NCBI RefSeq assembly: GCF_009900715.1
Contig: NZ_JAAAJC010000005.1
Span: forward strand, 1 to 64,000
Length of the DNA: 64,000 nucleotides
Reading direction: 5' to 3'
Source: Halococcus salsus
Lineage (GTDB): Archaea > Halobacteriota > Halobacteria > Halobacteriales > Halococcaceae
The notes beneath the pieces were generated by a model, which made no database searches, was not told the DNA's origin, and saw only the letters and a program-made list of their open reading frames with translations. The position numbers were made by a program, and so were the translations under genes. Shown in pieces: positions 1 to 64,000 of the stretch. How positions within the stretch are numbered: the stretch's first letter is position 1; the number at the start of each line of letters is the position of its first letter.

Positions 1-171
1 GTTCGTTCCACTCACTCGCTGTGGTGCTCATCCCTCGCACGAGCGTCGCGCGCCGCCCGTCGGACGGCGTCTGCTCACGGGCGCGAAGCGCCCGTTCGCA
101 CGTCCAGCGAGACGGCTTCGCCGTCTCGCCCGGCGCGGGCCGCGTGCCGACCGCACCGCCCGCACATGGGT
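1..171. repeat. Intergenic hairpins and edge of a dispersed repeat
   Basis: No gene is seen before the phosphatase stop codon. Bases 13-40 are identical to 2150-2177, so this is the edge of a dispersed intergenic repeat. Two perfect hairpins follow: 78-94 has 7-bp arms around a GAA triloop, and 107-129 has 10-bp arms around a TTC triloop. A weaker CCGT/ACGG hairpin lies at 57-67. They could act as a transcript end for the leftward phosphatase gene or simply be repeat structure; the sequence does not decide. Confidence 0.6.
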
Positions 172-1908
172 TCAGGCATCCGTTTCGTCGAGCGAACGGT
201 CCTGAATCTCGACCCGGCCCTCGGGCACCCGGAGCGCGACCATGACCTCCGTGTCGGGGTCGGACGAGTCGTCGAGTTTGTCCACCGAGTAGGCGGTGTA
301 GGTACACTCCTCGGGCGTGAACTCCACCACCGAGTAGCCCCAGTGGTGGCTGTCGAAGAACTCGATGTGTGGGTTCTGGGCCCGGACGAACGGTGAGAGG
401 ATTTTCTCGGAGACCGAGCCCCAGAGTCCACCGCTGGCCCCGAGGCCCTCGCTGACCGTCACGCTCGTGATCGCGGGCGTCATGAACTCGACGCCGACCC
501 GGTGGTCGGTGTTCTCCGGTTCGCCGCCGAAGACGTGCGAGAAGGGGTTCTCGTAGGTGGTCTGCTGATAGCTTGCGATGTAGCAGTGCATGTCCCCCGT
601 CAGGGTGACGAAGTTCTCGATGTCGGCCCGCGCGACCTCGTCGGTGATGAGTCGGCGTTCGTGGCCGTAGCCGTCCCAGCCGCTCTCGGAGGGGTGCAGC
701 GTCAACGGCCCCACCCCAACCCGGAACGGCACCGTCAGCACCTCGTCGGACCATACCGTCCAGGTTGCATCCGAATCGCGCACTTCGTCGAGGAACCACT
801 CGCGCTGGTCGGTCCCGAGCATACTCCGTTCGGGCGCGTCGTAGCCGAACGAGAGCGGGAACCACGCCGGCAGGTGGTTGTCGGCGTTGCGCGGCGGGTC
901 GCGGTAGAGCCGCTCGTCAGTCATCACGATATCCACGAGGTCGCCGAACGCGAAGGACTGCCAGAGCCGGTAGCGCTCGCCGAACGACTCGGCATCCTCG
1001 TCGAACCCGATCCGCGAAGGCATGTACTCCCACCACGCCGTGAGCGCGTCCGCCGCGAGACCGGTCATGAACTCGGGATCCTCCCCGCGGGGGTGGTTGG
1101 GCCCGCGCGGCGCGCCGACCTCGGGGTCCCAGTGGACGTTGTCGGTGAACTCGTGGTCGTCGCGCGCCGCGATGATGGTGTGGCGTTCGAGCGCCTCTTG
1201 GAGGAACCGATCCGAGCGATAGGCCCGATAGAGATAGCGGTAGTCCTCAAGGGTCCACGCGAGGTCGTGGCCGCTCGGCAGTTCGAGGTCCCGGTCGGGG
1301 AGGTCGGGACTCCCCCGACCCTTGTAGTCGCCCGCGACGGACTCGTAGATGAAGTCCCCGACGTGGACGACGAAGTCGACGTCCTCCTCCGCGACGCGGT
1401 GGTACGCGCCGTAGTACCCATTTGTATAATCCTGGCAGGTCAACACCGCGAGCCGGAGCGAATCGGGGCTCGAATCCGCGGCGGGCAGCGTGTGACACCG
1501 CCCGACTCGGCTTCGAACCCCGTCGTAGGTGAAGCGGTAGTGGTAGAACCGGTCGGGGTCGAGCAGCCCCAGTAGATCCACCGAGACGGCGTAGTCGTGG
1601 GCGGGCGTGACGTGCTCGGCGGCGACGGTCCCACGGTGGACGACCTCGTCGAAGTCCGGGTCGTGAGCGACCTCGATCCCCAGGGGTTCGTCCTCGCGAT
1701 ACGCCTCGGGGTCGATACGGGTCCAAACGACTACCCCGGTCGATTCGGGCCCGCCGCTCGCGACCGACTGCGGGAAGGTCGTCTCGGGGACGGCATCGGG
1801 ATCGGCATCGAACACGCTCTTCTCGACGACTTCATCGGGTTCGACCGGAAAGGAGAGCGAGCGCGCGTCGAGCGCGGCGGCGAGCTTCTCGTGACCGTCG
1901 CTCGTCAT
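172..1908 (-). CDS. phoD: PhoD-family alkaline phosphatase/phosphodiesterase
   Basis: Metallophosphoesterase of the PhoD family, which hydrolyses phosphate mono- and diesters using iron and calcium. The N-terminal PhoD beta domain (FPQSVASGGPE, about residues 40-55) is followed by the catalytic domain with metal-site motifs HVGDFIYE, AARDDHEF and LTGDMHCY. The ATG at 1908 (MTSDGHEK, 578 aa) is preferred; a 32-residue in-frame upstream extension looks like untranslated leader. Oddly, neither start gives a Tat or Sec signal peptide, although most PhoD enzymes are Tat-exported, so this one may be cytoplasmic. It is transcribed away from the repeat-bearing gap at 1909-2272. Family assignment is firm; substrate and location are not. 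Confidence 0.88.
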   Translation of the reverse strand: MTSDGHEKLAAALDARSLSFPVEPDEVVEKSVFDADPDAVPETTFPQSVASGGPESTGVVVWTRIDPEAYREDEPLGIEVAHDPDFDEVVHRGTVAAEHVTPAHDYAVSVDLLGLLDPDRFYHYRFTYDGVRSRVGRCHTLPAADSSPDSLRLAVLTCQDYTNGYYGAYHRVAEEDVDFVVHVGDFIYESVAGDYKGRGSPDLPDRDLELPSGHDLAWTLEDYRYLYRAYRSDRFLQEALERHTIIAARDDHEFTDNVHWDPEVGAPRGPNHPRGEDPEFMTGLAADALTAWWEYMPSRIGFDEDAESFGERYRLWQSFAFGDLVDIVMTDERLYRDPPRNADNHLPAWFPLSFGYDAPERSMLGTDQREWFLDEVRDSDATWTVWSDEVLTVPFRVGVGPLTLHPSESGWDGYGHERRLITDEVARADIENFVTLTGDMHCYIASYQQTTYENPFSHVFGGEPENTDHRVGVEFMTPAITSVTVSEGLGASGGLWGSVSEKILSPFVRAQNPHIEFFDSHHWGYSVVEFTPEECTYTAYSVDKLDDSSDPDTEVMVALRVPEGRVEIQDRSLDETDA

Positions 1909-1947
1909 GGGTTCGGGTTTCGGGCGGGACGGGTTGAAGCTACCGGA

Positions 1948-2231
1948 CCCCACTTTTTTCGACGGGGGAATCGCGCTCCTCGCCTCCGGTTCGCTCGCGC
2001 TCAACCCCCGCCCAAAAACCTGGGCTAAAAAGGCCGCTCGTTCGCCTCCGGCTCACTCGCGGTGCAATCACTAATCACTCCGCACCGCTCCCGCCACCGC
2101 CCCGCGGCAACCACGAGCCTCCCCAACCGACTGCGCTCCTCGCTCGTTGCACTCGCTGTGGTGCTCATCCCTCGCACAGTGTCCGCGGTCGCACGCTCAC
2201 GTCCGCTCGCGCACGACCGCAAGCGCGCGCC
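1948..2231. repeat. Dispersed intergenic repeat, long copy
   Basis: The 364-base gap between the phosphatase and helicase genes (1909-2272) holds no credible gene. It contains blocks that recur at 9809-9941: a CCCACTTTTTTC block (1949-1960), an AAAAACCTGG...CCGCTCG block (2014-2040), and a 52-base block at 2180-2231 that differs from 9890-9941 at only two positions. Bases 2150-2177 also match 13-40 exactly. The first T-run may double as the phosphatase promoter element, as it lies upstream of the 1908 start. Confidence 0.72.
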
Positions 2232-2272
2232 ACAGTGGTTGGTCCCGACGCGAATCGGTTTTCAGCAGCGAC

Positions 2273-4600
2273 TCAATCCACCCACACAGTCCTCGTTTCC
2301 GTAACCGGCGGGAGCGGCAGGTCGGGGAAGACGACCTCGACGGCGAACGTCAGCGTGTCGGGGTCCCCGCCGAACACCGGCGCGGGGAGGGTCTCGCTCC
2401 CGAGGAACGACGCGGTTTCGGTCATCTGAGTGTCGTTGACCGTCACCCGAAGCCCGGCCCGCGCGCCCTCGCCTCGATTCTCGACGGTGACCTCACACAG
2501 GTCGTTCTCGCCGCGCGCGATCCGCTCGGGGAAGGCCCCCCAGTCGATGTCGAGCGCGGGGAGGGCGCGTGCACGCTCGACCACCCGCTCGGCGACCCCC
2601 TCCGAGAGCCCGATCTCGACGAGTTCGTCGACTCCGGCCGAAACGACGTCCGCCGGGGTCTCGATCCCGGAACTCGCGAGTTTGCTCGCCCGGCCCGGCC
2701 CGACGCCGTCGATGGCGGTGAGCGCGACCGCGTCCTCGTCGACCCCGTTCTCGATGCGCGCCGCGACGCGACACGCCCGGTTGGCCTCCCACGCCGACCC
2801 GAAACGGTCGAGGAAGGCCCCGAGCGCGGCGAGGAGGCGGAGCGCGTTCTGGCGGATGACCCACGCGTCGCTCCGGAGTTCGGAGGGCGTCGAGCCACGA
2901 GTGCTGGATTCGAGGATCGCGAGCACTTTTCGAGTGCCCGGTTCGAGGTCGCCGCCGGAGCCGAGCACGCCCGCGATGGCGTCGCGCTCGGCGCGGCGGG
3001 CGTTGACGCTGTCGAACTCCGTGCTCTTCGCGACGGTTTCGAGGATGGCCCTCGTGCTCGGGTCGGTCCCCGCGAGGTCGAAAAAGCGGCGAGCGGTCGG
3101 CAGCCGGAGGTAGTACGACGAAGTCAGGGTGCCGAGCGGCGTCGCAGCGATGTCGAGGTCGTCCGTCTCGATGAACCCACGGTCTCGGAGTTCGGAGAGA
3201 GTCTCACGAACCTCCTCGCGGAGGCTCTCGACCGCGTCGGTTACGTGACCGTTCTTCGCCCGCACGAACCCGAAGGTGGTTTCGAGCCAGTCCATCACGT
3301 CGCCTACGTCCCGGATCGTCCCCATCGCGATCTCAGCGTTGAGGTGGGTGTCGAGGTCCGCGGCGAGGTGGGAGTCGATCTCCTTCCCGTCGCGGAGGAG
3401 TTTTCGGTACTTGTCGGCGTCGGCGGCGTCACAGACCACGTAGGCGTAGCCCGCGTCGTCGTAGCCCGGTCGGCCCGCGCGCCCGAGCATCTGGAGCACG
3501 TCGAGCGGGCTCATGTCGACCTCCCCCTCCAGTGGGTCGTGATATTTCGTATCCCGGATCACGACACACCGCGCGGGGAGGTTCACCCCCCACGCGAGCG
3601 TCGAGGTCGAGAAGAGGAGCTGGACCTTCCCCTCGCGGAACCACTCCTCGACGTGATCCTTGTCGGACCGCGAGAGACCCGCGTGGTGGAAGGCCACGCC
3701 GTCGAGCACGGAGTTCCGGAGGGTCTGGTTCTCGAGGACCTGGCTCTCGGTGTGAAAGTCGTAGTCGCCGCGCGCGCCCATCGGCACGTCCCGTGAGGCG
3801 AGTTCGTCGCGGGCCTTCTCGGCTGCACGGACGGTGTCCTGGCGCGAGGCCACGAACACCAGCGCCTGACCGCCGTCCCGAATGTGCTCTTCGGCGAGGT
3901 CGAGCGCGCGATAGAGGCGACGGTACTTGTCGGCGAAGGCGTTCTCGCCGTGGGTGTAGGTCCGAACACTGGATTCGAGGTCGACGGGTCGGTACTCGTC
4001 GCCGAAGTCGAAGGTGGTCTCGGGAGGCGCGTCGAGCCAGTCGGCGATGTCGTCTACGTTCGGCATCGTGGCCGAGAGCGCGACCACGCGGGGGTCACAG
4101 AGCCGCCGGAGCCGGGAGATGGTGACTTCGAGCACGCTGCCCCGCTTCTCGGAGTCGAGGAGGTGGACTTCGTCGATCACACAGCACGAGACGTCGGTGA
4201 TGAAGCCGTATCTGGGGGAGTCGTGTTTCCGCGTGGCCGAGTCCACCTTCTCGGGGGTCATCACGAGGATGTCGGCGCGCTCGGCGCGGTGGGGGACCAG
4301 GTCGCGCTCGCCGGTGACGACGTAGACCGAGTAGCCCATCGACTCGAAGCGCTCCCACTCGGATTCCTTCTCGTTGGTGAGCGCGCGGAGCGGCGCGATG
4401 AAGAGGGCCGTCCCACCGGACTGGAGACACTTGCAGATCGCGAGCTCGGCGAGGGCCGTCTTGCCCGAGGCGGTGGGCGCGCTGGCGACGACGTTCTCCT
4501 CGCGTTCGAGGATCGCCGGCAGTGCCTCGCGTTGCATCCGATTGAACTCCTCGAAGGCGAACGCGTCGGCGAACTCGGGGACCGTCTCGGCGACGCTCAT
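2273..4600 (-). CDS. Ski2-family DEVH helicase with Sec63-like C-terminus
   Basis: ATP-dependent superfamily 2 helicase of the Ski2/Hel308/Brr2 group, probably acting on DNA or RNA structures in repair or RNA processing. Order: Q-motif-like FNRMQREALPAI near residue 20; Walker A APTASGKT near 42; DEVH box near 145; SATMPN; then the second RecA domain with STSTLAWGVNLPA and QMLGRAGRPGYD. A Sec63-like part follows, with a helix-hairpin-helix (IDGVGPGRASKL, about 640) and a C-terminal immunoglobulin-like beta domain. The beta domain resembles Brr2/Sec63 more than classical Hel308. At 775 aa it is full length. The ATG sits at the edge of a perfect inverted repeat (4599-4628). Confidence 0.88.
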   Translation of the reverse strand: MSVAETVPEFADAFAFEEFNRMQREALPAILEREENVVASAPTASGKTALAELAICKCLQSGGTALFIAPLRALTNEKESEWERFESMGYSVYVVTGERDLVPHRAERADILVMTPEKVDSATRKHDSPRYGFITDVSCCVIDEVHLLDSEKRGSVLEVTISRLRRLCDPRVVALSATMPNVDDIADWLDAPPETTFDFGDEYRPVDLESSVRTYTHGENAFADKYRRLYRALDLAEEHIRDGGQALVFVASRQDTVRAAEKARDELASRDVPMGARGDYDFHTESQVLENQTLRNSVLDGVAFHHAGLSRSDKDHVEEWFREGKVQLLFSTSTLAWGVNLPARCVVIRDTKYHDPLEGEVDMSPLDVLQMLGRAGRPGYDDAGYAYVVCDAADADKYRKLLRDGKEIDSHLAADLDTHLNAEIAMGTIRDVGDVMDWLETTFGFVRAKNGHVTDAVESLREEVRETLSELRDRGFIETDDLDIAATPLGTLTSSYYLRLPTARRFFDLAGTDPSTRAILETVAKSTEFDSVNARRAERDAIAGVLGSGGDLEPGTRKVLAILESSTRGSTPSELRSDAWVIRQNALRLLAALGAFLDRFGSAWEANRACRVAARIENGVDEDAVALTAIDGVGPGRASKLASSGIETPADVVSAGVDELVEIGLSEGVAERVVERARALPALDIDWGAFPERIARGENDLCEVTVENRGEGARAGLRVTVNDTQMTETASFLGSETLPAPVFGGDPDTLTFAVEVVFPDLPLPPVTETRTVWVD

Positions 4601-4730
4601 ACGGATCCTCCCGTAGGGGGATCCGTATTCGTTCGTTGCGAACGGAGTGACGCAACGGGGCTCATGGGGTCAACCTCGTGGATTTGACCCCGTGAGTTCG
4701 TCGTGAGCAACGCGAAACGACGGTGCTCAC
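4599..4730. repeat. Four consecutive inverted repeats upstream of helicase
   Basis: Arms are 4599-4608/4619-4628 (10 bp, perfect, ATACGGATCC), 4635-4640/4651-4656 (6 bp), 4661-4673/4684-4696 (13 bp with one G-T pair) and 4703-4709/4724-4730 (7 bp). The first overlaps the helicase start codon, so it could be an operator or an mRNA hairpin. The rest of the gap to 4882 shows no gene. Confidence 0.7.
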
Positions 4731-4882
4731 GGAGCCCGCCCCCGGCGGTCCCGCGTCGGTCCTCGCGGGTCGGACGAAGCGACGGTGATCACGTGAAACG
4801 ATACTGGGGGTGGGGCCGACAAAGGCGTTTCTTCTCCCGCATCGGGAACCGCCGGCGAGCGTTCGAGCGGTCCGGCAACGGT

Positions 4883-5410
4883 TCAGTCGCCGTCGGAATC
4901 GCTGTCCGTGTCCCCGTCGTCGCCGTCCGAATCCGTGTCGCCATCGGAGTCCGCGTCGTGGCCGTCGAAGTCTCTATCGATCCCATCGAAGTCCGCATCA
5001 TAGCCGTCGAAATCCCTATCGACTCCGTCAGAGTCCGCATCGGCCCCGTCCGAGTCCGCGTCGATCCCGTCGAAATCCGCATCGGCCCCGTCGAAGTCCG
5101 CATCGGCGTCCCGAACCACGCCAGTGGTGCTGGAGGCGTGGTCGTTCGGTGCGACCGCGGGTTCGGGGTCCGCCGGTCGGGATTCGGGTTCGGAGAGGTC
5201 GTCGCCGGTGAGGTAGAGGTAGACCGGCGGGAGCAGGTAGGCGACGATCGCCACGAGGGCGAACCAGCGCTCGTAGTACGCGAGCAGGCCGAGGACGGTG
5301 AGCGCCGCCGTCGCGCCGGCGTGGACGCCCGTTCGCCGCAGTGTGTAGCGCCGGTAGTACTCCCAGGCCCCGCGGACGCGGTCGGTGATGGTCGCCACTG
5401 GCGCGGACAT
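4883..5410 (-). CDS. Membrane protein with Asp-rich heptad repeats
   Basis: Family not recognised (175 aa). Residues about 31-47 and 50-68 form two hydrophobic segments, followed by a polar linker. A C-terminal tail (from residue 103) consists of eight near-perfect seven-residue repeats of the form D-A/R-D-F/S-D-G-x, ending in a Ser/Asp/Gly-rich run. The DxDxDG pattern resembles the loop of EF-hand and thrombospondin type 3 calcium sites, so divalent-cation binding is plausible but inferred. It is divergent from the K+ channel gene at 5499, with 88 bp between the starts. The reading frame is open and repeat-conserved on this strand, while the other strand only carries shadow ORFs. Confidence 0.7.
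   Translation of the reverse strand: MSAPVATITDRVRGAWEYYRRYTLRRTGVHAGATAALTVLGLLAYYERWFALVAIVAYLLPPVYLYLTGDDLSEPESRPADPEPAVAPNDHASSTTGVVRDADADFDGADADFDGIDADSDGADADSDGVDRDFDGYDADFDGIDRDFDGHDADSDGDTDSDGDDGDTDSDSDGD
4937..5104 (-). repeat. Eight tandem 21-bp coding repeats (DxDxDG heptads)
   Basis: A 21-base period encodes residues 103-158 of the Asp-rich membrane protein. Variation falls mainly at the second, fourth and seventh codon of each unit (A/R, F/S, and A/I/V/Y/H/D). The Asp and Gly codons are nearly invariant. Such arrays often change copy number between strains. Confidence 0.75.
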
Positions 5411-5498
5411 GGCGACGATTGAGCCGAGAACGGTATCAGTCTATCCACCGCACGGACAAGCCAAACTCTCATGGGGGCTACGTGAGCACCCAAACTGA

Positions 5499-7178
5499 AT
5501 GAGTTCCGAGAAGCCCCAGGGACCGCTCGAACAACAGCTCCGCCAGCTTCGGTCCATCGATTCCATCGACGACATGACGGAACGACAGCGAACGGTGGTG
5601 AAGTTCCTGACGGCGCTCGTCTCGGTGCTCGTCGCGTACGCGGTCATCTACCAGGCCGGGATGCGGACCCTCGAGGGCGACGACATCACGATATTCCACG
5701 CGCTCCAGACGGTCGTCGAGACGATGACCACCACGGGCTACGGGGCCGATTCACCGTGGGTGACGCCGTACATGAACCTCCTCGTCATCTGGTACCAAAT
5801 ATCCGGGGTGCTCATCGGCTTCATCACGCTTCGCATCCTCATCATCCCGCTGTTCGAGCGCGCCCCGGTGGTGCTCGACGACCGTCTGACCGCGAAGGAC
5901 GGCCACGTCGTCGTCTGCGAGTACGGTCGGGGGAAGGACGTGCTGCTCGACGAGTTCGAGGCCTCAGGGATCGACTACGTCCTGGTCGACCCGGACAAGG
6001 ACGAGGCCATCGACCTCTCGAATCGTGACTACCAGGTCATCGACGGCGACCCGACGAAGACGGAGACGCTCCAACGGGCCGGGGTCGGAGACGCGGCGCT
6101 GGTGGTCATGGACGCACGAGAGCGCAACGCCAGCGTCGCGCTAACGGCCCACCAGTGCAACGAGGACGTGCGGGTGCTCTCGCTCACCGAGACCCCCGAC
6201 CGGCAGGAGGCGCTCGAACAGATCGGGGTTGACCGGGTGGTCTGCGTCCCGTCGCTCATCGGCCGCCAGTTGGCCGAGAAGGCGACGGCGACGGCGACGT
6301 TCGCAACCGCGGCCGACGCCATCGGCGAGGAGACCGTGGTTCGGGAGCTGGTCGTCCGCCACGACGGGCCGCTCGCCGGGGCGCGGGTCGAGGACACACC
6401 CATCGTGGCGAACCCGGACCTGACGTTGGTCGGGGCGTGGATCGACGGTGAGCTACGGCTTCCGCCCCGGTCGTCGGAACGGCTGTCGCCGAACGCGGTG
6501 CTCGTGGTCGTCGGGCCCGAAGCCGCTTTCGAGGCGGTTCACGGCGAGAACGACGGATTCCGGTCGCTGACGACGTACGACAGCGTCGTGGTCGCCGGGC
6601 TCGGCGAGGCGGGAACGGCGGTCACGGAACACTTCCCGGACGGGGTCGACGTCACCACCATCGATGTGGACGAGAGCACGGGGGCGGACGTGGTGGGGAA
6701 CGCGAGCGACGGACCCGTGCTCGCGGACGCCGGTATCGAGGACGCGACGGCGTTCGTCGTGGCCGTCGACGACGACGAGACCGCGTTGCTCGCCACGGCG
6801 GTCGGTCGGTCGATGGCCGAGGAGATCGACATCCTGGTTCGGGTGACCAACGCGGAGGACGTGGCGAAGGGGTTCGACGCGGGGGCGGACTACGTGCTCT
6901 CCGAGCGACGGACGATCGCACGACTCCTCGCCGCCGAGGCCCACCGGGAGCCGGTGGTGCATCCGATCGGGCAGATACGGTTCGCCAGGGTCGAGAGCGA
7001 CGAGTTCGTCGGCCAGGACCTCGGGGAGATCCAGCGGAGCGCCAACCAGGAGTGGGTGGGCGTTGGCCTCGAACGCGATGGGGAGTTCCTGACCGACGAC
7101 ACCGTCCGGATCGCCGACGGCGATACTCTCGTCGTCGCGGGGACCGACGAACGGCTTCGACGCCTCCCCGGGGAGTGA
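5499..7178 (+). CDS. K+ channel with two RCK/TrkA domains
   Basis: Ligand-gated potassium channel-like protein (559 aa). Two membrane helices (about residues 28-50 and 88-110) flank a pore loop with the filter TTTGYG at about 77-82. The first RCK/TrkA-N Rossmann domain starts at GHVVVCEYGRG (about 135), followed by a TrkA-C-like segment. A second TrkA-N domain is at SVVVAGLGEAG (about 364), with a second TrkA-C at the end (DGDTLVVAGTDERL). The tandem RCK layout matches MthK/GsuK-type channels that respond to nucleotides or cations. For a salt-in halophile, K+ flux is central. It is convergent with the MATE gene (21-bp gap) and divergent from the Asp-rich protein. The ligand is unknown. Confidence 0.9.
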   Translation: MSSEKPQGPLEQQLRQLRSIDSIDDMTERQRTVVKFLTALVSVLVAYAVIYQAGMRTLEGDDITIFHALQTVVETMTTTGYGADSPWVTPYMNLLVIWYQISGVLIGFITLRILIIPLFERAPVVLDDRLTAKDGHVVVCEYGRGKDVLLDEFEASGIDYVLVDPDKDEAIDLSNRDYQVIDGDPTKTETLQRAGVGDAALVVMDARERNASVALTAHQCNEDVRVLSLTETPDRQEALEQIGVDRVVCVPSLIGRQLAEKATATATFATAADAIGEETVVRELVVRHDGPLAGARVEDTPIVANPDLTLVGAWIDGELRLPPRSSERLSPNAVLVVVGPEAAFEAVHGENDGFRSLTTYDSVVVAGLGEAGTAVTEHFPDGVDVTTIDVDESTGADVVGNASDGPVLADAGIEDATAFVVAVDDDETALLATAVGRSMAEEIDILVRVTNAEDVAKGFDAGADYVLSERRTIARLLAAEAHREPVVHPIGQIRFARVESDEFVGQDLGEIQRSANQEWVGVGLERDGEFLTDDTVRIADGDTLVVAGTDERLRRLPGE

Positions 7179-7199
7179 AACGCCCGCTCAGTCCGCCGA

Positions 7200-8603
7200 T
7201 CAGGCGCTGGCGCGCTCGCTCGCCCGGTCGAGCATTCCATCGCCGGTCTCGTGGCGGTAGTAGAACCAGAGACCGACGGCGGCGGCGAGGTTCGAGATCG
7301 TCACGGCCCAGAACACGGCGACGACGCCGACACCCAACAGGACTCCCACACCCGCGGCGATCGGAAGCCGGACGGCCCAGAACTGCGCGAGCGTGGTGAC
7401 GAGGCTGGTGCGGGTCCGGCGCGCGCCGTTGAAGCCCGCCTCGAAAAGGTAGGCGACACCGATGGCGGGATAACCGTAAGCGAGGATTTCGAGATACGAG
7501 ACCGAGAGCGAGAGCGCGCGGTCGGTGAGCGCCGGCGCGAACAGGGTGGCGACCGGCACCGGGAAGAGCCACTGAACGGTACCGATGACCGCGAGCCCGC
7601 CGCCGGCGATCGCCACCCCGAGATAGGTCGCCCGTCTCGCCCGGTCCGGCTCCGCGGCACCGAGGTTCTGCCCGACGACGCTCTGGGCGGCCTGCTGGAG
7701 GCCGAGGGCGGGCACGAAGGCGACCGAGGCAACCCGACCGCCGATGGAGTAGGCCGCGAGGCCCGCCGTGCCGCCCGCCGCGAACGCCACCGTGACGATC
7801 AGGACCCGAACGACCTGGCGCACGGCCCCCTGTCCAGCGATCGGTGCGCCGACGTCGAACAGCTCCCGGAGGTCATCGGTATCGAACCGAGCGGTCGCCC
7901 GGGTGTAGATCCAGCCGTCGCGGCCAGCGAGCGCGAGACCCGCCGCGAGCAGGAAGCCGACGACGTAGCCGGCGACCGTGGCGAGCGCCGCGCCCTCCAC
8001 CCCGAGCGCGGGGGCCGGCCCGAACCCGAAGATCAGGATCGGGTCGAGCACGAGATTGGTCGCGACCGTGGCAACCGAGACGTAGAGCGGCGCGCGCGAG
8101 TCGCCCCAACCGACGAAGGCCGCCTCGATCGCGTCGCTCGCGGCCGCCGCCGGCAGGCCGACCGCGACAACCGAGAGATAGACCGTCGCGAGCGCCGTGA
8201 CGTTCGCTCCACCCGGCTGGAGCCGTGTGAGGAGGTCGACGAGCGGGCGCGCCCCGACCCAGAGGACGAGCCCCCCGACGACCCCGAGCACCACCGCGAC
8301 CCCGAGCCCGGTCGCGGCGGCCCGGCGCGCCCCGGAGACGTCTTCGCCACCGACGCGCTGGGAGACGAGGATCTGGGTGCCGACGAACGGGAGCGTGATC
8401 ACGAACGCGAAACACAGCGCGAGGACCGGGAGCGAGAGCCCCACCGCGGCGACCGCGGCCGAACTCAGCCGCCCGAGGAAGAAGAGGTCGACCACCTGCT
8501 GGACGACCTGCACGAGGTTCTGGACCAACAACGGGGTCGCGAGCACGACCAGTGCCCGTGTCAGCGACCCCTGGGTGATGTCCTCTGACGAGAGGTCGAG
8601 CAC
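7200..8603 (-). CDS. MATE-family multidrug/cation efflux transporter
   Basis: Twelve-helix MATE antiporter (467 aa) that would export organic cations or drugs using a Na+ or H+ gradient. The N-terminus reads LTRALVVLATPLLVQNLVQVV, typical of the first helix, and the two six-helix halves show the family's internal similarity. The start is GTG at 8603 (GTG CTC GAC). An AT-rich box at about 8623-8634 lies roughly 27 bases upstream, arguing for a leaderless mRNA from this GTG. It is divergent from lipA and ends 21 bp from the K+ channel stop. The substrate cannot be read from the sequence. Confidence 0.87.
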   Translation of the reverse strand: MLDLSSEDITQGSLTRALVVLATPLLVQNLVQVVQQVVDLFFLGRLSSAAVAAVGLSLPVLALCFAFVITLPFVGTQILVSQRVGGEDVSGARRAAATGLGVAVVLGVVGGLVLWVGARPLVDLLTRLQPGGANVTALATVYLSVVAVGLPAAAASDAIEAAFVGWGDSRAPLYVSVATVATNLVLDPILIFGFGPAPALGVEGAALATVAGYVVGFLLAAGLALAGRDGWIYTRATARFDTDDLRELFDVGAPIAGQGAVRQVVRVLIVTVAFAAGGTAGLAAYSIGGRVASVAFVPALGLQQAAQSVVGQNLGAAEPDRARRATYLGVAIAGGGLAVIGTVQWLFPVPVATLFAPALTDRALSLSVSYLEILAYGYPAIGVAYLFEAGFNGARRTRTSLVTTLAQFWAVRLPIAAGVGVLLGVGVVAVFWAVTISNLAAAVGLWFYYRHETGDGMLDRASERASA

Positions 8604-8744
8604 GGAGGCCGTTCAAATGTCATAGTAATTAATCGCTCGTCTTCCGGATGGGACGGAAGGCCGGGGTCTCCCTCGCGGTGGAAGGCCGGTCGCGTCGTGA
8701 CGGCGAACCCCACCCTTTTGCCGACGCGACCCGGAGGGACACCA

Positions 8745-9689
8745 ATGAGTCGCGCGCGAAAACCCGGCTGGCTGAAGAGCCGCCCGCCGTCGGGAGAGCG
8801 GTTCACCGACATCAAACGGACCCTGCGGGACCGCGACCTCCACACCGTCTGCGAGGAGGCCAACTGCCCCAACATGGGCGAGTGCTGGTCCGGGCGCGCG
8901 GGCGAGGGTCCCGGCACCGCGACGTTCATGCTGATGGGCGAGCGGTGCTCGCGCGGCTGTAACTTCTGTGACGTCGAGACCGGCGGGATGAGCGCGTTGG
9001 ACCCCGAAGAACCCGAGAACGTCGCGTCGGCGGTCGCGGAGATCGGGCTCGACTACGTGGTGCTCACCTCCGTCGACCGCGACGACCTCGCGGACCAGGG
9101 GGCGGCCCACTTCGCGCGGACCATCGCGGCGATCAAGGAACGCGACCCCGAGATCCTGATCGAGGTACTGATCCCCGACTTCCGTGGCGACCTCGACCTC
9201 GTCGACGAGATCATCGCGGCGGGCCCGGACGTGATCGCCCACAACATCGAGACCGTCTCGCGGCTCCAGTGGCCCGTCCGCGACCGCCGGGCGGGCTACG
9301 AGCAGTCCCTCTCGGTGCTCGAACACGCGGCGGACACCTTCGAAGGGTACACCAAGACCTCGGTGATGCTCGGCCTCGGCGAGTACGACCACGAGGTCTA
9401 CCAGACGCTCTCGGATCTGCGGGAAGCGGACGTCGACGTCGTGACCCTCGGCCAGTACCTCCAGCCCTCCCGAACCCACCTCGACGTCTCCGACTACGTC
9501 CACCCCGACAAGTTCGAGACCTGGCGACGGGTCGCGGAGGAGGAGTTGGACTTCCTCTACTGTGCCAGCGGCCCGATGGTCCGCTCGTCGTACAAGGCGG
9601 GCGAGCTGTTCGTGGACGCAGTCGTTCGTGAGGGGCGCTCGGTCGAGGCGGCGCGCAAGAGCGCGCGGGCCGCCGCGAACTCGGCGTAA
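8745..9689 (+). CDS. lipA: Lipoyl synthase (radical SAM)
   Basis: Inserts two sulfur atoms into protein-bound octanoyl groups to make lipoyl cofactor. The auxiliary Fe-S cluster motif CEEANCPNMGEC is near residues 36-47. The radical SAM motif CSRGCNFC follows near 69-76. The C-terminal RSSY signature of LipA is present (MVRSSYKAGE). The start at ATG 8745 gives 314 aa, is preceded by GGAGG at 8733-8737, and removes a 16-residue non-conserved extension. A T-rich box at 8715-8719 lies about 28 bases upstream. It sits just before the 2-oxoacid dehydrogenase genes whose E2 needs the lipoyl group, a clear functional link. Confidence 0.95.
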   Translation: MSRARKPGWLKSRPPSGERFTDIKRTLRDRDLHTVCEEANCPNMGECWSGRAGEGPGTATFMLMGERCSRGCNFCDVETGGMSALDPEEPENVASAVAEIGLDYVVLTSVDRDDLADQGAAHFARTIAAIKERDPEILIEVLIPDFRGDLDLVDEIIAAGPDVIAHNIETVSRLQWPVRDRRAGYEQSLSVLEHAADTFEGYTKTSVMLGLGEYDHEVYQTLSDLREADVDVVTLGQYLQPSRTHLDVSDYVHPDKFETWRRVAEEELDFLYCASGPMVRSSYKAGELFVDAVVREGRSVEAARKSARAAANSA

Positions 9690-9808
9690 TTCGGGTTGTT
9701 CTTCGAGAAAACACGTAGTAGAGCCGAATCGCTTCGAGGACCGCTGCTAACCCGACACAATTGAGAACCGCAGACCGCACCGCCTCGCGACAGCCACACG
9801 CCTCCACG

Positions 9809-9941
9809 CCCACTTTTTTCCTCGTCGGGTTCGCCTTCGGCGAACCACTCCTCGCAAAAACCTGGACTAAAAAGGGCCGCTCGCATCGATGTCCGCGGTC
9901 GCATGCTCACGTCCGCTCGCGCACGACCGCGAGCGCGCGCC
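9809..9941. repeat. Dispersed intergenic repeat, short copy
   Basis: The 463-base stretch 9690-10152 has no conserved gene. Its middle part repeats the 1948-2231 element: CCCACTTTTTTC at 9809-9820, the AAAAACCTGG block at 9856-9883, and the 52-base block at 9890-9941. Here the last two blocks are 6 bases apart, against about 139 in the other copy, so internal sequence has been lost or inserted. The remainder holds the promoter and upstream ORF of the E1alpha gene. Confidence 0.72.
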
Positions 9942-10095
9942 GACCGTCTCCAGGCTCCGAGCGCCTGCCGTCCGATTCGTCGACGATCAATGATAACTGT
10001 TGACGAACGTCGAGAGACAGGTGTGTGAAGTAGACACATACGTGGTTTAACCGAAGTGGTCGGCAAGAATGGCACCCACAAGAAGGTTTTTACAA

Positions 10096-10106
10096 AAAGA
10101 ATATAC
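10096..10106 (+). promoter_or_regulatory. TATA-like promoter of the 2-oxoacid dehydrogenase operon
   Basis: The run AAAGAATATAC is centred about 27 bases before the ATG at 10130. That spacing fits archaeal TATA-to-start distance and would make the mRNA begin at the small upstream ORF rather than at the E1alpha GTG. A second candidate box (GGTTTAACC, 10045-10053) lies further upstream. Confidence 0.5.
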
Positions 10107-10129
10107 CTGTGGCAATCGAAGGATCGAAC

Positions 10130-10156
10130 ATGTCAATGAGGTGTCCCCGTCCGTGA
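10130..10156 (+). other. Possible 8-codon upstream ORF overlapping E1alpha start
   Basis: ATG at 10130 opens an eight-residue frame (MSMRCPRP) that ends in TGA at 10154-10156. The stop overlaps the GTG start of the E1alpha gene in a GTGA junction. Its ATG is at the predicted transcript start, so ribosomes could begin here and restart at the GTG. Whether it is translated is unknown. Confidence 0.4.
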
Positions 10157-11253
10157 GTACGCTACAGCACGACCCCGGCGACCGGATCGAAGTACTCGAC
10201 GAGGACGGCGGGCTGCGCGAGGGCGCGCGGGCACCCGACCTCGACGAGGACCAGCTCGTGGGGATGTACCGCGAGATGCGTCTCGTTCGCCACTTCGACC
10301 AGCGCGCGGTCAGCCTCCAGCGCCAAGGTCGTATCGGGACCTACCCGCCGCTCTCCGGTCAGGAGGGCGCACAGGTCGGGAGCGCCCACGCGCTCGCCGA
10401 CGACGACTGGGTGTTCCCGAGCTACCGCGAACACGGCGCGACCCTGATCCGGGGCTTCTCGCTCGAACGCACCCTGCTCTACTGGATGGGCCACGAGGTA
10501 GGGTACAGCGACGACGACGCCAACATCTTCACGCCCGCGGTCCCGATCGCGAGCCAGCTTCCCCACGCGGTCGGCGCGTCGTGGGCCTCGAAGCTGAAGG
10601 GCGAGGAGAAGGCCTTCCTCTGTTACTTCGGCGACGGCGCGACCAGCGAGGGCGACTTTCACGAGGCGATGAACTTCGCGGGCGTGTTCGATACGCCCAC
10701 GATATTCTTCTGTAACAACAACCAGTGGGCGATTTCGGTCCCACGCGAGCGCCAGACCGCGTCCGCAACACTGGCCCAGAAGGCCGACGCGTACGGGTTC
10801 GAGGGGATCCAGGTCGACGGGATGGATCCGCTCGCGGTCTACCAGGCGACGAAACTCGCCGTCGAGAAGGCGAAGAACCCCGACGACGAGCCCCGTCCGA
10901 CCATGATCGAGGCAGTCCAGTACCGCTTCGGGGCCCACACCACCGCCGACGATCCATCGGTCTATCGCGAGGAGGGCGAGGTCGAGGAGTGGAAACGAAA
11001 GGACCCGATCCCACGGCTCGAAACCTACCTCGAAAACGAGGGCATCCTCGACGACGACCGGATCGACGCGATCGAGACCGACATCGAGGACGCGGTGGCC
11101 GAGGCGATCGACGCCGCCGAGGCCCACGCGCGCCCCGACCCCGCCGAGATGTTCGCCGACGTCTACGACGGGATGCCCAAACGCCTCGACCAGCAGTTAC
11201 AGTACCTCGAACGCCTCCGCGAGAGCCACGGCGACGCGGACCTCCTCGAATAA
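10153..11253 (+). CDS. pdhA: 2-oxoacid dehydrogenase E1 alpha subunit
   Basis: Thiamine diphosphate-dependent alpha subunit of a pyruvate/branched-chain-type dehydrogenase (366 aa). The ThDP-binding signature is [20 protein letters not shown] with the closing NNN motif (CNNNQWAIS). It forms an alpha2beta2 E1 with the next gene. The start is taken as GTG 10153 (VSTLQHDP), because residues before it are not family-like; the in-frame ATG 10069 lies upstream of the probable promoter. Haloarchaea oxidise pyruvate mainly through the ferredoxin oxidoreductase, so the true 2-oxoacid substrate of this complex is open. The stop overlaps the E1beta start (TAATG). Confidence 0.93.
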
Positions 11254-12266
11254 TGAGCACGATACAACAGCTCGACGACGACGCATCGACCCAGAACCTC
11301 ACCCTGGTCCAGGCGGTCCGGGACGGTCTCTACGGCGAGATGGAGCGGGACGACGACGTGCTCGTGATGGGCGAGGACGTCGGCAAGAACGGCGGGGTGT
11401 TCCGGGCGACCCAGGGCCTCCACGACGAGTTCGGCGACGACCGCGTGATCGACACCCCGCTCGCCGAATCAGGAATTATTGGTACTGCCATCGGGATGGC
11501 GGCCTACGGCCTCAAGCCCGTCCCCGAGATCCAGTTCATGGGGTTCATCTACCCCGCCTTCGACCAGATCGTCTCGCACGCGGGCCGGCTCCGCAACCGC
11601 TCGCGCGGGCGGTTCAACTGTCCGATGGTCATCCGCGCGCCCTACGGCGGCGGCATCCGCGCGCCGGAACACCACTCCGAGTCCAAAGAGGCGTTCTTCG
11701 TCCACGAGCCGGGGCTGAAGGTCGTCGTGCCGAGCACGCCCGCCGACGCGAAGGGCCTACTCGCCGCCTCGATCCGCGATCCTGATCCAGTAATTTTCCT
11801 CGAACCCAAGCTCATCTACCGGGCCTTCCGGGGCGCGGTGCCGGACGATTCCTACACTCTGCCGCTCGGCGAGGCCGCGGTCCGGCGCGAGGGGAGCGAC
11901 GTCTCGGTGTTCACCTGGGGCGCGATGACCCGCCCGACGATGGAGGCGGCCGAAACCCTCGCCGAGGAGGGAATCGACGCCGAGGTGATCGACCTCCGGA
12001 CGCTCTCACCGCTCGACGACGAGGCGATCCTGGAGTCGTTCAAGAAGACGGGACGGGCCGTAGTGGTCCACGAGGCCCCGAAGACCGGCGGCCTCGCGGG
12101 CGAGATAACCGCCACGATCCAGGAGGAGGCGCTGGTCTATCAGGAAGCACCCGTAAAACGAGTCACGGGCTTCGACACACCGTTCCCGCTCTACGCGCTG
12201 GAGGACTACTACCTCCCCGAGTCGGCGCGGATCGAGGACGGGATCCGGGAGGCTGCGGACTTTTAG
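11253..12266 (+). CDS. pdhB: 2-oxoacid dehydrogenase E1 beta subunit
   Basis: Beta subunit of the alpha2beta2 E1 (337 aa). It carries the transketolase-like pyrimidine domain (MGEDVGKNGGVFRATQGL) and the C-terminal domain ending PLYALEDYYLPE. It completes the ThDP site between alpha and beta chains and passes the acyl group to lipoyl-E2. The start ATG at 11253 overlaps the alpha-subunit stop, and the stop codon directly abuts the E2 ATG with no gap, so the three genes are translationally coupled. Length and motifs are normal for the family. Confidence 0.94.
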   Translation: MSTIQQLDDDASTQNLTLVQAVRDGLYGEMERDDDVLVMGEDVGKNGGVFRATQGLHDEFGDDRVIDTPLAESGIIGTAIGMAAYGLKPVPEIQFMGFIYPAFDQIVSHAGRLRNRSRGRFNCPMVIRAPYGGGIRAPEHHSESKEAFFVHEPGLKVVVPSTPADAKGLLAASIRDPDPVIFLEPKLIYRAFRGAVPDDSYTLPLGEAAVRREGSDVSVFTWGAMTRPTMEAAETLAEEGIDAEVIDLRTLSPLDDEAILESFKKTGRAVVVHEAPKTGGLAGEITATIQEEALVYQEAPVKRVTGFDTPFPLYALEDYYLPESARIEDGIREAADF

Positions 12267-13775
12267 ATGGTGCGCGAGTTCGAACTCCCGGACGTGGGCG
12301 AGGGCGTGGCCGAGGGCGAGATCGTGGGCTGGCTGGTCGAGGTCGGCGACGCGGTCGAAGAGGACCAGCCCGTCGCCGAGGTCGAGACCGACAAAGCCGT
12401 CGTGGAGGTTCCTTCGCCGGTGAACGGTACCGTGAAAGAGATCCACGCCGACGCGGGCGAACTCGTCCCCGTCGGCACGGTGATAATCACGTTCGCCGAG
12501 GCGGGCGACGAGACGGGAGGTCAGGACCCGGCGGAGACGCGAACCGACACCGCGACCGAGACCCGCTCCGAGGTCGGCGCGGTGGAGTCGAAGGACGACG
12601 GGGCGAGCGACGACGGAAGCGGTTCGGCTTCGAACGGCCGGGTGTTCGCCGCCCCGAGCGCTCGACGGTTGGCCCGCGAACTCGACGTCGACATCGGGAC
12701 GGTCGACGGCTCGGGACCCGGCGGCCGGGTCAGCGATACGGACGTGCGGGCGGCCGCAGAAAGTGAGGACAGCGAACCCGTGGCTGACGAACCCACGGCC
12801 GACGACCCGGCCCCGAAGTCCGCCGTCGAGCGGGTCGGAAGCGACGATGGGACCAGTTCCGAGCCGGCGGTGACGACCGGGAGCGCGAACCGCGAGCGGA
12901 CCCTCGCCGCACCCGCGACCCGCCGACTCGCCGAGGAGTCGGGTGTCGATATCGACAGCATCCCGACCGAGGAGGAACGCGACGGCGAGGCGTTTGTCAC
13001 GCCCGCGGCGGTCGAGGCGTTCGCCGAGTCCCAGCGCGCGGCCCAGGACGCCGACCGGGCGGCGCTCGCCGAATCGGGCGGCGAGGAACGGGTTCCGTAC
13101 CGCGGGGTTCGACGGACGATCGGCGAGCAGATGGCGCGCTCGAAGGCCACCGCGCCGCACGTGACTCACCACGACGAGGTGGACGTGACCGAACTCGTCG
13201 AGACCCGTTCGGAGCTCAAGGCCGAGGCCGAGGAGCGCGGCATCGGCCTGTCGTATATGCCGTTCGTGATGAAGGCCTGCGTCGCCGCGCTCCGGGCGTT
13301 CCCGTCGATGAACGCGATGCTCGACGAGGAGGCAGAGGAGATCGTCGAGAAACACTACTACAACATCGGCGTGGCGACCGCGACCGATGCCGGGTTGATG
13401 GTACCCGTCGTGCGGAACGCGGACGACAGGAACCTGCTCGAACTCGCCTCCGAGATGAACGAACTCGTTGGAAAAGCCCGCGAGCGCTCGATCAGTCGGG
13501 AGGAGATGCAGGGCGGCACCTTCACGATCACGAACGTCGGCGCGATCGGCGGCGAGTACGCGACCCCGATCATCAACGTCCCCGAGGTCGCGATCCTCGC
13601 GCTCGGCGCGATCAAGGAGAAGCCGCGTGTGGTCGACGGTGAGATCGTTCCCCGCCACGTCATGACCCTCTCGCTCTCGATCGACCACCGGGTGATCGAC
13701 GGCGCGGTCGCCGCCCAGTTCACCAACCGGGTGATGAAGTACCTCGAAAACCCGCAGCTCCTGTTGTTGGAGTAG
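12267..13775 (+). CDS. pdhC: Dihydrolipoamide acyltransferase (E2) with two binding domains
   Basis: Core acyltransferase of the complex (502 aa). The N-terminal lipoyl domain (residues 1-75) carries the lipoylation lysine in VETDKAVVEV. A subunit-binding domain follows at about 125-165 (APSARRLARELDVD, GSGPGGR). A second, more diverged copy lies at about 211-252 (APATRRLAEESGVD, with the glycine-rich loop replaced by an acidic run). The C-terminal catalytic domain has the HRVIDG motif near 473-478. Acidic, Ser/Asp-rich linkers join the parts. Two binding domains in one E2 chain are unusual and might separate E1 and E3 docking, which is an inference. Confidence 0.94.
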   Translation: MVREFELPDVGEGVAEGEIVGWLVEVGDAVEEDQPVAEVETDKAVVEVPSPVNGTVKEIHADAGELVPVGTVIITFAEAGDETGGQDPAETRTDTATETRSEVGAVESKDDGASDDGSGSASNGRVFAAPSARRLARELDVDIGTVDGSGPGGRVSDTDVRAAAESEDSEPVADEPTADDPAPKSAVERVGSDDGTSSEPAVTTGSANRERTLAAPATRRLAEESGVDIDSIPTEEERDGEAFVTPAAVEAFAESQRAAQDADRAALAESGGEERVPYRGVRRTIGEQMARSKATAPHVTHHDEVDVTELVETRSELKAEAEERGIGLSYMPFVMKACVAALRAFPSMNAMLDEEAEEIVEKHYYNIGVATATDAGLMVPVVRNADDRNLLELASEMNELVGKARERSISREEMQGGTFTITNVGAIGGEYATPIINVPEVAILALGAIKEKPRVVDGEIVPRHVMTLSLSIDHRVIDGAVAAQFTNRVMKYLENPQLLLLE

Positions 13776-13804
13776 ACCGAACGGAGCGGCCGGTACAACC
13801 CCCC

Positions 13805-13812
13805 TGTTTTTC
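13805..13812 (+). promoter_or_regulatory. Promoter element of the E3 gene
   Basis: A TGTTTTTC run is centred about 27 bases before the E3 ATG at 13836, within the 60-bp gap after E2. It suggests that dihydrolipoyl dehydrogenase has its own leaderless transcript besides readthrough from the operon, useful because E3 also serves other complexes. Confidence 0.5.
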
Positions 13813-13835
13813 ACGCCAGCGCGTCTGGATCGGTC

Positions 13836-15260
13836 ATGGTCGTTGGAGACGTCACGACGGGCACGGAGTTGTTGATCATCGGCGCGGGTCCCGGGGGCTA
13901 CGTCGCCGCGATCCGCGCGGGCCAGCTCGGCATCGACACCACGCTGGTCGAGAAGGACGCCTACGGCGGGACCTGCCTGAACCACGGCTGCATCCCCTCG
14001 AAGGCGCTGATCTCGGCGACGGACGTGGCCCACGACGCACGCGAGGCCGAAGCGATGGGCATCCACGCCGACCCGGCGGTGGACCTTGCGGGGATGGTCG
14101 ACTGGAAGGACGAGGTGGTCGACCAGCTCACGGGCGGCGTCGAACAGCTCTGTAAGGCCAACGACGTCAACCTCGTCGAGGGCCGCGCGGAGTTCGCCGA
14201 CGAGAACACGGTACGAGTTGCTCACAGCGGCGATGGCCAGGGCTCGGAATCCATCGAGTTCGAGCACGCCATCGTCGCCACCGGCTCGCGACCCGTGGAG
14301 GTCCCGAACTTCGAGTTCGACGGCGAGCACGTCATCTCCTCGCGTGACGCGCTCGCGCTCGATTCGGTCCCCGACAGCCTCGTGGTGGTCGGCGCGGGCT
14401 ACATCGGGATGGAGCTCGCGACCGTCTTCGCGAAGCTCGGGACCGACGTCACCGTTGTAGAAATGCTCGACGACATCCTGCCGCCCTACGAGGACGACGT
14501 CTCGAAGGTCGTCAGGGACCGCGCCGAGGACCTCGGCATCGACTTCTTCTTCGGCGAGGCCGCGAGCGACTGGGAGGAGTCGGGCGACGGCATCACCGTC
14601 CGCACGGAGAATGAGGATGGGGACGTCTCGGAGTTCGGCGCGGAGAAGGTGCTGGTGGCGGTCGGACGCGCGCCCGTCACGGACACCCTGAACCTCGACG
14701 CGGTGGGGCTCGAAACGGACGAGGACGGGTTCCTCGCGACCGACGACCGCGCCCGAACGGACGTGGAATCCATCTTCGCCGTGGGCGACGTCGCGGGCGA
14801 ACCGATGCTCGCGCACAAGGGCATGAAGGAGGGCGAGGTCGCCGCGGAGATCGTCGCGGACGAGCCCTCGGCGCTCGACTATCAGAGCGTCCCCGCCGCG
14901 GTGTTCACCGACCCCGAGATCGGGACGGTGGGGATGACCGAAGAAGAGGCCGAGGAAGCGGGCTTCTCGCCGGTCGTCGGGAAATTCCCGATGGCGTCGA
15001 GCGGCCGCGCGCTCACGCTCGGTGACACCGACGGGTTCACGCGCGTGGTCGCCGACGACGACGCGGGCTTCATCCTCGGCGCGCAGGTCGTCGCCCCCGA
15101 GGCCTCGGAGCTCGTCGCGGAGTTCGGTCTCGCGATCGAGATGGGCGCAACCCTCGAGGACGTCGCCGCCACGATCCACACCCACCCGACGCTCGGCGAG
15201 ACGGTGATGGAGGCCGTCGAGAACGCCCAGGGGAAGGCGATCCACACACTGAACAGGTGA
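13836..15260 (+). CDS. lpdA: Dihydrolipoyl dehydrogenase (E3)
   Basis: FAD-dependent E3 that reoxidises dihydrolipoamide with NAD+ (474 aa). The FAD Rossmann motif IGAGPGGYVAA is at about residues 14-24, the redox-active disulfide motif GGTCLNHGCIPSK at about 43-55, and the NAD fold VVVGAGYIGMELA near 185. The C-terminal catalytic His-Glu is in HTHPTLGE. All key residues are present. It follows E2 by 60 bp with its own promoter-like run. A long shadow frame runs antisense through this gene and is not a gene. Confidence 0.95.
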   Translation: MVVGDVTTGTELLIIGAGPGGYVAAIRAGQLGIDTTLVEKDAYGGTCLNHGCIPSKALISATDVAHDAREAEAMGIHADPAVDLAGMVDWKDEVVDQLTGGVEQLCKANDVNLVEGRAEFADENTVRVAHSGDGQGSESIEFEHAIVATGSRPVEVPNFEFDGEHVISSRDALALDSVPDSLVVVGAGYIGMELATVFAKLGTDVTVVEMLDDILPPYEDDVSKVVRDRAEDLGIDFFFGEAASDWEESGDGITVRTENEDGDVSEFGAEKVLVAVGRAPVTDTLNLDAVGLETDEDGFLATDDRARTDVESIFAVGDVAGEPMLAHKGMKEGEVAAEIVADEPSALDYQSVPAAVFTDPEIGTVGMTEEEAEEAGFSPVVGKFPMASSGRALTLGDTDGFTRVVADDDAGFILGAQVVAPEASELVAEFGLAIEMGATLEDVAATIHTHPTLGETVMEAVENAQGKAIHTLNR

Positions 15261-15295
15261 GGAACGTCCCGCCCACGGATGCGAGAAGGCCGGAG

Positions 15296-15919
15296 TCAGT
15301 CGGGTTTGTTCGCGAAGTTCACGAACGCGTCGAGTTTCTCGGCGGCCTCGTCGGTGACCGAGGAGCCGTGGTAGACGAGGCCGGCGTCGAACTCGTAGTC
15401 GAGCAAGCGTTCGAGGTTCTCGTCGGCCGCGTTCAGGTCCGTCGAGTAGAACGCGGTCGGCAGGACGAAGTAGCCCGCCGGTAGGCCGCGCACGTCCGAG
15501 CCGAAGACCGCATCGCCCATCACCGCGACGTCGCGTGACTCGTCGACCAGGACGTGGTTGTCCTCGGTGTGGCCGGGGACGTGGACCGCCTCGAAGCTCC
15601 CGATCCGGTCGCCGTCGCCGTAGCGGTGGTCGGGGTCGTGTTCGGTGTCGAGGTCGGTCTCCGCCGGGACGAACGTCTCGACGCCGTAGCGCTCGACCAC
15701 TTCGTCGAACCCGCCGACGTGGTCGCCGTCACCGTGGGTGACGACGAGGCGTTCGGGGTCGATCCCCACCTCCTCGATGCCCGCGGCGAGCGCGTCGACG
15801 GTGTCGGCGAGTCCACAGTCGAACAGGGTCGGTGTGTCACCGTCGACGAGGAACACTCGGAACCGACCGTTGCCCTCCCGAACCGTGATGTCGTGGACGT
15901 CGGGATGGATCTCGGTCAT
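15296..15919 (-). CDS. MBL-fold metallo-hydrolase
   Basis: Metallo-beta-lactamase-fold protein of 207 aa, starting at ATG 15919 (MTEIHPDV); an upstream 77-residue extension crosses the neighbouring gene and is rejected. The metal motif reads [10 protein letters not shown], where the usual HxHxDH has Asp at the second His. Further ligands fit PGHTEDN and GDAVFGSD. The site looks functional but altered. The family includes glyoxalase II-like and quorum-quenching-like hydrolases; the substrate here is unknown. It is divergent from the PDCD5 gene; a box CATAAACC (15943-15950) lies about 28 bases before the start, giving a leaderless mRNA. It is convergent with the E3 gene, 35 bp away. Confidence 0.83.
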
Positions 15920-15942
15920 GGTCGTCGGTGGGGCGACGGGCG

Positions 15943-15950
15943 CATAAACC
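15943..15950 (-). promoter_or_regulatory. Promoter of the MBL-fold gene
   Basis: On the minus strand this reads GGTTTATG, centred about 28 bases before the start at 15919, which supports that start over the longer frame. Seventy bases away, a TTTTT run at 16017-16021 serves the divergent PDCD5 gene in the same way (27 bases before ATG 16046). Confidence 0.55.
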
Positions 15951-16045
15951 CAGCGAGGAGGGAGCTCGTGGGACGCGCGTCGGGCCACGAGGCGGCGAGC
16001 CCCCGTGTCCGCCGGGTTTTTGTCCGGTCGTCCACAACGGGGCGT

Positions 16046-16399
16046 ATGAGCGGCTCCGAGGAAGACATCGAGGAACTCCGCGAACAGAAGCTCGAACAGC
16101 TGAAGGAACAACAGCAGGGCGGCGGCTCCCAGGAAGCCCAGGAGGCCCAACAGGCCCAGCAGGAACAGGCCGAAGCCCAGAAGAAGGCCGTGCTCCGTCA
16201 GAACGTCACCGACGAGGCGCGCCAGCGGCTCAACTCGGTGAAGATGTCGAAACCCGACTTCGGCGAGAAGGTCGAACAGCAGGTGTTCGCGCTCGCGCGC
16301 TCCGGCCGACTCGGCGACAAGATCGACGACGACCAGATGCGCGAACTCCTCACCGAACTCAAACCCGACCGCAAGAGCTTCGACATCAAGCGGCGATAA
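16046..16399 (+). CDS. PDCD5-related DNA-binding protein
   Basis: Archaeal homologue of PDCD5/TFAR19 (117 aa), a small helical-bundle nucleic-acid-binding protein conserved from archaea to man. The N-terminal third is a highly charged helix rich in Glu, Gln and Lys (about residues 5-50). The conserved core follows: [15 protein letters not shown], then [14 protein letters not shown] and the basic end RKSFDIKRR. Start ATG 16046 matches the family; upstream codons come from the divergent MBL gene region. The biological role in archaea is not settled. Confidence 0.92.
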
Positions 16400-16443
16400 C
16401 CACCCGCCCGACCCGACGGGACTTTTATGTGAATCGCTAGGTG

Positions 16444-16450
16444 TTTTTAT
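16444..16450 (+). promoter_or_regulatory. Promoter of the M23 peptidase gene
   Basis: TTTTTAT is centred about 28 bases before ATG 16475, consistent with a leaderless transcript. The region between the PDCD5 stop and this gene is only 75 bases. Confidence 0.5.
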
Positions 16451-16474
16451 CTATCGGCGAGCCGTAGCAGTGTC

Positions 16475-17767
16475 ATGGATCTCAATCGTCGAACCGTGCT
16501 GAGAGGCTCGGCTCTCGGATTCTTCGGGGTCGGAATCGGCACCGGTAGCGAAGGACGAGCGGCCGCCGCCCCGGCACCCACCGCGGCAGCGTCGAAGTCG
16601 CCGGCGAGTGCCGTCGCTTCCGGTATGGAGACCCATCGAAGCCCATCGAAAGACGTGACTCCGGTGGACGTCGCCCAGAGGTTCACTCCAGCAGTCGGTG
16701 AGGTGCGCTACGCTCCGGTCCCGTTCACCGGTTCCGACGGGCAGACCTACCTGGCGTACGAACTCGAAGTGACGAACTTCACCACCGGATCGGTAACGAT
16801 AGAGAAGCTCGAAGTGGTCGACACGGAGGCCAATGCGGTGATTCACGCCCTCGACGCCGACGAGGTGGCCAGTCGCCTCCAACCCGCAGGGAGACGGGAC
16901 AGCGTCGGGTCGTTGGGACCGGCGATGACGGCGCTCGTGTTCTTGCACGTGACCGTCGACGACCCGTCCGACGTTCCCGATGAACTGCGCCATCGATTGT
17001 CGCTGCAGGTCGACGCCGCACCGCCGGACCAGCGACGTCTCGTTGAAACGGTCGGCGAGGTCACGGTTGACCGGCGCGAGGTCGTCACCGTCGGGCCGCC
17101 GCTGCGGGGGTCGAACTACATCGCGGCCGATTCGTTCGGGGACGCGGTCCGCCATACTCGTGCGGCACTGCCGGTCGATGGGCAGGTCTGGCTCGCACAG
17201 CGCTACGCGGTCGACTACGAGCAACTCGATACCGAGGACCGGATCTACGACGGACCACGGGAGGACCTCGAAAGCTACACGATATACGGGGAAGAAGCCA
17301 TCGCGGTCGCCGATGCTACGGTAGTCGAGGTGATCGACGACGTCCCGGAGAACGTCCCGGGTGCGTTCCCGGACGGGATCACGCTCGAAGCGGCGGACGG
17401 CAACGCGGTGATCCTCGATCTCGGCGACGAGAACTACGCCCTGTACGCCCACTTCCAGCCGGGCAGCATCCGCGTAGCGGAAGGCGACCACGTCGAGCGG
17501 GGCGACGTGCTGGGGCTGGTCGGCAACTCGGGCAACAGTATCGCTCCGCACCTGCACTTTCACGTCATGAACCGGCCGCTATCGCTGGCTTCCAACGGCC
17601 TGCCGTATCTGGTGGATTCGTTCTCGATACTCGGCGAAACGCCGGGAACGGCGGCGTTCGACCAGGCCGAGGCGGATGGGGAACCACTGGCCGTCGACCG
17701 CTTCGACCCGCCCGTGGCATCTTTCGGTACTCTCCCGCTCGACCAGATCGTCGTGGACTTCGATTGA
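16475..17767 (+). CDS. Secreted M23-family metallopeptidase-like protein
   Basis: Exported protein (430 aa). It begins with a Tat-type signal (RRTVLRGSALGFFGVGIG) followed by an Ala/Pro-rich linker. The middle region (about 70-200) is a beta-rich domain of unknown family. The C-terminal LytM/M23 domain (about 230-370) has LYAHFQPG, GDHVERGDVLGLVGNSGNS and the zinc motif HLHFH. The first zinc-ligand segment reads LAQRYAVDYE, lacking the usual His directly before the Asp, as in some QRYAxD-type subfamilies, so activity is uncertain. M23 enzymes normally cut peptidoglycan cross-links, which haloarchaea lack; the target may be surface-layer protein or another microbe's wall. This is inference. 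Confidence 0.82.
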   Translation: MDLNRRTVLRGSALGFFGVGIGTGSEGRAAAAPAPTAAASKSPASAVASGMETHRSPSKDVTPVDVAQRFTPAVGEVRYAPVPFTGSDGQTYLAYELEVTNFTTGSVTIEKLEVVDTEANAVIHALDADEVASRLQPAGRRDSVGSLGPAMTALVFLHVTVDDPSDVPDELRHRLSLQVDAAPPDQRRLVETVGEVTVDRREVVTVGPPLRGSNYIAADSFGDAVRHTRAALPVDGQVWLAQRYAVDYEQLDTEDRIYDGPREDLESYTIYGEEAIAVADATVVEVIDDVPENVPGAFPDGITLEAADGNAVILDLGDENYALYAHFQPGSIRVAEGDHVERGDVLGLVGNSGNSIAPHLHFHVMNRPLSLASNGLPYLVDSFSILGETPGTAAFDQAEADGEPLAVDRFDPPVASFGTLPLDQIVVDFD

Positions 17768-17925
17768 TTCGGGCCTCCGGCGGTCAGCGATCCGTCCGGC
17801 GATGCGCGTCTTCGAGGGATCCACCCCTGTCGAACCGGTTTTCGGCGATGGAGCATCGGATTACCGGCCCGTTGGCAGTGTCGCAGTCCGTAAGGGTGAA
17901 CACCCGGATTCACTAATCGAGATAT

Positions 17926-19233
17926 ATGTACGACGGCATCAAGGGTTTTCGCGACATCTATCCCGGCGAGATGGCCGCACGCCGGGCGGCCATCGACGAC
18001 CTCGAGGACACCGCACGACGCTACGGCTTCCGCGAGATCGGAACTCCTGCTCTCGAACGCGCCGAGCTCTGGACCGACAAGTCCGGCGACGACATCGTCG
18101 AGGAGCTCTACGCCTTCACCGACCGTGGCGGCCGCGAGGTGGCGATGACGCCCGAACTCACGCCGACCGTGGCCCGGATGGTCGTCGCGAAACAACAGGA
18201 GCTCTCGAAACCGATCAAGTGGGTCTCGACCCGGCCCTTCTGGCGGTACGAGCAGGTCCAGCAGGGCCGCTTCCGGGAGTTCTACCAGACCAACGTCGAT
18301 ATCTTCGGCTCGGCGGAACCGACGGCGGACGCCGAGGTCCTGGCCTACGCCGCCGACGCGCTGACCGAGTTGGGACTCACGAGCGAGGACTTCGACTTTC
18401 GCGTGAGTCACCGCGATATTCTGGGGGGATTGCTCGAATCGATAGAGAGCGACATCGACACCGAGGCCGCCATCCGCGCGGTCGACAAGCGCGAGAAACT
18501 CGAAACCAACGAGTACTACGGCCTCCTCCGGGATGCGGGTCTCTCGACCGAGGAGGCGGAGGAGTTCGACGCGCTGCTCAGCACCGACGAGGAGAACCTC
18601 TCGGATCTCGTCGAGTTCGCCGGCACCGAACGCGTCGAGGACGCCGTCGCGAATCTCGAAGCCGTGCTCGCGGCGGCAGCCGACCTTGGCGCGCGCGAGT
18701 ACTGCACGCTCTCGCTCGACACCGCCCGAGGGCTCGATTACTACACCGGGATGGTCTTCGAGTGCTTCGATTCCACCGGCGAAGTGGGTCGGTCCGTCTT
18801 CGGTGGCGGGCGCTACGACGACCTCATCGAGGGGTTCGGCGGCCAGCCCACCCCCGCCGTCGGGGTGGCGCTCGGCCTCGCCCCGCTCGCACTGCTCTGT
18901 CAGCGCGCCGGTGTCTGGCCGGACGAGTCGCTGACGACGGATTACTACGTCCTTCAAGTGGGAGACACCCGCGAGACGGCCGCCGAACTCACCCGCGAGC
19001 TTCGTGAGCGAGGCCACGTCATCGAGACCGACGTCGCGGGTCGGAGCTTCGGGGCCCAACTGGAGTACGCCAACTCGATCGAGGCCGAGACGGTGGTGAT
19101 CGTCGGCGAACAGGACCTCGCGGAGGGCCAGTACACGGTGAAGGACATGGACTCGGGCGAGCAGGTCGCGGTGCCAGTGGAGGAGTTCCCCGGCGAGTAC
19201 GAACGCCCGACGTACGACGACTTCGCGGCGTAA
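17926..19233 (+). CDS. hisS: Histidyl-tRNA synthetase
   Basis: Class II aminoacyl-tRNA synthetase charging tRNA-His (435 aa). The N-terminus (MYDGIKGFRDIYPGEMA) is typical. Motif 2 spans WRYEQVQQGRFREFYQ (about residues 105-120), the histidine-specific A motif is ARGLDYYTG (about 268-276), and motif 3 is FGGGRYDDL with GVALGLAPLAL. An anticodon-binding alpha/beta domain forms the last 100 residues. The 158-bp upstream gap has the A/T-rich stretch right at the ATG. It is convergent with the MFS gene, with a 24-bp gap. Confidence 0.95.
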   Translation: MYDGIKGFRDIYPGEMAARRAAIDDLEDTARRYGFREIGTPALERAELWTDKSGDDIVEELYAFTDRGGREVAMTPELTPTVARMVVAKQQELSKPIKWVSTRPFWRYEQVQQGRFREFYQTNVDIFGSAEPTADAEVLAYAADALTELGLTSEDFDFRVSHRDILGGLLESIESDIDTEAAIRAVDKREKLETNEYYGLLRDAGLSTEEAEEFDALLSTDEENLSDLVEFAGTERVEDAVANLEAVLAAAADLGAREYCTLSLDTARGLDYYTGMVFECFDSTGEVGRSVFGGGRYDDLIEGFGGQPTPAVGVALGLAPLALLCQRAGVWPDESLTTDYYVLQVGDTRETAAELTRELRERGHVIETDVAGRSFGAQLEYANSIEAETVVIVGEQDLAEGQYTVKDMDSGEQVAVPVEEFPGEYERPTYDDFAA

Positions 19234-19257
19234 TCGGAAGAAGGCCAGTGAGGGGAT

Positions 19258-20565
19258 TCAGTCCTGAGCGGTCGCCTGCCCGTCCGCGGACGACCCACTC
19301 CCAGCGCCGACGGTCTCCTGAACCTGCGTGTAGACCAGCACGAGCCCGATAGCTGCGAGCAGCGCGCCGAAGGCGAACGGTGTGACGTAGCCGAACCGGA
19401 CCAGGAAGCCGGAGGAGAGCGGTCCGATCGCGGTGCCGAGCCCGAACGACATCGTGAGCACCGAGAGCTGGGTCCCCGAGGCACCCTTCCGCGCGAGGTC
19501 GCCGGCGAGCGCGAGCGCGGGGGCGAACACTGCCGCGCCCGCGAGGCCCTGGGCCGCCCGCGCGACGATCATCTCCCAGGGCGCGGTCACGAGGCCCTGG
19601 GCGAGGGTGGCCGGCACGAGGATCGCGAGCCCGGCGAGGATGAACGGCTTGCGGCCGATGCGGTCGCTCGCGCTCCCGATCGGGGCCTGGACCAGCACCT
19701 GGATCAGCACGAACGCCGCAAACTCGATACCGAACAGCTGGGCGCCCTGGTCGAGCCGGGCGTTGACTTGGGGCTCGATGGCCGAGAGGAGCGCGATGCC
19801 GATCGCCATGAACAGCGAGGCGACCCCGAGGGTGAACACCGGATCGAGCGTGCTGTCGCCGTCGTGGTTCAGGATCGCGATCGAGGTGTCGTCGGACGAC
19901 TCCACGGGCTCGATGTCGGGGTCCTCGACGAGGAGCATCACGAGCACGATGCTGATGATCGCCGAGGCCGACGCGATGTAGAAGGCGGCCTCGAAGCCGG
20001 TCATCTCGAAGCCGGCGACCACGTAGTGGGCGATCTCGTCGGTGGAACCGAACCCGGAGACGACCGCGCCGGCGAAGATCGGGCCGGCCCCGAATCCCAG
20101 GAGTCTGAAGGTGTTGAACGTCCCCATGTTGCCACCACGGCTCGAATCGTCGGCGAGTTCGTTCACCAGGGCGATCGTCGCGACGATGGTGAACGCGACG
20201 CCGATCCCCTGGGCCGCCCGGATGGCGAGCAGCGCCCAGTAGCTCGATACGAGGGAGTACGTGAAGTTCGCGACCCCGAGCACGGCGAGGCCGAACAGCA
20301 CGAACACCTTTCGCTTGCCGAGGCGGTCCGAGATACGGCCGGCGAACGGCTGGAGCGCGCTGTTGAAGAAGCCGAAGGCCGCGAGGATGATCCCGGTGAT
20401 CAGCGAGACCCCAAGGCCACCCGTCCCGCCCGTGATGATGCCGCTCGAGACGTAGAGCGGGAGGACGACGATCAGAAACGAATTGCCGACCGAGTCGGCC
20501 ATCCGGGCGATGGCGAGCGCGAGCACCTCGCGGTTGACGCCGATGTATTCCTGTATCGTATTCAC
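19258..20565 (-). CDS. MFS transporter
   Basis: Twelve-helix major facilitator (435 aa). The cytoplasmic loop between helices 2 and 3 has the family A-motif (GRISDRLGKRKVFVL), and the second half repeats it as SDRIGRKPFIL. The N-terminus MNTIQEYIGVNREVL precedes the first helix. A long acidic central loop (DPDIEPVESSDDTS) separates the two halves. The C-terminus is Gly/Ser-rich. The pattern fits drug:H+ antiporters (DHA1-like), but the substrate is unknown. It is divergent from truA, with 176 bp between. Confidence 0.86.
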   Translation of the reverse strand: MNTIQEYIGVNREVLALAIARMADSVGNSFLIVVLPLYVSSGIITGGTGGLGVSLITGIILAAFGFFNSALQPFAGRISDRLGKRKVFVLFGLAVLGVANFTYSLVSSYWALLAIRAAQGIGVAFTIVATIALVNELADDSSRGGNMGTFNTFRLLGFGAGPIFAGAVVSGFGSTDEIAHYVVAGFEMTGFEAAFYIASASAIISIVLVMLLVEDPDIEPVESSDDTSIAILNHDGDSTLDPVFTLGVASLFMAIGIALLSAIEPQVNARLDQGAQLFGIEFAAFVLIQVLVQAPIGSASDRIGRKPFILAGLAILVPATLAQGLVTAPWEMIVARAAQGLAGAAVFAPALALAGDLARKGASGTQLSVLTMSFGLGTAIGPLSSGFLVRFGYVTPFAFGALLAAIGLVLVYTQVQETVGAGSGSSADGQATAQD

Positions 20566-20741
20566 TGCCGGTCCGGGTCCCTTCGCCGCCGTCTCGACCG
20601 CCCGTCCCCGCGGGACGACGGTCTCGGTTCTCCACCCGTTGGTTGGACCATATAGTCAGCGGAGGCTACCGGTCGGTCGACTATCAACGCTTCGAACCCG
20701 GCGGTCGACACACCGAAGTCCTCCGCCGTCGATTCACCGCT

Positions 20742-21545
20742 ATGCGCGCGTTTCGGGTTGCCTACGACGGCCGGCCCTACCACGGGTTCCAGCGCCAGCC
20801 GACGGTCCCGACGGTCGAAGGGGCACTGTTCGACGCGCTGGGTGACCTCGGTGTGCTCGACGCGGCCGCCGACAAGCCGTCGGGCTACGCCGCCGCGGGC
20901 CGCACCGACCGTCGAGTGTCGGCGGTCGCCCAGACCGTCGCGTTCGACGTTCCCGATTGGCTCGTGCCCCGGGCGCTGAACAGCGAGCTCCCCGAGTCGG
21001 TTCGGGCGTGGGCGCACACCGACGTTTCGCCTGGGTTCCACGCCACCCACGACGCGGTCTCGCGGACCTACACCTATCACCTCCACGCGCCCGCCGCCGA
21101 GGTCGGCCGGGCCCGCGAGGCGTGCAGCCAGCTCGCCGGCGAACACGACTTCCACAACCTCACGACCGACGATCGGAACACCGTCCGGGCGCTCGACGTT
21201 CGGGTGGAGCCCGACGGCGAGTTCCTGGTGCTGACCGTGCGGGCGGGCGGCTTCTCGCGGAACCTCGTTCGACGGGTCGGCACGCTCGTGCGGGGGGTGG
21301 CGGTGGGTGCAGCGTCGGTCGAAACGATCGACCGGGTGCTCGCTCCCGAACCGCTCGACGGACCCGAGGGAGTGGGGCCTGCCCCCGCGGAAGGGCTGAT
21401 TCTCACGGACGTCGAATATCCCGAGCTCGACTTCGAGGTCGACGAGGCGGCCGCGGCGAGCGCGCGTCAAGTCTTCGAGGGAAAGCGGGTCGCGGCCGCG
21501 ACCGCCGCGCGGGCCGCGGGCGAGGTCGGCGGCCGGATCGGCTAG
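20742..21545 (+). CDS. truA: tRNA pseudouridine synthase A
   Basis: Makes pseudouridine at positions 38-40 of the tRNA anticodon stem. The N-terminus FRVAYDGRPYHGFQRQP and the catalytic motif AAGRTDRRVSA (Asp near residue 53) identify TruA; the usual GVHA after the Asp is RVSA here. Later motifs FHATHDAVSRTYTYHL and FSRNLVRRV are also canonical. The start at ATG 20742 (267 aa) begins at the conserved strand. Its stop codon overlaps the stop codon of the M28 peptidase gene on the other strand, so the two genes converge with zero spacing. Confidence 0.93.
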   Translation: MRAFRVAYDGRPYHGFQRQPTVPTVEGALFDALGDLGVLDAAADKPSGYAAAGRTDRRVSAVAQTVAFDVPDWLVPRALNSELPESVRAWAHTDVSPGFHATHDAVSRTYTYHLHAPAAEVGRAREACSQLAGEHDFHNLTTDDRNTVRALDVRVEPDGEFLVLTVRAGGFSRNLVRRVGTLVRGVAVGAASVETIDRVLAPEPLDGPEGVGPAPAEGLILTDVEYPELDFEVDEAAAASARQVFEGKRVAAATAARAAGEVGGRIG

Positions 21546-22876
21546 TCCCAGTCGGGGGGCCAGACCTCGGCCGCGCGCATCCCGGGTTCGGCTCCCGCCT
21601 CGCGAAGCGTCTCCCGAAGGGCGTCGGTGTCGACCCGGTCGGGGTCAGTAGTTGAAAGGTCGCGAACGAGGAGCGCGGTGAGCATGGCGTGCGTCCGGAG
21701 GTTTCGGGGGTCGACCTTGTCGCGGGTGTCGGCGCGGGTGTGGGTGAACCCACGGTCCCACTCCCCACCGCCACCCGGTGTCCGACTGTGGAGCTGGAGC
21801 GCCGGGATCCCCCGTCTGAGAAACGGCCAGTGGTCGCTGTAGGGGTGTGGCCCCTCGGCCGTGGCGATGGGCTGGCCGCTCTCCTCGGCGACGCGCTCCG
21901 CCACGGCCGTCATCGCTTCCGAGGTGTGGGTGAGCGCCCGGAGGTTCCGGAACCGGCCCGCGCCATCGACGTTGACGACCGCCTTCACCCGATCGAGGTC
22001 GAGGGAGTCGGCGAGCGCCGCGCTCCCGAGCAGCCCGAGTTCCTCACAGCCCACCGCCGCGACCTGCACTTGCGAGTCGAGGTCGAATTCGGTGAGCAGG
22101 CGCGTCGCGGCGAGCGCGACCGCGACGCCACAGCCGTTGTCGAGCGCCCCCTCACCGACGTCGTGTGAGTCGTAGTGGGCGAGCACGAGTACTTCCGCGT
22201 CCGACTCGGGGCCGAGCTTGGCCACCACGTTCCGACTCTCGCCGTCGTCGGTGGTCGCGTCGACCCGCAGGCTGGCTTCCTCGTCCTCGGCCGCGTACTC
22301 TCGGAGCCACGCGCCGGTCTCGTGACTCACCCCGACACCGGGGATCGGTGCCTCGTGGCCGAACTGGAGCGCGCCGGTGGGCGGGAGCTGGCCGCGAACG
22401 TGGTTGTGGAAGACGAACCCTCGCGCACCGGCCGCCACGGCGTGGCCCAACTTCTCCATGCGGTGGGTGTGGCGCTCGCCCGCCGGCGAGTCGGTGCTCG
22501 CGACGGCGATCGCCCCCTCGACGGCGGCCGCCTCGACCTCGGCGGGGGTGCCGTGGCCCACGTCGACGAGCGGGGCGCGGAGGTCGGCGGCGGGCGAGTA
22601 CGGGAGCGCGACCGCCTCGAACTCACGGGAGCGCTCGTCGGAGGGGTGAACGGAGAATGCGGTGTGTCCCCGAGTCCAGCGCTGCATCCCGAATGGTTCG
22701 ATTCGAGGGTCGAGGCTGAGCGAGTCGAGTTCGTCCGCCACGAGGTCGGCGGCGTGGCGCTCGCCGGGACCGCCGCCGAGGCGGTCGTCGAACGCACAGA
22801 GTCGGGTGAGGAGGTCCCACGGGGAGTCGTCGTGCCACGCCGCCCCGAGCGTGGCGTCGATATCGTCGGGAGCCAT
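21542..22876 (-). CDS. M28-family zinc aminopeptidase with PA domain
   Basis: Zinc-dependent peptidase (444 aa). The metal-binding residues appear in LAHYDSHD, ALDNGCGVA (Asp), CEELGLLGS (Glu-Glu), VNVDGAG and LQLHSR. A protease-associated (PA) insertion with FVFHNHVRG precedes the catalytic domain (about residues 100-180). No signal peptide is seen, so it is probably a cytoplasmic aminopeptidase, unlike many secreted M28 members. Start MAPDDIDATLG is at 22876. It ends overlapping the truA stop and lies 55 bp downstream of the TetR gene on the same strand. Confidence 0.88.
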   Translation of the reverse strand: MAPDDIDATLGAAWHDDSPWDLLTRLCAFDDRLGGGPGERHAADLVADELDSLSLDPRIEPFGMQRWTRGHTAFSVHPSDERSREFEAVALPYSPAADLRAPLVDVGHGTPAEVEAAAVEGAIAVASTDSPAGERHTHRMEKLGHAVAAGARGFVFHNHVRGQLPPTGALQFGHEAPIPGVGVSHETGAWLREYAAEDEEASLRVDATTDDGESRNVVAKLGPESDAEVLVLAHYDSHDVGEGALDNGCGVAVALAATRLLTEFDLDSQVQVAAVGCEELGLLGSAALADSLDLDRVKAVVNVDGAGRFRNLRALTHTSEAMTAVAERVAEESGQPIATAEGPHPYSDHWPFLRRGIPALQLHSRTPGGGGEWDRGFTHTRADTRDKVDPRNLRTHAMLTALLVRDLSTTDPDRVDTDALRETLREAGAEPGMRAAEVWPPDWD

Positions 22877-22931
22877 GGCGACCGTGCGTGTCCGAACGGG
22901 AGGTGCGTTGCGGTCGCGAGAACCGGCGGGC

Positions 22932-23534
22932 TCAGTCCGCGAGGAGGGTCGATTCGACGTAGGTGTCGAGGGTGTCGCGAGTTGCCACCCTCGCGTCGTC
23001 CGACGTCACGAGGTGGCGCGTCATGCCACCCTCGGTGAGCGAGAGGAGGAGGTCGGTGGTGTACGCCGGGTCGACGTCGCGGAAGTCGCCGGTCTCGATA
23101 CCGCGTTCGAGGATCTCGACGAGGGTCTCGTGGAGCAGTCGGTCGGCGCGGGCGAACTGCTCGCGGTAGGCCTCGTTCATCGGGGCCTGCGAGCGGAGTT
23201 CGAAGATGGTGAGCCGGAACGCGCGCGTCTCGTCGTCGAGCCTCGCGGGCAGGGACCGGTCGAGGAACGTTTCGAGCTGTTCGCGTGGGGTGGCGTCCGG
23301 ATCGACCGCGTTCCTCGTCGCGAACCGGTCGAGGCCGTCCTTCAGCACGTCGATCAGGAGGCCGTCCTTGGTGTCGTAGTGGTAGTAGAGCAACGACTTG
23401 CTCTTCTCGAACTCGTCGGCGATCGCCTGGATCGTGAGGTCCGCGTACCCGTGCGTCTGGAGCGCGGCGTAGGTCGCCTCCACGATAGCGCGCTGGGTCT
23501 CCGAGCGTTGGTCGACGTCGCCGTCTGCGGCCAT
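22932..23534 (-). CDS. TetR/AcrR-family transcriptional regulator
   Basis: One-component repressor (200 aa). The N-terminal helix-turn-helix is classical: IVEATYAAL, then TIQAIADEFEKSKSLLYYHYDTKDGLL (recognition helix around residues 35-45). The C-terminal part would bind a small ligand. The ATG at 23534 is preferred over an extended frame because an inverted repeat (23539-23556) lies just upstream, suggesting autoregulation. Similar repeats stand before the adjacent zinc-ribbon membrane gene and the ABC exporter, so this regulator probably controls all three. The ligand is unknown; an exported drug or lipid-like compound is a guess from context. Confidence 0.9.
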   Translation of the reverse strand: MAADGDVDQRSETQRAIVEATYAALQTHGYADLTIQAIADEFEKSKSLLYYHYDTKDGLLIDVLKDGLDRFATRNAVDPDATPREQLETFLDRSLPARLDDETRAFRLTIFELRSQAPMNEAYREQFARADRLLHETLVEILERGIETGDFRDVDPAYTTDLLLSLTEGGMTRHLVTSDDARVATRDTLDTYVESTLLAD

Positions 23535-23538
23535 GGAT

Positions 23539-23556
23539 ACTGAATAGCCGTTCAGT
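23539..23556. promoter_or_regulatory. Putative TetR operator 1
   Basis: ACTGAATAGCCGTTCAGT has perfect 6-bp arms (ACTGAA/TTCAGT) with a 6-bp spacer, five bases upstream of the regulator's start codon. Read on the other strand, its first nine bases, ACTGAACGG, are the same as in site 3. Binding here would block the regulator's own leaderless start. Confidence 0.6.
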
Positions 23557-23574
23557 GTCGAAAAGGGTTTTCCT

Positions 23575-23982
23575 TCACCGGGTCGGCCCGGAACCCGGCT
23601 CGTCGAGGGGTTCGGCACACCACCGACAGAACGCGAGGTCGTCGTCGACGTCCCGCCCGCACTCGGGACAGACCGTCATCTCGCCGCCGGCAGCGTCGGT
23701 TCTGAGCTGAAGCAGGTAGTTATCGACGACCGCGACCCGGTAGGCGTCGAACACGCTGAGCGCGCTCACGACGAGGAGAGGTAAAGCGTCGAGCCACGCG
23801 AACGAACCGCCCGACAGCAGCGCGTCGAGCGTCGCATCGGGGACGAACGCGGTCGAGAGCAGGGTCAGCCCGATCCAGCCGAGCGCACGGAGCCAGCGCC
23901 GGAGGTAGACGTGGCCGAGCGCGGGCACCGCCGCCCCGAGGACCGCCGCGAGCCACGGCCGCTTCTTCGAACGGGTTTCCAT
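23575..23982 (-). CDS. Zinc-ribbon membrane protein
   Basis: Small membrane protein (135 aa) not assigned to a named function. Three hydrophobic stretches lie at about residues 10-24, 33-47 and 65-80. A C-terminal zinc ribbon of two CxxC knuckles follows (CPECGRDVDDD...CRWC, about 106-122). ATG 23982 is used; the preceding GTG would add one residue. It shares strand and spacing (40 bp) with the TetR gene and has an operator-like repeat 8 bases before its start, so it likely belongs to the same regulon as the ABC exporter. It may be an accessory or sensor subunit, which is inference. Confidence 0.75.
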   Translation of the reverse strand: METRSKKRPWLAAVLGAAVPALGHVYLRRWLRALGWIGLTLLSTAFVPDATLDALLSGGSFAWLDALPLLVVSALSVFDAYRVAVVDNYLLQLRTDAAGGEMTVCPECGRDVDDDLAFCRWCAEPLDEPGSGPTR

Positions 23983-23989
23983 CACGTTG

Positions 23990-24003
23990 ACTGAACAGTT
24001 AGT
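23990..24003. promoter_or_regulatory. Putative TetR operator 2
   Basis: ACTGAACAGTTAGT lies 8 bases before the zinc-ribbon gene's start. It matches the reverse of site 3 (ACTGAACGGTCAGT) at 12 of 14 positions, an imperfect inverted repeat with 5-bp arms. Confidence 0.55.
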
Positions 24004-24069
24004 TACGAATCAATCTTTCGCTCACCGAGTCGCTGTCCGGGTTCGTGGGTCGGCGGAGGGCTTATGGAG

Positions 24070-24083
24070 ACTGACCGTTCAGT
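24070..24083. promoter_or_regulatory. Putative TetR operator 3
   Basis: ACTGACCGTTCAGT is an inverted repeat with 5-bp arms (ACTGA/TCAGT) and a 4-bp spacer. It ends 11 bases before the ABC ATPase start codon, where it would occlude transcription or translation initiation. Together with sites 1 and 2 it forms a consistent operator family. Confidence 0.6.
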
Positions 24084-24094
24084 TAACGGCAACG

Positions 24095-25114
24095 ATGGAC
24101 GCGATACGTATCGACGGACTCACCAAGGAGTTCGGGTCGGTCACGGCGGTCGACGACCTCTCGTTCTCGGTGGCCGAGGGCGAACTGTTCGGGCTGATCG
24201 GGCCCAACGGCGCGGGGAAGTCCACCCTGATCAACATGCTGGTGACGCTGCTCGGACCCACGTCCGGAACCGCGCGCGTCAACGGTCACGACATCGGGAC
24301 GGAGACCGGCGCGGTGCGGGACAGCCTGGGGATCGTCTTTCAGGAACCCGCGCTCGACGAGGAGCTCACGGGCGCGGAGAACCTCGCGTTTCACGCCAGG
24401 CTGTACGGCCAGCGAAAGGCCGAACGCGACGCGCGGATCCCCGAGGTGCTCGATCTCGTGGACCTCGTTGAGGAAGGGGACCGACCGGTCGGCGAGTACT
24501 CGGGCGGGATGCAGCGCCGCCTCGAGATCGGTCGCGGGTTGCTCCACGAACCCGCCGTCCTGTTCCTCGACGAACCCACCGTCGGGCTCGACGCCCGCAC
24601 CCGGCGGGACACGTGGGAGTACATCCGTCGGATGAACGAGGAGTCGGGCGTGACGATCGTGCTCACCACCCACTACATGGAGGAGGCCGACACCCTGTGC
24701 GACCGCGTGGGGATCTTCGACGAAGGGAGCCTCGTGGCGCTGGATACACCCGAGAACCTGCGGGACGGGCTGGGTGGCGACGTCGTCGCGCTCGGTATCG
24801 AGGGGACGTCGACGACGTTCCGCGACCGACTCGATGACCGGACTTGGGTCCGGGAGTACGCCACGACCGACGACGGCGTCGACGTCACGCTCGCTCACGG
24901 CGAGACCCGGATCGTCGACCTCGTTCGCCTCGCCGACGACGCGGGCGCGACGATCACGTCGGTCGACCTCAGGAAACCCAGCCTCGAAAACGTCTTCCTC
25001 TCGCTCACGGGGAGCACGATCGCCGAGCGCGAGGCCGGCGGCAGGACGGGTGACGAAACCGCCGACGCGTCGGGCGACGACCGACGGACGGCGGTCGCGG
25101 GAGCGGGCGAATGA
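24095..25114 (+). CDS. ABC exporter ATP-binding protein (DrrA-type)
   Basis: ATPase subunit of an ABC-2 exporter (339 aa). Walker A is GPNGAGKS (about residues 38-45), signature YSGGMQRRLEIGRGLL, Walker B AVLFLDEPT, D-loop VGLDARTRR and H-loop LTTHYMEEAD. The C-terminal DrrA-like domain (SVDLRKPSLENVFLSLTG) is typical of drug or lipid exporters of the daunorubicin type. The ATG at 24095 follows operator site 3; a 36-residue extension is rejected. It overlaps the permease start by 4 bases (ATGA) and so is co-translated. Regulation by the TetR gene is inferred from the operators. Confidence 0.93.
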   Translation: MDAIRIDGLTKEFGSVTAVDDLSFSVAEGELFGLIGPNGAGKSTLINMLVTLLGPTSGTARVNGHDIGTETGAVRDSLGIVFQEPALDEELTGAENLAFHARLYGQRKAERDARIPEVLDLVDLVEEGDRPVGEYSGGMQRRLEIGRGLLHEPAVLFLDEPTVGLDARTRRDTWEYIRRMNEESGVTIVLTTHYMEEADTLCDRVGIFDEGSLVALDTPENLRDGLGGDVVALGIEGTSTTFRDRLDDRTWVREYATTDDGVDVTLAHGETRIVDLVRLADDAGATITSVDLRKPSLENVFLSLTGSTIAEREAGGRTGDETADASGDDRRTAVAGAGE

Positions 25115-25881
25115 GGCTGGTCGACCCCCTCGGGGTCTACGGGCTCTGGCTCCGGGACGTCAAGCGGTTCCTCAGAACCCCCTCGCGGATCGTGGGTTCG
25201 CTCGCGATGCCGCTGTTGTTCCTCGTCTTTCTGGGGTTCGGTCTCGACGGCGCGGCGATCCCCGGTCTCCCGGCGGGTGTCGACTACATCGAGTACTTGG
25301 TACCGGGGATCCTCGGTTTCTCGATGCTGTTCGGGGCCTCGTTCGCGGGCCTCGCGATCCTCTCGGACCAGGACGTGGGTTTTCTGAAGGAGATCCTCGT
25401 CGCGCCGGTCAGCCGGACCTCGATCGTGTTGGGACGCACCGCGGGCGGCTCGACCACCGCGATCGTCCAGGCCGCGCTGATCCTCGTGGTGTCGATACCG
25501 CTCGGGTTCGAGGTCGCGGGCTGGCTCTCGGTCCCGCTCGCGGCGGTGTTTCTGGTGCTGATCGCCCTCACGTTCGTCGGGTTCGGGATCGTGCTCGCCT
25601 CGCAGTTCTCCGACAGCGAGGGGTTCGGCCTCATCGTTCAGTTCGTCGTCTTCCCCCTCTTCTTCCTCTCGGGGGCGATCTATCCCCTCTCCGGGCTCCC
25701 GCGGGTCGTCCAGTACGTCGCGATGGTCAACCCGCTGACCTACGGCGTCGACGGGCTCCGCGGCGCGCTGGTCGGGGTGTCGTCGTACCCGCTGGTCGTG
25801 GATTTCGGTGCGCTCGTGGTCTCCTCGGCGGTCATGGTCTCGCTCGGCGCGTACCTCTTCGAACGGGTTGAGGCGGTCTGA
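25111..25881 (+). CDS. ABC-2 type exporter permease (DrrB-type)
   Basis: Membrane subunit partnered with the preceding ATPase (256 aa). Six hydrophobic helices are visible. Typical ABC-2 features include a first helix after FLRTPSRIVGSLAMPLLFL, a coupling segment FLKEILVAPVSRTSIVLG, and the LSGAIYPLSGLP stretch before the last helices. It starts inside the ATPase stop (ATGA). The DrrAB family exports hydrophobic drugs or lipids; no substrate can be read here. It ends 28 bp before the convergent LutAB fusion gene. Confidence 0.92.
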   Translation: MRLVDPLGVYGLWLRDVKRFLRTPSRIVGSLAMPLLFLVFLGFGLDGAAIPGLPAGVDYIEYLVPGILGFSMLFGASFAGLAILSDQDVGFLKEILVAPVSRTSIVLGRTAGGSTTAIVQAALILVVSIPLGFEVAGWLSVPLAAVFLVLIALTFVGFGIVLASQFSDSEGFGLIVQFVVFPLFFLSGAIYPLSGLPRVVQYVAMVNPLTYGVDGLRGALVGVSSYPLVVDFGALVVSSAVMVSLGAYLFERVEAV

Positions 25882-25909
25882 ACTCGACAGCCCGTCACGA
25901 TTCCGCCCC

Positions 25910-28111
25910 TCAGGAACCGTCGGGTGCGATGAGTTCGACCGGATGGACCACGCCGTCCTCGAACACCGCCCCGAGCTGTTCGGTACACGAGGTGCCGCTG
26001 GCGACGAGCTGGCGGTTCGGGTCGTCGAACGCGCCTTCGAGCTCGCGCCCGACGTCCATCGAGAGGTCGTAGTACTCCGATTTGTAGCCGAAACTTCCCG
26101 CCATCCCGCAGCACTCGACCTCGGAGGTCTCGACGTCGAAGCCGAGCTCGTCGAGCACCGCCTCGGTGTAGGTTTCGAGCCCGAGGGTGCGCTGCTGGCA
26201 GTGGCTGTGGTAGGCCACCGGTGTCGTGGGCGTGGCGAGGGCGTCCCCGCTCGTGCCGTTTTCGAGGAGACCGTAGACGTATTCGAGAACGTCGTAGCTG
26301 TTCGCCGAGATTCGGTCGTACTCGTCGGGCACGAGCTTCTCGTACTCGCGCCGGAACATCGCGAGGTCCGAGGGCTCGATGGCGACGACGTCGAAACCGG
26401 CGTCGAGGTAGGGGTCGAGCTCCGCGGTCAGCGCCTCGGCGTGGTCGGTGGCGGTCGCGATCATCCCCTGGGAGAGCGGCGCACGGCCGCTTTCGAGAGG
26501 AGACGCGAGTTCGACGTGGACCCCGAGGGCTTCGAGGGTGCGGACGGCGGCCTTCCCGCGCTCGACGAGCACGTAGTTGGTGTAGACGTCGGGATAGAGC
26601 ACCACCGACCGCTCCGCCGTGGCGTTCGGCGCGCGCGGTCGCCGGGATTCGAACCAGTCGACGAGCGTCTCCCGGCGGAAGGTTGGCAGGTCGCGCTCGG
26701 GTGCCACCCCTAGGAATCGGTCCATCGCCTTCCTCGCGGGCCCGAACGAGGTCACCCAGTTCGAGAGCGGCGCGGTCGCGCTGCCCACCTTGGCGAGTGT
26801 CTCGAAGTTCCCGAAGAACCGCTTCTGGATGTCGACGCTCCCCTCCGCGTCGGGGGTCAGCCCCTCCACCAGGAACTCGAACTCGGAGGGCGTGGCGTCG
26901 GCGTTCAGCCGGTCCCGGACGACGGTATTGATCCACGGGATGTCGATCTTGACTGGGCAGGCGTTGACACAGCGCGAACAGCCGGTACAGAGGTCGTTGA
27001 AGTCCGCCGCGGCCTCCTCGCCGCCGATGCCGGCCTCCCAGCCGGTGGCGATGCCCCCCGTGTAGGTATCCCCTCCAAAAGCGTGGCCGCCGACGTGCTG
27101 GAAGTTAGCGCAGGAGTTCGCGCACGCGCCACACCGGATACAGTAGAGCGTCTCACGGAGCTGGTCGTCGTCGCGCATGTCGAGCCGGCCGTTGTCGATC
27201 AGGACGAGATGAAAGTCGCGCTCGCCATCGCCGCTCCCGAGCGGGTCATCGGGCCGGTCGAAGTCGATGGTAGGGGTCTCCACGGGCGGGGTCAGCATCG
27301 AGACGTACTGGGAGATGTCCTGGCCCGTGGCGCTTTTGGAGATCAGGTCGACGAACGGCTGGAGTTCCGCAGCACCAGGAATGACCTTCTCGACACCCGT
27401 CACGGCGATGTGAGTGTTCGGGGTGACGGCGCTCTTTCGCGCGTTGCCCTCGTTCGTGACCAGCGTGATGGTGCCCGAGTCCGCGAGCACGAAGTTCGCG
27501 CCGGTCATCCCGATGTCGGCGTGCCGGATACGGTCGCCGAGGTAGTCCCGGGCGAACTCGGTGAGCTCGTCGGCGGTTTCGAGCGGCTCCTCGGGCTCGA
27601 AGACCGCGTTGAACAGCGTCGCGATCTCCTCGCGGGACTTGTGGAGCGAGGGGCCGACGATGTGCGAGGGGGACTCGTCGGCGACCTGGAGCACGAACTC
27701 CCCGAGGTCGGTCTCCCAGACGTCCACTCCTACCCCTTCGAGCGCCTCGTTGACCTCGATCTCCTCGGTGGTCATCGACTTCGACTTCACCAGCGAGTCG
27801 GCGTTCTCGGACTCGGCGACACTCGTGATATATCGATTAGCGTCGGCGGCATCGTCGGCGAGATAGAGGTGGCCGCCGTTCGCCTCGACGCTCTCGCGGA
27901 GGGTGTCGAGGAGCGCGGGGAGGTCGGCGATGGCGTCCTCCTTGATCCCGCGGGCCTCGTCGCGGAGGGCCTCGTACTCGTCGAAGCGCTCGGCGGCGGC
28001 GTAGCGGTCGCGGTTCATCCGCGAGACGTTCTCGTTGATGATGGGGCCCTCGGTCTCCATCAGCCCGCGGATCCGCTCGGCCTTCCGGCGGCGGGCGCGC
28101 TGGGAGCTCAT
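25910..28111 (-). CDS. LutB-LutA fusion: lactate-oxidation iron-sulfur protein
   Basis: Large 733-aa protein. The N-terminal LUD domain (about residues 60-300, LutB/LldF-like) is followed by a two-cluster ferredoxin-like part, CIRCGACANSC and CTGCSRCVNACPVKIDIPW (about 325-405). A LutA/GlpC-like C-terminal part carries the CCG motif HCQQRTLG and VECCGMAGSFG (about 640-700). In bacteria LutA and LutB are separate subunits of the LutABC L-lactate-to-pyruvate system, so the chain looks like a natural fusion, as in several archaea. The following gene starts at 28614 and overlaps this start by 4 bases (ATGA), making a LutC-LutBA operon. The substrate (lactate or another 2-hydroxy acid) is inferred. 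Confidence 0.88.
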   Translation of the reverse strand: MSSQRARRRKAERIRGLMETEGPIINENVSRMNRDRYAAAERFDEYEALRDEARGIKEDAIADLPALLDTLRESVEANGGHLYLADDAADANRYITSVAESENADSLVKSKSMTTEEIEVNEALEGVGVDVWETDLGEFVLQVADESPSHIVGPSLHKSREEIATLFNAVFEPEEPLETADELTEFARDYLGDRIRHADIGMTGANFVLADSGTITLVTNEGNARKSAVTPNTHIAVTGVEKVIPGAAELQPFVDLISKSATGQDISQYVSMLTPPVETPTIDFDRPDDPLGSGDGERDFHLVLIDNGRLDMRDDDQLRETLYCIRCGACANSCANFQHVGGHAFGGDTYTGGIATGWEAGIGGEEAAADFNDLCTGCSRCVNACPVKIDIPWINTVVRDRLNADATPSEFEFLVEGLTPDAEGSVDIQKRFFGNFETLAKVGSATAPLSNWVTSFGPARKAMDRFLGVAPERDLPTFRRETLVDWFESRRPRAPNATAERSVVLYPDVYTNYVLVERGKAAVRTLEALGVHVELASPLESGRAPLSQGMIATATDHAEALTAELDPYLDAGFDVVAIEPSDLAMFRREYEKLVPDEYDRISANSYDVLEYVYGLLENGTSGDALATPTTPVAYHSHCQQRTLGLETYTEAVLDELGFDVETSEVECCGMAGSFGYKSEYYDLSMDVGRELEGAFDDPNRQLVASGTSCTEQLGAVFEDGVVHPVELIAPDGS

Positions 28112-28614
28112 CGGTCCTCCACGAGGACGACGTGGACGTGTTTCGGGCCGTGGACGCCCTCGACGAGCGCGCCCATGTCACCCGTCGAACTCGCGCCGGT
28201 GGCGAGGACCGCCGATCCTCCGGAACCGAAGATCTCGTCGAGCCGGTCGACGGAGGCTTCGACGTCGTCGCACACGTCGCTCGCGCGCAGGACGGCGACG
28301 TGGTTCGGCGGGTAGAGGCTCAGGGGTTCGGTCCCCCCATCGTCCGAGCGGATCAGGAGGGAGCCGTAGGCGGCGACCGCGCGGTCGGCCCTGGTGACGC
28401 CGGTCTCGGCCTCGTGGAGCCCTCGGGGTGTCAGCTCCGTCTCGACGGCGGTGTCGGCCAGCGAGATACCCTCGATGTCGAGCGCGGCACCGATCGCGGG
28501 GTCGACGGCCGCCTCGTCGATCGCGGCCGGAGCGGTCGCGGCGTCGGTTCGGCTCACCGAGACGTCGAGGTCGGCGAGGGAGGTGGTGAACGTCTGCACG
28601 TCAGTCGTTGCCAT
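28108..28614 (-). CDS. LutC-like LUD-domain protein
   Basis: LUD-domain protein (168 aa) of the LutC/YkgG family, the third component of lactate-utilisation complexes. The Rossmann-like core is visible (DRAVAAYGSLLIRSDDGG, LYPPNHVAVLRASDV). The C-terminus ALVEGVHGPKHVHVVLVED is a good family signature. It is the first gene of the minus-strand operon and its stop overlaps the LutBA start. It is divergent from the oligoendopeptidase gene, with 107 bp between. Confidence 0.87.
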   Translation of the reverse strand: MATTDVQTFTTSLADLDVSVSRTDAATAPAAIDEAAVDPAIGAALDIEGISLADTAVETELTPRGLHEAETGVTRADRAVAAYGSLLIRSDDGGTEPLSLYPPNHVAVLRASDVCDDVEASVDRLDEIFGSGGSAVLATGASSTGDMGALVEGVHGPKHVHVVLVEDR

Positions 28615-28690
28615 GCTGAACGATCGTGGCCCGGGAGGTAAGAACTGTCGCTCCGTACGTCGGCACGGTGTCCGGGTTCCGATGTGAGAA

Positions 28691-28700
28691 GGCTTACTTC
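28691..28700 (+). promoter_or_regulatory. Promoter of the oligoendopeptidase gene
   Basis: GGCTTACTTC is centred about 27 bases before ATG 28722. This spacing favours the 28722 start over the longer in-frame extension, which would begin upstream of the promoter. Confidence 0.5.
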
Positions 28701-28721
28701 GGGTACGACCGAACTCGACCC

Positions 28722-30512
28722 ATGAGTTCGGTTCCCGAACGAAGCGAGATAGACACCGAGTACACCTGGGATCTGGAGAGCCTCTATGCGACCGACGAGG
28801 ACTGGGAGGAAGCCTACGCCGACGTCGAGGAGTCCCTCACCGACCTCGAAGCCTACGAGGGGCGCGTGACTGAGGACGGCGAGACCCTGCTCGCGACGCT
28901 CGAAACCCGCGAGGAGCTCTTCCGGAAGCTCGCGAACGTCGCCTCCTACGCCCGGATGCGCCGCGACGAGGACACGAGGGACCAGGAGTACCAAGCGCTC
29001 ACGGCCCGCTCGCAGTCGCTCGCCGCCGACGCCTCCAGCGCGGCGAGCTTCATCGAACCCGCACTCCAGGGCTGTGACCGCGAGGAACTCGACGCGATGG
29101 CCGAGGAGGTTCCCGAGTTGGCGGCGTACGACCACTACTTCGACGACGTGCTCCGGATGAAACCCCACACCCGCTCGGCGGAGATCGAGGCGCTGCTGGC
29201 CGACCTCGGGGAGGTCACGGGCGCGGCGAGCGAGGTCTACGACATGCTCACGAACGCCGACATGGAGTTCCCCACGGTTGAAGACTCCGACGGTGACGCG
29301 GTCGAGATCTCGCTGAGCAACTTCACGACCCTCCAGAAGAACCCCGACCGCGAGTTCCGGCGGGAGGTCCACGAGCGGTTCTACGACGAGTGGGAGACGG
29401 TACGAAACTCGGTCGGGACGGCCCACCGCAACAGCGTGAAGGCGGACGTCAAGCTCGCGAACGCGCGTCACTACGACACCGCACGCGAGGCGGCGCTCGA
29501 CGGCGCGAACATCCCGACCGAGGTCTACGACACCCTCGTGGACACCGTCCACGACAACCTCGACGTGCTCCACCGCCACGCGGACCTGAAACGCGAGAGC
29601 CTCGGGGTCGACGAGCTGCGGATGTGGGACCTCTACATGCCGATGGTCGACTCCGAGAGCCCGGAGGTCACCTACGAGGAGGCCAAGGACCACGTGGTCG
29701 AGGCGCTCGCACCGCTCGGCGAGGAGTACCAGGAACGCGTCGTGGAGGGCCTCGACTCGCGGTGGGTCGACGTCTACGAGAACAAGGGGAAGAGTTCGGG
29801 CGCGTACTCCGGCGGGACCTACGACTCACAGCCGTACATTCTGATGAACTACCAGGACGAGATCGGGTCGATGTACACCCTCGCCCACGAGCTCGGCCAC
29901 TCGATGCACTCCGAGCTCGCGAGCGAGGCCCAGCCCTACGTCTACGGGAGCTACGAGATCTTCGTCGCCGAGGTCGCTTCCACGGTCAACGAGGCGCTCC
30001 TCACCCACCATCTCCTCGACACCGTCGAGGACGAACAGTTCAGACGACACGTCCTCAACGAGTACCTCGAACGGTTCCGGTCGACGCTGGCCCGCCAGAC
30101 GATGTTCGCGGAGTTCGAGTTGAAGACCCACGAGCTCTCGGAGGCGGGCGAGGCGCTCACGCCCGACCGGCTGGATTCGATCTACGGCGAGTTGAAGGAA
30201 GAGTTCTACGAGCCCGCCGTCGTGGACGACCGGATCGCGCGCGAGTGGATGCGGATCCCCCACTTCTACCGGGCGTTCTACGTCTACCAGTACGCGACCG
30301 GGATCTCGGCGGCGGTCGCGCTCGCCGAGGGCATCCGCGAGGAGGGCGAGGACGCGGCGGAGCCCTACCGCGAGTTCCTCGCGTCGGGCTCGCACGGCTA
30401 CCCGATCGAACTCCTCCGGGGGGCGGGCGTCGACATGACGACCGCCGACCCCATCGAGGCGGCCTTCAGCGCCTACGACGAGGCGCTCGACGAGTTCGCG
30501 GATCTGACGTAG
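28722..30512 (+). CDS. pepF: Oligoendopeptidase F (M3 family)
   Basis: Cytoplasmic zinc endopeptidase of the M3B family (596 aa) that trims peptides of roughly 7-17 residues, plausibly those released by the proteasome. The zinc motif is LAHELGHSMHSE (HExGH form, about residues 386-397), with the third ligand Glu in the VAEVASTVNE segment. The N-terminal part matches the family (TEYTWDLESLYATDEDWEEA). Start ATG 28722 fits both the family and the promoter. The PAN ATPase gene follows directly, so peptide unfolding and trimming genes sit side by side. Confidence 0.93.
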   Translation: MSSVPERSEIDTEYTWDLESLYATDEDWEEAYADVEESLTDLEAYEGRVTEDGETLLATLETREELFRKLANVASYARMRRDEDTRDQEYQALTARSQSLAADASSAASFIEPALQGCDREELDAMAEEVPELAAYDHYFDDVLRMKPHTRSAEIEALLADLGEVTGAASEVYDMLTNADMEFPTVEDSDGDAVEISLSNFTTLQKNPDREFRREVHERFYDEWETVRNSVGTAHRNSVKADVKLANARHYDTAREAALDGANIPTEVYDTLVDTVHDNLDVLHRHADLKRESLGVDELRMWDLYMPMVDSESPEVTYEEAKDHVVEALAPLGEEYQERVVEGLDSRWVDVYENKGKSSGAYSGGTYDSQPYILMNYQDEIGSMYTLAHELGHSMHSELASEAQPYVYGSYEIFVAEVASTVNEALLTHHLLDTVEDEQFRRHVLNEYLERFRSTLARQTMFAEFELKTHELSEAGEALTPDRLDSIYGELKEEFYEPAVVDDRIAREWMRIPHFYRAFYVYQYATGISAAVALAEGIREEGEDAAEPYREFLASGSHGYPIELLRGAGVDMTTADPIEAAFSAYDEALDEFADLT

Positions 30513-30530
30513 TCGCCCCGACCAAAACCA

Positions 30531-30538
30531 CTTTTAAC
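30531..30538 (+). promoter_or_regulatory. Promoter of the PAN gene
   Basis: CTTTTAAC is centred about 30 bases before ATG 30564, in the 51-bp gap after pepF. It suggests PAN has an independent leaderless transcript. Confidence 0.5.
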
Positions 30539-30563
30539 GACCGGAGCCTACGGCGGACATCGA

Positions 30564-31781
30564 ATGTCACACAGTCCCTCCCTTCCCGACCGGCCGCGGC
30601 TGAACCTCGACCCGGAGCTCACCGGCGAGGAACGAGTGGCAGCGCTGGCCGAACATTTGGAGGACGTGACGGCGGTCCACGACGAACTCGCCGCCCGCCT
30701 CGACGAGGCCCGCGAGAACCGCGAGGAGCTCGCCGAGGAGGCCGAGCAGCTCCAGGAGGAGAACGAGGCGCTCAAGACCTCCTCGCTCTACGTCGCCACG
30801 ATCGAGGAGCTCACCGACGACGGCGCGATCGTCCGCCAGCACGGCAACAACCAGGAGGTGCTCACCGACGTCGCGCCCGCGCTCCGCGAGGATATCGACA
30901 ACGGCGACCGGGTGGCCGTCAACGACTCCTTCAGCGTCCAGCGCACCCTCTCGGCCGAGACCGACGCCCGCGCACAGGCGATGGAGGTCGAGGAACGCCC
31001 GACGGTTACGTACGCCGACATCGGCGGGATCGACGACCAGGTCCGCGAGGTGCGTGAGGCCGTCGAGATGCCGCTGGTCGACCCCGAGCGCTTCGACATC
31101 GTCGGGATCGAACCGCCGACGGGCGTCCTGCTCCACGGCCCGCCCGGCACGGGCAAGACGATGCTCGCCAAGGCCGTCGCCAACGAGACCGACGCGACTT
31201 TCATCAAGATGGCCGGCTCCGAGCTGGTCAGGAAGTTCATCGGCGAGGGCGCACGCCTCGTCCGCGACCTCTTCGAGCTGGCGAGCGAGCACGAACCAGC
31301 GGTCATCTTCATCGACGAGATCGACGCCGTCGCCGCCAAGCGAACGGACTCGAAGACCTCCGGCGACGCCGAGGTCCAGCGCACGATGATGCAGCTCCTC
31401 AGCGAGATGGACGGCTTCGAGGAGCGCGGCGACGTCTCGATCATCGCCGCGACCAACCGCTACGACATGCTCGACCGCGCGATCCTCCGCCCCGGTCGGT
31501 TCGACCGCCTCATCGAGGTCCCGAAACCCGACATCGAGGGTCGCGAGCAGATCTTCGCGATCCACACCCGCGGCATGAACCTCGCCGACGACGTGGACTT
31601 CGAGGAGCTCGCCGAGATGGCCGAGGAGTTCAGCGGCGCGGAGATCGAGAGCCTCACGACCGAGGCCGGGATGTTCGCGATCCGCGACGAGCGCACCGAG
31701 GTCCGGATGGCCGACTTCGAGGAGGCCTTCGAGAAGGTCACCGAGGACGAATCGCCCGGCACGCCGATCGCGTTCAACTGA
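30564..31781 (+). CDS. pan: Proteasome-activating nucleotidase (PAN)
   Basis: AAA+ ATPase that unfolds proteins and feeds them to the archaeal 20S proteasome (405 aa). It has an N-terminal coiled coil (about residues 25-75), an OB-fold domain (about 76-130) and an AAA module with Walker A GPPGTGKT, Walker B VIFIDEID and the RPGRFDR sensor/arginine-finger region. The C-terminus ends PIAFN. Classical PAN ends in a hydrophobic-Tyr-X (HbYX) tail that opens the 20S gate; here the Tyr position is Phe, so gate-opening may be tuned differently or a second PAN may dominate. Haloarchaea often have two PAN genes. It is followed 55 bp later by the arginine decarboxylase gene. Confidence 0.95.
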   Translation: MSHSPSLPDRPRLNLDPELTGEERVAALAEHLEDVTAVHDELAARLDEARENREELAEEAEQLQEENEALKTSSLYVATIEELTDDGAIVRQHGNNQEVLTDVAPALREDIDNGDRVAVNDSFSVQRTLSAETDARAQAMEVEERPTVTYADIGGIDDQVREVREAVEMPLVDPERFDIVGIEPPTGVLLHGPPGTGKTMLAKAVANETDATFIKMAGSELVRKFIGEGARLVRDLFELASEHEPAVIFIDEIDAVAAKRTDSKTSGDAEVQRTMMQLLSEMDGFEERGDVSIIAATNRYDMLDRAILRPGRFDRLIEVPKPDIEGREQIFAIHTRGMNLADDVDFEELAEMAEEFSGAEIESLTTEAGMFAIRDERTEVRMADFEEAFEKVTEDESPGTPIAFN

Positions 31782-31836
31782 ACCCGGTACCGCCGAGATC
31801 GCAACCCACATCGACCTCCTTCGCCGACCATCCCAC

Positions 31837-32346
31837 ATGCGTTCCATCAGAGTCGTCTCGGGCACCGGCACCGGCCCGACCGCACTCGCCGCCTACGACG
31901 CCGCGCTCGCCGACGCGGGCGTCCACAACTACAACCTGGTTCGAGTTTCGTCGGTGATCCCCGCCGAGAGTCGGATCGAAGTACTCGACACCGCGCCCGA
32001 CCTCGGACCGGCGGGGAACCGCCTCACCGTCGTGGAGGCACGGGCGACGACCGAGATCGAGGGTGACGACCCGGGAACCCACGTCGGCGCGTCCGCGGGG
32101 CTGGGCTGGACGCGCGACGCGACGGGGCGCGGGCTGTTCTACGAAGCCTCGGGATCTAACCTCGAAGCGGTTCGCGAGCGCGTCACCGAGGGGCTGTCGG
32201 CGGGCCGGGACCTCCGGGAGTGGTCGTTCGTCGACGAGCGCGTGGTGACCGCCGACGTCGCGACGGACCTCGACCCGCATCGTTCGGACGCGTTCGCCAC
32301 CGCGGTGGTAGTGGGGATCTACGGCGAGAGCGAGCCGATCCTGTAG
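31837..32346 (+). CDS. pdaD: Pyruvoyl-dependent arginine decarboxylase
   Basis: Converts arginine to agmatine (169 aa proenzyme). Self-cleavage is expected between Ser38 and Ser39 in NLVRVSSVIPAE, creating the pyruvoyl group at the new N-terminus of the alpha chain. The N-terminus RVVSGTGTGPTALAAYD and the GLGWTRDATGRGLFYEASG region are family-typical. In haloarchaea agmatine is needed to modify tRNA-Ile (agmatidine by TiaS) and may feed polyamines. It ends just before the DUF5811 gene. Identity is firm. Confidence 0.93.
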   Translation: MRSIRVVSGTGTGPTALAAYDAALADAGVHNYNLVRVSSVIPAESRIEVLDTAPDLGPAGNRLTVVEARATTEIEGDDPGTHVGASAGLGWTRDATGRGLFYEASGSNLEAVRERVTEGLSAGRDLREWSFVDERVVTADVATDLDPHRSDAFATAVVVGIYGESEPIL

Positions 32347-32392
32347 TCGGGGGGTTTTTGAGGCCGTGACGAATAGGGAGGGCGTTCTTCTC

Positions 32393-32779
32393 ATGACCGG
32401 CAACACGCCATATGCGGGACAACCGACCGACACCGACCCCGGACGGCGCGCGAACGCCGACGTGCCGGAGCTCTCGCCCGAGCAACGCCGGACGCTCCAG
32501 GCGGGTCTCGACACCGTGGTCGCCCGCACCCGGGAGTACCTCCCCGACGAGTACGTCGTCGGCGCACAGATCGTCGCCGGGAGCGACGGCCCCGAGGGCA
32601 CCGTCGCGGTCCAGCCCCCCATCGGCCACGCCGTCAGCGCGGGGCTCCCGGCCGACAGCGATCTCGAAGAGGGACTCGACGACGACGACCGCGACGAGGT
32701 CGCGCGCGGGCTCGCCGCGAGCGCCGCGCTCCAGGTGAAACAGGCCGTCTCGGACGCCATCGCTCCGGTCGCGCGATAG
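32393..32779 (+). CDS. DUF5811 family protein
   Basis: Haloarchaeal conserved protein of unknown function (128 aa). The recognisable family core runs through TVVARTREYLPDEYVVG, TVAVQPPIGHAVSAG and VARGLAASAALQVKQ. It is soluble and acidic, with no signal or membrane segment. ATG 32393 is used because the upstream GTG adds a nine-residue leader in a T-rich region. It may be co-transcribed with pdaD (46-bp gap). No function can be given. Confidence 0.85.
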   Translation: MTGNTPYAGQPTDTDPGRRANADVPELSPEQRRTLQAGLDTVVARTREYLPDEYVVGAQIVAGSDGPEGTVAVQPPIGHAVSAGLPADSDLEEGLDDDDRDEVARGLAASAALQVKQAVSDAIAPVAR

Positions 32780-32907
32780 CGACTTCAACACTAAGCAAAG
32801 CGTTCTCTCAAGGACAGAAGAGAGCTCACGAGGGTTACCTTACTACTTCATGAAATATGATCGGTAACGAAACACATTTACGAAGATGACATACTAGTAG
32901 GTGTACC

Positions 32908-32980
32908 CCCCGTATGGCCAAGGGGACAAGGCGCCCCTCTGACTTAGGGGAGATCGAGGGTTCGAATCCCTCTGCGGGCA
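32908..32980 (+). tRNA. Atypical tRNA-like gene, GAC anticodon (Val by rule)
   Basis: A 73-nt cloverleaf can be drawn. The acceptor pairs CCCCGTA with TGCGGGC, with A73. The D-stem is GCC/GGC, and the anticodon stem CCCCT/AGGGG holds loop CTGACTT. A 5-nt variable loop precedes the T-arm GAGGG-TTCGAAT-CCCTC, which is canonical. Oddities: the first acceptor pair is C-C, and position 37 is T rather than a purine. The D-stem has only three pairs. It does not resemble usual haloarchaeal tRNA-Val. It may be a decayed or virus-derived tRNA. The anticodon assignment follows from the loop only. Confidence 0.55.
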
Positions 32981-33007
32981 GAGGGCGTGGTCGCGCCCGT
33001 ACAGGGC

Positions 33008-33026
33008 AGCAGGTTCGATTCCTGCT
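33008..33026 (+). other. Orphan T-arm-like hairpin
   Basis: AGCAGG-TTCGATT-CCTGCT forms a 6-bp stem with a perfect tRNA T-loop. No matching acceptor, D-arm or anticodon arm lies upstream, so it looks like the 3' end of a second tRNA without its 5' half. It could be an attachment-site remnant. Confidence 0.45.
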
Positions 33027-33130
33027 CCACTGTTCTTTTGCTGACAAGATCAATGAGTAGTTCATGAGAGCCACGGATGACTCCGTAAGTATCTGGATTT
33101 TTGGATTGTTCTCGCAGTGCAGCCTATTGG

Positions 33131-33376
33131 TCAACCCGAGACCGCGGTCGGCGGGTCGTAGAACAGCACGTAGCCGAGCGTCGCGAGCGCGGGAATCGTG
33201 CCCGCGGCGAGGCCCGTCGGGACCGCCAGCGGGGAGGCCACGCCGCCGGCGAATCCCGCGATGAGGAGGGCGGGGAGCGCGAGCAGGACGAGATCCGCCG
33301 GGGCGACCGTCGGGCGGCGCTCGTCGACCGTCTCGACGACCGATTCCGCGGTCGCGGGGAGCGGAAGAGGGGTCAT
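33131..33376 (-). CDS. Small two-helix membrane protein
   Basis: Uncharacterised protein of 81 aa. Two hydrophobic segments (about residues 27-47 and 51-72) follow a polar N-terminus with VESVVETVDE-like acidic character. It ends FYDPPTAVSG. The ATG at 33376 is preceded by AT-rich sequence (TTTAATTAG region at 33400-33412 on this strand), compatible with a promoter. It sits downstream of infB on the same strand, 55 bp before its stop. No function is suggested. Confidence 0.6.
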   Translation of the reverse strand: MTPLPLPATAESVVETVDERRPTVAPADLVLLALPALLIAGFAGGVASPLAVPTGLAAGTIPALATLGYVLFYDPPTAVSG

Positions 33377-33431
33377 CGTGTCTCGGCCAACGAACGCCGG
33401 CTAATTAAATATTATTACTGCGTGTGAGCCG

Positions 33432-35249
33432 TCACTTCCCCCAGAAGGGGTCGCGCCGACGGTGTTTGTCGAGGTACATCCGGAGGGCGTCGGCCTCGTC
33501 GGCCGGGATGTCCTCCGTGAGCTCCTGTTCGAGGACCTTCGCGTGCTTCTCGGGGAGCTCGACCCAGAGCTCGTCGCCTTCCTCGATCTGTCGGCCGACG
33601 GTGGGGCCGTCGATGGCGACGCTCACGCGGTCGCCCTTGCGGGCCTGGTCGACGTCCTCGCCCTGGTCCTGGATGCCGTTGACCTCGCCGATGCGTTTCG
33701 GCTCCGCCCCGGAGAAGTCGACGACGCGCGCGTTGCGTTTCATGGTCCCGGTCAGGATCTCGACGCCGACCACCGCCGGGTCGTTCTGCCGGAAGGTGTG
33801 GTCGGGGAGGAGCTGGAAGCGTGCGGGCCGCGAGATGTTCTCGAGGATGGCGTCCTGCTGGCTCCGCTCGCGTTCGGTGACGAACTCGTCGTACTCCTCG
33901 ACGAGGCGATAGATCACGTCGCTCTCGAAGATCCGGACGCCGCTCTCGTCGGCCTGTTCGGCGGCGTTGTCGAGCACGTCGACCGAGAAGGCGAGCACCG
34001 TCTCGTGTTTCTCCTCGTCGGCGGTGCTCGCCACCGTGACGTCGCGGGGTGCGACCGCGCCGACCTCCGCACGGACGATAGGAATCTCGGCCTCTTCGAG
34101 GGCATCGGCGACGGCTTCGAGGCTTCCGAGGGTGTCGGCTTTCACCACGACCCCCTCCTCCTGGGTGGTGACACCGATGGCGGCGAGCTCCTCCTCGACT
34201 GCCGCCACGACGTCGTCGAGAGGCTGGTCGCGGACCACTCGTACCGGGGCCCCCGCCATCGCGCTGTCGAGCTCCGGTGCGGCGATCTTGAGCCCCGCCG
34301 CCGCGCTCACCGCATCGACCTGCTCGAAGCGGCTCTCGGTTCGGATCTCGGCAAGCGGCCGGGGCTGGAGCAGCGCCCGGACGTCGGTCACGATCGGGTC
34401 GCCCGACGCGCCCACCACGATGGTGTCGTCGGATCTCACCGTTCCGTCGTAGAGCACCACGTCGATCGCGGTGCCGAACCCCTTCTGGTCCTTGACTTCG
34501 AGCACCGTGCCCGCCCCCGGTCCGTCGACGTCGATCGCCATCTCGTCCTTGAGGTAGCGCTGGGAGAGGCCCATCAGAACGGTGAGAACGTCGGGGACGC
34601 CCTCGCCCGTCTCGGCGCTCGTCGGCACGACGCCGACGTTGTTGGCGAAGTTCTGGACCCGCCAGTACATGTCCGCCGAGAAGTCGTGGTCGGAGAGCTC
34701 GCCGATGACCTCGTAGAGGTTCTCGTCGAGCCGCGAGCGGGCGCGGTCGGTCTGGGCGTCGTAGCTCTGCTGGATCGGGCTATCGGGCTGGGGGTTCCAA
34801 CCGGCCACAGTATCGATCTTGTTCGCCGCGACCACGAACGGGGTCTCGGTGCGCTGGAGGATGTCGAGGGCCTCGATGGTCTGGGGCTGGAATCCGTCGT
34901 TGACGTCCACGACGAGGATCGCGATGTCGGCGAGCGCACCCCCCCGAGACCGGAGGGTCGAGAAGGAGTGGTGGCCGGGCGTGTCGATGAACAGCAGACC
35001 GGGGAGGTCGAAGTCGTCGGGGTCGACGAGACTGCCGGCTAGCTCGGAGACGGTTTCGAGCGGTACGGCGGTCGCGCCGATGTGCTGGGTGATCGCGCCC
35101 GCCTCGCCGTCGGTGACCGCCGAGCCGCGGATCTTGTCGAGGAGCGTGGTTTTGCCGTGGTCGACGTGGCCGAGGACCGCGACGATCGGGGTTCGGAGGG
35201 ACGCCGCCGTGTCGCCGGCGGCGTCCGCGTTGGTGTGTGTTTCGGACAT
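33432..35249 (-). CDS. infB: Translation initiation factor IF-2/aIF5B
   Basis: GTPase that promotes subunit joining in archaeal initiation (605 aa). The G domain starts near residue 20 with GHVDHGKTT (G1), then DTPGHHSF (G3) and NKID (G4). Domains II-IV follow with the [19 protein letters not shown] region. The start at ATG 35249 (MSETHTN) is chosen; a 123-residue extension is antisense to the PRC gene. No intein interrupts the G domain. It is divergent from the PRC-barrel and Nob1 genes, giving a translation and ribosome-biogenesis cluster. Confidence 0.95.
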
Positions 35250-35362
35250 GGCATTCACCCGAGAAAGTCGTAGTTGAGGGGAACGGGCCACGCCAGTTAA
35301 ACACGTCGTCGTGTCCGTCCAACGGGTCAGTGACCCGTTTCGGTCGCCCCGCTCTCCGTGGT

Positions 35363-35370
35363 GTTTATAA
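35363..35370 (+). promoter_or_regulatory. Promoter of the PRC-barrel/Nob1 operon
   Basis: GTTTATAA is centred about 27 bases before ATG 35394. This rules out the longer frame that begins at 35358 and supports a leaderless transcript for the two-gene operon. Confidence 0.6.
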
Positions 35371-35393
35371 TGCCGGCCTTCGGTATGACGGGT

Positions 35394-35636
35394 ATGCCAG
35401 ACGTACTCGCGCGGAACCTGATCGACAAGGCCGTGATCGGGTCCGACGGGACCGAGCTCGGCACGCTCTCGACGGTGACGATGAACATCGAGACCGGCGA
35501 ACTCGCGAACCTCATCATCACGCCGCGGGGCGAGACGATGGACCAGGTCGAGATCGAACGCGACGACGAGGGCCGATACGCCGTCCCGATCCGAAGCGTG
35601 CAGGCGGTCAAAGACCACATCGTCGTCGACCGGTGA
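35394..35636 (+). CDS. PRC-barrel domain protein (CdpB-like)
   Basis: Single PRC-barrel domain of 80 aa: the beta-rich core LIDKAVIGSDGTELGTLSTV, then GELANLIITPRGE and a closing VPIRSVQAVKDHIVV. Haloarchaeal PRC-barrel proteins of this size (CdpB1/CdpB2) take part in FtsZ-based cell division with SepF; whether this is one of them cannot be settled from sequence alone. The stop overlaps the Nob1 start (TGATG), so the two are co-translated. No membrane segment is present. Confidence 0.85.
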   Translation: MPDVLARNLIDKAVIGSDGTELGTLSTVTMNIETGELANLIITPRGETMDQVEIERDDEGRYAVPIRSVQAVKDHIVVDR

Positions 35637-36094
35637 TGGAAATACTCGACTCGTCGGCGTTCATCAACGAGTACGACGCGGGGGACGACATCGCGACGGT
35701 GCCGGAGGTGGGGATGGAGCTCGAAGGCGAGCATTCCTATCGCTACGACGCGCTCGAAGGCGCGGGGATGTACATCCACGTGCCCGAGGAGGCCGTGGTG
35801 GGCCGGGTCGAGCGCGCCGCGCGCGAGAGCGGCGACGCCGACGAACTCTCGGAGACGGACATCAAACTCGTCGCGGCGGCGTTCGAACTCGACGCGACGT
35901 TGGTCACCGACGACTACGCGATGCAGAACGTCGCCGACCGGCTCGATATTCGTGTCGAGTTCATCGCCCAGGAGGGCATCACGGAGGCCCGCGAGTGGGA
36001 GTTCCAGTGTCAGGGCTGTGGCCGAACGTTCGACGAACGGAAGGACCGCTGTCCGATCTGCGGCAGCGGGCTCGCGCGGAAGAACCCCTCGTAG
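35636..36094 (+). CDS. nob1: Nob1-like rRNA maturation endonuclease
   Basis: PIN-domain endonuclease that trims the 3' end of 16S rRNA (152 aa). The PIN acidic residues appear at LDSSAFINE (residues 4-12), in the SETDIKLVAAA segment and in LVTDDYAMQNVA. A C-terminal zinc ribbon is given by CQGCGRTF and CPICGSG. ATG 35636 overlaps the PRC-barrel stop, and the gene lies opposite infB. Its pairing with infB suggests a ribosome assembly neighbourhood, which is a known haloarchaeal arrangement as far as can be recalled. Confidence 0.92.
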   Translation: MEILDSSAFINEYDAGDDIATVPEVGMELEGEHSYRYDALEGAGMYIHVPEEAVVGRVERAARESGDADELSETDIKLVAAAFELDATLVTDDYAMQNVADRLDIRVEFIAQEGITEAREWEFQCQGCGRTFDERKDRCPICGSGLARKNPS

Positions 36095-36108
36095 GGTTCG
36101 CGGCGAAC

Positions 36109-36897
36109 TCAGAAATAGGGGTGAAAGGAGAGGGCCTCTAGCGCGTAGAGCTGGGCGAACGTGACCGCGTTGTAGGCTCCATGGATGAGGGCGGGAACCA
36201 GCAGGTTGTCGGTGTACTCGTAGAGTCCACCCAGAATGAGCCCGAGCAGGAAGGTCGAGACCACGTAGCCGCCGGCACCCGCGAGACCCGAGGAGGCGAT
36301 CGTGGCGGTGGCGTGGGCGAGCCCGAAGAGGGCGCTCGAAAGCAGGACCGCCGGGACGGGCGAGAACACCCGCCGGAGGATCCCCTGCGCCCCGCCGCGG
36401 AACAGGATCTCCTCGCCGGGGCCGGTCGCGAGGAAGGAGAGCGCGATGAGGTAGAGCGCGAGCGTCGGGTCCGCCCTGACCGCGCTCACGATCCGGTTCG
36501 TACCGGGTGCGAGGCCGATGCCCTGGAGGAAGATCGAGACGGCCTGTGAGGCGGCCACCAGCAGGACGAAGCCAACCAGTACCCACCCGAGGTCGCGGAG
36601 GAGGCGTCGGGGACGCGAGAGCGAGGGCCACCGGACGTCGAAGAGGTCGGGGAGGTCGGCGTAGCGCATGTAGGCGAGCACGACCACGGCGAACCCGACG
36701 TTTTGGAGGAGCGTCGACCCGACGTAGCCCGGCGTGCTCCGGATCGAGAGGTCGAAGGCCGAGAGCACGGGCAACAGCGGGACGACGATGAGGTTCGCGA
36801 CGAGGAAGCCGGCCACGACGAGCCCGAACGCGATCGTGACCGCCGAGAGGTAGCGAAGGGGGTCGGATCGGCTGCCGTCGGTGTGTTCTGCCGCCAT
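36109..36897 (-). CDS. CPBP-family intramembrane protease
   Basis: Membrane protease of the CAAX/CPBP (Abi) family (262 aa). The glutamate motif GPGEEILFRGGAQG, then FGLAHATAT and VPALIHGAYNAV, supply the EExxxR and two His positions. About seven hydrophobic helices are seen. ATG 36897 (MAAEHTDG) is used; upstream codons belong to the neighbouring pgi frame and are arginine-rich shadow. Prokaryotic members process peptides or act in membrane protein maturation; the target is unknown. It lies 43 bp downstream of pgi on the same strand. Confidence 0.9.
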   Translation of the reverse strand: MAAEHTDGSRSDPLRYLSAVTIAFGLVVAGFLVANLIVVPLLPVLSAFDLSIRSTPGYVGSTLLQNVGFAVVVLAYMRYADLPDLFDVRWPSLSRPRRLLRDLGWVLVGFVLLVAASQAVSIFLQGIGLAPGTNRIVSAVRADPTLALYLIALSFLATGPGEEILFRGGAQGILRRVFSPVPAVLLSSALFGLAHATATIASSGLAGAGGYVVSTFLLGLILGGLYEYTDNLLVPALIHGAYNAVTFAQLYALEALSFHPYF

Positions 36898-36940
36898 CCG
36901 TTCTGTGAGGCTCGGTGGCCGCGCCGAATAGCTCCTTTGG

Positions 36941-38224
36941 TCACTCCACGAGGAGTCGTGTCTTCTCCGCGACCGCCGCCGACTCCTCGTTCGACTCGCC
37001 GATGAGGCCACGAGTCGCGTTCTTGCCCCACTCGACCGCGGGCTGGGTGAACGTCTCGACCCCGTAGAGTTCGCCCGCGAGCACGCACGCGACCTCCATC
37101 GTGTAGAGGAGCTCGCCGATTCCACGACCGTCCACTCGGTCGATTTCGACCCGAACCGAGGGGCGGTTCGCCGCCGCGAGGCTGGCTTCGGTGGCTTCGA
37201 ACTCGGCGTCGATGAGGTCGTCCATCCCGACGCCACCGAGGTACGCGAGGTCGTCGACGTCGGTCTCGGGGATCGGGAGCGACATGCGCTCGCGCGGGCG
37301 GACGAAGGTCACGAGAGTGTTCGACGGCCCCGCCCGGTAGCGCTGGAGCTGGGAGTGCTGGTCGGTCGCGCCGAGCGCCCGCGCCGGGAGCTGGCCGAGA
37401 CCGTCCTTTCCCAGACTCTCGGCCCAGAGCTGGGCGAACCACTCCCCGAAGGAGTCGAGCGATTCGGCGTAGGGCAACATGGCGTTGACCGCCGCGCCGC
37501 GCATGTCGAGCGCGTACGCCACGGCCCCGTAGGCGTAGCCGGGGGTCTCGTAGAGCGAATCGGACAGATCGGCGGCGTCCCGCGCGCCGTCGAGGATCGG
37601 GGCGATATCGTGGCCGCGGATCGCGAGCGGAACGAGGCCCACCGTCGAGAGTGCCGAGAAGCGCCCCGGCACGCCATCGGGGACGCGAAGCGCGGGGAGG
37701 TCGTGGTCGTCGGCGAGGTCGCGGAGCGGGCCCGAGTCACCCGTCGTCACGACGGTTCGCTCGGTCCAGTCGACGCCGGCCTCCTCGAAGGCCGCGCGGG
37801 CCACGAGGAAGTTCGCGAGGGTCTCCGCGGTCGTGCCCGAGCGCGAGACCACGTTTACTACGGTGTCGTCGAGCGGCAACAGCGAGAGCACCTCGGAGAC
37901 CTCGCGGGGGTCGACGTTGTCGAGGGTGAGAATTCGAGAATCGCCGAGCGCCTCGGCGAGGGTGGCCGCGCCGAGCGCGCTCCCGCCGATCCCGACGACG
38001 AGGACGTACTCCGCCCCCGCGACCGGTTCGACTGCTTCCGTGATGGCCTCGGGGTCCGTGGTCTCGGGTAGGTTCAGCGCCGCGTAACCGAACTCGTCGT
38101 CCCGACGGCCGCGCTCGATCCGCTCGTGAGCGGTCGCGACGCGCTCGTCGAGCCGATCGAGGGACGTACGGGCGATCCCCGGTTCGGCGACGTCGGCCAG
38201 CGCGTTGCCGATATCGATCTTCAT
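36941..38224 (-). CDS. pgi: Glucose-6-phosphate isomerase
   Basis: Interconverts glucose-6-phosphate and fructose-6-phosphate (427 aa, the shorter archaeal/bacterial form). Two SIS domains: IGGSALGAATLAEAL (about residues 79-93) and the phosphate-binding SRSGTTAETL (about 128-137). Late motifs include the catalytic-region FTQPAVEWGKNATRGL. In haloarchaea it supports gluconeogenesis and the semiphosphorylative Entner-Doudoroff route. A TATA-like box on the minus strand (38247-38255) lies about 27 bases upstream. Confidence 0.94.
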   Translation of the reverse strand: MKIDIGNALADVAEPGIARTSLDRLDERVATAHERIERGRRDDEFGYAALNLPETTDPEAITEAVEPVAGAEYVLVVGIGGSALGAATLAEALGDSRILTLDNVDPREVSEVLSLLPLDDTVVNVVSRSGTTAETLANFLVARAAFEEAGVDWTERTVVTTGDSGPLRDLADDHDLPALRVPDGVPGRFSALSTVGLVPLAIRGHDIAPILDGARDAADLSDSLYETPGYAYGAVAYALDMRGAAVNAMLPYAESLDSFGEWFAQLWAESLGKDGLGQLPARALGATDQHSQLQRYRAGPSNTLVTFVRPRERMSLPIPETDVDDLAYLGGVGMDDLIDAEFEATEASLAAANRPSVRVEIDRVDGRGIGELLYTMEVACVLAGELYGVETFTQPAVEWGKNATRGLIGESNEESAAVAEKTRLLVE

Positions 38225-38298
38225 AGGGGGAGTGACGACCCCGGCGACAAAGCCCTGCCGACCGCGGCGTTTAATCGCTCGGGACCCTCCCTCGTACC

Positions 38299-38880
38299 AT
38301 GGTCGAGGCGAACGCGGGCGACGACGCCGACGCGGCCGACGGTGGTACGGGCGGGAGCCCCCGATCGGACGCGGGCGAGAAGACCTACGACGGGCTGCTG
38401 GGCGCGATCCCCTACGCGTTTCGGTCGAGCCGGTCGCGGGTCTTCAGGAGCTACGCGGTCGTCGGGGTGCTCGCGGCGGTGCTCGTGGCCGTCTTCATGG
38501 CCCTCGCGCTCGTCACGCTGTTCGGCGCGACCGCGGGGGCGCGCGGCGGGTCGTTGACGCTCTCGCGCGCGTTCTACATGGTGGTCGCGCTGTTCCTCGT
38601 CGGCCCGCTCCTCGCTCCCGTGCTCTTCGTCGCGCGTCGGCACCGCCGGGTGGGCGACCGAAAGCGCTACGACGCCTGGCTGGGGTTCGCGGGGTTCGTC
38701 TTCCTCGCGTCGCTCTACGTCGGCCTCGTCGTGGCGGTGCCGGTCGCGAACCAGGAGGCCGTGACCGGCGTGCTCGCGCCCCTCGTCGAGGTGCTCTACG
38801 CGCTTCCGAGCCTCGCGGGGTTGGTCCCACCGGTCCTCGCCGCCGTCCTGATCTGGCTCGCCCACCGGTTCGCCCGGTAG
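38299..38880 (+). CDS. Four- to five-helix membrane protein, unknown
   Basis: Uncharacterised integral membrane protein (193 aa). The acidic N-terminal 50 residues precede helices at about 52-75, 90-112, 128-148 and 168-190. One loop reads RRHRRVGDRKRYDAW, a positively charged motif facing the cytoplasm. No catalytic motif is recognised. It is divergent from pgi; TTTAATCG at 38270-38277 lies about 27 bases before the ATG, so it has its own promoter. Confidence 0.75.
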   Translation: MVEANAGDDADAADGGTGGSPRSDAGEKTYDGLLGAIPYAFRSSRSRVFRSYAVVGVLAAVLVAVFMALALVTLFGATAGARGGSLTLSRAFYMVVALFLVGPLLAPVLFVARRHRRVGDRKRYDAWLGFAGFVFLASLYVGLVVAVPVANQEAVTGVLAPLVEVLYALPSLAGLVPPVLAAVLIWLAHRFAR

Positions 38881-38923
38881 CCCGAACTGAAAGACCCAAT
38901 CCCACGGAGCGCGGAGTCCGCAC

Positions 38924-39388
38924 ATGGAAAAGCAGAGCACGTTCCTCGTGACCCACGCCGACGCGGCGTCGGCGGTGTTAAAGGACGCCGACGACGGCCA
39001 GGTCCACACGCTCGCCGAGAACCCGGACCTCGACGCGAACGACGCGCTCGATGCCACGGTCGCGAGCGACGAACTCGGCGTCACGTGGGAACTCGTGGAT
39101 ATCGAGGAGCGACGACCGCTGACGACCGGCGAGAGCGAGGAGCCGCCGACGAGCCAAGAACGCGAGCTCGCGGCCGAGGGGGACGAGGGCGACGTGACGA
39201 CCCGCGAACGCGCCGGCGTCGGCGAGATCCACGTGCTCACGGTACCCCCAGAGCGGGTCGCGGACGCGGTGAGCGACGTGCTCGACGACGAGGCGACGCT
39301 GGTCCGGGCGGCCCGACTCGGCGTAAATCGTGTGGAGGTACGGAGCGATGGGGAAGCGGGCGTGGTTTCGGTTCGATATCTGCCCTGA
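38924..39388 (+). CDS. DUF5812 family protein
   Basis: Haloarchaeal conserved soluble protein of unknown function (154 aa). Family signature segments are visible: FLVTHADAASAVLKDADD, TVASDELGVTWELVDIEERR, EPPTSQERELAAE and ATLVRAARLGVNRVEVR ending SVRYLP. It is acidic and has no membrane segment. It lies 43 bp after the preceding membrane protein gene and may be co-transcribed with it. Confidence 0.85.
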   Translation: MEKQSTFLVTHADAASAVLKDADDGQVHTLAENPDLDANDALDATVASDELGVTWELVDIEERRPLTTGESEEPPTSQERELAAEGDEGDVTTRERAGVGEIHVLTVPPERVADAVSDVLDDEATLVRAARLGVNRVEVRSDGEAGVVSVRYLP

Positions 39389-39456
39389 GCCGGCGACAGG
39401 CTGCCGAAGGCGGACCTGAAAGCTTATGCCAGGATAACGTGACCGACGAGAGAGAA

Positions 39457-41151
39457 ATGGGGATTCCGAGCGTTTTCGTGCGGCGAAGTCTACAGGTTGC
39501 CCTGGTGGTCGTGGTGGTCGCGAGCGCGGGCTACGGCGGTGGCGTCGTCCAGGCGGCCGGACCCGACCAGCCACCGAGTCACGAACTGAGGCCGGTGGCC
39601 GCCCAACAGACCGACTGGAACGGCGTGACCAACGACAGCGAACCCAACGACGACCGTTCGACGGCGACGCCGCTCGACCTCACCCCCGGACGGAACGAGG
39701 GGATCGTCGGAGGGACGATCACCGGTAGCATCAACCAGACGCCGGCGGACGAGGGAAACGTCACCGACCCCGACGTGGATTTCTACTCGTTCGACGCCAC
39801 GGCGGGCCAGTCGATAAACATCTACTCGCAGGGGACCGCTCGCCTCCCATCGGGGCGCTACGACATGACGCCGGCGAAAGGAACGCTCTACGGTCCGAGT
39901 GGGGAAGTCGTCGCGACGGCCGGCTCCGGGATCGGGGACGTCTTCACGACCGGAACCACGCTCGAGGAGACCGGGACCTACTACTTCAAGGTCAACGGGA
40001 GCGGCGGTATCGAGGGCAGTAACTGGTACGACTTCGGCATCGGGGTCACGGACCCGGACCCGTTCGAGCCGAACGACGATGCCGATAGTGCGCTCCCGAT
40101 CGACGACGGCAGCCCGATCAACGGGACCATCACGGGCGGCGACACCGATCGCTTCGCCGTCGAACCCACTACCGGCGGCGAGGTCACCGCCACCCTCGAA
40201 CTCGGGGACCTGCCGACGGACAATCAGGGGAACCTCGTCGTCGACATTCTCGATGGGAACGGCGAACGCGTCAGTCGGACGTACGACGTCGACTATGCCG
40301 GTGATGCGTCCGAAAACGGTCCGTTCCGGAGCAACGAGACCCGGAAGACGGGGATGGAATCGAAAACCGTCGCGGTCGCGAACACAACCGTCGAAGCGGG
40401 CCGAACGTACTACGTCAGCGTGCGGCCGGTTCCCGAGTACGACCCGGGTGCGGTCGGTGGCTTCGTTCCCTACAGTCTGAACGTCTCGGTGAGCGGGTCG
40501 GATCGGGTGGAGGAAGCCAGCTCGCTGGTCATCGTCGGCGGTACCGCCGAGAACAAGGTCACCTACGCGTTCACCCACGATGGAACCGTCGAACGAAGTG
40601 GGGAGAGCCACGGCGCGCCCGTCGCGAACCACACGATCACCGTCGACCCCGACGTCGATACCGTCACGGATGGACGAGTGGATGGTCGTCTCGGCGGCGG
40701 TGGTGACGCCTACCTCGTGCAGGGGAACGTCACGGGGCTCAGACTCGACGGCAACGCGACCGTCTATCGCAACGGCGTCGAGGTCGACCCCACCTCGTTC
40801 GGTCCCGTCGCGGCTCGCGACACCGCGACAGCCACGTCGACCGCGACACCAACGGCTACATCGACGGCCACCGTGACATCGACTCGAACCGCGACCGCCA
40901 CGCGAACGGCGACACCGACAGCAACGGCGACCGTTGCCCCACCGCCGACCGCGACGGCAACCCCGACCGCAACGGAGACGGCTGCTTCGACGACCCGTAG
41001 AGCGACGAACGCGAACGGGAGTCAGGGGGAAATCATCGGAGGAACCGAAACCGAAGCCGAAACCACCACGGAGGACGGGCCGGGGTTCGGTGCGTTACCG
41101 GCGGTGATCGCGGTCCTCGCGGCCGGGCTGGTGGCGCTTCGACGCCGCTGA
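39457..41151 (+). CDS. PGF-CTERM surface protein with PPC domains
   Basis: Secreted cell-surface protein (564 aa). It has an N-terminal signal helix (residues 10-30). Two pre-peptidase C-terminal-like beta domains follow, each opening with SEPNDD or FEPNDDADSALPID. A long Thr/Ala/Pro-rich stretch (about 455-515) probably carries sugars. The end is typical: DGPGFGALPAVIAVLAAGLVAL plus RRR, the PGF-CTERM signal processed by archaeosortase A and lipid-anchored. The start at ATG 39457 is favoured by an AAAGCTTATG box about 27-30 bases upstream; a GTG at 39439 is too close. No enzyme domain is seen, so it may be a structural or adhesion protein. Confidence 0.85.
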   Translation: MGIPSVFVRRSLQVALVVVVVASAGYGGGVVQAAGPDQPPSHELRPVAAQQTDWNGVTNDSEPNDDRSTATPLDLTPGRNEGIVGGTITGSINQTPADEGNVTDPDVDFYSFDATAGQSINIYSQGTARLPSGRYDMTPAKGTLYGPSGEVVATAGSGIGDVFTTGTTLEETGTYYFKVNGSGGIEGSNWYDFGIGVTDPDPFEPNDDADSALPIDDGSPINGTITGGDTDRFAVEPTTGGEVTATLELGDLPTDNQGNLVVDILDGNGERVSRTYDVDYAGDASENGPFRSNETRKTGMESKTVAVANTTVEAGRTYYVSVRPVPEYDPGAVGGFVPYSLNVSVSGSDRVEEASSLVIVGGTAENKVTYAFTHDGTVERSGESHGAPVANHTITVDPDVDTVTDGRVDGRLGGGGDAYLVQGNVTGLRLDGNATVYRNGVEVDPTSFGPVAARDTATATSTATPTATSTATVTSTRTATATRTATPTATATVAPPPTATATPTATETAASTTRRATNANGSQGEIIGGTETEAETTTEDGPGFGALPAVIAVLAAGLVALRRR

Positions 41152-41183
41152 ACCGATCGAGGGCGCGCTCGTCGGCGAGCCCC

Positions 41184-41199
41184 ATATAAGAAAGCTTAT
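41184..41199 (+). promoter_or_regulatory. Promoter of secFD with small inverted repeat
   Basis: ATATAAGAAAGCTTAT contains a TATA-like ATATAAG followed by an inverted repeat (ATAAG-AAAG-CTTAT). It lies about 30-40 bases before the secF ATG at 41225. An operator role for the repeat is possible. Confidence 0.5.
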
Positions 41200-41224
41200 T
41201 CAAGGTCGTCGCACACCGCACGGC

Positions 41225-42088
41225 ATGGTCGCGTTCGACGTACCGGACCTCGATTACACCCGGTACACCGACCGCCAGCTCGCCGCGGTTCCGCTGGCGG
41301 TGCTCGTTCTCGCGCTCTGCGTTCTCGGCGGCTGGTTCCTCGTCACCGGCGCGCCGGTGACCCCCGGCATCGACTTCACCGGCGGGACCGAGGTCCAGGT
41401 CTCGACCGGTGCTTCACAGGCCCAGATAGAGGAGGCCTTCCCGACCCAACCGACCTCCGTCACGCCGACCGCGGGCGGCAACACCTACATCGTCACCTTC
41501 CAGTCGACGAACACCGATGCGCTCACCAACGCCGCCCAGTCCGCGGGCTATCAGGTGGACTCCGTCCAGGCCACCTCCGCGAACTTCGGCGCGGGGGCCC
41601 AGCAGACGGGCGTGATCGGGCTGATCGCGGCGTTCGCCGGAATGGCGCTTCTGGTGTTCGCCCTCTTTCGGACCTTCGTCCCCTCGATCGCGGTGATCGC
41701 CTCGGCGTTCTCCGATATCGTGATCCCGCTCGCGCTGATGAACCTCTTCGGGATCAAGCTCTCGCTCGGGACGGTCGCGGCGCTCCTGATGCTGATCGGC
41801 TACAGCGTCGACTCGGACATCCTGCTCAACAACCACGTCCTCCGGCGACGGGGTGACTTCTACGAGAGCACGTATCGTGCGCGCCGCACGGGGGTGACGA
41901 TGACCCTGAGCTCGATCGCCGCGATGACGGTGATGGCGGTCGTCGCGAGCGACTTCGTTCTCGGGATCCCGCTCCTCCCGGAGGTCGGCACGATCCTCGT
42001 GATGGGGCTCATCACCGACCTGATGAACACCTACCTCCTCAACGTCAGCCTGCTTCGCTGGTACAAGTACGAGGGGGTCGCGCGATGA
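41225..42088 (+). CDS. secF: Protein-export membrane protein SecF
   Basis: Accessory subunit of the Sec translocon (287 aa) that with SecD uses the ion gradient to drive protein export. The conserved first loop motif GIDFTGGTEVQV (about residues 47-58) follows the first helix. The later five-helix membrane block (GAQQTGVIGLIAAFAGMALLVFALFRTF onward in family terms) ends at LLRWYKYEGVAR. In archaea the order is secF then secD, as seen here. The stop overlaps the secD start by 4 bases (ATGA). Confidence 0.94.
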   Translation: MVAFDVPDLDYTRYTDRQLAAVPLAVLVLALCVLGGWFLVTGAPVTPGIDFTGGTEVQVSTGASQAQIEEAFPTQPTSVTPTAGGNTYIVTFQSTNTDALTNAAQSAGYQVDSVQATSANFGAGAQQTGVIGLIAAFAGMALLVFALFRTFVPSIAVIASAFSDIVIPLALMNLFGIKLSLGTVAALLMLIGYSVDSDILLNNHVLRRRGDFYESTYRARRTGVTMTLSSIAAMTVMAVVASDFVLGIPLLPEVGTILVMGLITDLMNTYLLNVSLLRWYKYEGVAR

Positions 42089-43722
42089 TACGCGACAACT
42101 GGCGGATCGCCCTGCTCGTTGTGTTCGTCGTCGTCGCCGGGCTGGCGCTGTTCGTGCCCGGGTTCGGCGTCGGGGGCGGCGGCAACGCCGCCGTGGCCAA
42201 CACCACGAGCGGCCCCACGAACCTCCAGTTCGGCCTCGAACTCTCGGGCGGGACCCAGATCCGCGCGCCGCTGGTCGGGATGACCGCCGAGAACGTGAAC
42301 GTCCAGCCGGGCCAGCAGGCCAACCTCACCGGATCGGTGGCGGAGGACCTCGGGATCTCACCGACCGACGTCCAAGTCAGAGTCGGTAACGAGTCGGCCA
42401 CCGTCGAGGTGTTCTCGGGGAACGTCTCACAGGGACAGTTCGCGAACGCGCTCCAGCAGGAGGGATACGACGTCACCCAAGACGACATCCGAAACGGGCT
42501 GACCCAGCAGACCTACGACGACGCCGTCGAGGTGCTCGAAAACAAGATCAGCGAGTCGGGGCTCACCGGCGGCACCGTCCAGACCGTCTCCTCGGGCGAG
42601 CAACGGTACATCCAGATCGAGGTCCCGAACCAGAACCGTTCGGAGGTCAGGGATCTGGTGGCCGACCAGGGTCAGGTCCAGACGGTGGCGTACTTCACCG
42701 TCGAGGGCAATCGGACCCCGTCGTACTGTGAGGGGCCGGTCGGTGGCAACGGCTCCGGCGGGTCCGGTAACTCGGGCGAGGCGAACACCTGTAACGTCAC
42801 CGTGCTCCAGAGCCAGGACGACTTCCAGTCGGTCGGGACCGTCCAGCGGGACCAGCAGGGCCAACCCATCGTGCCGGTGACGCTCACCGAGCAGGCCGCC
42901 CGGCCGTTCACCCAGGCGATGCAGCGCTACGGCTTCGCCGACGCCGCGAACGCCTCCAGCCGGCAGAGCCAGGTCAGGACCTGTAACTTCGAGACGGGCG
43001 GGGGTGGGCACTGTCTGCTGACGGTGCGCGACGGCGAAGTGGTCTACGCCGCGAGCGTGACCCAAGGGCTCGCCCAGCAGTTCGCCACCGGGAGCTTCAT
43101 CAACGACCCGGGTTATCAGACGTCGGCGCAGAACGCCTCCGAGGCGCAGGACCTCCAGGTCGACCTCCAGGCGGGGGCGCTGCCCGCGCCGCTGAACTTC
43201 GACCAGGGCACGAGCCAGTACATCCTGCCGAGCGTCGCCCAGAAGTTCAAATCGCTCTCGCTCGTCACGGGGCTGGTCGCGGTGCTCGCGGTCGCGGGGG
43301 TCGTGTTCGCCCGCTACCGCGAACTCCGGGTGGCGATCCCGATGGTGGTCACCGCGCTCGCGGAGGTGTTCATCCTCCTCGGGTTCTCCTCGGCGGTCGG
43401 GCTGGCGCTCGACCTGTCCCACATCGCGGGCTTCATCGCGGTGATAGGGACGGGTGTCGACGACCTCGTGATCATCGCCGACGAGATCCTCCAGAGCGAG
43501 GTCAAGACCGGACGGGTATTCCAGAGCCGCTTCAGACGCGCGTTCTGGGTCATCGGCGCGGCCGCGGCCACGACGATCATCGCCATGAGCCCGCTCGCGG
43601 TGCTCTCACTCGGTGACCTCCGCGGGTTCGCCATCGTCACCATCGTCGGGGTGCTCATCGGCGTGCTGATCACCCGGCCGGCTTACGGGAACGTGCTCCG
43701 ACGGCTGCTGACGGACACCTGA
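42085..43722 (+). CDS. secD: Protein-export membrane protein SecD
   Basis: Partner of SecF (545 aa). One N-terminal helix precedes the LELSGGTQIRAPL motif. A large extracytoplasmic domain (about residues 60-380) is rich in Gln/Asn/Ser. The C-terminal block of five helices is typical (IAGFIAVIGTGVDDLVIIADEI). It is translationally coupled to secF. Archaeal SecDF works without SecA. The full length is intact. About 280 bases of intergenic sequence follow. Confidence 0.94.
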   Translation: MIRDNWRIALLVVFVVVAGLALFVPGFGVGGGGNAAVANTTSGPTNLQFGLELSGGTQIRAPLVGMTAENVNVQPGQQANLTGSVAEDLGISPTDVQVRVGNESATVEVFSGNVSQGQFANALQQEGYDVTQDDIRNGLTQQTYDDAVEVLENKISESGLTGGTVQTVSSGEQRYIQIEVPNQNRSEVRDLVADQGQVQTVAYFTVEGNRTPSYCEGPVGGNGSGGSGNSGEANTCNVTVLQSQDDFQSVGTVQRDQQGQPIVPVTLTEQAARPFTQAMQRYGFADAANASSRQSQVRTCNFETGGGGHCLLTVRDGEVVYAASVTQGLAQQFATGSFINDPGYQTSAQNASEAQDLQVDLQAGALPAPLNFDQGTSQYILPSVAQKFKSLSLVTGLVAVLAVAGVVFARYRELRVAIPMVVTALAEVFILLGFSSAVGLALDLSHIAGFIAVIGTGVDDLVIIADEILQSEVKTGRVFQSRFRRAFWVIGAAAATTIIAMSPLAVLSLGDLRGFAIVTIVGVLIGVLITRPAYGNVLRRLLTDT

Positions 43723-43799
43723 AGCGCGCCCCCGACCGATCCGCTTCGTCACTGAATTTCAGGATTTACAACGGAGCGAGAGCGGTCGGCGCGTGTGGA

Positions 43800-43866
43800 G
43801 GGCCGAAGGCCCGACTCGCGCGAGGGATGAGCGAACGAAACGAGCGACAGCGAGTGAAGTGAGCGA
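43800..43866. repeat. Intergenic hairpin and repeat relative
   Basis: Between secD and RNase HII, 43800-43812 is GGGCC-GAA-GGCCC and 43815-43824 is the palindrome CTCGCGCGAG. Bases 43825-43866 read on the minus strand resemble the sequence at 1-40 (shared CACTCGCTGT and CTCATCCCTCGC parts). It is a variant copy of the same dispersed intergenic element. Confidence 0.5.
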
Positions 43867-44001
43867 ATCGGCTGGGGAGGGTCGTGGCCGGTGCGGGGCG
43901 GTCGTGGTGCGGTCTCTCATTTGAGCCAGGACTTGTAGCGGTCGATCAGCGAACGGACTGCGAAAATTCGACCCGGCGCAAACGAGTCCTAAACCACTCG
44001 T

Positions 44002-44640
44002 TCAAAAGTTCGAGAGCGTCGATTGGGCCGCCGCGTCGAGCACGTCCCGACTCGTCTTCCACGACGCACGAGCGAATGATGGAAGCGCACCGTTCTCACG
44101 AACGTACTCCCGAAGAAACTCCCGAGTCGCCGGATCACTCGGGTAACCGCTGCCGAGCGGGCCGTGCTCGTCCGCCAGCCGGTCGATGTGCGTATCACGA
44201 GCGACCTTCGCGACGATGCTCGCCGCGCCGGCGAGCGCGTGGTTTTCGTCGGCCCCGTGCTCGGCCGTGACCTCGACGTCGGTTTCCGTTGCTACCACGA
44301 CCCGCCGACCGAACCGCGCCGCGTCGGTGTCGCAGGCGTCGACGATCCCAGCCAGTCCGTCCTCGGCCACGTCGTCGATCGCTTCGGCCGCCGCCGTGAT
44401 CGTGAGCGCGTTGATGTCGGTCTCGGGGTCGTCGATCTCGGAGGCTGTGACCTCGACCACGGCGGTCGAAACCCGGTCGTCACCGTGGAGGTCGTCAGCG
44501 AGCGCCTCGCGGCGCGCGGGCGAGAGGCGTTTCGAGTCGTCGATGCCGGCGGGGAGGTCGGCGGGGTCGGCGCGGACGCACGCCACGAACAGCGAGCCCA
44601 GGACGGGACCCCGACCCGCTTCGTCGACGCCGAAGTGCAT
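44002..44640 (-). CDS. rnhB: Ribonuclease HII
   Basis: Removes ribonucleotides and RNA primers from RNA-DNA hybrids (212 aa). Catalytic acidic residues lie in [14 protein letters not shown] (Asp6, Glu7), and in [13 protein letters not shown]. The [11 protein letters not shown] motif and the [20 protein letters not shown] region are also family-typical, as is the C-terminal FARASWKTS substrate-contact segment. It is on the same strand as Pus10, 46 bp away. Identity is firm. Confidence 0.95.
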
Positions 44641-44686
44641 GGTCGCTACTCACGGGGCGCGTTCAAACCCGTTGTGATGAGCCTGC

Positions 44687-46003
44687 TCACTCGGCCGGTT
44701 CGTCGATGAGATAGTCGGGGTCGTCGAAGGCCTCCTCCTCGCCCTCGACGGCGACCACGTCGAGCGCCGTGACCTCGCTCTCGACCCCGAGTAAGCCAGC
44801 GAGGCTCGGCTCCGTTCGGCCGTCGTCGCCGCTCACCAACTCCTTGACGTAGAGCCCGCCCGCGCCCTTGACCTCGACGGTGGCGTGGCGCGGGTCGTCG
44901 AGCGTGCCCTCGGTCTCGTAGACCTCGCGTTCGCGGGTCAGCGCCGCGCGGCGGTGGTCGACGCGCTGGGGGGTGTACTGCTCGACCGTCGTCCCCTGGA
45001 GTTCCGAGAGCGCGTCTTCGAGTGCCTCCTCGTCGACCGGGTCGGCGAACTCCACAGTCATGGAGTAGGTCTTGTTGGCGTCGAGCTCCTTCACGCGCTC
45101 GACCATCTCGTGGGTCGCGCGCCGGAGACCGAGGACTTCGGCCTTGCCGTCGGCGAACTCGTTGATCTCGGTTTCGAGTCGGTCGGTGTCGACCGCGCGA
45201 CGCTGGGGGTGTTTGACCTCGATCACGAACGGCCGACCGGTGCCGAGCATCACGGCGTCGACGTCCTCGCGACCCGCACCGTGGAAGAGGCTTTCGTCCC
45301 CCACCATTGCCTCGCGAACCACGGGCGCGGTGAGCTGTTCGACGCTCTCGTCGTAGAGGTAGCCCGACCCGCCGCAGTGCTCGCAGGGTTCGGTGCCGCC
45401 GTCGGCGGCCATCTGGGTGCCGCCCCCGCCGCACTCCCGACAGGGCCACTCGGTCTGGGGGATGTCCCGTTCGAGCTTGCGGTACCGGCCGTAGACGAAC
45501 GCCGGGTTGACCTGGACGTCCACGCCGCCCGCGTCGAGCCCGCGTTCGAGGTTCACGAGCGCGAGCACGTCGGGGCGCTCGAAATCGACCTCCGTGCCGG
45601 TGCGCGCGCCGACACGCTTGCCGACCTCGCGGTTGAGTTCGGATTTGAACAGTTCGCCTGCGTCCTCGGCGAGCCCGCTGTCCTCGCGGAGGAGGCGGTC
45701 GTTCTCTTCGAGCAGCGGCGGGACGCGGGTCCCGACCTGGTAGGTCGAGAACTCGACCCCGCCGAGCGCCTCGCAGACCTCGTCGGCCCAGGCGTCGAAG
45801 CGCTCGCACTCACCCTCACAGACCCAGCAGTCCTCGACCGGTTCGGAGGGCTCGTCGTCGTCGAGGTGGACCGCGACCCGGAGGGCGCGACCACGTTCGT
45901 CGTTGGTGAGTCCGAAGCTCCGGTCGGCGAAGACGCGACCGAGACACGCGTTACAGACCGGGCCGTTCGCGATGACGGCCCGCGCGTCGTCGAGGATTGA
46001 CAT
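44687..46003 (-). CDS. pus10: tRNA pseudouridine synthase Pus10
   Basis: Archaeal enzyme making pseudouridine at tRNA positions 54 and 55 (438 aa). N-terminal zinc knuckles CNACLGRVF and CWVCEGEC are followed by a THUMP-like region. The catalytic domain has AGREDVDAVMLGTGRPF with the active-site Asp. An insert of two CxxCGG-type pairs (CRECGGGG, CEHCGGSG, about residues 188-215) resembles a DnaJ-type zinc finger. Such an insert is known in haloarchaeal forms as far as can be recalled; its role is unclear. Downstream of it lies rnhB. Confidence 0.93.
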   Translation of the reverse strand: MSILDDARAVIANGPVCNACLGRVFADRSFGLTNDERGRALRVAVHLDDDEPSEPVEDCWVCEGECERFDAWADEVCEALGGVEFSTYQVGTRVPPLLEENDRLLREDSGLAEDAGELFKSELNREVGKRVGARTGTEVDFERPDVLALVNLERGLDAGGVDVQVNPAFVYGRYRKLERDIPQTEWPCRECGGGGTQMAADGGTEPCEHCGGSGYLYDESVEQLTAPVVREAMVGDESLFHGAGREDVDAVMLGTGRPFVIEVKHPQRRAVDTDRLETEINEFADGKAEVLGLRRATHEMVERVKELDANKTYSMTVEFADPVDEEALEDALSELQGTTVEQYTPQRVDHRRAALTREREVYETEGTLDDPRHATVEVKGAGGLYVKELVSGDDGRTEPSLAGLLGVESEVTALDVVAVEGEEEAFDDPDYLIDEPAE

Positions 46004-46097
46004 GGTCCGAGAAGAGGGTGCACGCGTGTTTCGCTTTCGGATCCCGACGTCCGGCCGATCCTGAACTCACAGGTCGCTTCGGAGGGAGCGGACCGGC

Positions 46098-47612
46098 TCA
46101 GGAGACCATCGTCTCGGCCATTCGTCGGCAGAGCCGGATGCTGTCGTAGCCCGAGAACGCCTCGAAGACGACCACACAGACGGTGTAGACGCCGACACCG
46201 ACGAGCACCAGCAGGCAGAACTCGAGCACGCCCGTGGCGATGCCGGCGGTGTGAACCCCGACCACCGCGAGCCCCATCACCGCGCTCGCGACCGCGGGAT
46301 AGGCGATGAGCCCGAGGAGCTTGGCGTAGCTTCCGTCGACGATGCGCACCGCGAGGTACGTCGAGACGGGTTCGGAGAAGAATAGAGAATTGCCGACGAT
46401 CACGAGCGCCGTGCCGACCGCGCCGTACCGCGCGGTGGCGGGGTAGATCAGGAGGGCAATGATCACCAGCTTGCCGAACTGGATCTTAGTGGCGATCTCG
46501 GGGCGACCGATGGCCTGAAACAGCGGTCCCGTGGTGGCCCCGAGCGAGCGAAGCAGGCCCCAGGCCGCGAGGAGCTGGATCAGCGGAACCATCGGGCCCC
46601 ACTCCTCGGTGAGGAAGGTGTTCACGAAGGTGGGGGCGACCGCGGCGATGCCGACCGCGACCGGGAACGAGACGAAGGTGGTGAGCTGCACGGTCTTGAA
46701 GAAGCCGTCGCGGAGCTGGCGCTCGTCGTTCTGCATCTTCGCGTAGGTCGGAAAGACCACCGAGGAGATGGTCTGGGTCACCTCGGTCGCGGGCGCGTTC
46801 GAGACCCGGTAGCCGAGCTGGTAGAACCCGACGACGGCAGCGCCGAGATACCACCCGACGAACGCGTCGTCGCCCTCCATGATGAGGAAGAGCACGACAC
46901 CGGAGGCGAAGATCCACTTCCCGTAGCCGAAGAGTTCGCGGGCGTGGTCGAGGTCGAATCGGGGCCACGGCCGGTAGTCGTCGACGAGGTAGGAGGCTAT
47001 CAGCCGGATGAAGTCGCTCGCGACGAGCCCGAACACCAGCGCCCAGACTGACTGCGTGACGAACGCGACGCCGAGCGCGACGAGGACGTAGAAGACGGTA
47101 CCGGAGATGGTGTAGAAGAACTGCTTGTCGAACCGGAGGTCCTTCTTGAGGTAGAGGAGGCCAGGGTTCTGGAGCCCCGAGAGCAACGGCGAGAGCGCGA
47201 GCACGCGGAGGACCGGCGTGAGCTCGGGCTGGTCGAAGACCGCGGGCGAGGCCATGAACGGGGCGACGAGGAACAATATCGCGGCGACCACGACGCCCCG
47301 GGCGTTCTGCATCATCCAGGCGGTGTCGAGGTAGGCGTCGACGTTCGCCTCCTCGCGCTGGATCAGCGCGGCGTCGATGCCCAGTCGCGAGAGCTGGGTC
47401 AGCCCGCTCATCACGACGAGCGCGAGCGCCATCACGCCGTAGTCGTCGGGACCGATGATCCGCGCGACGAACAGCACGATGACGAGCTGGAGGAAGCGGT
47501 CGAGGACGTTAGTGATCGTGACCCAGACGCCGCTGGTGACCGCCCGCTCGGAGAGGCTCTCGCCGGGGGCGAGAACACGTCGCAGGAGGTCCACGATGGT
47601 TCGGAGCGACAC
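46098..47612 (-). CDS. Polysaccharide/lipid-linked oligosaccharide flippase
   Basis: Wzx/RfbX-type flippase of the MOP superfamily (504 aa) with about 14 hydrophobic helices. The N-terminus has GVWVTITNVLDRFLQLVIVLFVARIIGPDDYG, the family opening, and an early LSRLGIDAALIQRE segment. Such proteins move lipid-linked glycans across the membrane; in haloarchaea they can serve N-glycosylation of the surface layer (AglR-like). No glycosyltransferase genes flank it, so the glycan is unknown. It is divergent from the DUF4097 gene, with 158 bp between. Confidence 0.88.
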   Translation of the reverse strand: MSLRTIVDLLRRVLAPGESLSERAVTSGVWVTITNVLDRFLQLVIVLFVARIIGPDDYGVMALALVVMSGLTQLSRLGIDAALIQREEANVDAYLDTAWMMQNARGVVVAAILFLVAPFMASPAVFDQPELTPVLRVLALSPLLSGLQNPGLLYLKKDLRFDKQFFYTISGTVFYVLVALGVAFVTQSVWALVFGLVASDFIRLIASYLVDDYRPWPRFDLDHARELFGYGKWIFASGVVLFLIMEGDDAFVGWYLGAAVVGFYQLGYRVSNAPATEVTQTISSVVFPTYAKMQNDERQLRDGFFKTVQLTTFVSFPVAVGIAAVAPTFVNTFLTEEWGPMVPLIQLLAAWGLLRSLGATTGPLFQAIGRPEIATKIQFGKLVIIALLIYPATARYGAVGTALVIVGNSLFFSEPVSTYLAVRIVDGSYAKLLGLIAYPAVASAVMGLAVVGVHTAGIATGVLEFCLLVLVGVGVYTVCVVVFEAFSGYDSIRLCRRMAETMVS

Positions 47613-47739
47613 TCGCGGGTGGTTTTCGGGCCGAGGGTAAAAGCGCGCCGTCCCGCGGTCGTTCGTTCCCGACCCGTCTCGCTGTGGTGTGGTTTAAATT
47701 CGTTTCGGCGCGTCGCGCATCGTGCGACCGGGTGACCGG

Positions 47740-47747
47740 GTATATCC
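47740..47747 (+). promoter_or_regulatory. Promoter of the DUF4097 lipoprotein gene
   Basis: GTATATCC is centred about 27 bases before ATG 47771 and supports that start rather than an upstream in-frame extension. Confidence 0.55.
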
Positions 47748-47770
47748 TCGAGCCGATACGACTCGAACCC

Positions 47771-48619
47771 ATGACATCGGACGACGGATCCGCGGTGACT
47801 CTCTCCCGACGAAGACTGCTGGGCGGATGTGCGGTCGGTCTCGGGGCGTTCTCGGCGGGCTGTTCGGGTGCGACGCCGTTCGTCGGCAAGCGCGAGGAGT
47901 TCGACCGCACCCTCGGCATGACCGAGGGGCGACTCACCCTCGAAACCGACAGCGGGGCCGCGAGCGTCCGCCGGGCCGACGCCGACCGGGTCCGACTCCA
48001 CGGCGTCAAGGAATCCGGGTCGGTGTTCACCGATCTCGAGGACATGACCGTCGAGACCGCACGGAACGGCGACCACCTCGCGGTGAGCGGCGATTCAGGC
48101 GGGGACTCGTGGTTCGGGCTCGGCGGTGGTTCGATATCGCTCGACGCCGCGGTGCCGAGTGGGATTCGCGTCGAGGCCGTGACCGCGAAGAACGGCGACG
48201 CCACCGCGACCGGCGTCGTGGGCGACGTGGCGCTCCGTTCGACCAACGGCACGGTCGCGGCGCGGAACGTCGACGGGTTCGTCTCGCTCTCCTCGACCAA
48301 CGGGCCGGTCCGGGCACGGCGCGTGAGGGGGATCGCGGGTGCCGAAACCACCAACGGCGACGTCGACGTTCACGTACCCCGGATCGACGGCCACGTCTCG
48401 CTCTCTTTGACAAACGGCCAGATCACCGCCGCGCTCGCGCCGAACCTTGACGCGCGGGTGACCGCGACGACCACCAACGGGAACATTACGACGACGGGAC
48501 TCCCGCTCGACGCGACCGGGTCGGACCGGAACAGCCTCACCGGAACCATCGGCACGGGCACCAACCGACTCACTGTCAGGACGACCAACGGCTCGATCAA
48601 GCTCACGCGGCTTGGTTGA
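47771..48619 (+). CDS. DUF4097-family Tat lipoprotein (beta-helix-like)
   Basis: Exported lipid-anchored protein (282 aa). A twin-Arg motif (SRRRLLGG, Arg13-15) and lipobox (AFSAGC, Cys31) define a Tat lipoprotein. The mature part repeats short beta-strand units such as LRSTNGTV, LSSTNGPV, ETTNGDVDV, LTNGQITA, TTTNGNIT and TTNGSIKL, where 'TNG' recurs about every 20 residues, characteristic of DUF4097 beta-helix proteins. Function is unknown; it may bind the surface layer or metals. Start ATG 47771. Confidence 0.86.
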   Translation: MTSDDGSAVTLSRRRLLGGCAVGLGAFSAGCSGATPFVGKREEFDRTLGMTEGRLTLETDSGAASVRRADADRVRLHGVKESGSVFTDLEDMTVETARNGDHLAVSGDSGGDSWFGLGGGSISLDAAVPSGIRVEAVTAKNGDATATGVVGDVALRSTNGTVAARNVDGFVSLSSTNGPVRARRVRGIAGAETTNGDVDVHVPRIDGHVSLSLTNGQITAALAPNLDARVTATTTNGNITTTGLPLDATGSDRNSLTGTIGTGTNRLTVRTTNGSIKLTRLG

Positions 48620-48651
48620 CCCGCCCCGTCGAACGGCGAGGCTCGTCCCAG

Positions 48652-48921
48652 TTAGGTCCGGAGCGAGAGGAGGATCGCCACCAAGCCGAGCACGTTGGCG
48701 GCCACGACCCCCAGCAGCGTCGTGGCGTCGGAGAGACCGAGGAACGGGGCGAGCGCGTGCTGGACGAGGAACGGCACCGCGGTGAGGCAGACGATACCGA
48801 CCGCGAGCGCCCCCATCGTTCGGCTGCCGTGACGGCGGTAACCGCGGTAGGCCTGACCGGCGACGGCAAGCCCGAGGGATGCGGTGAGCGCCGCCGCAGG
48901 GACGACGAGGTCAGCCAGCAT
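48652..48921 (-). CDS. DUF7521 family membrane protein
   Basis: Small membrane protein (89 aa) with about three helices (residues 3-22, 36-56, 65-85). The central YRGYRRHGSRTM turn joined to ALAVGIVCLTAVPFL marks the family. It is the last gene of a minus-strand operon and overlaps the preceding DUF7521 gene's 3' end by 11 bases. It and its neighbour are homologous by this same turn. Confidence 0.75.
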   Translation of the reverse strand: MLADLVVPAAALTASLGLAVAGQAYRGYRRHGSRTMGALAVGIVCLTAVPFLVQHALAPFLGLSDATTLLGVVAANVLGLVAILLSLRT

Positions 48922-49219
48922 CGTAGATCACCACCAGGACGACGACGAGTCCCGCGATTTCACAACCGCTCACGACAAGCGACCGGACGGGCGGCGAGGC
49001 GATACCGAGGGTCGGCACCACGACTCGGAGGACGATGGGCACCGCGGTCAGCAACGTCAGCCCGACCGCGAGACCGAACATTCCGGGGTCGCCGACCCGC
49101 CGGTAGCCCGTGAACAACGTGTAGACCACGGCGACGGCGAGCACGAGCGCGACGGCGAGGCCGACGAGTGCCGCGAGAACGACCATCGTCTCACCGCCGG
49201 TCGACTGGACCTGCATCAT
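48911..49219 (-). CDS. DUF7521 family membrane protein, second copy
   Basis: Paralogue of the next gene (102 aa, start ATG 49219, MMQVQSTGG). It has hydrophobic segments at about residues 10-35, 45-65 and 75-98 and the same YRRVGDPGMFGLAVGLTLL signature. The ATG overlaps the HTH regulator stop (ATGA), so translation is coupled. An alternative ATG at 49216 directly follows. Confidence 0.75.
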   Translation of the reverse strand: MMQVQSTGGETMVVLAALVGLAVALVLAVAVVYTLFTGYRRVGDPGMFGLAVGLTLLTAVPIVLRVVVPTLGIASPPVRSLVVSGCEIAGLVVVLVVIYDAG

Positions 49220-49566
49220 TTGAACCCCTCGTAGAGCCGCGTGAATCGGTCGACGGCGTCCTCGTCGGGATCCCGGTCGCGCTCGACCGTACACGCGAAG
49301 CCGTCCTCGCCGAGGTCGACCGTGACCCGGGTCAGTCGGCTGACGTAGACCTTGTGGTGGTGGCCGTCGGGGTCGATTCGCTGGCGGTCGGCGAGGAGGC
49401 CGGTGGCCTCCAGCCGTTCGATCCGACGGTAGACCGTCGAGGGCGAGGCATCGCAGGCCTCGCTGAGTTCGTCGGCCGACCGCGGCTCGTCGCGGGCGGC
49501 TTCGAGGATCGTCCGGGCGTACTCGTCGTCGAGCACCGCCGCCACGGACGCGAGGTCGTCACTCAC
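49216..49566 (-). CDS. Winged-helix ArsR-like transcriptional regulator
   Basis: DNA-binding regulator (116 aa) with helix-turn-helix SADELSEACDASPSTVYRRIERLEATGLL at about residues 25-55, then a wing and a short C-terminal beta part. GTG 49566 is preferred (VSDDLASVAAV), with GTG 49599 possible. It is first in an operon with two DUF7521 membrane proteins, a recurring haloarchaeal arrangement in which the membrane pair may sense or signal to the regulator. The ligand is unknown. Confidence 0.85.
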   Translation of the reverse strand: MSDDLASVAAVLDDEYARTILEAARDEPRSADELSEACDASPSTVYRRIERLEATGLLADRQRIDPDGHHHKVYVSRLTRVTVDLGEDGFACTVERDRDPDEDAVDRFTRLYEGFK

Positions 49567-49709
49567 CGCGGTCCGCCCCCAAGCCGTTCGACCCGCCACG
49601 CCATCGTGCGGCGGTTTTCGGGCGGGCTACATAAACGTCGGCCACCCGCCGCCCGCCGTGCGAACCACCAGCAGCCTTATGCCGGGCCGTCGAAATCATC
49701 GTTTACGTG

Positions 49710-50453
49710 ATGGGTTCGACGGAGGGCGGATACGTGCTCGACGGGACCGTCCGCGCGGTGGTGTGGACGGTCTTTGGCGTCCCGTTCAGACGACAGACCT
49801 ACCGGAACCTCTCGTATCTCGCGCTCGCGTTCCCGCTCGGACTCGTCTACTTCGTGCTGTTCGCAGTGGGGCTCTCGCTGGGTGTCGGGCTCGCGGTGGT
49901 CGTGGTCGGGGTCCCGCTGCTGGTCGGGATGCTCGGGCTCGCGACCGGGCTGGCGAGCGTCGAACGGTGGCTCGCGACGGTACTGCTCGGTATCGAGGTT
50001 CCGACCCGAGACCGGGAGTCGCCGGACTCGGTTCGGGGATGGCTACGGCGGCTGGTCGTGAGCCTCGGGCCCTGGAAGGCGGTGGTCTACCTCGTGACGA
50101 AGCTCTTCGTCGGGGTCGCGGCCTACACGGTCGTGATGTCGCTCTCGGTGACCGGGGTGAGCATGCTCGCGGTACCGCTGGTCTACAACCAGCCGGGTGT
50201 CTACGTCGGGGTCGTCAGCGACGCCCCCGTTCGCTATCACCCCGCGCTCTCGGTCGGCTGGGACCGTCTGCTGGTGGGGCTCGACGGAGTCGTGACGCTC
50301 TCGGCGTGGCGGATCGACACGCTCGCCGAGGCGCTCGCCGTCGCTGGCCTCGGGGTCGTGGTGGTCTGCTGTTCGCTCCACGTTCTCAACGCGCTGGCAC
50401 AGCTCTCGGGCTGGTGGACACAGTTGCTACTCGGGACACGAGAAGGGGCCTGA
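49710..50453 (+). CDS. Membrane protein with putative sensor domain
   Basis: Uncharacterised protein of 247 aa resembling the bacterial/archaeal 'putative sensor' membrane domain family. It has six or so hydrophobic helices, including YLALAFPLGLVYFVLFAVGLSLGVGLAVVV and two late ones (ALAVAGLGVVVVCC). No kinase or output domain is attached. Start ATG 49710 lies in a GTGATG pair. It is divergent from the HTH/DUF7521 operon with about 143 bp between, and is convergent with purQ (8 bp). Confidence 0.75.
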   Translation: MGSTEGGYVLDGTVRAVVWTVFGVPFRRQTYRNLSYLALAFPLGLVYFVLFAVGLSLGVGLAVVVVGVPLLVGMLGLATGLASVERWLATVLLGIEVPTRDRESPDSVRGWLRRLVVSLGPWKAVVYLVTKLFVGVAAYTVVMSLSVTGVSMLAVPLVYNQPGVYVGVVSDAPVRYHPALSVGWDRLLVGLDGVVTLSAWRIDTLAEALAVAGLGVVVVCCSLHVLNALAQLSGWWTQLLLGTREGA

Positions 50454-50461
50454 CCGGCCAC

Positions 50462-51139
50462 CTACGCACCGAACCCGGCGAGGATCGTTCGCCCGTCGGT
50501 GCCGCCGAGTTCGGGGAGGGTCGCGCGCTCGGGGTGGGGCATCAGGACGGCAGTACTCGGCGAATCACCAAGCACGCCCGCCACCGCGCCCTTCGACCCG
50601 TTGGGGTTCGATCCCGAACTGATCTCGCCGTCGGCGTCACAGTACCGGAAGAGGATACGGTCCTCGTCGTCGAGCCGGTCGAGGCGGTCGTCGGCGATCT
50701 CGAAGCGCCCCTCGCCGTGGGCGATCGGGAGCGAGATAACCTCGCCCGCGTCGAAGCCGCGGGTCCACGGCGTGTCGGCGTTCTCGACACGGAGATACAC
50801 GTGCTCGCACTGGAAGCGTGCGCTCGCGTTGGTGGTGAACGCGCCGGGTGTGAGCCCCGCCTCGCAGCCGACCTGCGCCCCGTTGCAGACCCCGAGCACC
50901 GGGATCCCGCGCTCGGCGGCGGCGTGAACGTCCACCATGACCGAATCACGGCCCGCCATCGCGCCAGCCCGGAGGTAGTCGCCGTAGGAGAACCCGCCGG
51001 GGAGCACGACCCCCGAGACGTCCTCGGGGAGGCCGTCCTCGTACCAGACGATCTCGGCGTCGACACCCACGTCACGGAGCGCGCGGACGGCGTCGCGGTC
51101 GCAGTTCGAGCCGCCGAACCGGATCACGGCGACCGTCAC
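50462..51139 (-). CDS. purQ: FGAM synthase glutaminase subunit
   Basis: Glutamine amidotransferase subunit of phosphoribosylformylglycinamidine synthase (225 aa), step 4 of purine synthesis. Class I features: RFGGSNCDRD at the start, nucleophile Cys in LGVCNGAQVG, and His-Glu in MPHPERAT. Start GTG 51139 (VTVAVIRFGG) is preferred since the family begins there; upstream GTGs add four residues. It partners with PurS (next gene) and PurL (not in the window). Confidence 0.94.
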   Translation of the reverse strand: MTVAVIRFGGSNCDRDAVRALRDVGVDAEIVWYEDGLPEDVSGVVLPGGFSYGDYLRAGAMAGRDSVMVDVHAAAERGIPVLGVCNGAQVGCEAGLTPGAFTTNASARFQCEHVYLRVENADTPWTRGFDAGEVISLPIAHGEGRFEIADDRLDRLDDEDRILFRYCDADGEISSGSNPNGSKGAVAGVLGDSPSTAVLMPHPERATLPELGGTDGRTILAGFGA

Positions 51140-51170
51140 GCTCGCCACCACCGGGGAACAGCGAGCGAAC

Positions 51171-51422
51171 TCACCGGGCCTCGACCTCCACCGAATAATC
51201 GTGGATGGTGGGGTTGGCGAGCAGACGTTCGGCCATCGCGTCGGCGCGTTCGGCGGCCGCGGCCTCGTCGGGGGCCGCGAGGTCGATCTCGAAGCGGTCG
51301 GCGGCCCGGAGGTCCTCGAGTTCGAAGCCGAGGCGTTCGAGCGCCCGTGCGGTGGTCTCGGCCTCGGGGTCGAGCACGCCCCGTTTCAGCCGCACCGTGA
51401 CGACGGCGGTGTAGGCGGTCAT
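51171..51422 (-). CDS. purS: FGAM synthase subunit PurS
   Basis: Small structural subunit (83 aa) that bridges PurQ and PurL. It has the ferredoxin-like strand-helix pattern (AYTAVVTVRLKRGVLDPEAET, then RFEIDLAAPDEAAAAERAD). Start ATG 51422. It precedes purQ by 31 bp. Its start lies opposite the ACT-formyltransferase gene, about 107 bp away, so a shared promoter region controls both purine arms. Confidence 0.93.
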   Translation of the reverse strand: MTAYTAVVTVRLKRGVLDPEAETTARALERLGFELEDLRAADRFEIDLAAPDEAAAAERADAMAERLLANPTIHDYSVEVEAR

Positions 51423-51529
51423 TGGCGGCCGAAAGGTGGGGTGAGCGAAAACCGTTCTGGATCCGAGGAAAGCCGAACGGGTTTTTGCGTCGGGTCGTCG
51501 AGCGGGCGCATGTACCACGGGAGCCGACC

Positions 51530-52480
51530 ATGAACCCCGATTTCACCGAGATAACGGTGATCGGCGACGACGACACCGGTCTGATCGCGCGGGTCACGTC
51601 GCTGCTGTTCGAGCGCGACGCCAACATCGAGGATCTGGATCAAGCGGTCCGGGAGGGCCTCTTCCGGATGACGATGCGGGTCGACACGACCGAGATGACC
51701 TGCACCGAGGACGACCTCCGTGAGGCGCTCGAAGCCCTCTGTGACGACCTCGGAATGGACGTCCAAGTCAGGTTCCCCGCCGACCGCGAGGCCAAGCGGA
51801 TCGCGGTGCTCGCCACCAAGGAGTCACACTGCCTTGCGGCCATGCTGGAGGCGTTCGTCGACGACGACCCCGAGGCGGAGGTCGTGGTCGTGGTGGCGAA
51901 CCACGACGACCTCGCGCCGCTCGCGGCAGCCCACGACATCCCCTTCTACGACATCGGTGACGCCGGCGGGGTGCCCGACGAGGAGTGGCTGTTGGACATC
52001 CTCGCCGAGTACGAGGTCGACCTCGTGGCGCTCGCCCGCTACATGCGGATCCTGAGCCCGAACGTGGTCTTCCGGTACGAAAGCAGAATTATCAACGTTC
52101 ATCCCTCGCTCCTACCGTCGTTCGCCGGGGCCGAGGCCTACCGACAAGCGATCGAGAAGGGCGTCCGGATCGCGGGCGTCACCGCCCACTACGTCACGAC
52201 CGACCTCGACCAGGGCCCGATCATCGCCCAGCGCGCCTTCGACGTGCCCGACGACGCGACGCCCGAGGAGCTGGAAGAGCGGGGCCAGCCGCTCGAAGCC
52301 GAGGCGCTCGTCGAGGCGGTTCGGCTCCACCTCGCGGGGGACCTGGTGGTCGGTCGCGGTCGAACCCATCTCCGCGAGGACAGCGATGCAGAGCTCGGTC
52401 TCCCCGAAGAGATCGCCGAGCTGAACCCCGACGCGCCGGTCGACAACGCATCCGTGACCGGCGGCCGTACGGAGGAGTAA
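51530..52480 (+). CDS. ACT-domain formyltransferase (PurU/PurN-like)
   Basis: Protein of 316 aa. The N-terminal ACT domain (residues 8-80, TVIGDDDTGLIARVTSLLFERDANI) is followed by a formyltransferase domain with the catalytic Asn-His-Asp: RIINVHPSLLPSF and TAHYVTTDLDQGPII. By architecture it matches PurU (10-formyl-THF hydrolase, releasing formate), but its place opposite purS-purQ suggests it may supply formate or act as GAR transformylase. A C-terminal tail of about 40 acidic residues is added. Substrate specificity is therefore open between PurU and PurN functions. Confidence 0.85.
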   Translation: MNPDFTEITVIGDDDTGLIARVTSLLFERDANIEDLDQAVREGLFRMTMRVDTTEMTCTEDDLREALEALCDDLGMDVQVRFPADREAKRIAVLATKESHCLAAMLEAFVDDDPEAEVVVVVANHDDLAPLAAAHDIPFYDIGDAGGVPDEEWLLDILAEYEVDLVALARYMRILSPNVVFRYESRIINVHPSLLPSFAGAEAYRQAIEKGVRIAGVTAHYVTTDLDQGPIIAQRAFDVPDDATPEELEERGQPLEAEALVEAVRLHLAGDLVVGRGRTHLREDSDAELGLPEEIAELNPDAPVDNASVTGGRTEE

Positions 52481-52983
52481 AGTCAGTGGAAGACGGCGGT
52501 CGGTAGAACAACACGGCGAATGAGCACCAGCTGGTTCGTCCTATGGGGTGAACCCACTGCGACGGGGTACATTCGCACGACCCGATGGTCGCGAGTTCAG
52601 GTGGCGGAGATAGCCTACTCGACGTCGGACCAGTATTCTTTTGAGAGATCACACGAACTATCTTGAAGAACCGTTTCATGAGACGCCGGCTCGCGATTCG
52701 TCCGGTATTCGATCCGCTCTCGCCCCCCGCCGCGCGACGGGCCCGATAGCCGCAGCACTCGGGTTCGTTTCGTTACCTCCCTGGTAGCCGCACTTCCTCT
52801 CGACCACCGCACGCACATGCCGATATCCATCGAGCTGCCGGTTCGATCCCGGCGCTCGTACGACCACGTACTGATACACGAATCACGACCGAGCCACCCG
52901 CACCGATGGCCGAAACGGTGGCGAGGGAACCGCTCGCACGCTCTGCGCGGAGTCGCGACGGCGTCCCTCGGCGGTGAGCGCCG
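52481..52983. other. 503-base gene-less stretch with T-arm hairpin
   Basis: No convincing gene is found on either strand. The left part (52600-52680) is A+T-richer. A hairpin at 52831-52858 has arms CGAGC/GCTCG and GCCGG/CCGGC around a TTCGATC loop, which is a tRNA T-arm shape without the rest of a tRNA. Remains of an inserted element or a decayed tRNA target are possible, especially next to an MFS gene with less biased codons. Confidence 0.5.
52831..52858 (+). other. T-arm-like hairpin in empty region
   Basis: CGAGC-T-GCCGG-TTCGATC-CCGGC-GCTCG forms ten pairs with one bulged T. The loop matches the tRNA TPsiC consensus. It is reminiscent of integrase target sites at tRNA 3' ends. Confidence 0.4.
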
Positions 52984-54273
52984 ATGAGCGCTCTCGACCG
53001 AATGCTGTGGCGTAACGCCGACTTCCGGCGATTCATCGCCGGGCAGTTCGTCACGAACGCTGGAGATAGCCTCTACACGGTGGCGATGCTCTGGCTCGCC
53101 TTCGAGTTGACCGACTCGACGCTGGTCACCGGCGCGCTGAATGCGATACTGCTCTTGCCGTGGCTGTTGCAGGTGTTCGCCGGGCCGCTCGTCGATCGCT
53201 TGCCACTCAAACACGTCCTCGTCGGCTCGCAGGTGATTCAGGGTATCGTCGTGTCGATCCTTCCGCTGGCAGCGGCGACGGGCCACCTGGACGTCGGTCT
53301 CCTGTTCGTCGTCGCGCCGGTGTTGATGCTCGCGTCGCTACTGATGGCACCGATGGAGACCGCACTGTTGCCCCGTATCGTGGACGACGAGCGTCTTCCC
53401 GGAGCGAACTCGGCGCTCTCGACCGTGACACTCGGGCTGGACATGGTGTTCGACGCGCTCGGCGGCGGCTTCGTCGCCGTGTTTGGCGCGACGGCCCTCT
53501 TTCTCGCCGATACGGCCACGTTCGCCGCCGCAGCACTGCTGTTCGCTAGCATCAGGCTCGGCACTGCTGCAGGGACTGCCGAGCGCACGGCACCGAGACG
53601 CACAACGGCTGCCCCGACCGTTCGTTCGGTGCTGCGCTCGTACGTCTCCGACCTTCAGGACGGCGTCGCGGTGCTTCGGGGAACAGTGTTCGTCGAACTG
53701 ACACTCACGACTGCAGTGGCGAACTTCACGACCGGGGTCACGCTGGCGATACTGCCGGCGTTCGGCGACGGCCTCGGTGGTCCTGCCATCTATGGCCTGC
53801 TACTGGGGGCACTCGGGATCGGCCGACTCATCGGCTCACTCGTCGGGCCGTGGTTTGAGAGCGTCCCCTACGGTAGGATGCTTCTCAGTCAAGGAATCGC
53901 TGCCTGCTGCTGGCTCGCGGCAGTTCTCGTGTCGTCGCCAGCACTCACAGTCGTCCTGTTCGGCCTCGCGTGGATACCCAGCGGGATATCGGGCGTTCTC
54001 AGTTCGACGTTGAACCAGCGAGTGTTTCCGGCTGACCTGCTGGGTCGGGTCGCCGCGACGAAAGGAACCGCGTCCGGGGCGACACTCCCGTTGGGCTCGC
54101 TTGTTGGTGGTGCAGTCGCCGAGGGGTTGGGAACGACGATGACGATGGCGCTGGCCGCGAGCGGTTTCGGCTTCATAGCCGTCTACATCGTCCTACGCCC
54201 GCGGCTTCGACGTCTCCCGGCCGTCAGGGCGGCCACGCCGGCTGATTTCGGTGTGGAGGCCGAAAAGGAGTAG
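52984..54273 (+). CDS. MFS transporter (MefA/DHA3-like), possibly acquired
   Basis: Twelve-helix transporter (429 aa) with the N-terminal signature NADFRRFIAGQFVTNAGDSLYTVAMLWLAFEL typical of DHA3-type macrolide/siderophore exporters. The second half reads GIGRLIGSLVGPW and SGVLSSTLNQRVFPADLLGRVAATKG. Codon third positions look less GC-biased than neighbouring genes (many A/T-ending codons), and the gene follows a 500-base empty stretch, so lateral arrival is possible. Start ATG 52984 sits at the end of that stretch. Substrate unknown. Confidence 0.83.
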   Translation: MSALDRMLWRNADFRRFIAGQFVTNAGDSLYTVAMLWLAFELTDSTLVTGALNAILLLPWLLQVFAGPLVDRLPLKHVLVGSQVIQGIVVSILPLAAATGHLDVGLLFVVAPVLMLASLLMAPMETALLPRIVDDERLPGANSALSTVTLGLDMVFDALGGGFVAVFGATALFLADTATFAAAALLFASIRLGTAAGTAERTAPRRTTAAPTVRSVLRSYVSDLQDGVAVLRGTVFVELTLTTAVANFTTGVTLAILPAFGDGLGGPAIYGLLLGALGIGRLIGSLVGPWFESVPYGRMLLSQGIAACCWLAAVLVSSPALTVVLFGLAWIPSGISGVLSSTLNQRVFPADLLGRVAATKGTASGATLPLGSLVGGAVAEGLGTTMTMALAASGFGFIAVYIVLRPRLRRLPAVRAATPADFGVEAEKE

Positions 54274-54416
54274 GCGGCCGGGAGTAGTGGCCTGTCCTAC
54301 TCAGTTCCTCCCGTTGGTCAGGTCCTGTCGGTCGTTTCCTTGTCCGTTTCGATGAGTTGCCCCGATCGGTCCTCACCAACCCATCTATGCTGACTCATCC
54401 GTTCGCCGACCCCTAA

Positions 54417-55442
54417 CTACTCGTTCAGCTCGCGCGCCGCCGCGACCGCGTCGTCGAGGTCCGGCGCGTCGAAGAAGTCACGCCCAACGTAGGCGTTCGC
54501 GCCCGCGGTGTAGAGCTCGCTCACGGTCGTGACCACGGCCGGGTCGAGCGGTTCGGGGTCGCGCTCGCAGCGCCCGCGCCAGTCGGTCTCCCCGGTCTCG
54601 TCGGCCTCGCGTTTGGCGGCGTCGACCGCCGCCACCCACTCGGGCTGGGCGTGTTTGTGGTACTGCCGGACGACCTCCTTCGAGACCTGCTGGCCGTCGT
54701 AGGCGAACCGGTTCTCGTCGAAGGTCCCGGCCACGTCGGCGACCCGGACCTCGCCGTCGGCGTAGAGACACTCGATCTTGCCGTCCTCGTGGGTGAACCC
54801 GGCCGACTCCGCCCGCTCGGTGACGACCCGATTGACCTCACGGGCGATCGCCGCGCAGTCGTCGAGAGCCGCCCGCCCCGCGACCCGCTGGGCCTCCTCG
54901 CGCGTGAGATATCGGTCGGTCTCCTCGAACTTGGTCGAGAACTCCACCACCGGCTCGGGGAGCGAGACGGGTTCGTCGGGCCACTCGTGGGTGTCGAGGC
55001 CCACGTCCTCGGGGTCGCGCCGGCTGCGGAGGCTCGACCCGACCGGGACGGCGTTCCGAAAGACGATCTCCAAGGGGATCAGGTAATTCTCGCCTGCGGC
55101 GGCGTGGAAGGCGTCGTAATCGTAGGTTCCGTCTTCGACCGGAAGGTCGGGCACCGTCGCGAGGTCGATCGCCATCTCTCGCGGCGCGTCGTGGCAGTCG
55201 TCGAGCGCGACGACTTCACCGTCCTCGACGACGCCCCGGTAGTGGGTCGGGACGCCCTCGCTTTCGAGGAGCGCGAAGTTGTGCGCGCCCATCGTACAGA
55301 GGCTCGCGCCCTTCTCGGGGATCGCATCGGGCATCCGCCCCCAGTCGAATACCGAGTAGGCGTCGGTGAAGACGAACCGTCCCCGGCCGAGGGCCGTGTC
55401 GGTGGCCGGCTCGGCCACCCGGAACTCCTTGACGCTGGTCAT
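54417..55442 (-). CDS. purC: SAICAR synthetase
   Basis: Phosphoribosylaminoimidazole-succinocarboxamide synthase, step 7 of purine synthesis (341 aa, longer than bacterial forms as in archaea). Motifs: [31 protein letters not shown] (in family terms), [28 protein letters not shown], and [13 protein letters not shown]. Start ATG 55442; a 29-residue extension is rejected because a TGATATATG box (about 55489-55497) lies upstream. Divergent from the first zinc microprotein gene. Confidence 0.93.
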
Positions 55443-55540
55443 GGTCGGGGGTCGCCGGGGGCGAACTAATCGGTTGCCATCCGAGCAAACATATATCACC
55501 GCTGGCTCACGAAGGTGGTAGCTGTTCACACTCCAGTACT

Positions 55541-55702
55541 ATGCCCGAGACCACCTGTGCGAAGTGTGGGGAGCGCGGCGAGTCCCACTGGCGGATCCGG
55601 CTCGAACGCGACTCACAAGCCACGACCGAGGCGAGCGGCTACCGGCTATGCCGCGGCTGCTGGGACGAGCTCCGCGGCCGGCACGGGGAGGCGGAGTCGT
55701 GA
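55541..55702 (+). CDS. Zinc microprotein (53 aa)
   Basis: A 53-residue protein, too short to be found by long-ORF scans. Four Cys in two CxxC pairs, CAKC (residues 6-9) and CRGC (about 38-41), form a likely zinc-binding fold. The N-terminus is MPETTCAKCGERG. The stop overlaps the next gene's GTG start (GTGA), suggesting co-translation. Small zinc-finger proteins are abundant in haloarchaea and often influence stress or biofilm traits; function here is unknown. Confidence 0.75.
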   Translation: MPETTCAKCGERGESHWRIRLERDSQATTEASGYRLCRGCWDELRGRHGEAES

Positions 55703-55941
55703 CCCAGAACCCGGACGTCCCGGCCGAGACCGACGGCGGGCAGACCGTCGGCACCGACTGCGCGCTCTGCGGGCGCGATCTCTCGCCGAGCGAGTACCCC
55801 CACTGCCGGACGGTGCTGGTCGACGAGACCCCGACGGGCGGCGAGAAGGAGTCGGTGCGGATGGTCTGTGATTCCTGTTTCCGCGAGCTCGACGAGGAGC
55901 TCACGAGACACACGGACTCGAGTTCGGGACAGTCGGCCTGA
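55699..55941 (+). CDS. Zinc-ribbon microprotein (80 aa)
   Basis: Starts at GTG 55699 inside the previous gene's stop. Cys pairs CALC (about residues 19-22) and CDSC (about 56-59), with a further HCR between, support a zinc ribbon. The linker is acidic. An 80-aa product is used; a longer frame is out of register with the microprotein. It is 66 bp before cofH with its own promoter. Confidence 0.75.
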   Translation: MTQNPDVPAETDGGQTVGTDCALCGRDLSPSEYPHCRTVLVDETPTGGEKESVRMVCDSCFRELDEELTRHTDSSSGQSA

Positions 55942-55977
55942 CCGCCGCGCGAACCACGCACGCCACCCCACCGCTGG

Positions 55978-55986
55978 GTTTTAACG
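55978..55986 (+). promoter_or_regulatory. Promoter of cofH
   Basis: GTTTTAACG is centred about 26 bases before ATG 56008, a leaderless-type arrangement. It marks cofH as a separate unit from the zinc microproteins. Confidence 0.6.
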
Positions 55987-56007
55987 CGTCGCCGACACGG
56001 CTTAGAC

Positions 56008-57378
56008 ATGGCCGACGTATCACGCGGGGAGTTCGACTTCGAACACGTCCCCGAAACCGACCAGTCCTTCGAGAACGCCCTCCGAAACGCCCGCGACGGC
56101 GACCGTCTCTCCGTCGACGACGGCATCGAACTCATCACCACCGGCACGGACAGTGATGGAATCGACCCCGAACGAAAGGAGGCGGTGCTCGAAGCCGCCG
56201 ACCGCCGTCGCGAGGAGGTGGTCGGCGACCGGGTGACGTTCGTCGCCAACCTCAACAACAACGTCACCACCGCGTGCAATACAGGTTGTCTGTTCTGCAA
56301 CTTCAAGGACAGCTCGCACGCGTTCCGCACCGACTCGACCGTCGAGCACGCGGGCTTCACGAAGACACCAACCGAGTCGCGCGAGATCGTTCGTGCCGCC
56401 GCCGAACGCGGCATCTACGAGGTCACCTCCGTCTCGGGGCTCCACCCCGCCTTCGCCCTCGACGACGAACACCACGAGATCCTCGCCGGGCACGCAAACG
56501 CCGCGCGAACGGTGAACTACCGTCCGCCCGCCGAGTACGACACGGATCCGGGCACCTACCTCGAACAGATGCGCGCGATGAGCACGGACGGGATCCACCT
56601 CCACTCGATGACGCCCGAGGAGGCCTACCACGCCAAGCGCGGCACCGACTGGAGCTACGAGGAGGTCTACCGCCGGCTGAAGAACGCAGGGCTCTCCTCG
56701 GCCCCCGGCACCGCCGCCGAGATCCTCGTCGACGAGGTTCGAGACGTGATCTGCCCCGGGAAGATCGACACCCAGGGCTGGCTCGACGCGATGGAGGCCG
56801 CCGCCACCGTCGGTCTCGACATGACCGCGACCATCATGTACGGCCACGTCGAGAACGAAGCCCACCGAGTTCTCCACCTCGAAAAGGTGCGCGACCTCCA
56901 GGACAGAACGGGAGCCATCACGGAGTTCGTACCGCTCTCGTTCGTCTACCCGAACACGCCGCTCCACGACCGCGGCATCGTCGAGTCGGGAGCCACCGAG
57001 GACGAGGACGAACTCCTGATCGCCGTTTCCAGATTGTTCCTCGACAACATCGAGAACATCCAGTCGAGCTGGGTGAAGTACGGCGACCAACAGGGATTGA
57101 AGATGCTTTCGTGTGGAGCCAACGACTTCATGGGGACCATTCTCTCCGAAGAGATCACCAAACGCGCGGGCGGCGAGTTCGGCGAGTACCGGAGCTTCGC
57201 CGAGTACGTCGAGATGATCTCCGCCATCGGCCGGACGCCCGCCGAGCGCTCGACGGACTACCGACAGATCCGCGATATCGACCCGAGTGAGAAGACTTTC
57301 GGCCCGCGACTCGGGCCGCAGAGCGACGGCACGCCGCTGTTCGATGCGGGAACGACGCCCGCGACCGCCGACGACTGA
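56008..57378 (+). CDS. cofH: FO synthase subunit 2 (CofH)
   Basis: Radical SAM enzyme (456 aa) joining a tyrosine-derived fragment to the deazaflavin precursor of coenzyme F420. The radical SAM cluster motif CNTGCLFCNF is near residues 91-100. The C-terminal domain includes VSGLHPAFALDDEHHE, and MGTILSEEITKRAGGE. Full length. It is convergent with cofG (85-bp gap) rather than fused as in bacterial FbiC. F420 serves redox enzymes in haloarchaea. Confidence 0.94.
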   Translation: MADVSRGEFDFEHVPETDQSFENALRNARDGDRLSVDDGIELITTGTDSDGIDPERKEAVLEAADRRREEVVGDRVTFVANLNNNVTTACNTGCLFCNFKDSSHAFRTDSTVEHAGFTKTPTESREIVRAAAERGIYEVTSVSGLHPAFALDDEHHEILAGHANAARTVNYRPPAEYDTDPGTYLEQMRAMSTDGIHLHSMTPEEAYHAKRGTDWSYEEVYRRLKNAGLSSAPGTAAEILVDEVRDVICPGKIDTQGWLDAMEAAATVGLDMTATIMYGHVENEAHRVLHLEKVRDLQDRTGAITEFVPLSFVYPNTPLHDRGIVESGATEDEDELLIAVSRLFLDNIENIQSSWVKYGDQQGLKMLSCGANDFMGTILSEEITKRAGGEFGEYRSFAEYVEMISAIGRTPAERSTDYRQIRDIDPSEKTFGPRLGPQSDGTPLFDAGTTPATADD

Positions 57379-57463
57379 GGCTCGTTCGAAATCGCGACGC
57401 TGGACTACGCCGACGACTGTTCTTCTGAAGGTCGGGGATCGCCGACGAGTACAACCGCCTACG

Positions 57464-58540
57464 TCAGCCGTCGAGCACCGCGCGATAGCGTTCACCGGCG
57501 GCGTCGTCGGCCTCGATCGCGCGCTGGATGACCGGTGAGAGCCAGCCGTCCTCGACGTAGTGTGCGTGGGTCGGCAAGCGCTCTCGCAACGGGACGCCGC
57601 CGAACTCGGCTATCTCCTCCAACTCCCGGAGCGCGGGCCAGGCGTAGTCGGGGTTGATGTGATCGGCGGTGATCGGGGAGACCCCACCGAGATCGTCGAC
57701 ACCGCAGTCGAGCACCTCTCGAACGGGCGCGAGGTTCGGCGGGACCTGGACCGAGATCTCCGCGGGAAGTGCGGCGCGCGCCATCGCCACCGCGCGCCGG
57801 AGGTCCTCGACGTCGGGCGTCGACCCGCGCCAGCGCTCGTTCTCCGCGACGGGTTGCACGATGACCTCCTGAATGTGACCGTACTCCTCGTGGAGGCCAC
57901 GGATCGCGAGCAGCGAGTCGGCTCGGTCCGACCAGTCCTCGCCGATCCCCACGAGGATCCCGGTCGTGAACGGGATGCCCACTTCCCCCGCCGCCCGAAT
58001 GGTGTTCAGTCGCTGCTCGGGGGTCTTTCGCCGGGGGCCGGCATGAGCGTCGACGTCGGCGGTGGTTTCGAGCATCACGCCCATCGAGGCGTTGACCTCG
58101 GCGAGCGGGGCCATCTGCTCGCGCGTGAGGTCGCCGGGGTTGCTGTGCGGGAGGATGCCCACGTCGAGCGCGAGCTCGCACATCTCGTGGAGGTAGTCGT
58201 GGATCGAGTCATGGCCCCAGTCGTCGAGCTGGTCGTGGATCTCGGTATAGCGGTCGTCGGGGGTGTCGCCGAAGGTGAACAGCGCCTCGGTACAGCCCGC
58301 GTCGACACCCGTTTCGAGCACGTCGCGGACCGCTTCCCGAGACATGAGGGTGGCCTCCCCAGGGGGATCGAAGTAGGTGCAGTAGGTACAGGTGTAGCGA
58401 CACGCGGTGGTGAGCGGGACGAAGACGTTGCGCGCGAAGGTGAGCGCCGGTGCGGGGTCGACGTCGGCGGGACCAGTCGTCAAAAGCCGGTCGCGCTCGT
58501 GCGCCGAGAACCCGAACTCGCTGGCGAGGGTCCCGGACAT
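57464..58540 (-). CDS. cofG: FO synthase subunit 1 (CofG)
   Basis: Radical SAM partner of CofH (358 aa), making the FO chromophore. Motif CRYTCTYCTYF is near residues 46-56; further features are FTFGDTPDDRY, the conserved GVMLETTADVDAHAG and TTGILVGIGEDWSDRADSL. Start ATG 58540 is chosen, as the longer frame (11 residues) is not family-like. It is transcribed on the same strand as cofC, 179 bp downstream of it. Confidence 0.94.
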   Translation of the reverse strand: MSGTLASEFGFSAHERDRLLTTGPADVDPAPALTFARNVFVPLTTACRYTCTYCTYFDPPGEATLMSREAVRDVLETGVDAGCTEALFTFGDTPDDRYTEIHDQLDDWGHDSIHDYLHEMCELALDVGILPHSNPGDLTREQMAPLAEVNASMGVMLETTADVDAHAGPRRKTPEQRLNTIRAAGEVGIPFTTGILVGIGEDWSDRADSLLAIRGLHEEYGHIQEVIVQPVAENERWRGSTPDVEDLRRAVAMARAALPAEISVQVPPNLAPVREVLDCGVDDLGGVSPITADHINPDYAWPALRELEEIAEFGGVPLRERLPTHAHYVEDGWLSPVIQRAIEADDAAGERYRAVLDG

Positions 58541-58719
58541 GGAGTCGGCTTCCGGTCGGATACGCAAAAGCACTGTCTTCGACGCGACCCCGGTGTCGAG
58601 TGGAGGGCGACGACACCGGGTGCGACGTCAGGTGGGCGTCGTCGGCGCGAACCATGGCGTTCGCGCACTCACGGGTTGGCCACCGAACGGAAAAACGGTT
58701 GTCCCAAATCTCACCGGGT

Positions 58720-59328
58720 TCAGACGCGACGAACCGTGACACGGCCGGTCGAGTTCGTCGCGAGGTCGATGTCGGCGTCGACGAGCCAGTCACGCGCCGC
58801 GCCGGTCGCGTGGATCAACACCTCGGCGAGGTCCGCGGGTTCGTCGATGTCGGTCGCGAGCCGGAACGAGTCCACGGTCCCGACGCGCGCACCGACCCGC
58901 CGCGCCGCACGTCGGTGGTCGAGGTACGACGTCCCGTGGAAGTCGGTTCGAAACTCGGGGTGGCGGGCGACGAGCGCGTTGGTCCCGCCGCCCCGGCCCG
59001 GGGCGAGCACGACGTCGCCCGAGGCGTCGAACAGGGTCGAGAGCGCGGCGGGCGTGGCGAGCGGGAGGTCGGCCATCACCACCGCCGCGGGGCCGTCGTC
59101 GAGGACCGCATCGACCGCCGCGCTCAGTGGGCGGTCGTCGACGGTGGTCGGCACGTCGGCGTCGAGCGGCGCGGTGGCGAGAACGGTGGGGTCGTGACTC
59201 GTCGCCCGGAGCGCGTCGAGGACGTCGTGGAGCATCGCGCGGGCGAAGTCGCGGCGTTCGTCGGGGGTGAGGACGTCCCCGAGTCGGGTCTTCGGCTGGT
59301 CGGCGGCGAACGGGACCACGACGCGCAT
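58720..59328 (-). CDS. cofC: 2-phospho-L-lactate guanylyltransferase (CofC)
   Basis: Activates 2-phospholactate with GTP for attachment to FO (202 aa), the step before CofD. The nucleotidyltransferase pattern is visible: MRVVVPFAADQPKTRLGDVLTPDERRDFA, then AAVVMADLPLA and the metal loop VVLAPGRGGGTNAL. The C-terminus is family-typical. It lies just upstream of cofG on the same strand and is part of the F420 cluster. Confidence 0.93.
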   Translation of the reverse strand: MRVVVPFAADQPKTRLGDVLTPDERRDFARAMLHDVLDALRATSHDPTVLATAPLDADVPTTVDDRPLSAAVDAVLDDGPAAVVMADLPLATPAALSTLFDASGDVVLAPGRGGGTNALVARHPEFRTDFHGTSYLDHRRAARRVGARVGTVDSFRLATDIDEPADLAEVLIHATGAARDWLVDADIDLATNSTGRVTVRRV

Positions 59329-59358
59329 ACCGCCCGAAACACACCGGCCCTCAAATCC

Positions 59359-60123
59359 TCAGCGGTCGCGCCACGAGTCCTCCGCCGAGCGCTTGCGGTA
59401 GGTCCGTACGCCGGCCCCGCCGAGCACGACCACGACGCCGCCGAGGAACAGCCCCGAGATCATGCCGATGGGATAAGTCTCCCGACCGGCATCTTGGCGG
59501 GCGTCGGCCGCGATCGACGTCGCGAGGTCGAACTCGCCGGCGCGGTAGGCGGTCACCGCGAAGCCGAACTGCTCCTCGAGCTCCGCGTCGCTGCCGTTGT
59601 CGCGGATGGCGGCCCGGGTGGCGTTGAGCGTCGTCCGCGCCGACTGGCTCGACCGGGTGTAGTGGGCCGCGCGCCAGTCGTCGACCGTCCCCGACGAGTT
59701 CCCGCCCTCGCGAGCGAACGAAACCAGTCGATAGCGCTCACGGTCGGGGTAGGTGAAGTTCGCGACCGACGGGGCGGTGCCCGTGACCGAGACGGTGATC
59801 TCGCTCACGTTCCGGGCGGCGCGAACGGGAACGGTGACCGACGGACCGCGGCCCTGCCGGGTGGCGAGCACGCGGTGATCGAGCCCGGCGGCCGTGACGG
59901 TCCAGGTCGCGTTGTCGAGCCCCGTCGTGGCGTTGAGCCGCCACTCGGTCGGCGCGTCGGTGTAGAGGTCCGTGAGGACGTAGGACGCCGTGACGTTCTC
60001 GCCGACCTGGGTTGCGTTCGGGGACTGGTTCGCGGTGGCCGAGACCGCCGCCCCCGGCGTGGCGAGCGCGGCGACCGCGACGAGGGCAGCCACGAGAAGG
60101 AACGCGCGTGTCGGTCGGGTCAT
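59359..60123 (-). CDS. Signal-peptide membrane protein, unknown
   Basis: Exported protein of 254 aa. A clear signal peptide (residues 5-30) ends in the AVSATA region. A beta-rich extracytoplasmic domain with many Asn-X-Ser/Thr sites follows (candidate N-glycosylation). A C-terminal helix (about 222-243) anchors it with a basic tail RKRSAEDSWRDR. Start ATG 60123. It may be lipid- or surface-bound and share processing with the PGF-CTERM protein. No enzymatic motif is seen. Confidence 0.75.
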   Translation of the reverse strand: MTRPTRAFLLVAALVAVAALATPGAAVSATANQSPNATQVGENVTASYVLTDLYTDAPTEWRLNATTGLDNATWTVTAAGLDHRVLATRQGRGPSVTVPVRAARNVSEITVSVTGTAPSVANFTYPDRERYRLVSFAREGGNSSGTVDDWRAAHYTRSSQSARTTLNATRAAIRDNGSDAELEEQFGFAVTAYRAGEFDLATSIAADARQDAGRETYPIGMISGLFLGGVVVVLGGAGVRTYRKRSAEDSWRDR

Positions 60124-60257
60124 GGAATGGTGACGGCGACGGCAACGCCAAGACGACCATCGGAGCGGTCGGTTGCGTTCCCACCGCTCGATACTCAATT
60201 AATCCCACTCGGAACAATAACTCTTGCGCCAGACGGCTTCTCGGGCCCGGAAACGGG

Positions 60258-60275
60258 GTCTGACGCACGTCAGAC
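60258..60275. promoter_or_regulatory. 18-bp palindrome, possible operator
   Basis: GTCTGACG-CA-CGTCAGAC is a perfect 8-bp inverted repeat in the 195-bp gap between the NDUFA9-like gene stop and the signal-peptide gene start. It could be a transcript end or operator; which is not clear. Confidence 0.5.
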
Positions 60276-60318
60276 GAAAGGCTGACACCGGGCGGGAAGC
60301 CCGGTTATGGCCGGTCGG

Positions 60319-61203
60319 TCACCGCACGCCGAGGTACGACGCGAGCGTGGTGAGGTCCGACTCGCTGCGGCCGAACGCGTCGATGTCGTTGTGGGTGACG
60401 ACGTTGTCCATCTCCAGCGACCGGGCCTGGTCGGGGCCGAACGGGACGAACGGGACCGGCCCGATGGCGGCCATTCCGACCTTCGTGAGCCCCATCGGCA
60501 CGGGGACGACCGAGACGGGTTTGCCCTCGGCCCGGTAGGCGAGTTTGGCGACGTCGGCCAGCGTCAGCGCGGCGGGCCCGCCGATCTCGTAGGTCTCGCC
60601 GACGTGGGAGTCGTCCTCGACGGCGTCGGCGAGCATCGGCACGAGGTCGCCGACCCAGATGGGCTGGAAGCGGGTGCGCCCGCCGCGGGGCAGCGGTGCG
60701 AGGTAGGGCGGTGTGACCTTCTTCGTGAAGGAGACGAACTCGCCGCCGTCGCCGAACACCACCGACGGGCGGAATATCGTCCAGTCGAGGGTCGACTCGT
60801 GGACGACGTCCTCCGCACGCCCCTTCGCCCGGATGTACGCCGTCGCCCCGTTCGGATCGGCACCCAGCGCGCTCTGCTGGACGAAGCGGGGGACGTCGTG
60901 GGCTTCGGCCGCCCGGACCGCGTTCTCGGTTCCCCGGAGGTGGACCCCCTCGTGGCTCTTGTCCCCCGGCGGCTGGAACAGCGGCGAGAGCGCGACGAGG
61001 TTCACGACCACGTCACGACCCTCGAACGCCCCCTCGATCGAGTCGTAGGCCGTCACGTCGCCGACCGCGGTGTCGACGTCCGCGTCGAAGATCGACGGGT
61101 CGGGGTCGCGCGAGAGCGCCGTCACCTCGTGGCCGCGTTCGACCAGCTCGTCGCAGAGATATCGCCCGATGAAACCGCCGCCGCCGGTCACGAGTACGTC
61201 CAT
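60319..61203 (-). CDS. NDUFA9-like NAD(P)H-binding protein
   Basis: Atypical short-chain dehydrogenase family (294 aa). Rossmann motif GGGGFIGRYL at residues 7-16, then VNLVALSPLFQPPG and the SALGADP...YIRAKGRAE region where the catalytic Tyr/Lys would be. Homologues include the complex I accessory subunit NDUFA9 and other NAD-binding oxidoreductases. The enzyme reaction is not known. It is divergent from the APC permease, with 174 bp between. Confidence 0.87.
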   Translation of the reverse strand: MDVLVTGGGGFIGRYLCDELVERGHEVTALSRDPDPSIFDADVDTAVGDVTAYDSIEGAFEGRDVVVNLVALSPLFQPPGDKSHEGVHLRGTENAVRAAEAHDVPRFVQQSALGADPNGATAYIRAKGRAEDVVHESTLDWTIFRPSVVFGDGGEFVSFTKKVTPPYLAPLPRGGRTRFQPIWVGDLVPMLADAVEDDSHVGETYEIGGPAALTLADVAKLAYRAEGKPVSVVPVPMGLTKVGMAAIGPVPFVPFGPDQARSLEMDNVVTHNDIDAFGRSESDLTTLASYLGVR

Positions 61204-61377
61204 GGGCCGACTACTCGGGGACCGCCCCTAAACCTACCGTCGATGGGGTCGGCCCGCCCGATCGCTGCCCGATATCGCTCGACCACCGTCCGATTCCGCC
61301 GTTCGTTTTTCATCACGTTTTCGTTACGCATCTTGAATTCGTCACACTGATAGGTCGTCGTCACACGCGATCGAACG

Positions 61378-62760
61378 ATGGCAGGACGAGCGGACGACGG
61401 GGCGGGCGGGTTCGCGCGGACGGTCGGGCTCCGCGATCTGCTGGTGATGAGCGTCGGCGGGATGATCGGCCCCGCGGTGTTCTACTACCCCGCGGTGACC
61501 GCGGGGCGGACCGGACCGGCGGCGGTGCTCGCGTGGCTCCTCGCCGGGGTCGGGATGACAGCGGTCGCGCTGTGTTACACCGAACTCTCGACGGCGTTCC
61601 CCGAGCAGGGCGGCCCCGCGGTGTTCCCCGCCGAGACGGTCGGCAGGCGACCGGTGGTCCGGCGGTTCTTCGCGTTTCTGGAGGGGGTCTGCTATGCGAT
61701 CGGCTGGGTGTTTGGGGTCTCGGTCTCGGCGTGGTTCATCGCGACCTACCTCGGGCAGGTCCCGGGGCTCGGCGGGGTCGCGAGCCACCCCGTCGCGCTC
61801 GCGGCGGTCGCGGTGGTGGCGAGTTTCGTCGTCACCGCGCTCGGGATCGACCTCACGAAACGAGCGACGCTGGTGCTGACGGCGTTCATCCTCGCGGTGT
61901 TGGTACTGGTGGTCGGGGCCGGACTCGGGACCGTGTTTGCGGGCGACGGCGGTGGGTTCACCCCCTTCCTGACCGGCGACGCGCTCGGCTTCCTCGGCTC
62001 GATGGGGGTGGCGCTGTCGGCCTACGGCGCGTGGACGGTGATCCCCGCGAGCGCCGAGGAGGTGAAACGACCCGCGTGGACGCTCCCGCGGGCGATCCTC
62101 GGGTCGCTGGTGGTCGTCACGCTGCTCTACACCGCCGTGATGGTCGTCTTCGTCGCGGTGATCCCCACGACCACCATCATGCCGAACGCACCCGTGTTTT
62201 TTGCGCCGCTGAGCGTGCTCGCGGGCGCGGTGGGGCTCGGCGTCGTCGGGGAGTACCTCGTACCGCTCGCGGCGCTCGTCGCGGTCTTCACCACGATGCT
62301 CGTCGGAATCACGGGGACCGCGCGGGTGCTGCTCGCGATGGGACGGCGGGGGTTGCTTCCAGCCGTCTTCGCTCGGGTCGATGACCGGACGGGGACGCCG
62401 GTGGTCGGCGTAGCGGTCGTCGCGGCGGCGGCGCTCGGGCTCGTGTTCGTCCGTGGCTTCTACGGCCAGATCGTGCTCGCGGCCCTGGTCGGCACGGTCG
62501 TTCCCTACGTCGTCAACGTGGTCGCGCTCGTCGGGCTCCGACGGTACCGCCCCGACGTGACGCCGACGTTCGAGGCCCCCGGCGGGCTCGCCCTCCCGGC
62601 GGTCGCGCTCTGCTTTCTCGGTTCGATGGCGGCCGGACTCGGCGTCGAGCGCCCGCTGACCGCCGGACTCGTCGTCGGCGGGGTCGTGGTCGGGTTCGTC
62701 CTCCAGGAGGTCGTCGTCGAGGGGAAGACGCGGAAGACCGCGGCGAGTTCAGATGATTGA
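61378..62760 (+). CDS. APC-family amino acid permease
   Basis: Twelve-helix amino acid-polyamine-organocation transporter (460 aa). The first helix contains [18 protein letters not shown], akin to the substrate-binding G-S/G-x-G-like turn. Later helices include [21 protein letters not shown], the family 'EE' region. The C-terminus ([13 protein letters not shown]) is cytosolic. Substrate unknown (amino acid or polyamine). The stop overlaps an ATG, which would lengthen tmk, but the shorter tmk start is preferred. Confidence 0.87.
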
Positions 62761-62785
62761 AGACGCCCGTGGAGAGAGTCGGTGT

Positions 62786-63376
62786 ATGCTGGTCACGCTC
62801 GAAGGCATCGACGGCAGCGGCAAGACCACCGTCTGGGAGGCGCTCCACGAGCGCTACCCCGACGCGGTGTTCACCCGCGAGCCGACCACCGACTCGTGGT
62901 ACGGGGACGCCGTGGCGCGCTCGCTCGCCGACGACGACGCCGACCCGCTCGCCGAACTGTTCCTCTACACCGCCGACCACGCCGCCCACCTCGCCCGAAC
63001 CGTGCGGCCCGCGCTCGATGCCGGGGAACTGGTGATATCGGACCGGTACTCGGACTCGCGCTACGCCTACCAAGGCGCGGCGCTCGACGGCGTCGTCAAA
63101 CGACCGATGGAGTATATCCGGGGGATCCACCAGCCCTGGACCCGCCCACCGGACCTGACGGTCTACCTCGACGTCGACCCCGAGACCGGGGCGGCCCGGA
63201 GCGGCGCGACCAACAAGTTCGAGCAGGCGGGCTACCTCGCCGGGGTCCACGCGAACTACGAACGGCTCATCGGGTACGAACCCGAGCGGTTCGTCCGGGT
63301 CGACGCCAGCGCCGCCCCCGAGGACGTGCTCGACGGTGTCGAGGCGGCGCTCGAACGGGTCCTCGACGGCGGGTAG
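62786..63376 (+). CDS. tmk: Thymidylate kinase
   Basis: Phosphorylates dTMP to dTDP (196 aa). P-loop [10 protein letters not shown] (residues 6-15), the [17 protein letters not shown] substrate/lid region (about 90-106) and a late [25 protein letters not shown] region. Start ATG 62786 (MLVTLEG) matches the family; an upstream ATG (62753) overlaps the permease stop and adds eleven residues. The operon-like closeness to the permease is probably incidental. Confidence 0.94.
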
Positions 63377-63400
63377 GTCGGCTGGGAGGTTCGGAAGGCG

Positions 63401-63658
63401 CTATCGTTTCGCGAGCGCGAACATGACCGGGGCGACCACGAGCAGCCCGAGCCCGATGTAGAGGAAGTAGCCCGGGCCGTCGATGCTCGGTACCAGCGCG
63501 AACAGGAGGCCGAAGGTCACGGTCTGGATCGCGAGCAGTTTGCCCGAACGTTGGGTGAGGCCGACGAGGAACGCGATGGCGAAGACGAAGACCAGGAGCT
63601 GCCCGAGGTTGTACTGGAGCAGGAAGTTATCGAGCGCCTGGAGCGGTGGCGTGAACAT
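63401..63658 (-). CDS. Small membrane protein, unknown
   Basis: Membrane protein of 85 aa with three hydrophobic helices (about residues 16-32, 39-55, 60-80). Start ATG 63658 (MFTPPLQAL) is preferred to a TTG 33 bases upstream. Convergent with tmk, 24 bp apart. No family is recognised. Confidence 0.6.
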   Translation of the reverse strand: MFTPPLQALDNFLLQYNLGQLLVFVFAIAFLVGLTQRSGKLLAIQTVTFGLLFALVPSIDGPGYFLYIGLGLLVVAPVMFALAKR

Positions 63659-63712
63659 CCTCGTCAATCGATCGTGAGTAGTCGGCTTCAAACTTACGAC
63701 CCGCGCGACGGG

Positions 63713-63916
63713 TCACTCCTCGACCGGTCCGGTGAGATCCAGCGGTCGGATCCACCGATACCAGACCGCGAGCACCATCCCGAAGTAGCCGACGACCCAG
63801 ACCACCATCCCCACGGTGTCGTAGCCCGCCATCGAGAGGGCGTAGTCCGCGGCACCGGGGATCACGACGCCGGCGGCGAGGACGATGCCGAACAGTACCC
63901 GTTCGTCGATCGTCAC
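63713..63916 (-). CDS. Small membrane protein, unknown
   Basis: Membrane protein of 67 aa with two hydrophobic helices (residues 7-25 and 34-55) and a charged end IRPLDLTGPVEE. It lies 54 bp upstream of the previous small gene on the same strand and may be co-transcribed. The window ends 84 bases further, in non-coding sequence. Confidence 0.6.
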   Translation of the reverse strand: MTIDERVLFGIVLAAGVVIPGAADYALSMAGYDTVGMVVWVVGYFGMVLAVWYRWIRPLDLTGPVEE

Positions 63917-64000
63917 GACGGGGTCACCCGAGCCCGTGGCCGTCGAGCGGCGTTCATGGTTCGGAGACGGGGCCGAACGGCCCTCAATCGTTCGGTTCGT

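Follow-up and report, generated by a model that had tools for sequence, protein, structure and literature searches.

A predicted TetR-type regulon of a zinc-ribbon membrane protein and a DrrAB-type exporter in Halococcus

In the window analysed here, the whole stretch of 64,000 nucleotides from Halococcus salsus, a regulator gene lies beside the genes of a zinc-ribbon membrane protein and of an ABC exporter. The regulator gene (tetR, 22932..23534, minus strand) encodes a TetR-family repressor of 200 aa with the Pfam domains TetR_N (1.3e-9) and TetR_C_6 (BetI-type C-terminal, 4.1e-13), which scores 38.1 bits with PF00440 against a cut-off of 24. Its closest solved structure is 3crj (E 3.1e-30). 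Orthologues 98% to 52% identical occur in eight other genomes of the genus, and those that were read share the recognition-helix stretch KSKSLLYYHYDTKD without change. The gene termed zr (23575..23982, minus strand) encodes a DUF7575 zinc-ribbon membrane protein of 135 aa (Pfam DUF7575, 2e-12; 46.6 bits, Pfam cut-off 28.5). The ribbon (CPxCG...FCxWC) is C-terminal, and its cysteines C105, C108, C119 and C122 are invariant in 26 sequences; the 26-sequence structure model predicts two long helices followed by the ribbon (mean pLDDT 75.8, pTM 0.53), at a confidence considered insufficient for a fold search. On the plus strand, drrA (24095..25114) encodes a DrrA-type ABC ATPase of 339 aa (ABC_tran) that passes the subfamily test TIGR01188 (346.3 bits, cut-off 312.45), and drrB (25111..25881), the start of which overlaps the end of drrA by 4 bp, encodes a DrrB-type ABC-2 permease of 256 aa (PF01061, ABC2_membrane, 5.3e-34). 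As the permease scores 209 bits with TIGR01247, under the drrB cut-off of 223.05, in a match of nearly full length, it is named 'DrrB-like' only. The co-directional tetR and zr are separated by a 40-bp gap, and the divergent zr and drrA by a gap of 112 bp.

Each of the three start regions contains an inverted repeat. Site 1 (23539-23556, minus strand, ACTGAATAGCCGTTCAGT; ACTGAACGGCTATTCAGT on the coding strand), an 18-bp variant in the gap between tetR and zr, is located 4 bp before the tetR ATG (23534). The gap between zr and drrA holds two 14-bp sites, of which site 2 (23990-24003, minus strand, ACTGAACAGTTAGT; ACTAACTGTTCAGT on the coding strand) lies 7 bp before the zr ATG (23982) and site 3 (24070-24083, plus strand, ACTGACCGTTCAGT) 11 bp before the drrA ATG (24095). 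The repeats thus stand where an earlier note, made from the letters of the window, had placed them. Its further statement of 12 matching positions out of 14 between sites 2 and 3 is correct with site 2 on the minus strand (two mismatches), whereas as printed the two agree at 10/14; the nine-base half ACTGAACGG that it assigned to both site 1 and site 3 is common to them (minus strand). Sequence inspection points to a putative promoter element at each start: a TATA-like CCCTTTT for tetR (23561..23567, minus strand), a BRE/TATA-like CGAAAGATTGATT for zr (24008..24020, minus strand) and a TATA-like CTTATGG for drrA (24061..24067, plus strand). At the corresponding positions in genus orthologues, a CTTTT element recurs before tetR, CGAAAGACTGA or similar is retained before zr, and CTTATG or TTTACATA is found before drrA. 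All three operators start at most about 10 bases from the TATA-like element and end before the start codon. Since 72% of the protein-coding transcripts of Haloferax volcanii are leaderless (PMC4983044), the operators are, by analogy, probably located just upstream of or across the transcription start, a position that suits repression by polymerase blocking.

The earlier note had held that its proposal should fall if the repeats were absent upstream of orthologous genes in related haloarchaea. They were looked for, and sites are kept at the tetR, zr and drrA orthologues. The drrA operator is retained in all eight other genus orthologues, identical to site 3 in four further genomes and similar in the other four. 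The cluster is intact, with operators at all three starts, in G002, G006, G005 and G001. In four Halococcus genomes (G003, G004, G007 and G009) tetR, zr and drrAB reside at three distant loci, each with an operator: ACTGAATAGTTAGT at tetR, AATAACTGTTCAGT at zr, and ACTGACTGTTCAGT, ACTGAACAGTCAGT or ACTGAACGGTCAGT at drrA. The operators of these dispersed genes are the strongest evidence, because linkage cannot explain them and their conservation is no by-product of it. The proposal of a compact predicted regulon of TetR, zr and a DrrAB-type exporter is thereby supported, the sites being conserved at orthologues even where these are unlinked. The zr site AATAACTGTTCAGT (L081-L084) is 13/14 identical to that of the window; an 18-bp reading of these sites was set aside, the 14-bp reading being simpler. 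The 14-bp site is lacking at a second drrA paralogue (43% identical, L120-L127) and at a second zr paralogue (L182, L184-L187), and the drrA paralogues of L118 and L119 have a promoter region in common with another TetR gene and a different palindrome, TTGAGTGAATACTCATTCAA.

Additional copies of the motif are seen in the genus. A strict 14-bp operator is found 6 bp before the gene of an 89-aa membrane-like protein in G003, G004 and G009 (L164 2286-2299, L165 2257-2270, L166 2256-2269), a gene not found in the other seven genus genomes; this likely recruit suggests that new membrane genes join the regulon. The palindrome ACTAACTGTTTAGT, conserved in three genomes (L167 2263-2276, L168 2285-2298, L169 2308-2321), precedes a short and doubtfully coding reading frame (MANTVTTPR...), and the neighbouring gene at these loci appears by eye to be Nramp-type transporter-like. 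Finally, a locus of G009 (L174) contains the operator-like palindromes ACTAACTGGTTAGT (2052-2065) and ACTAAATGGTTAGT (3285-3298) about 1.2 kb apart in similar settings, with AACTAAGCA or AAGTAAGCA just before and ATGG plus AT-rich sequence after; the pair is possibly an integrated element.

Site 1 differs in geometry. Its halves ACTGAAC and ATTCAGT are 4 bp apart (7+4+7, 18 bp) in the source species and in G002, while the tetR orthologues of the other genus members have abutting halves in a 14-bp site (ACTGAATAGTTAGT or ATTGAAYATTCAGT), always 4 bp before the ATG. The claim of one operator family is supported with the amendment that site 1 is an 18-bp lineage variant and not an equal copy. As its right nine bases (CTATTCAGT) are unchanged relative to the orthologous 14-bp sites (ACTAACTATTCAGT on the same strand), it is probably the outer left half that is derived. 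It is conceivable, if doubtful, that site 1 is a decayed operator, in which the inner half has been lost, the new outer half is accidental and the autoregulation of tetR is weakened. The unchanged right nine bases, combined with differences at positions 2-5 of the inner half, are consistent with such a decay, as is the score of site 1 as a 14-mer in a weight matrix (12.6 bits, where sites 2 and 3 reach 22), which is low because the geometry is 7+4+7 and not 7+7. However, the outer half ACTGAAC matches the consensus half perfectly and is shared with the sister species G002, zr in G155 and G255 (L096, L099) is likewise preceded by 18-bp sites with this geometry, and FadRSa, a TetR-family repressor of Sulfolobus acidocaldarius, uses two operator-dependent modes, as one dimer or as a dimer of dimers (PMC6449355). 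Palindromes of the 18-bp, 7+4+7 type are also found at the starts of the paralogous TetR genes L014, L054, L055, L058 and L061; a single TetR subfamily accommodates both operator geometries.

Similar ACTRAC-type sites accompany several TetR paralogues in these genomes, and the assignment of TetR to site among them is not proven. One reading is that a paralogue of TetR is the main occupant of some sites, above all site 1, in which case cross-regulation would replace simple autoregulation. The product of L014, encoded in the same genome and 45% identical, has the 7+4+7 palindrome ACTAACC-ACGT-AGTCAGT at its own start, and a further TetR gene (L171) is likewise preceded by strict-motif sites. We nevertheless consider this unlikely, as the tetR orthologues of other species have the 14-bp form exactly 4 bp before the ATG, and the sites stay with the tetR, zr and drrA orthologues after dispersal of the genes. 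A TetR-family protein with a predicted palindromic operator at its own promoter is also what the genus orthologues present, their sites lying 4 bp before the ATG.

What counts as evidence is the full palindrome, present at three promoters, rather than the nine-base half. The latter, with one mismatch allowed, occurs 15 times in the window against 16.4 expected, a frequency at chance level, and was dropped as evidence on its own. The strict 14-bp motif ACTRAMYRKTYAGT is present at three places in the genome of 3.5 Mb, including two at the locus (none for the reversed control), and at 31 places across ten genus genomes compared to two for the reversed control. This pattern was composed with the window sites in view, and a weight matrix trained without the source species and its near relative is the fairer test. 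By this matrix the two highest scores of the window are those of site 2 (22.6 bits) and site 3 (22.0 bits), compared with a best score averaging 10.0 (maximum 16.4) in 30 Markov shuffles of 64 kb; the ranking is the same with a matrix built solely from other haloarchaeal genera. That the palindromes are chance or composition effects, as the unenriched half-site and the parity of loose gapped palindromes with their reversed control (21 and 22 genome-wide) might suggest, is scarcely credible against these strict-motif counts and against the conservation of the sites across species at orthologous promoters, by which the orthologue test already contradicts it. The loose gapped search was discarded, most of its extra places being without clear promoter context; one candidate (C6:11458) falls inside a reading frame, and another (C6:11110) lies 2 bp before a gene. 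The third strict-motif place, ACTAACCAGTCAGTTAGTG on contig C18 of G000 (L170 2899-2912), stands immediately in front of a truncated reading frame of an MFS-type transporter, close to the end of the contig. The operator strings gave no match in a literature search.

Beyond the genus, a zr homologue is present in 275 of the 293 order genomes searched. Among 36 zr loci, which are best matches and thus a biased sample that includes near relatives, 33 show at least 7/8 palindrome positions no more than 50 bp from the start, in most cases 6-7 bp upstream of it. At the seven genus loci among them (L081-L087) the best-scoring palindrome match is in a different register, and the aligned operator agrees at 13/14 in the representatives scored. 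A TetR gene occurs within about 1.5 kb of zr in 15 of 21 loci outside the genus (L088-L108), and an adjacent DrrA 60-70% identical to that of the window is found in G067 alone (L095, L188), where the drrA start is without the 14-bp site. In most other haloarchaea sampled the exporter does not adjoin zr and tetR. TetR and zr therefore look like an older, deeply conserved pairing, and the exporter like a more lineage-restricted member. The predicted regulon in which the earlier note coupled zr to the exporter is supported by the sites at both genes, with the qualification that the TetR-zr pairing is the deeper one. In some other haloarchaea (L088-L091, L097, L098 and L100) two divergent TetR genes accompany zr; one tends to have the 14-bp site close to the start, the other a CAAAACCGTTAT-like element in its place. 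A more speculative scenario, to which we would give little weight, is a haloarchaea-wide core of TetR and DUF7575 protein, in which the membrane protein would sense or modify envelope stress or feed back on the repressor, exporters would be added per lineage, and one TetR would read both 14-bp and 18-bp operators.

The sequence comparisons make it likely that the locus is a TetR-type repressor regulon, with tetR, zr and drrAB under one family of 14-bp palindromes, and the predicted regulon is very probably real. Counted against this reading are the spacing of site 1, the usual separation of the exporter from zr and tetR elsewhere, and the drrA of G067 that is without a site. In the proposed mechanism, a TetR dimer would bind the 14-bp palindrome (consensus ACTGAAC/GTTCAGT), which follows the TATA-like element and precedes the start codon at zr, drrAB and tetR, and would there block assembly or movement of the transcription machinery. 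This would keep the levels of the exporter, the zinc-ribbon membrane protein and TetR itself low, until a small ligand, presumably related to the exporter substrate, releases TetR and all three promoters are induced. What we infer of this mechanism is that this TetR binds the sites and represses, that a ligand releases it, and that zr and DrrAB are functionally linked.

The arrangement resembles the TetR-tetA switch in that a TetR_N regulator adjoins an exporter operon, with the target promoter within 200 bp and short palindromic operators at the promoters of regulator and target. It differs in that zr and drrAB form the divergent pair and tetR follows zr in the same direction, in the three separate promoters with one operator each, and in the use of an ABC-2 pump instead of an MFS protein and of archaeal TATA/TFB promoters. 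With 112 bp, the zr-drrA spacer satisfies the empirical rule that divergent targets of TetR-family regulators lie within 200 bp (PMC3511530), zr and not tetR being the divergent partner. FadRSa (PMC6449355), likewise an archaeal TetR, also has semi-palindromic operators, one of them at its own gene, and few sites across the genome; its motif is 16 bp long and its target a lipid-degradation gene cluster, whereas the sites of 14 and 18 bp here precede genes of membrane proteins. Its two modes of binding may have a counterpart here in the coexistence of 14-bp and 18-bp sites, as seen in the DNA sequence. The exporter is comparable to the daunorubicin-type DrrAB exporters, with an ATPase above the TIGR01188 drrA cut-off and a DrrB-like permease, and differs in that the permease is just under the drrB cut-off and the export of a drug is putative. 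The zr product shares with the haloarchaeal DUF7575 proteins the C-terminal ribbon CPxCG...FCxWC and a score above the Pfam cut-off. In the literature searched DUF7575 is not named, and TetR control of DUF7575 is not described under that name.

TetR-controlled exporters are a familiar kind of system, while the predicted regulon itself is new and well supported. Once the ligand is known, it may offer an inducible promoter for haloarchaea. For an uncharacterised family of membrane zinc-ribbon proteins, widespread in the order, a predicted repressor, operator and target list are now available, and the linked and dispersed versions of one regulon within one genus constitute a natural experiment in which the prediction is directly testable.
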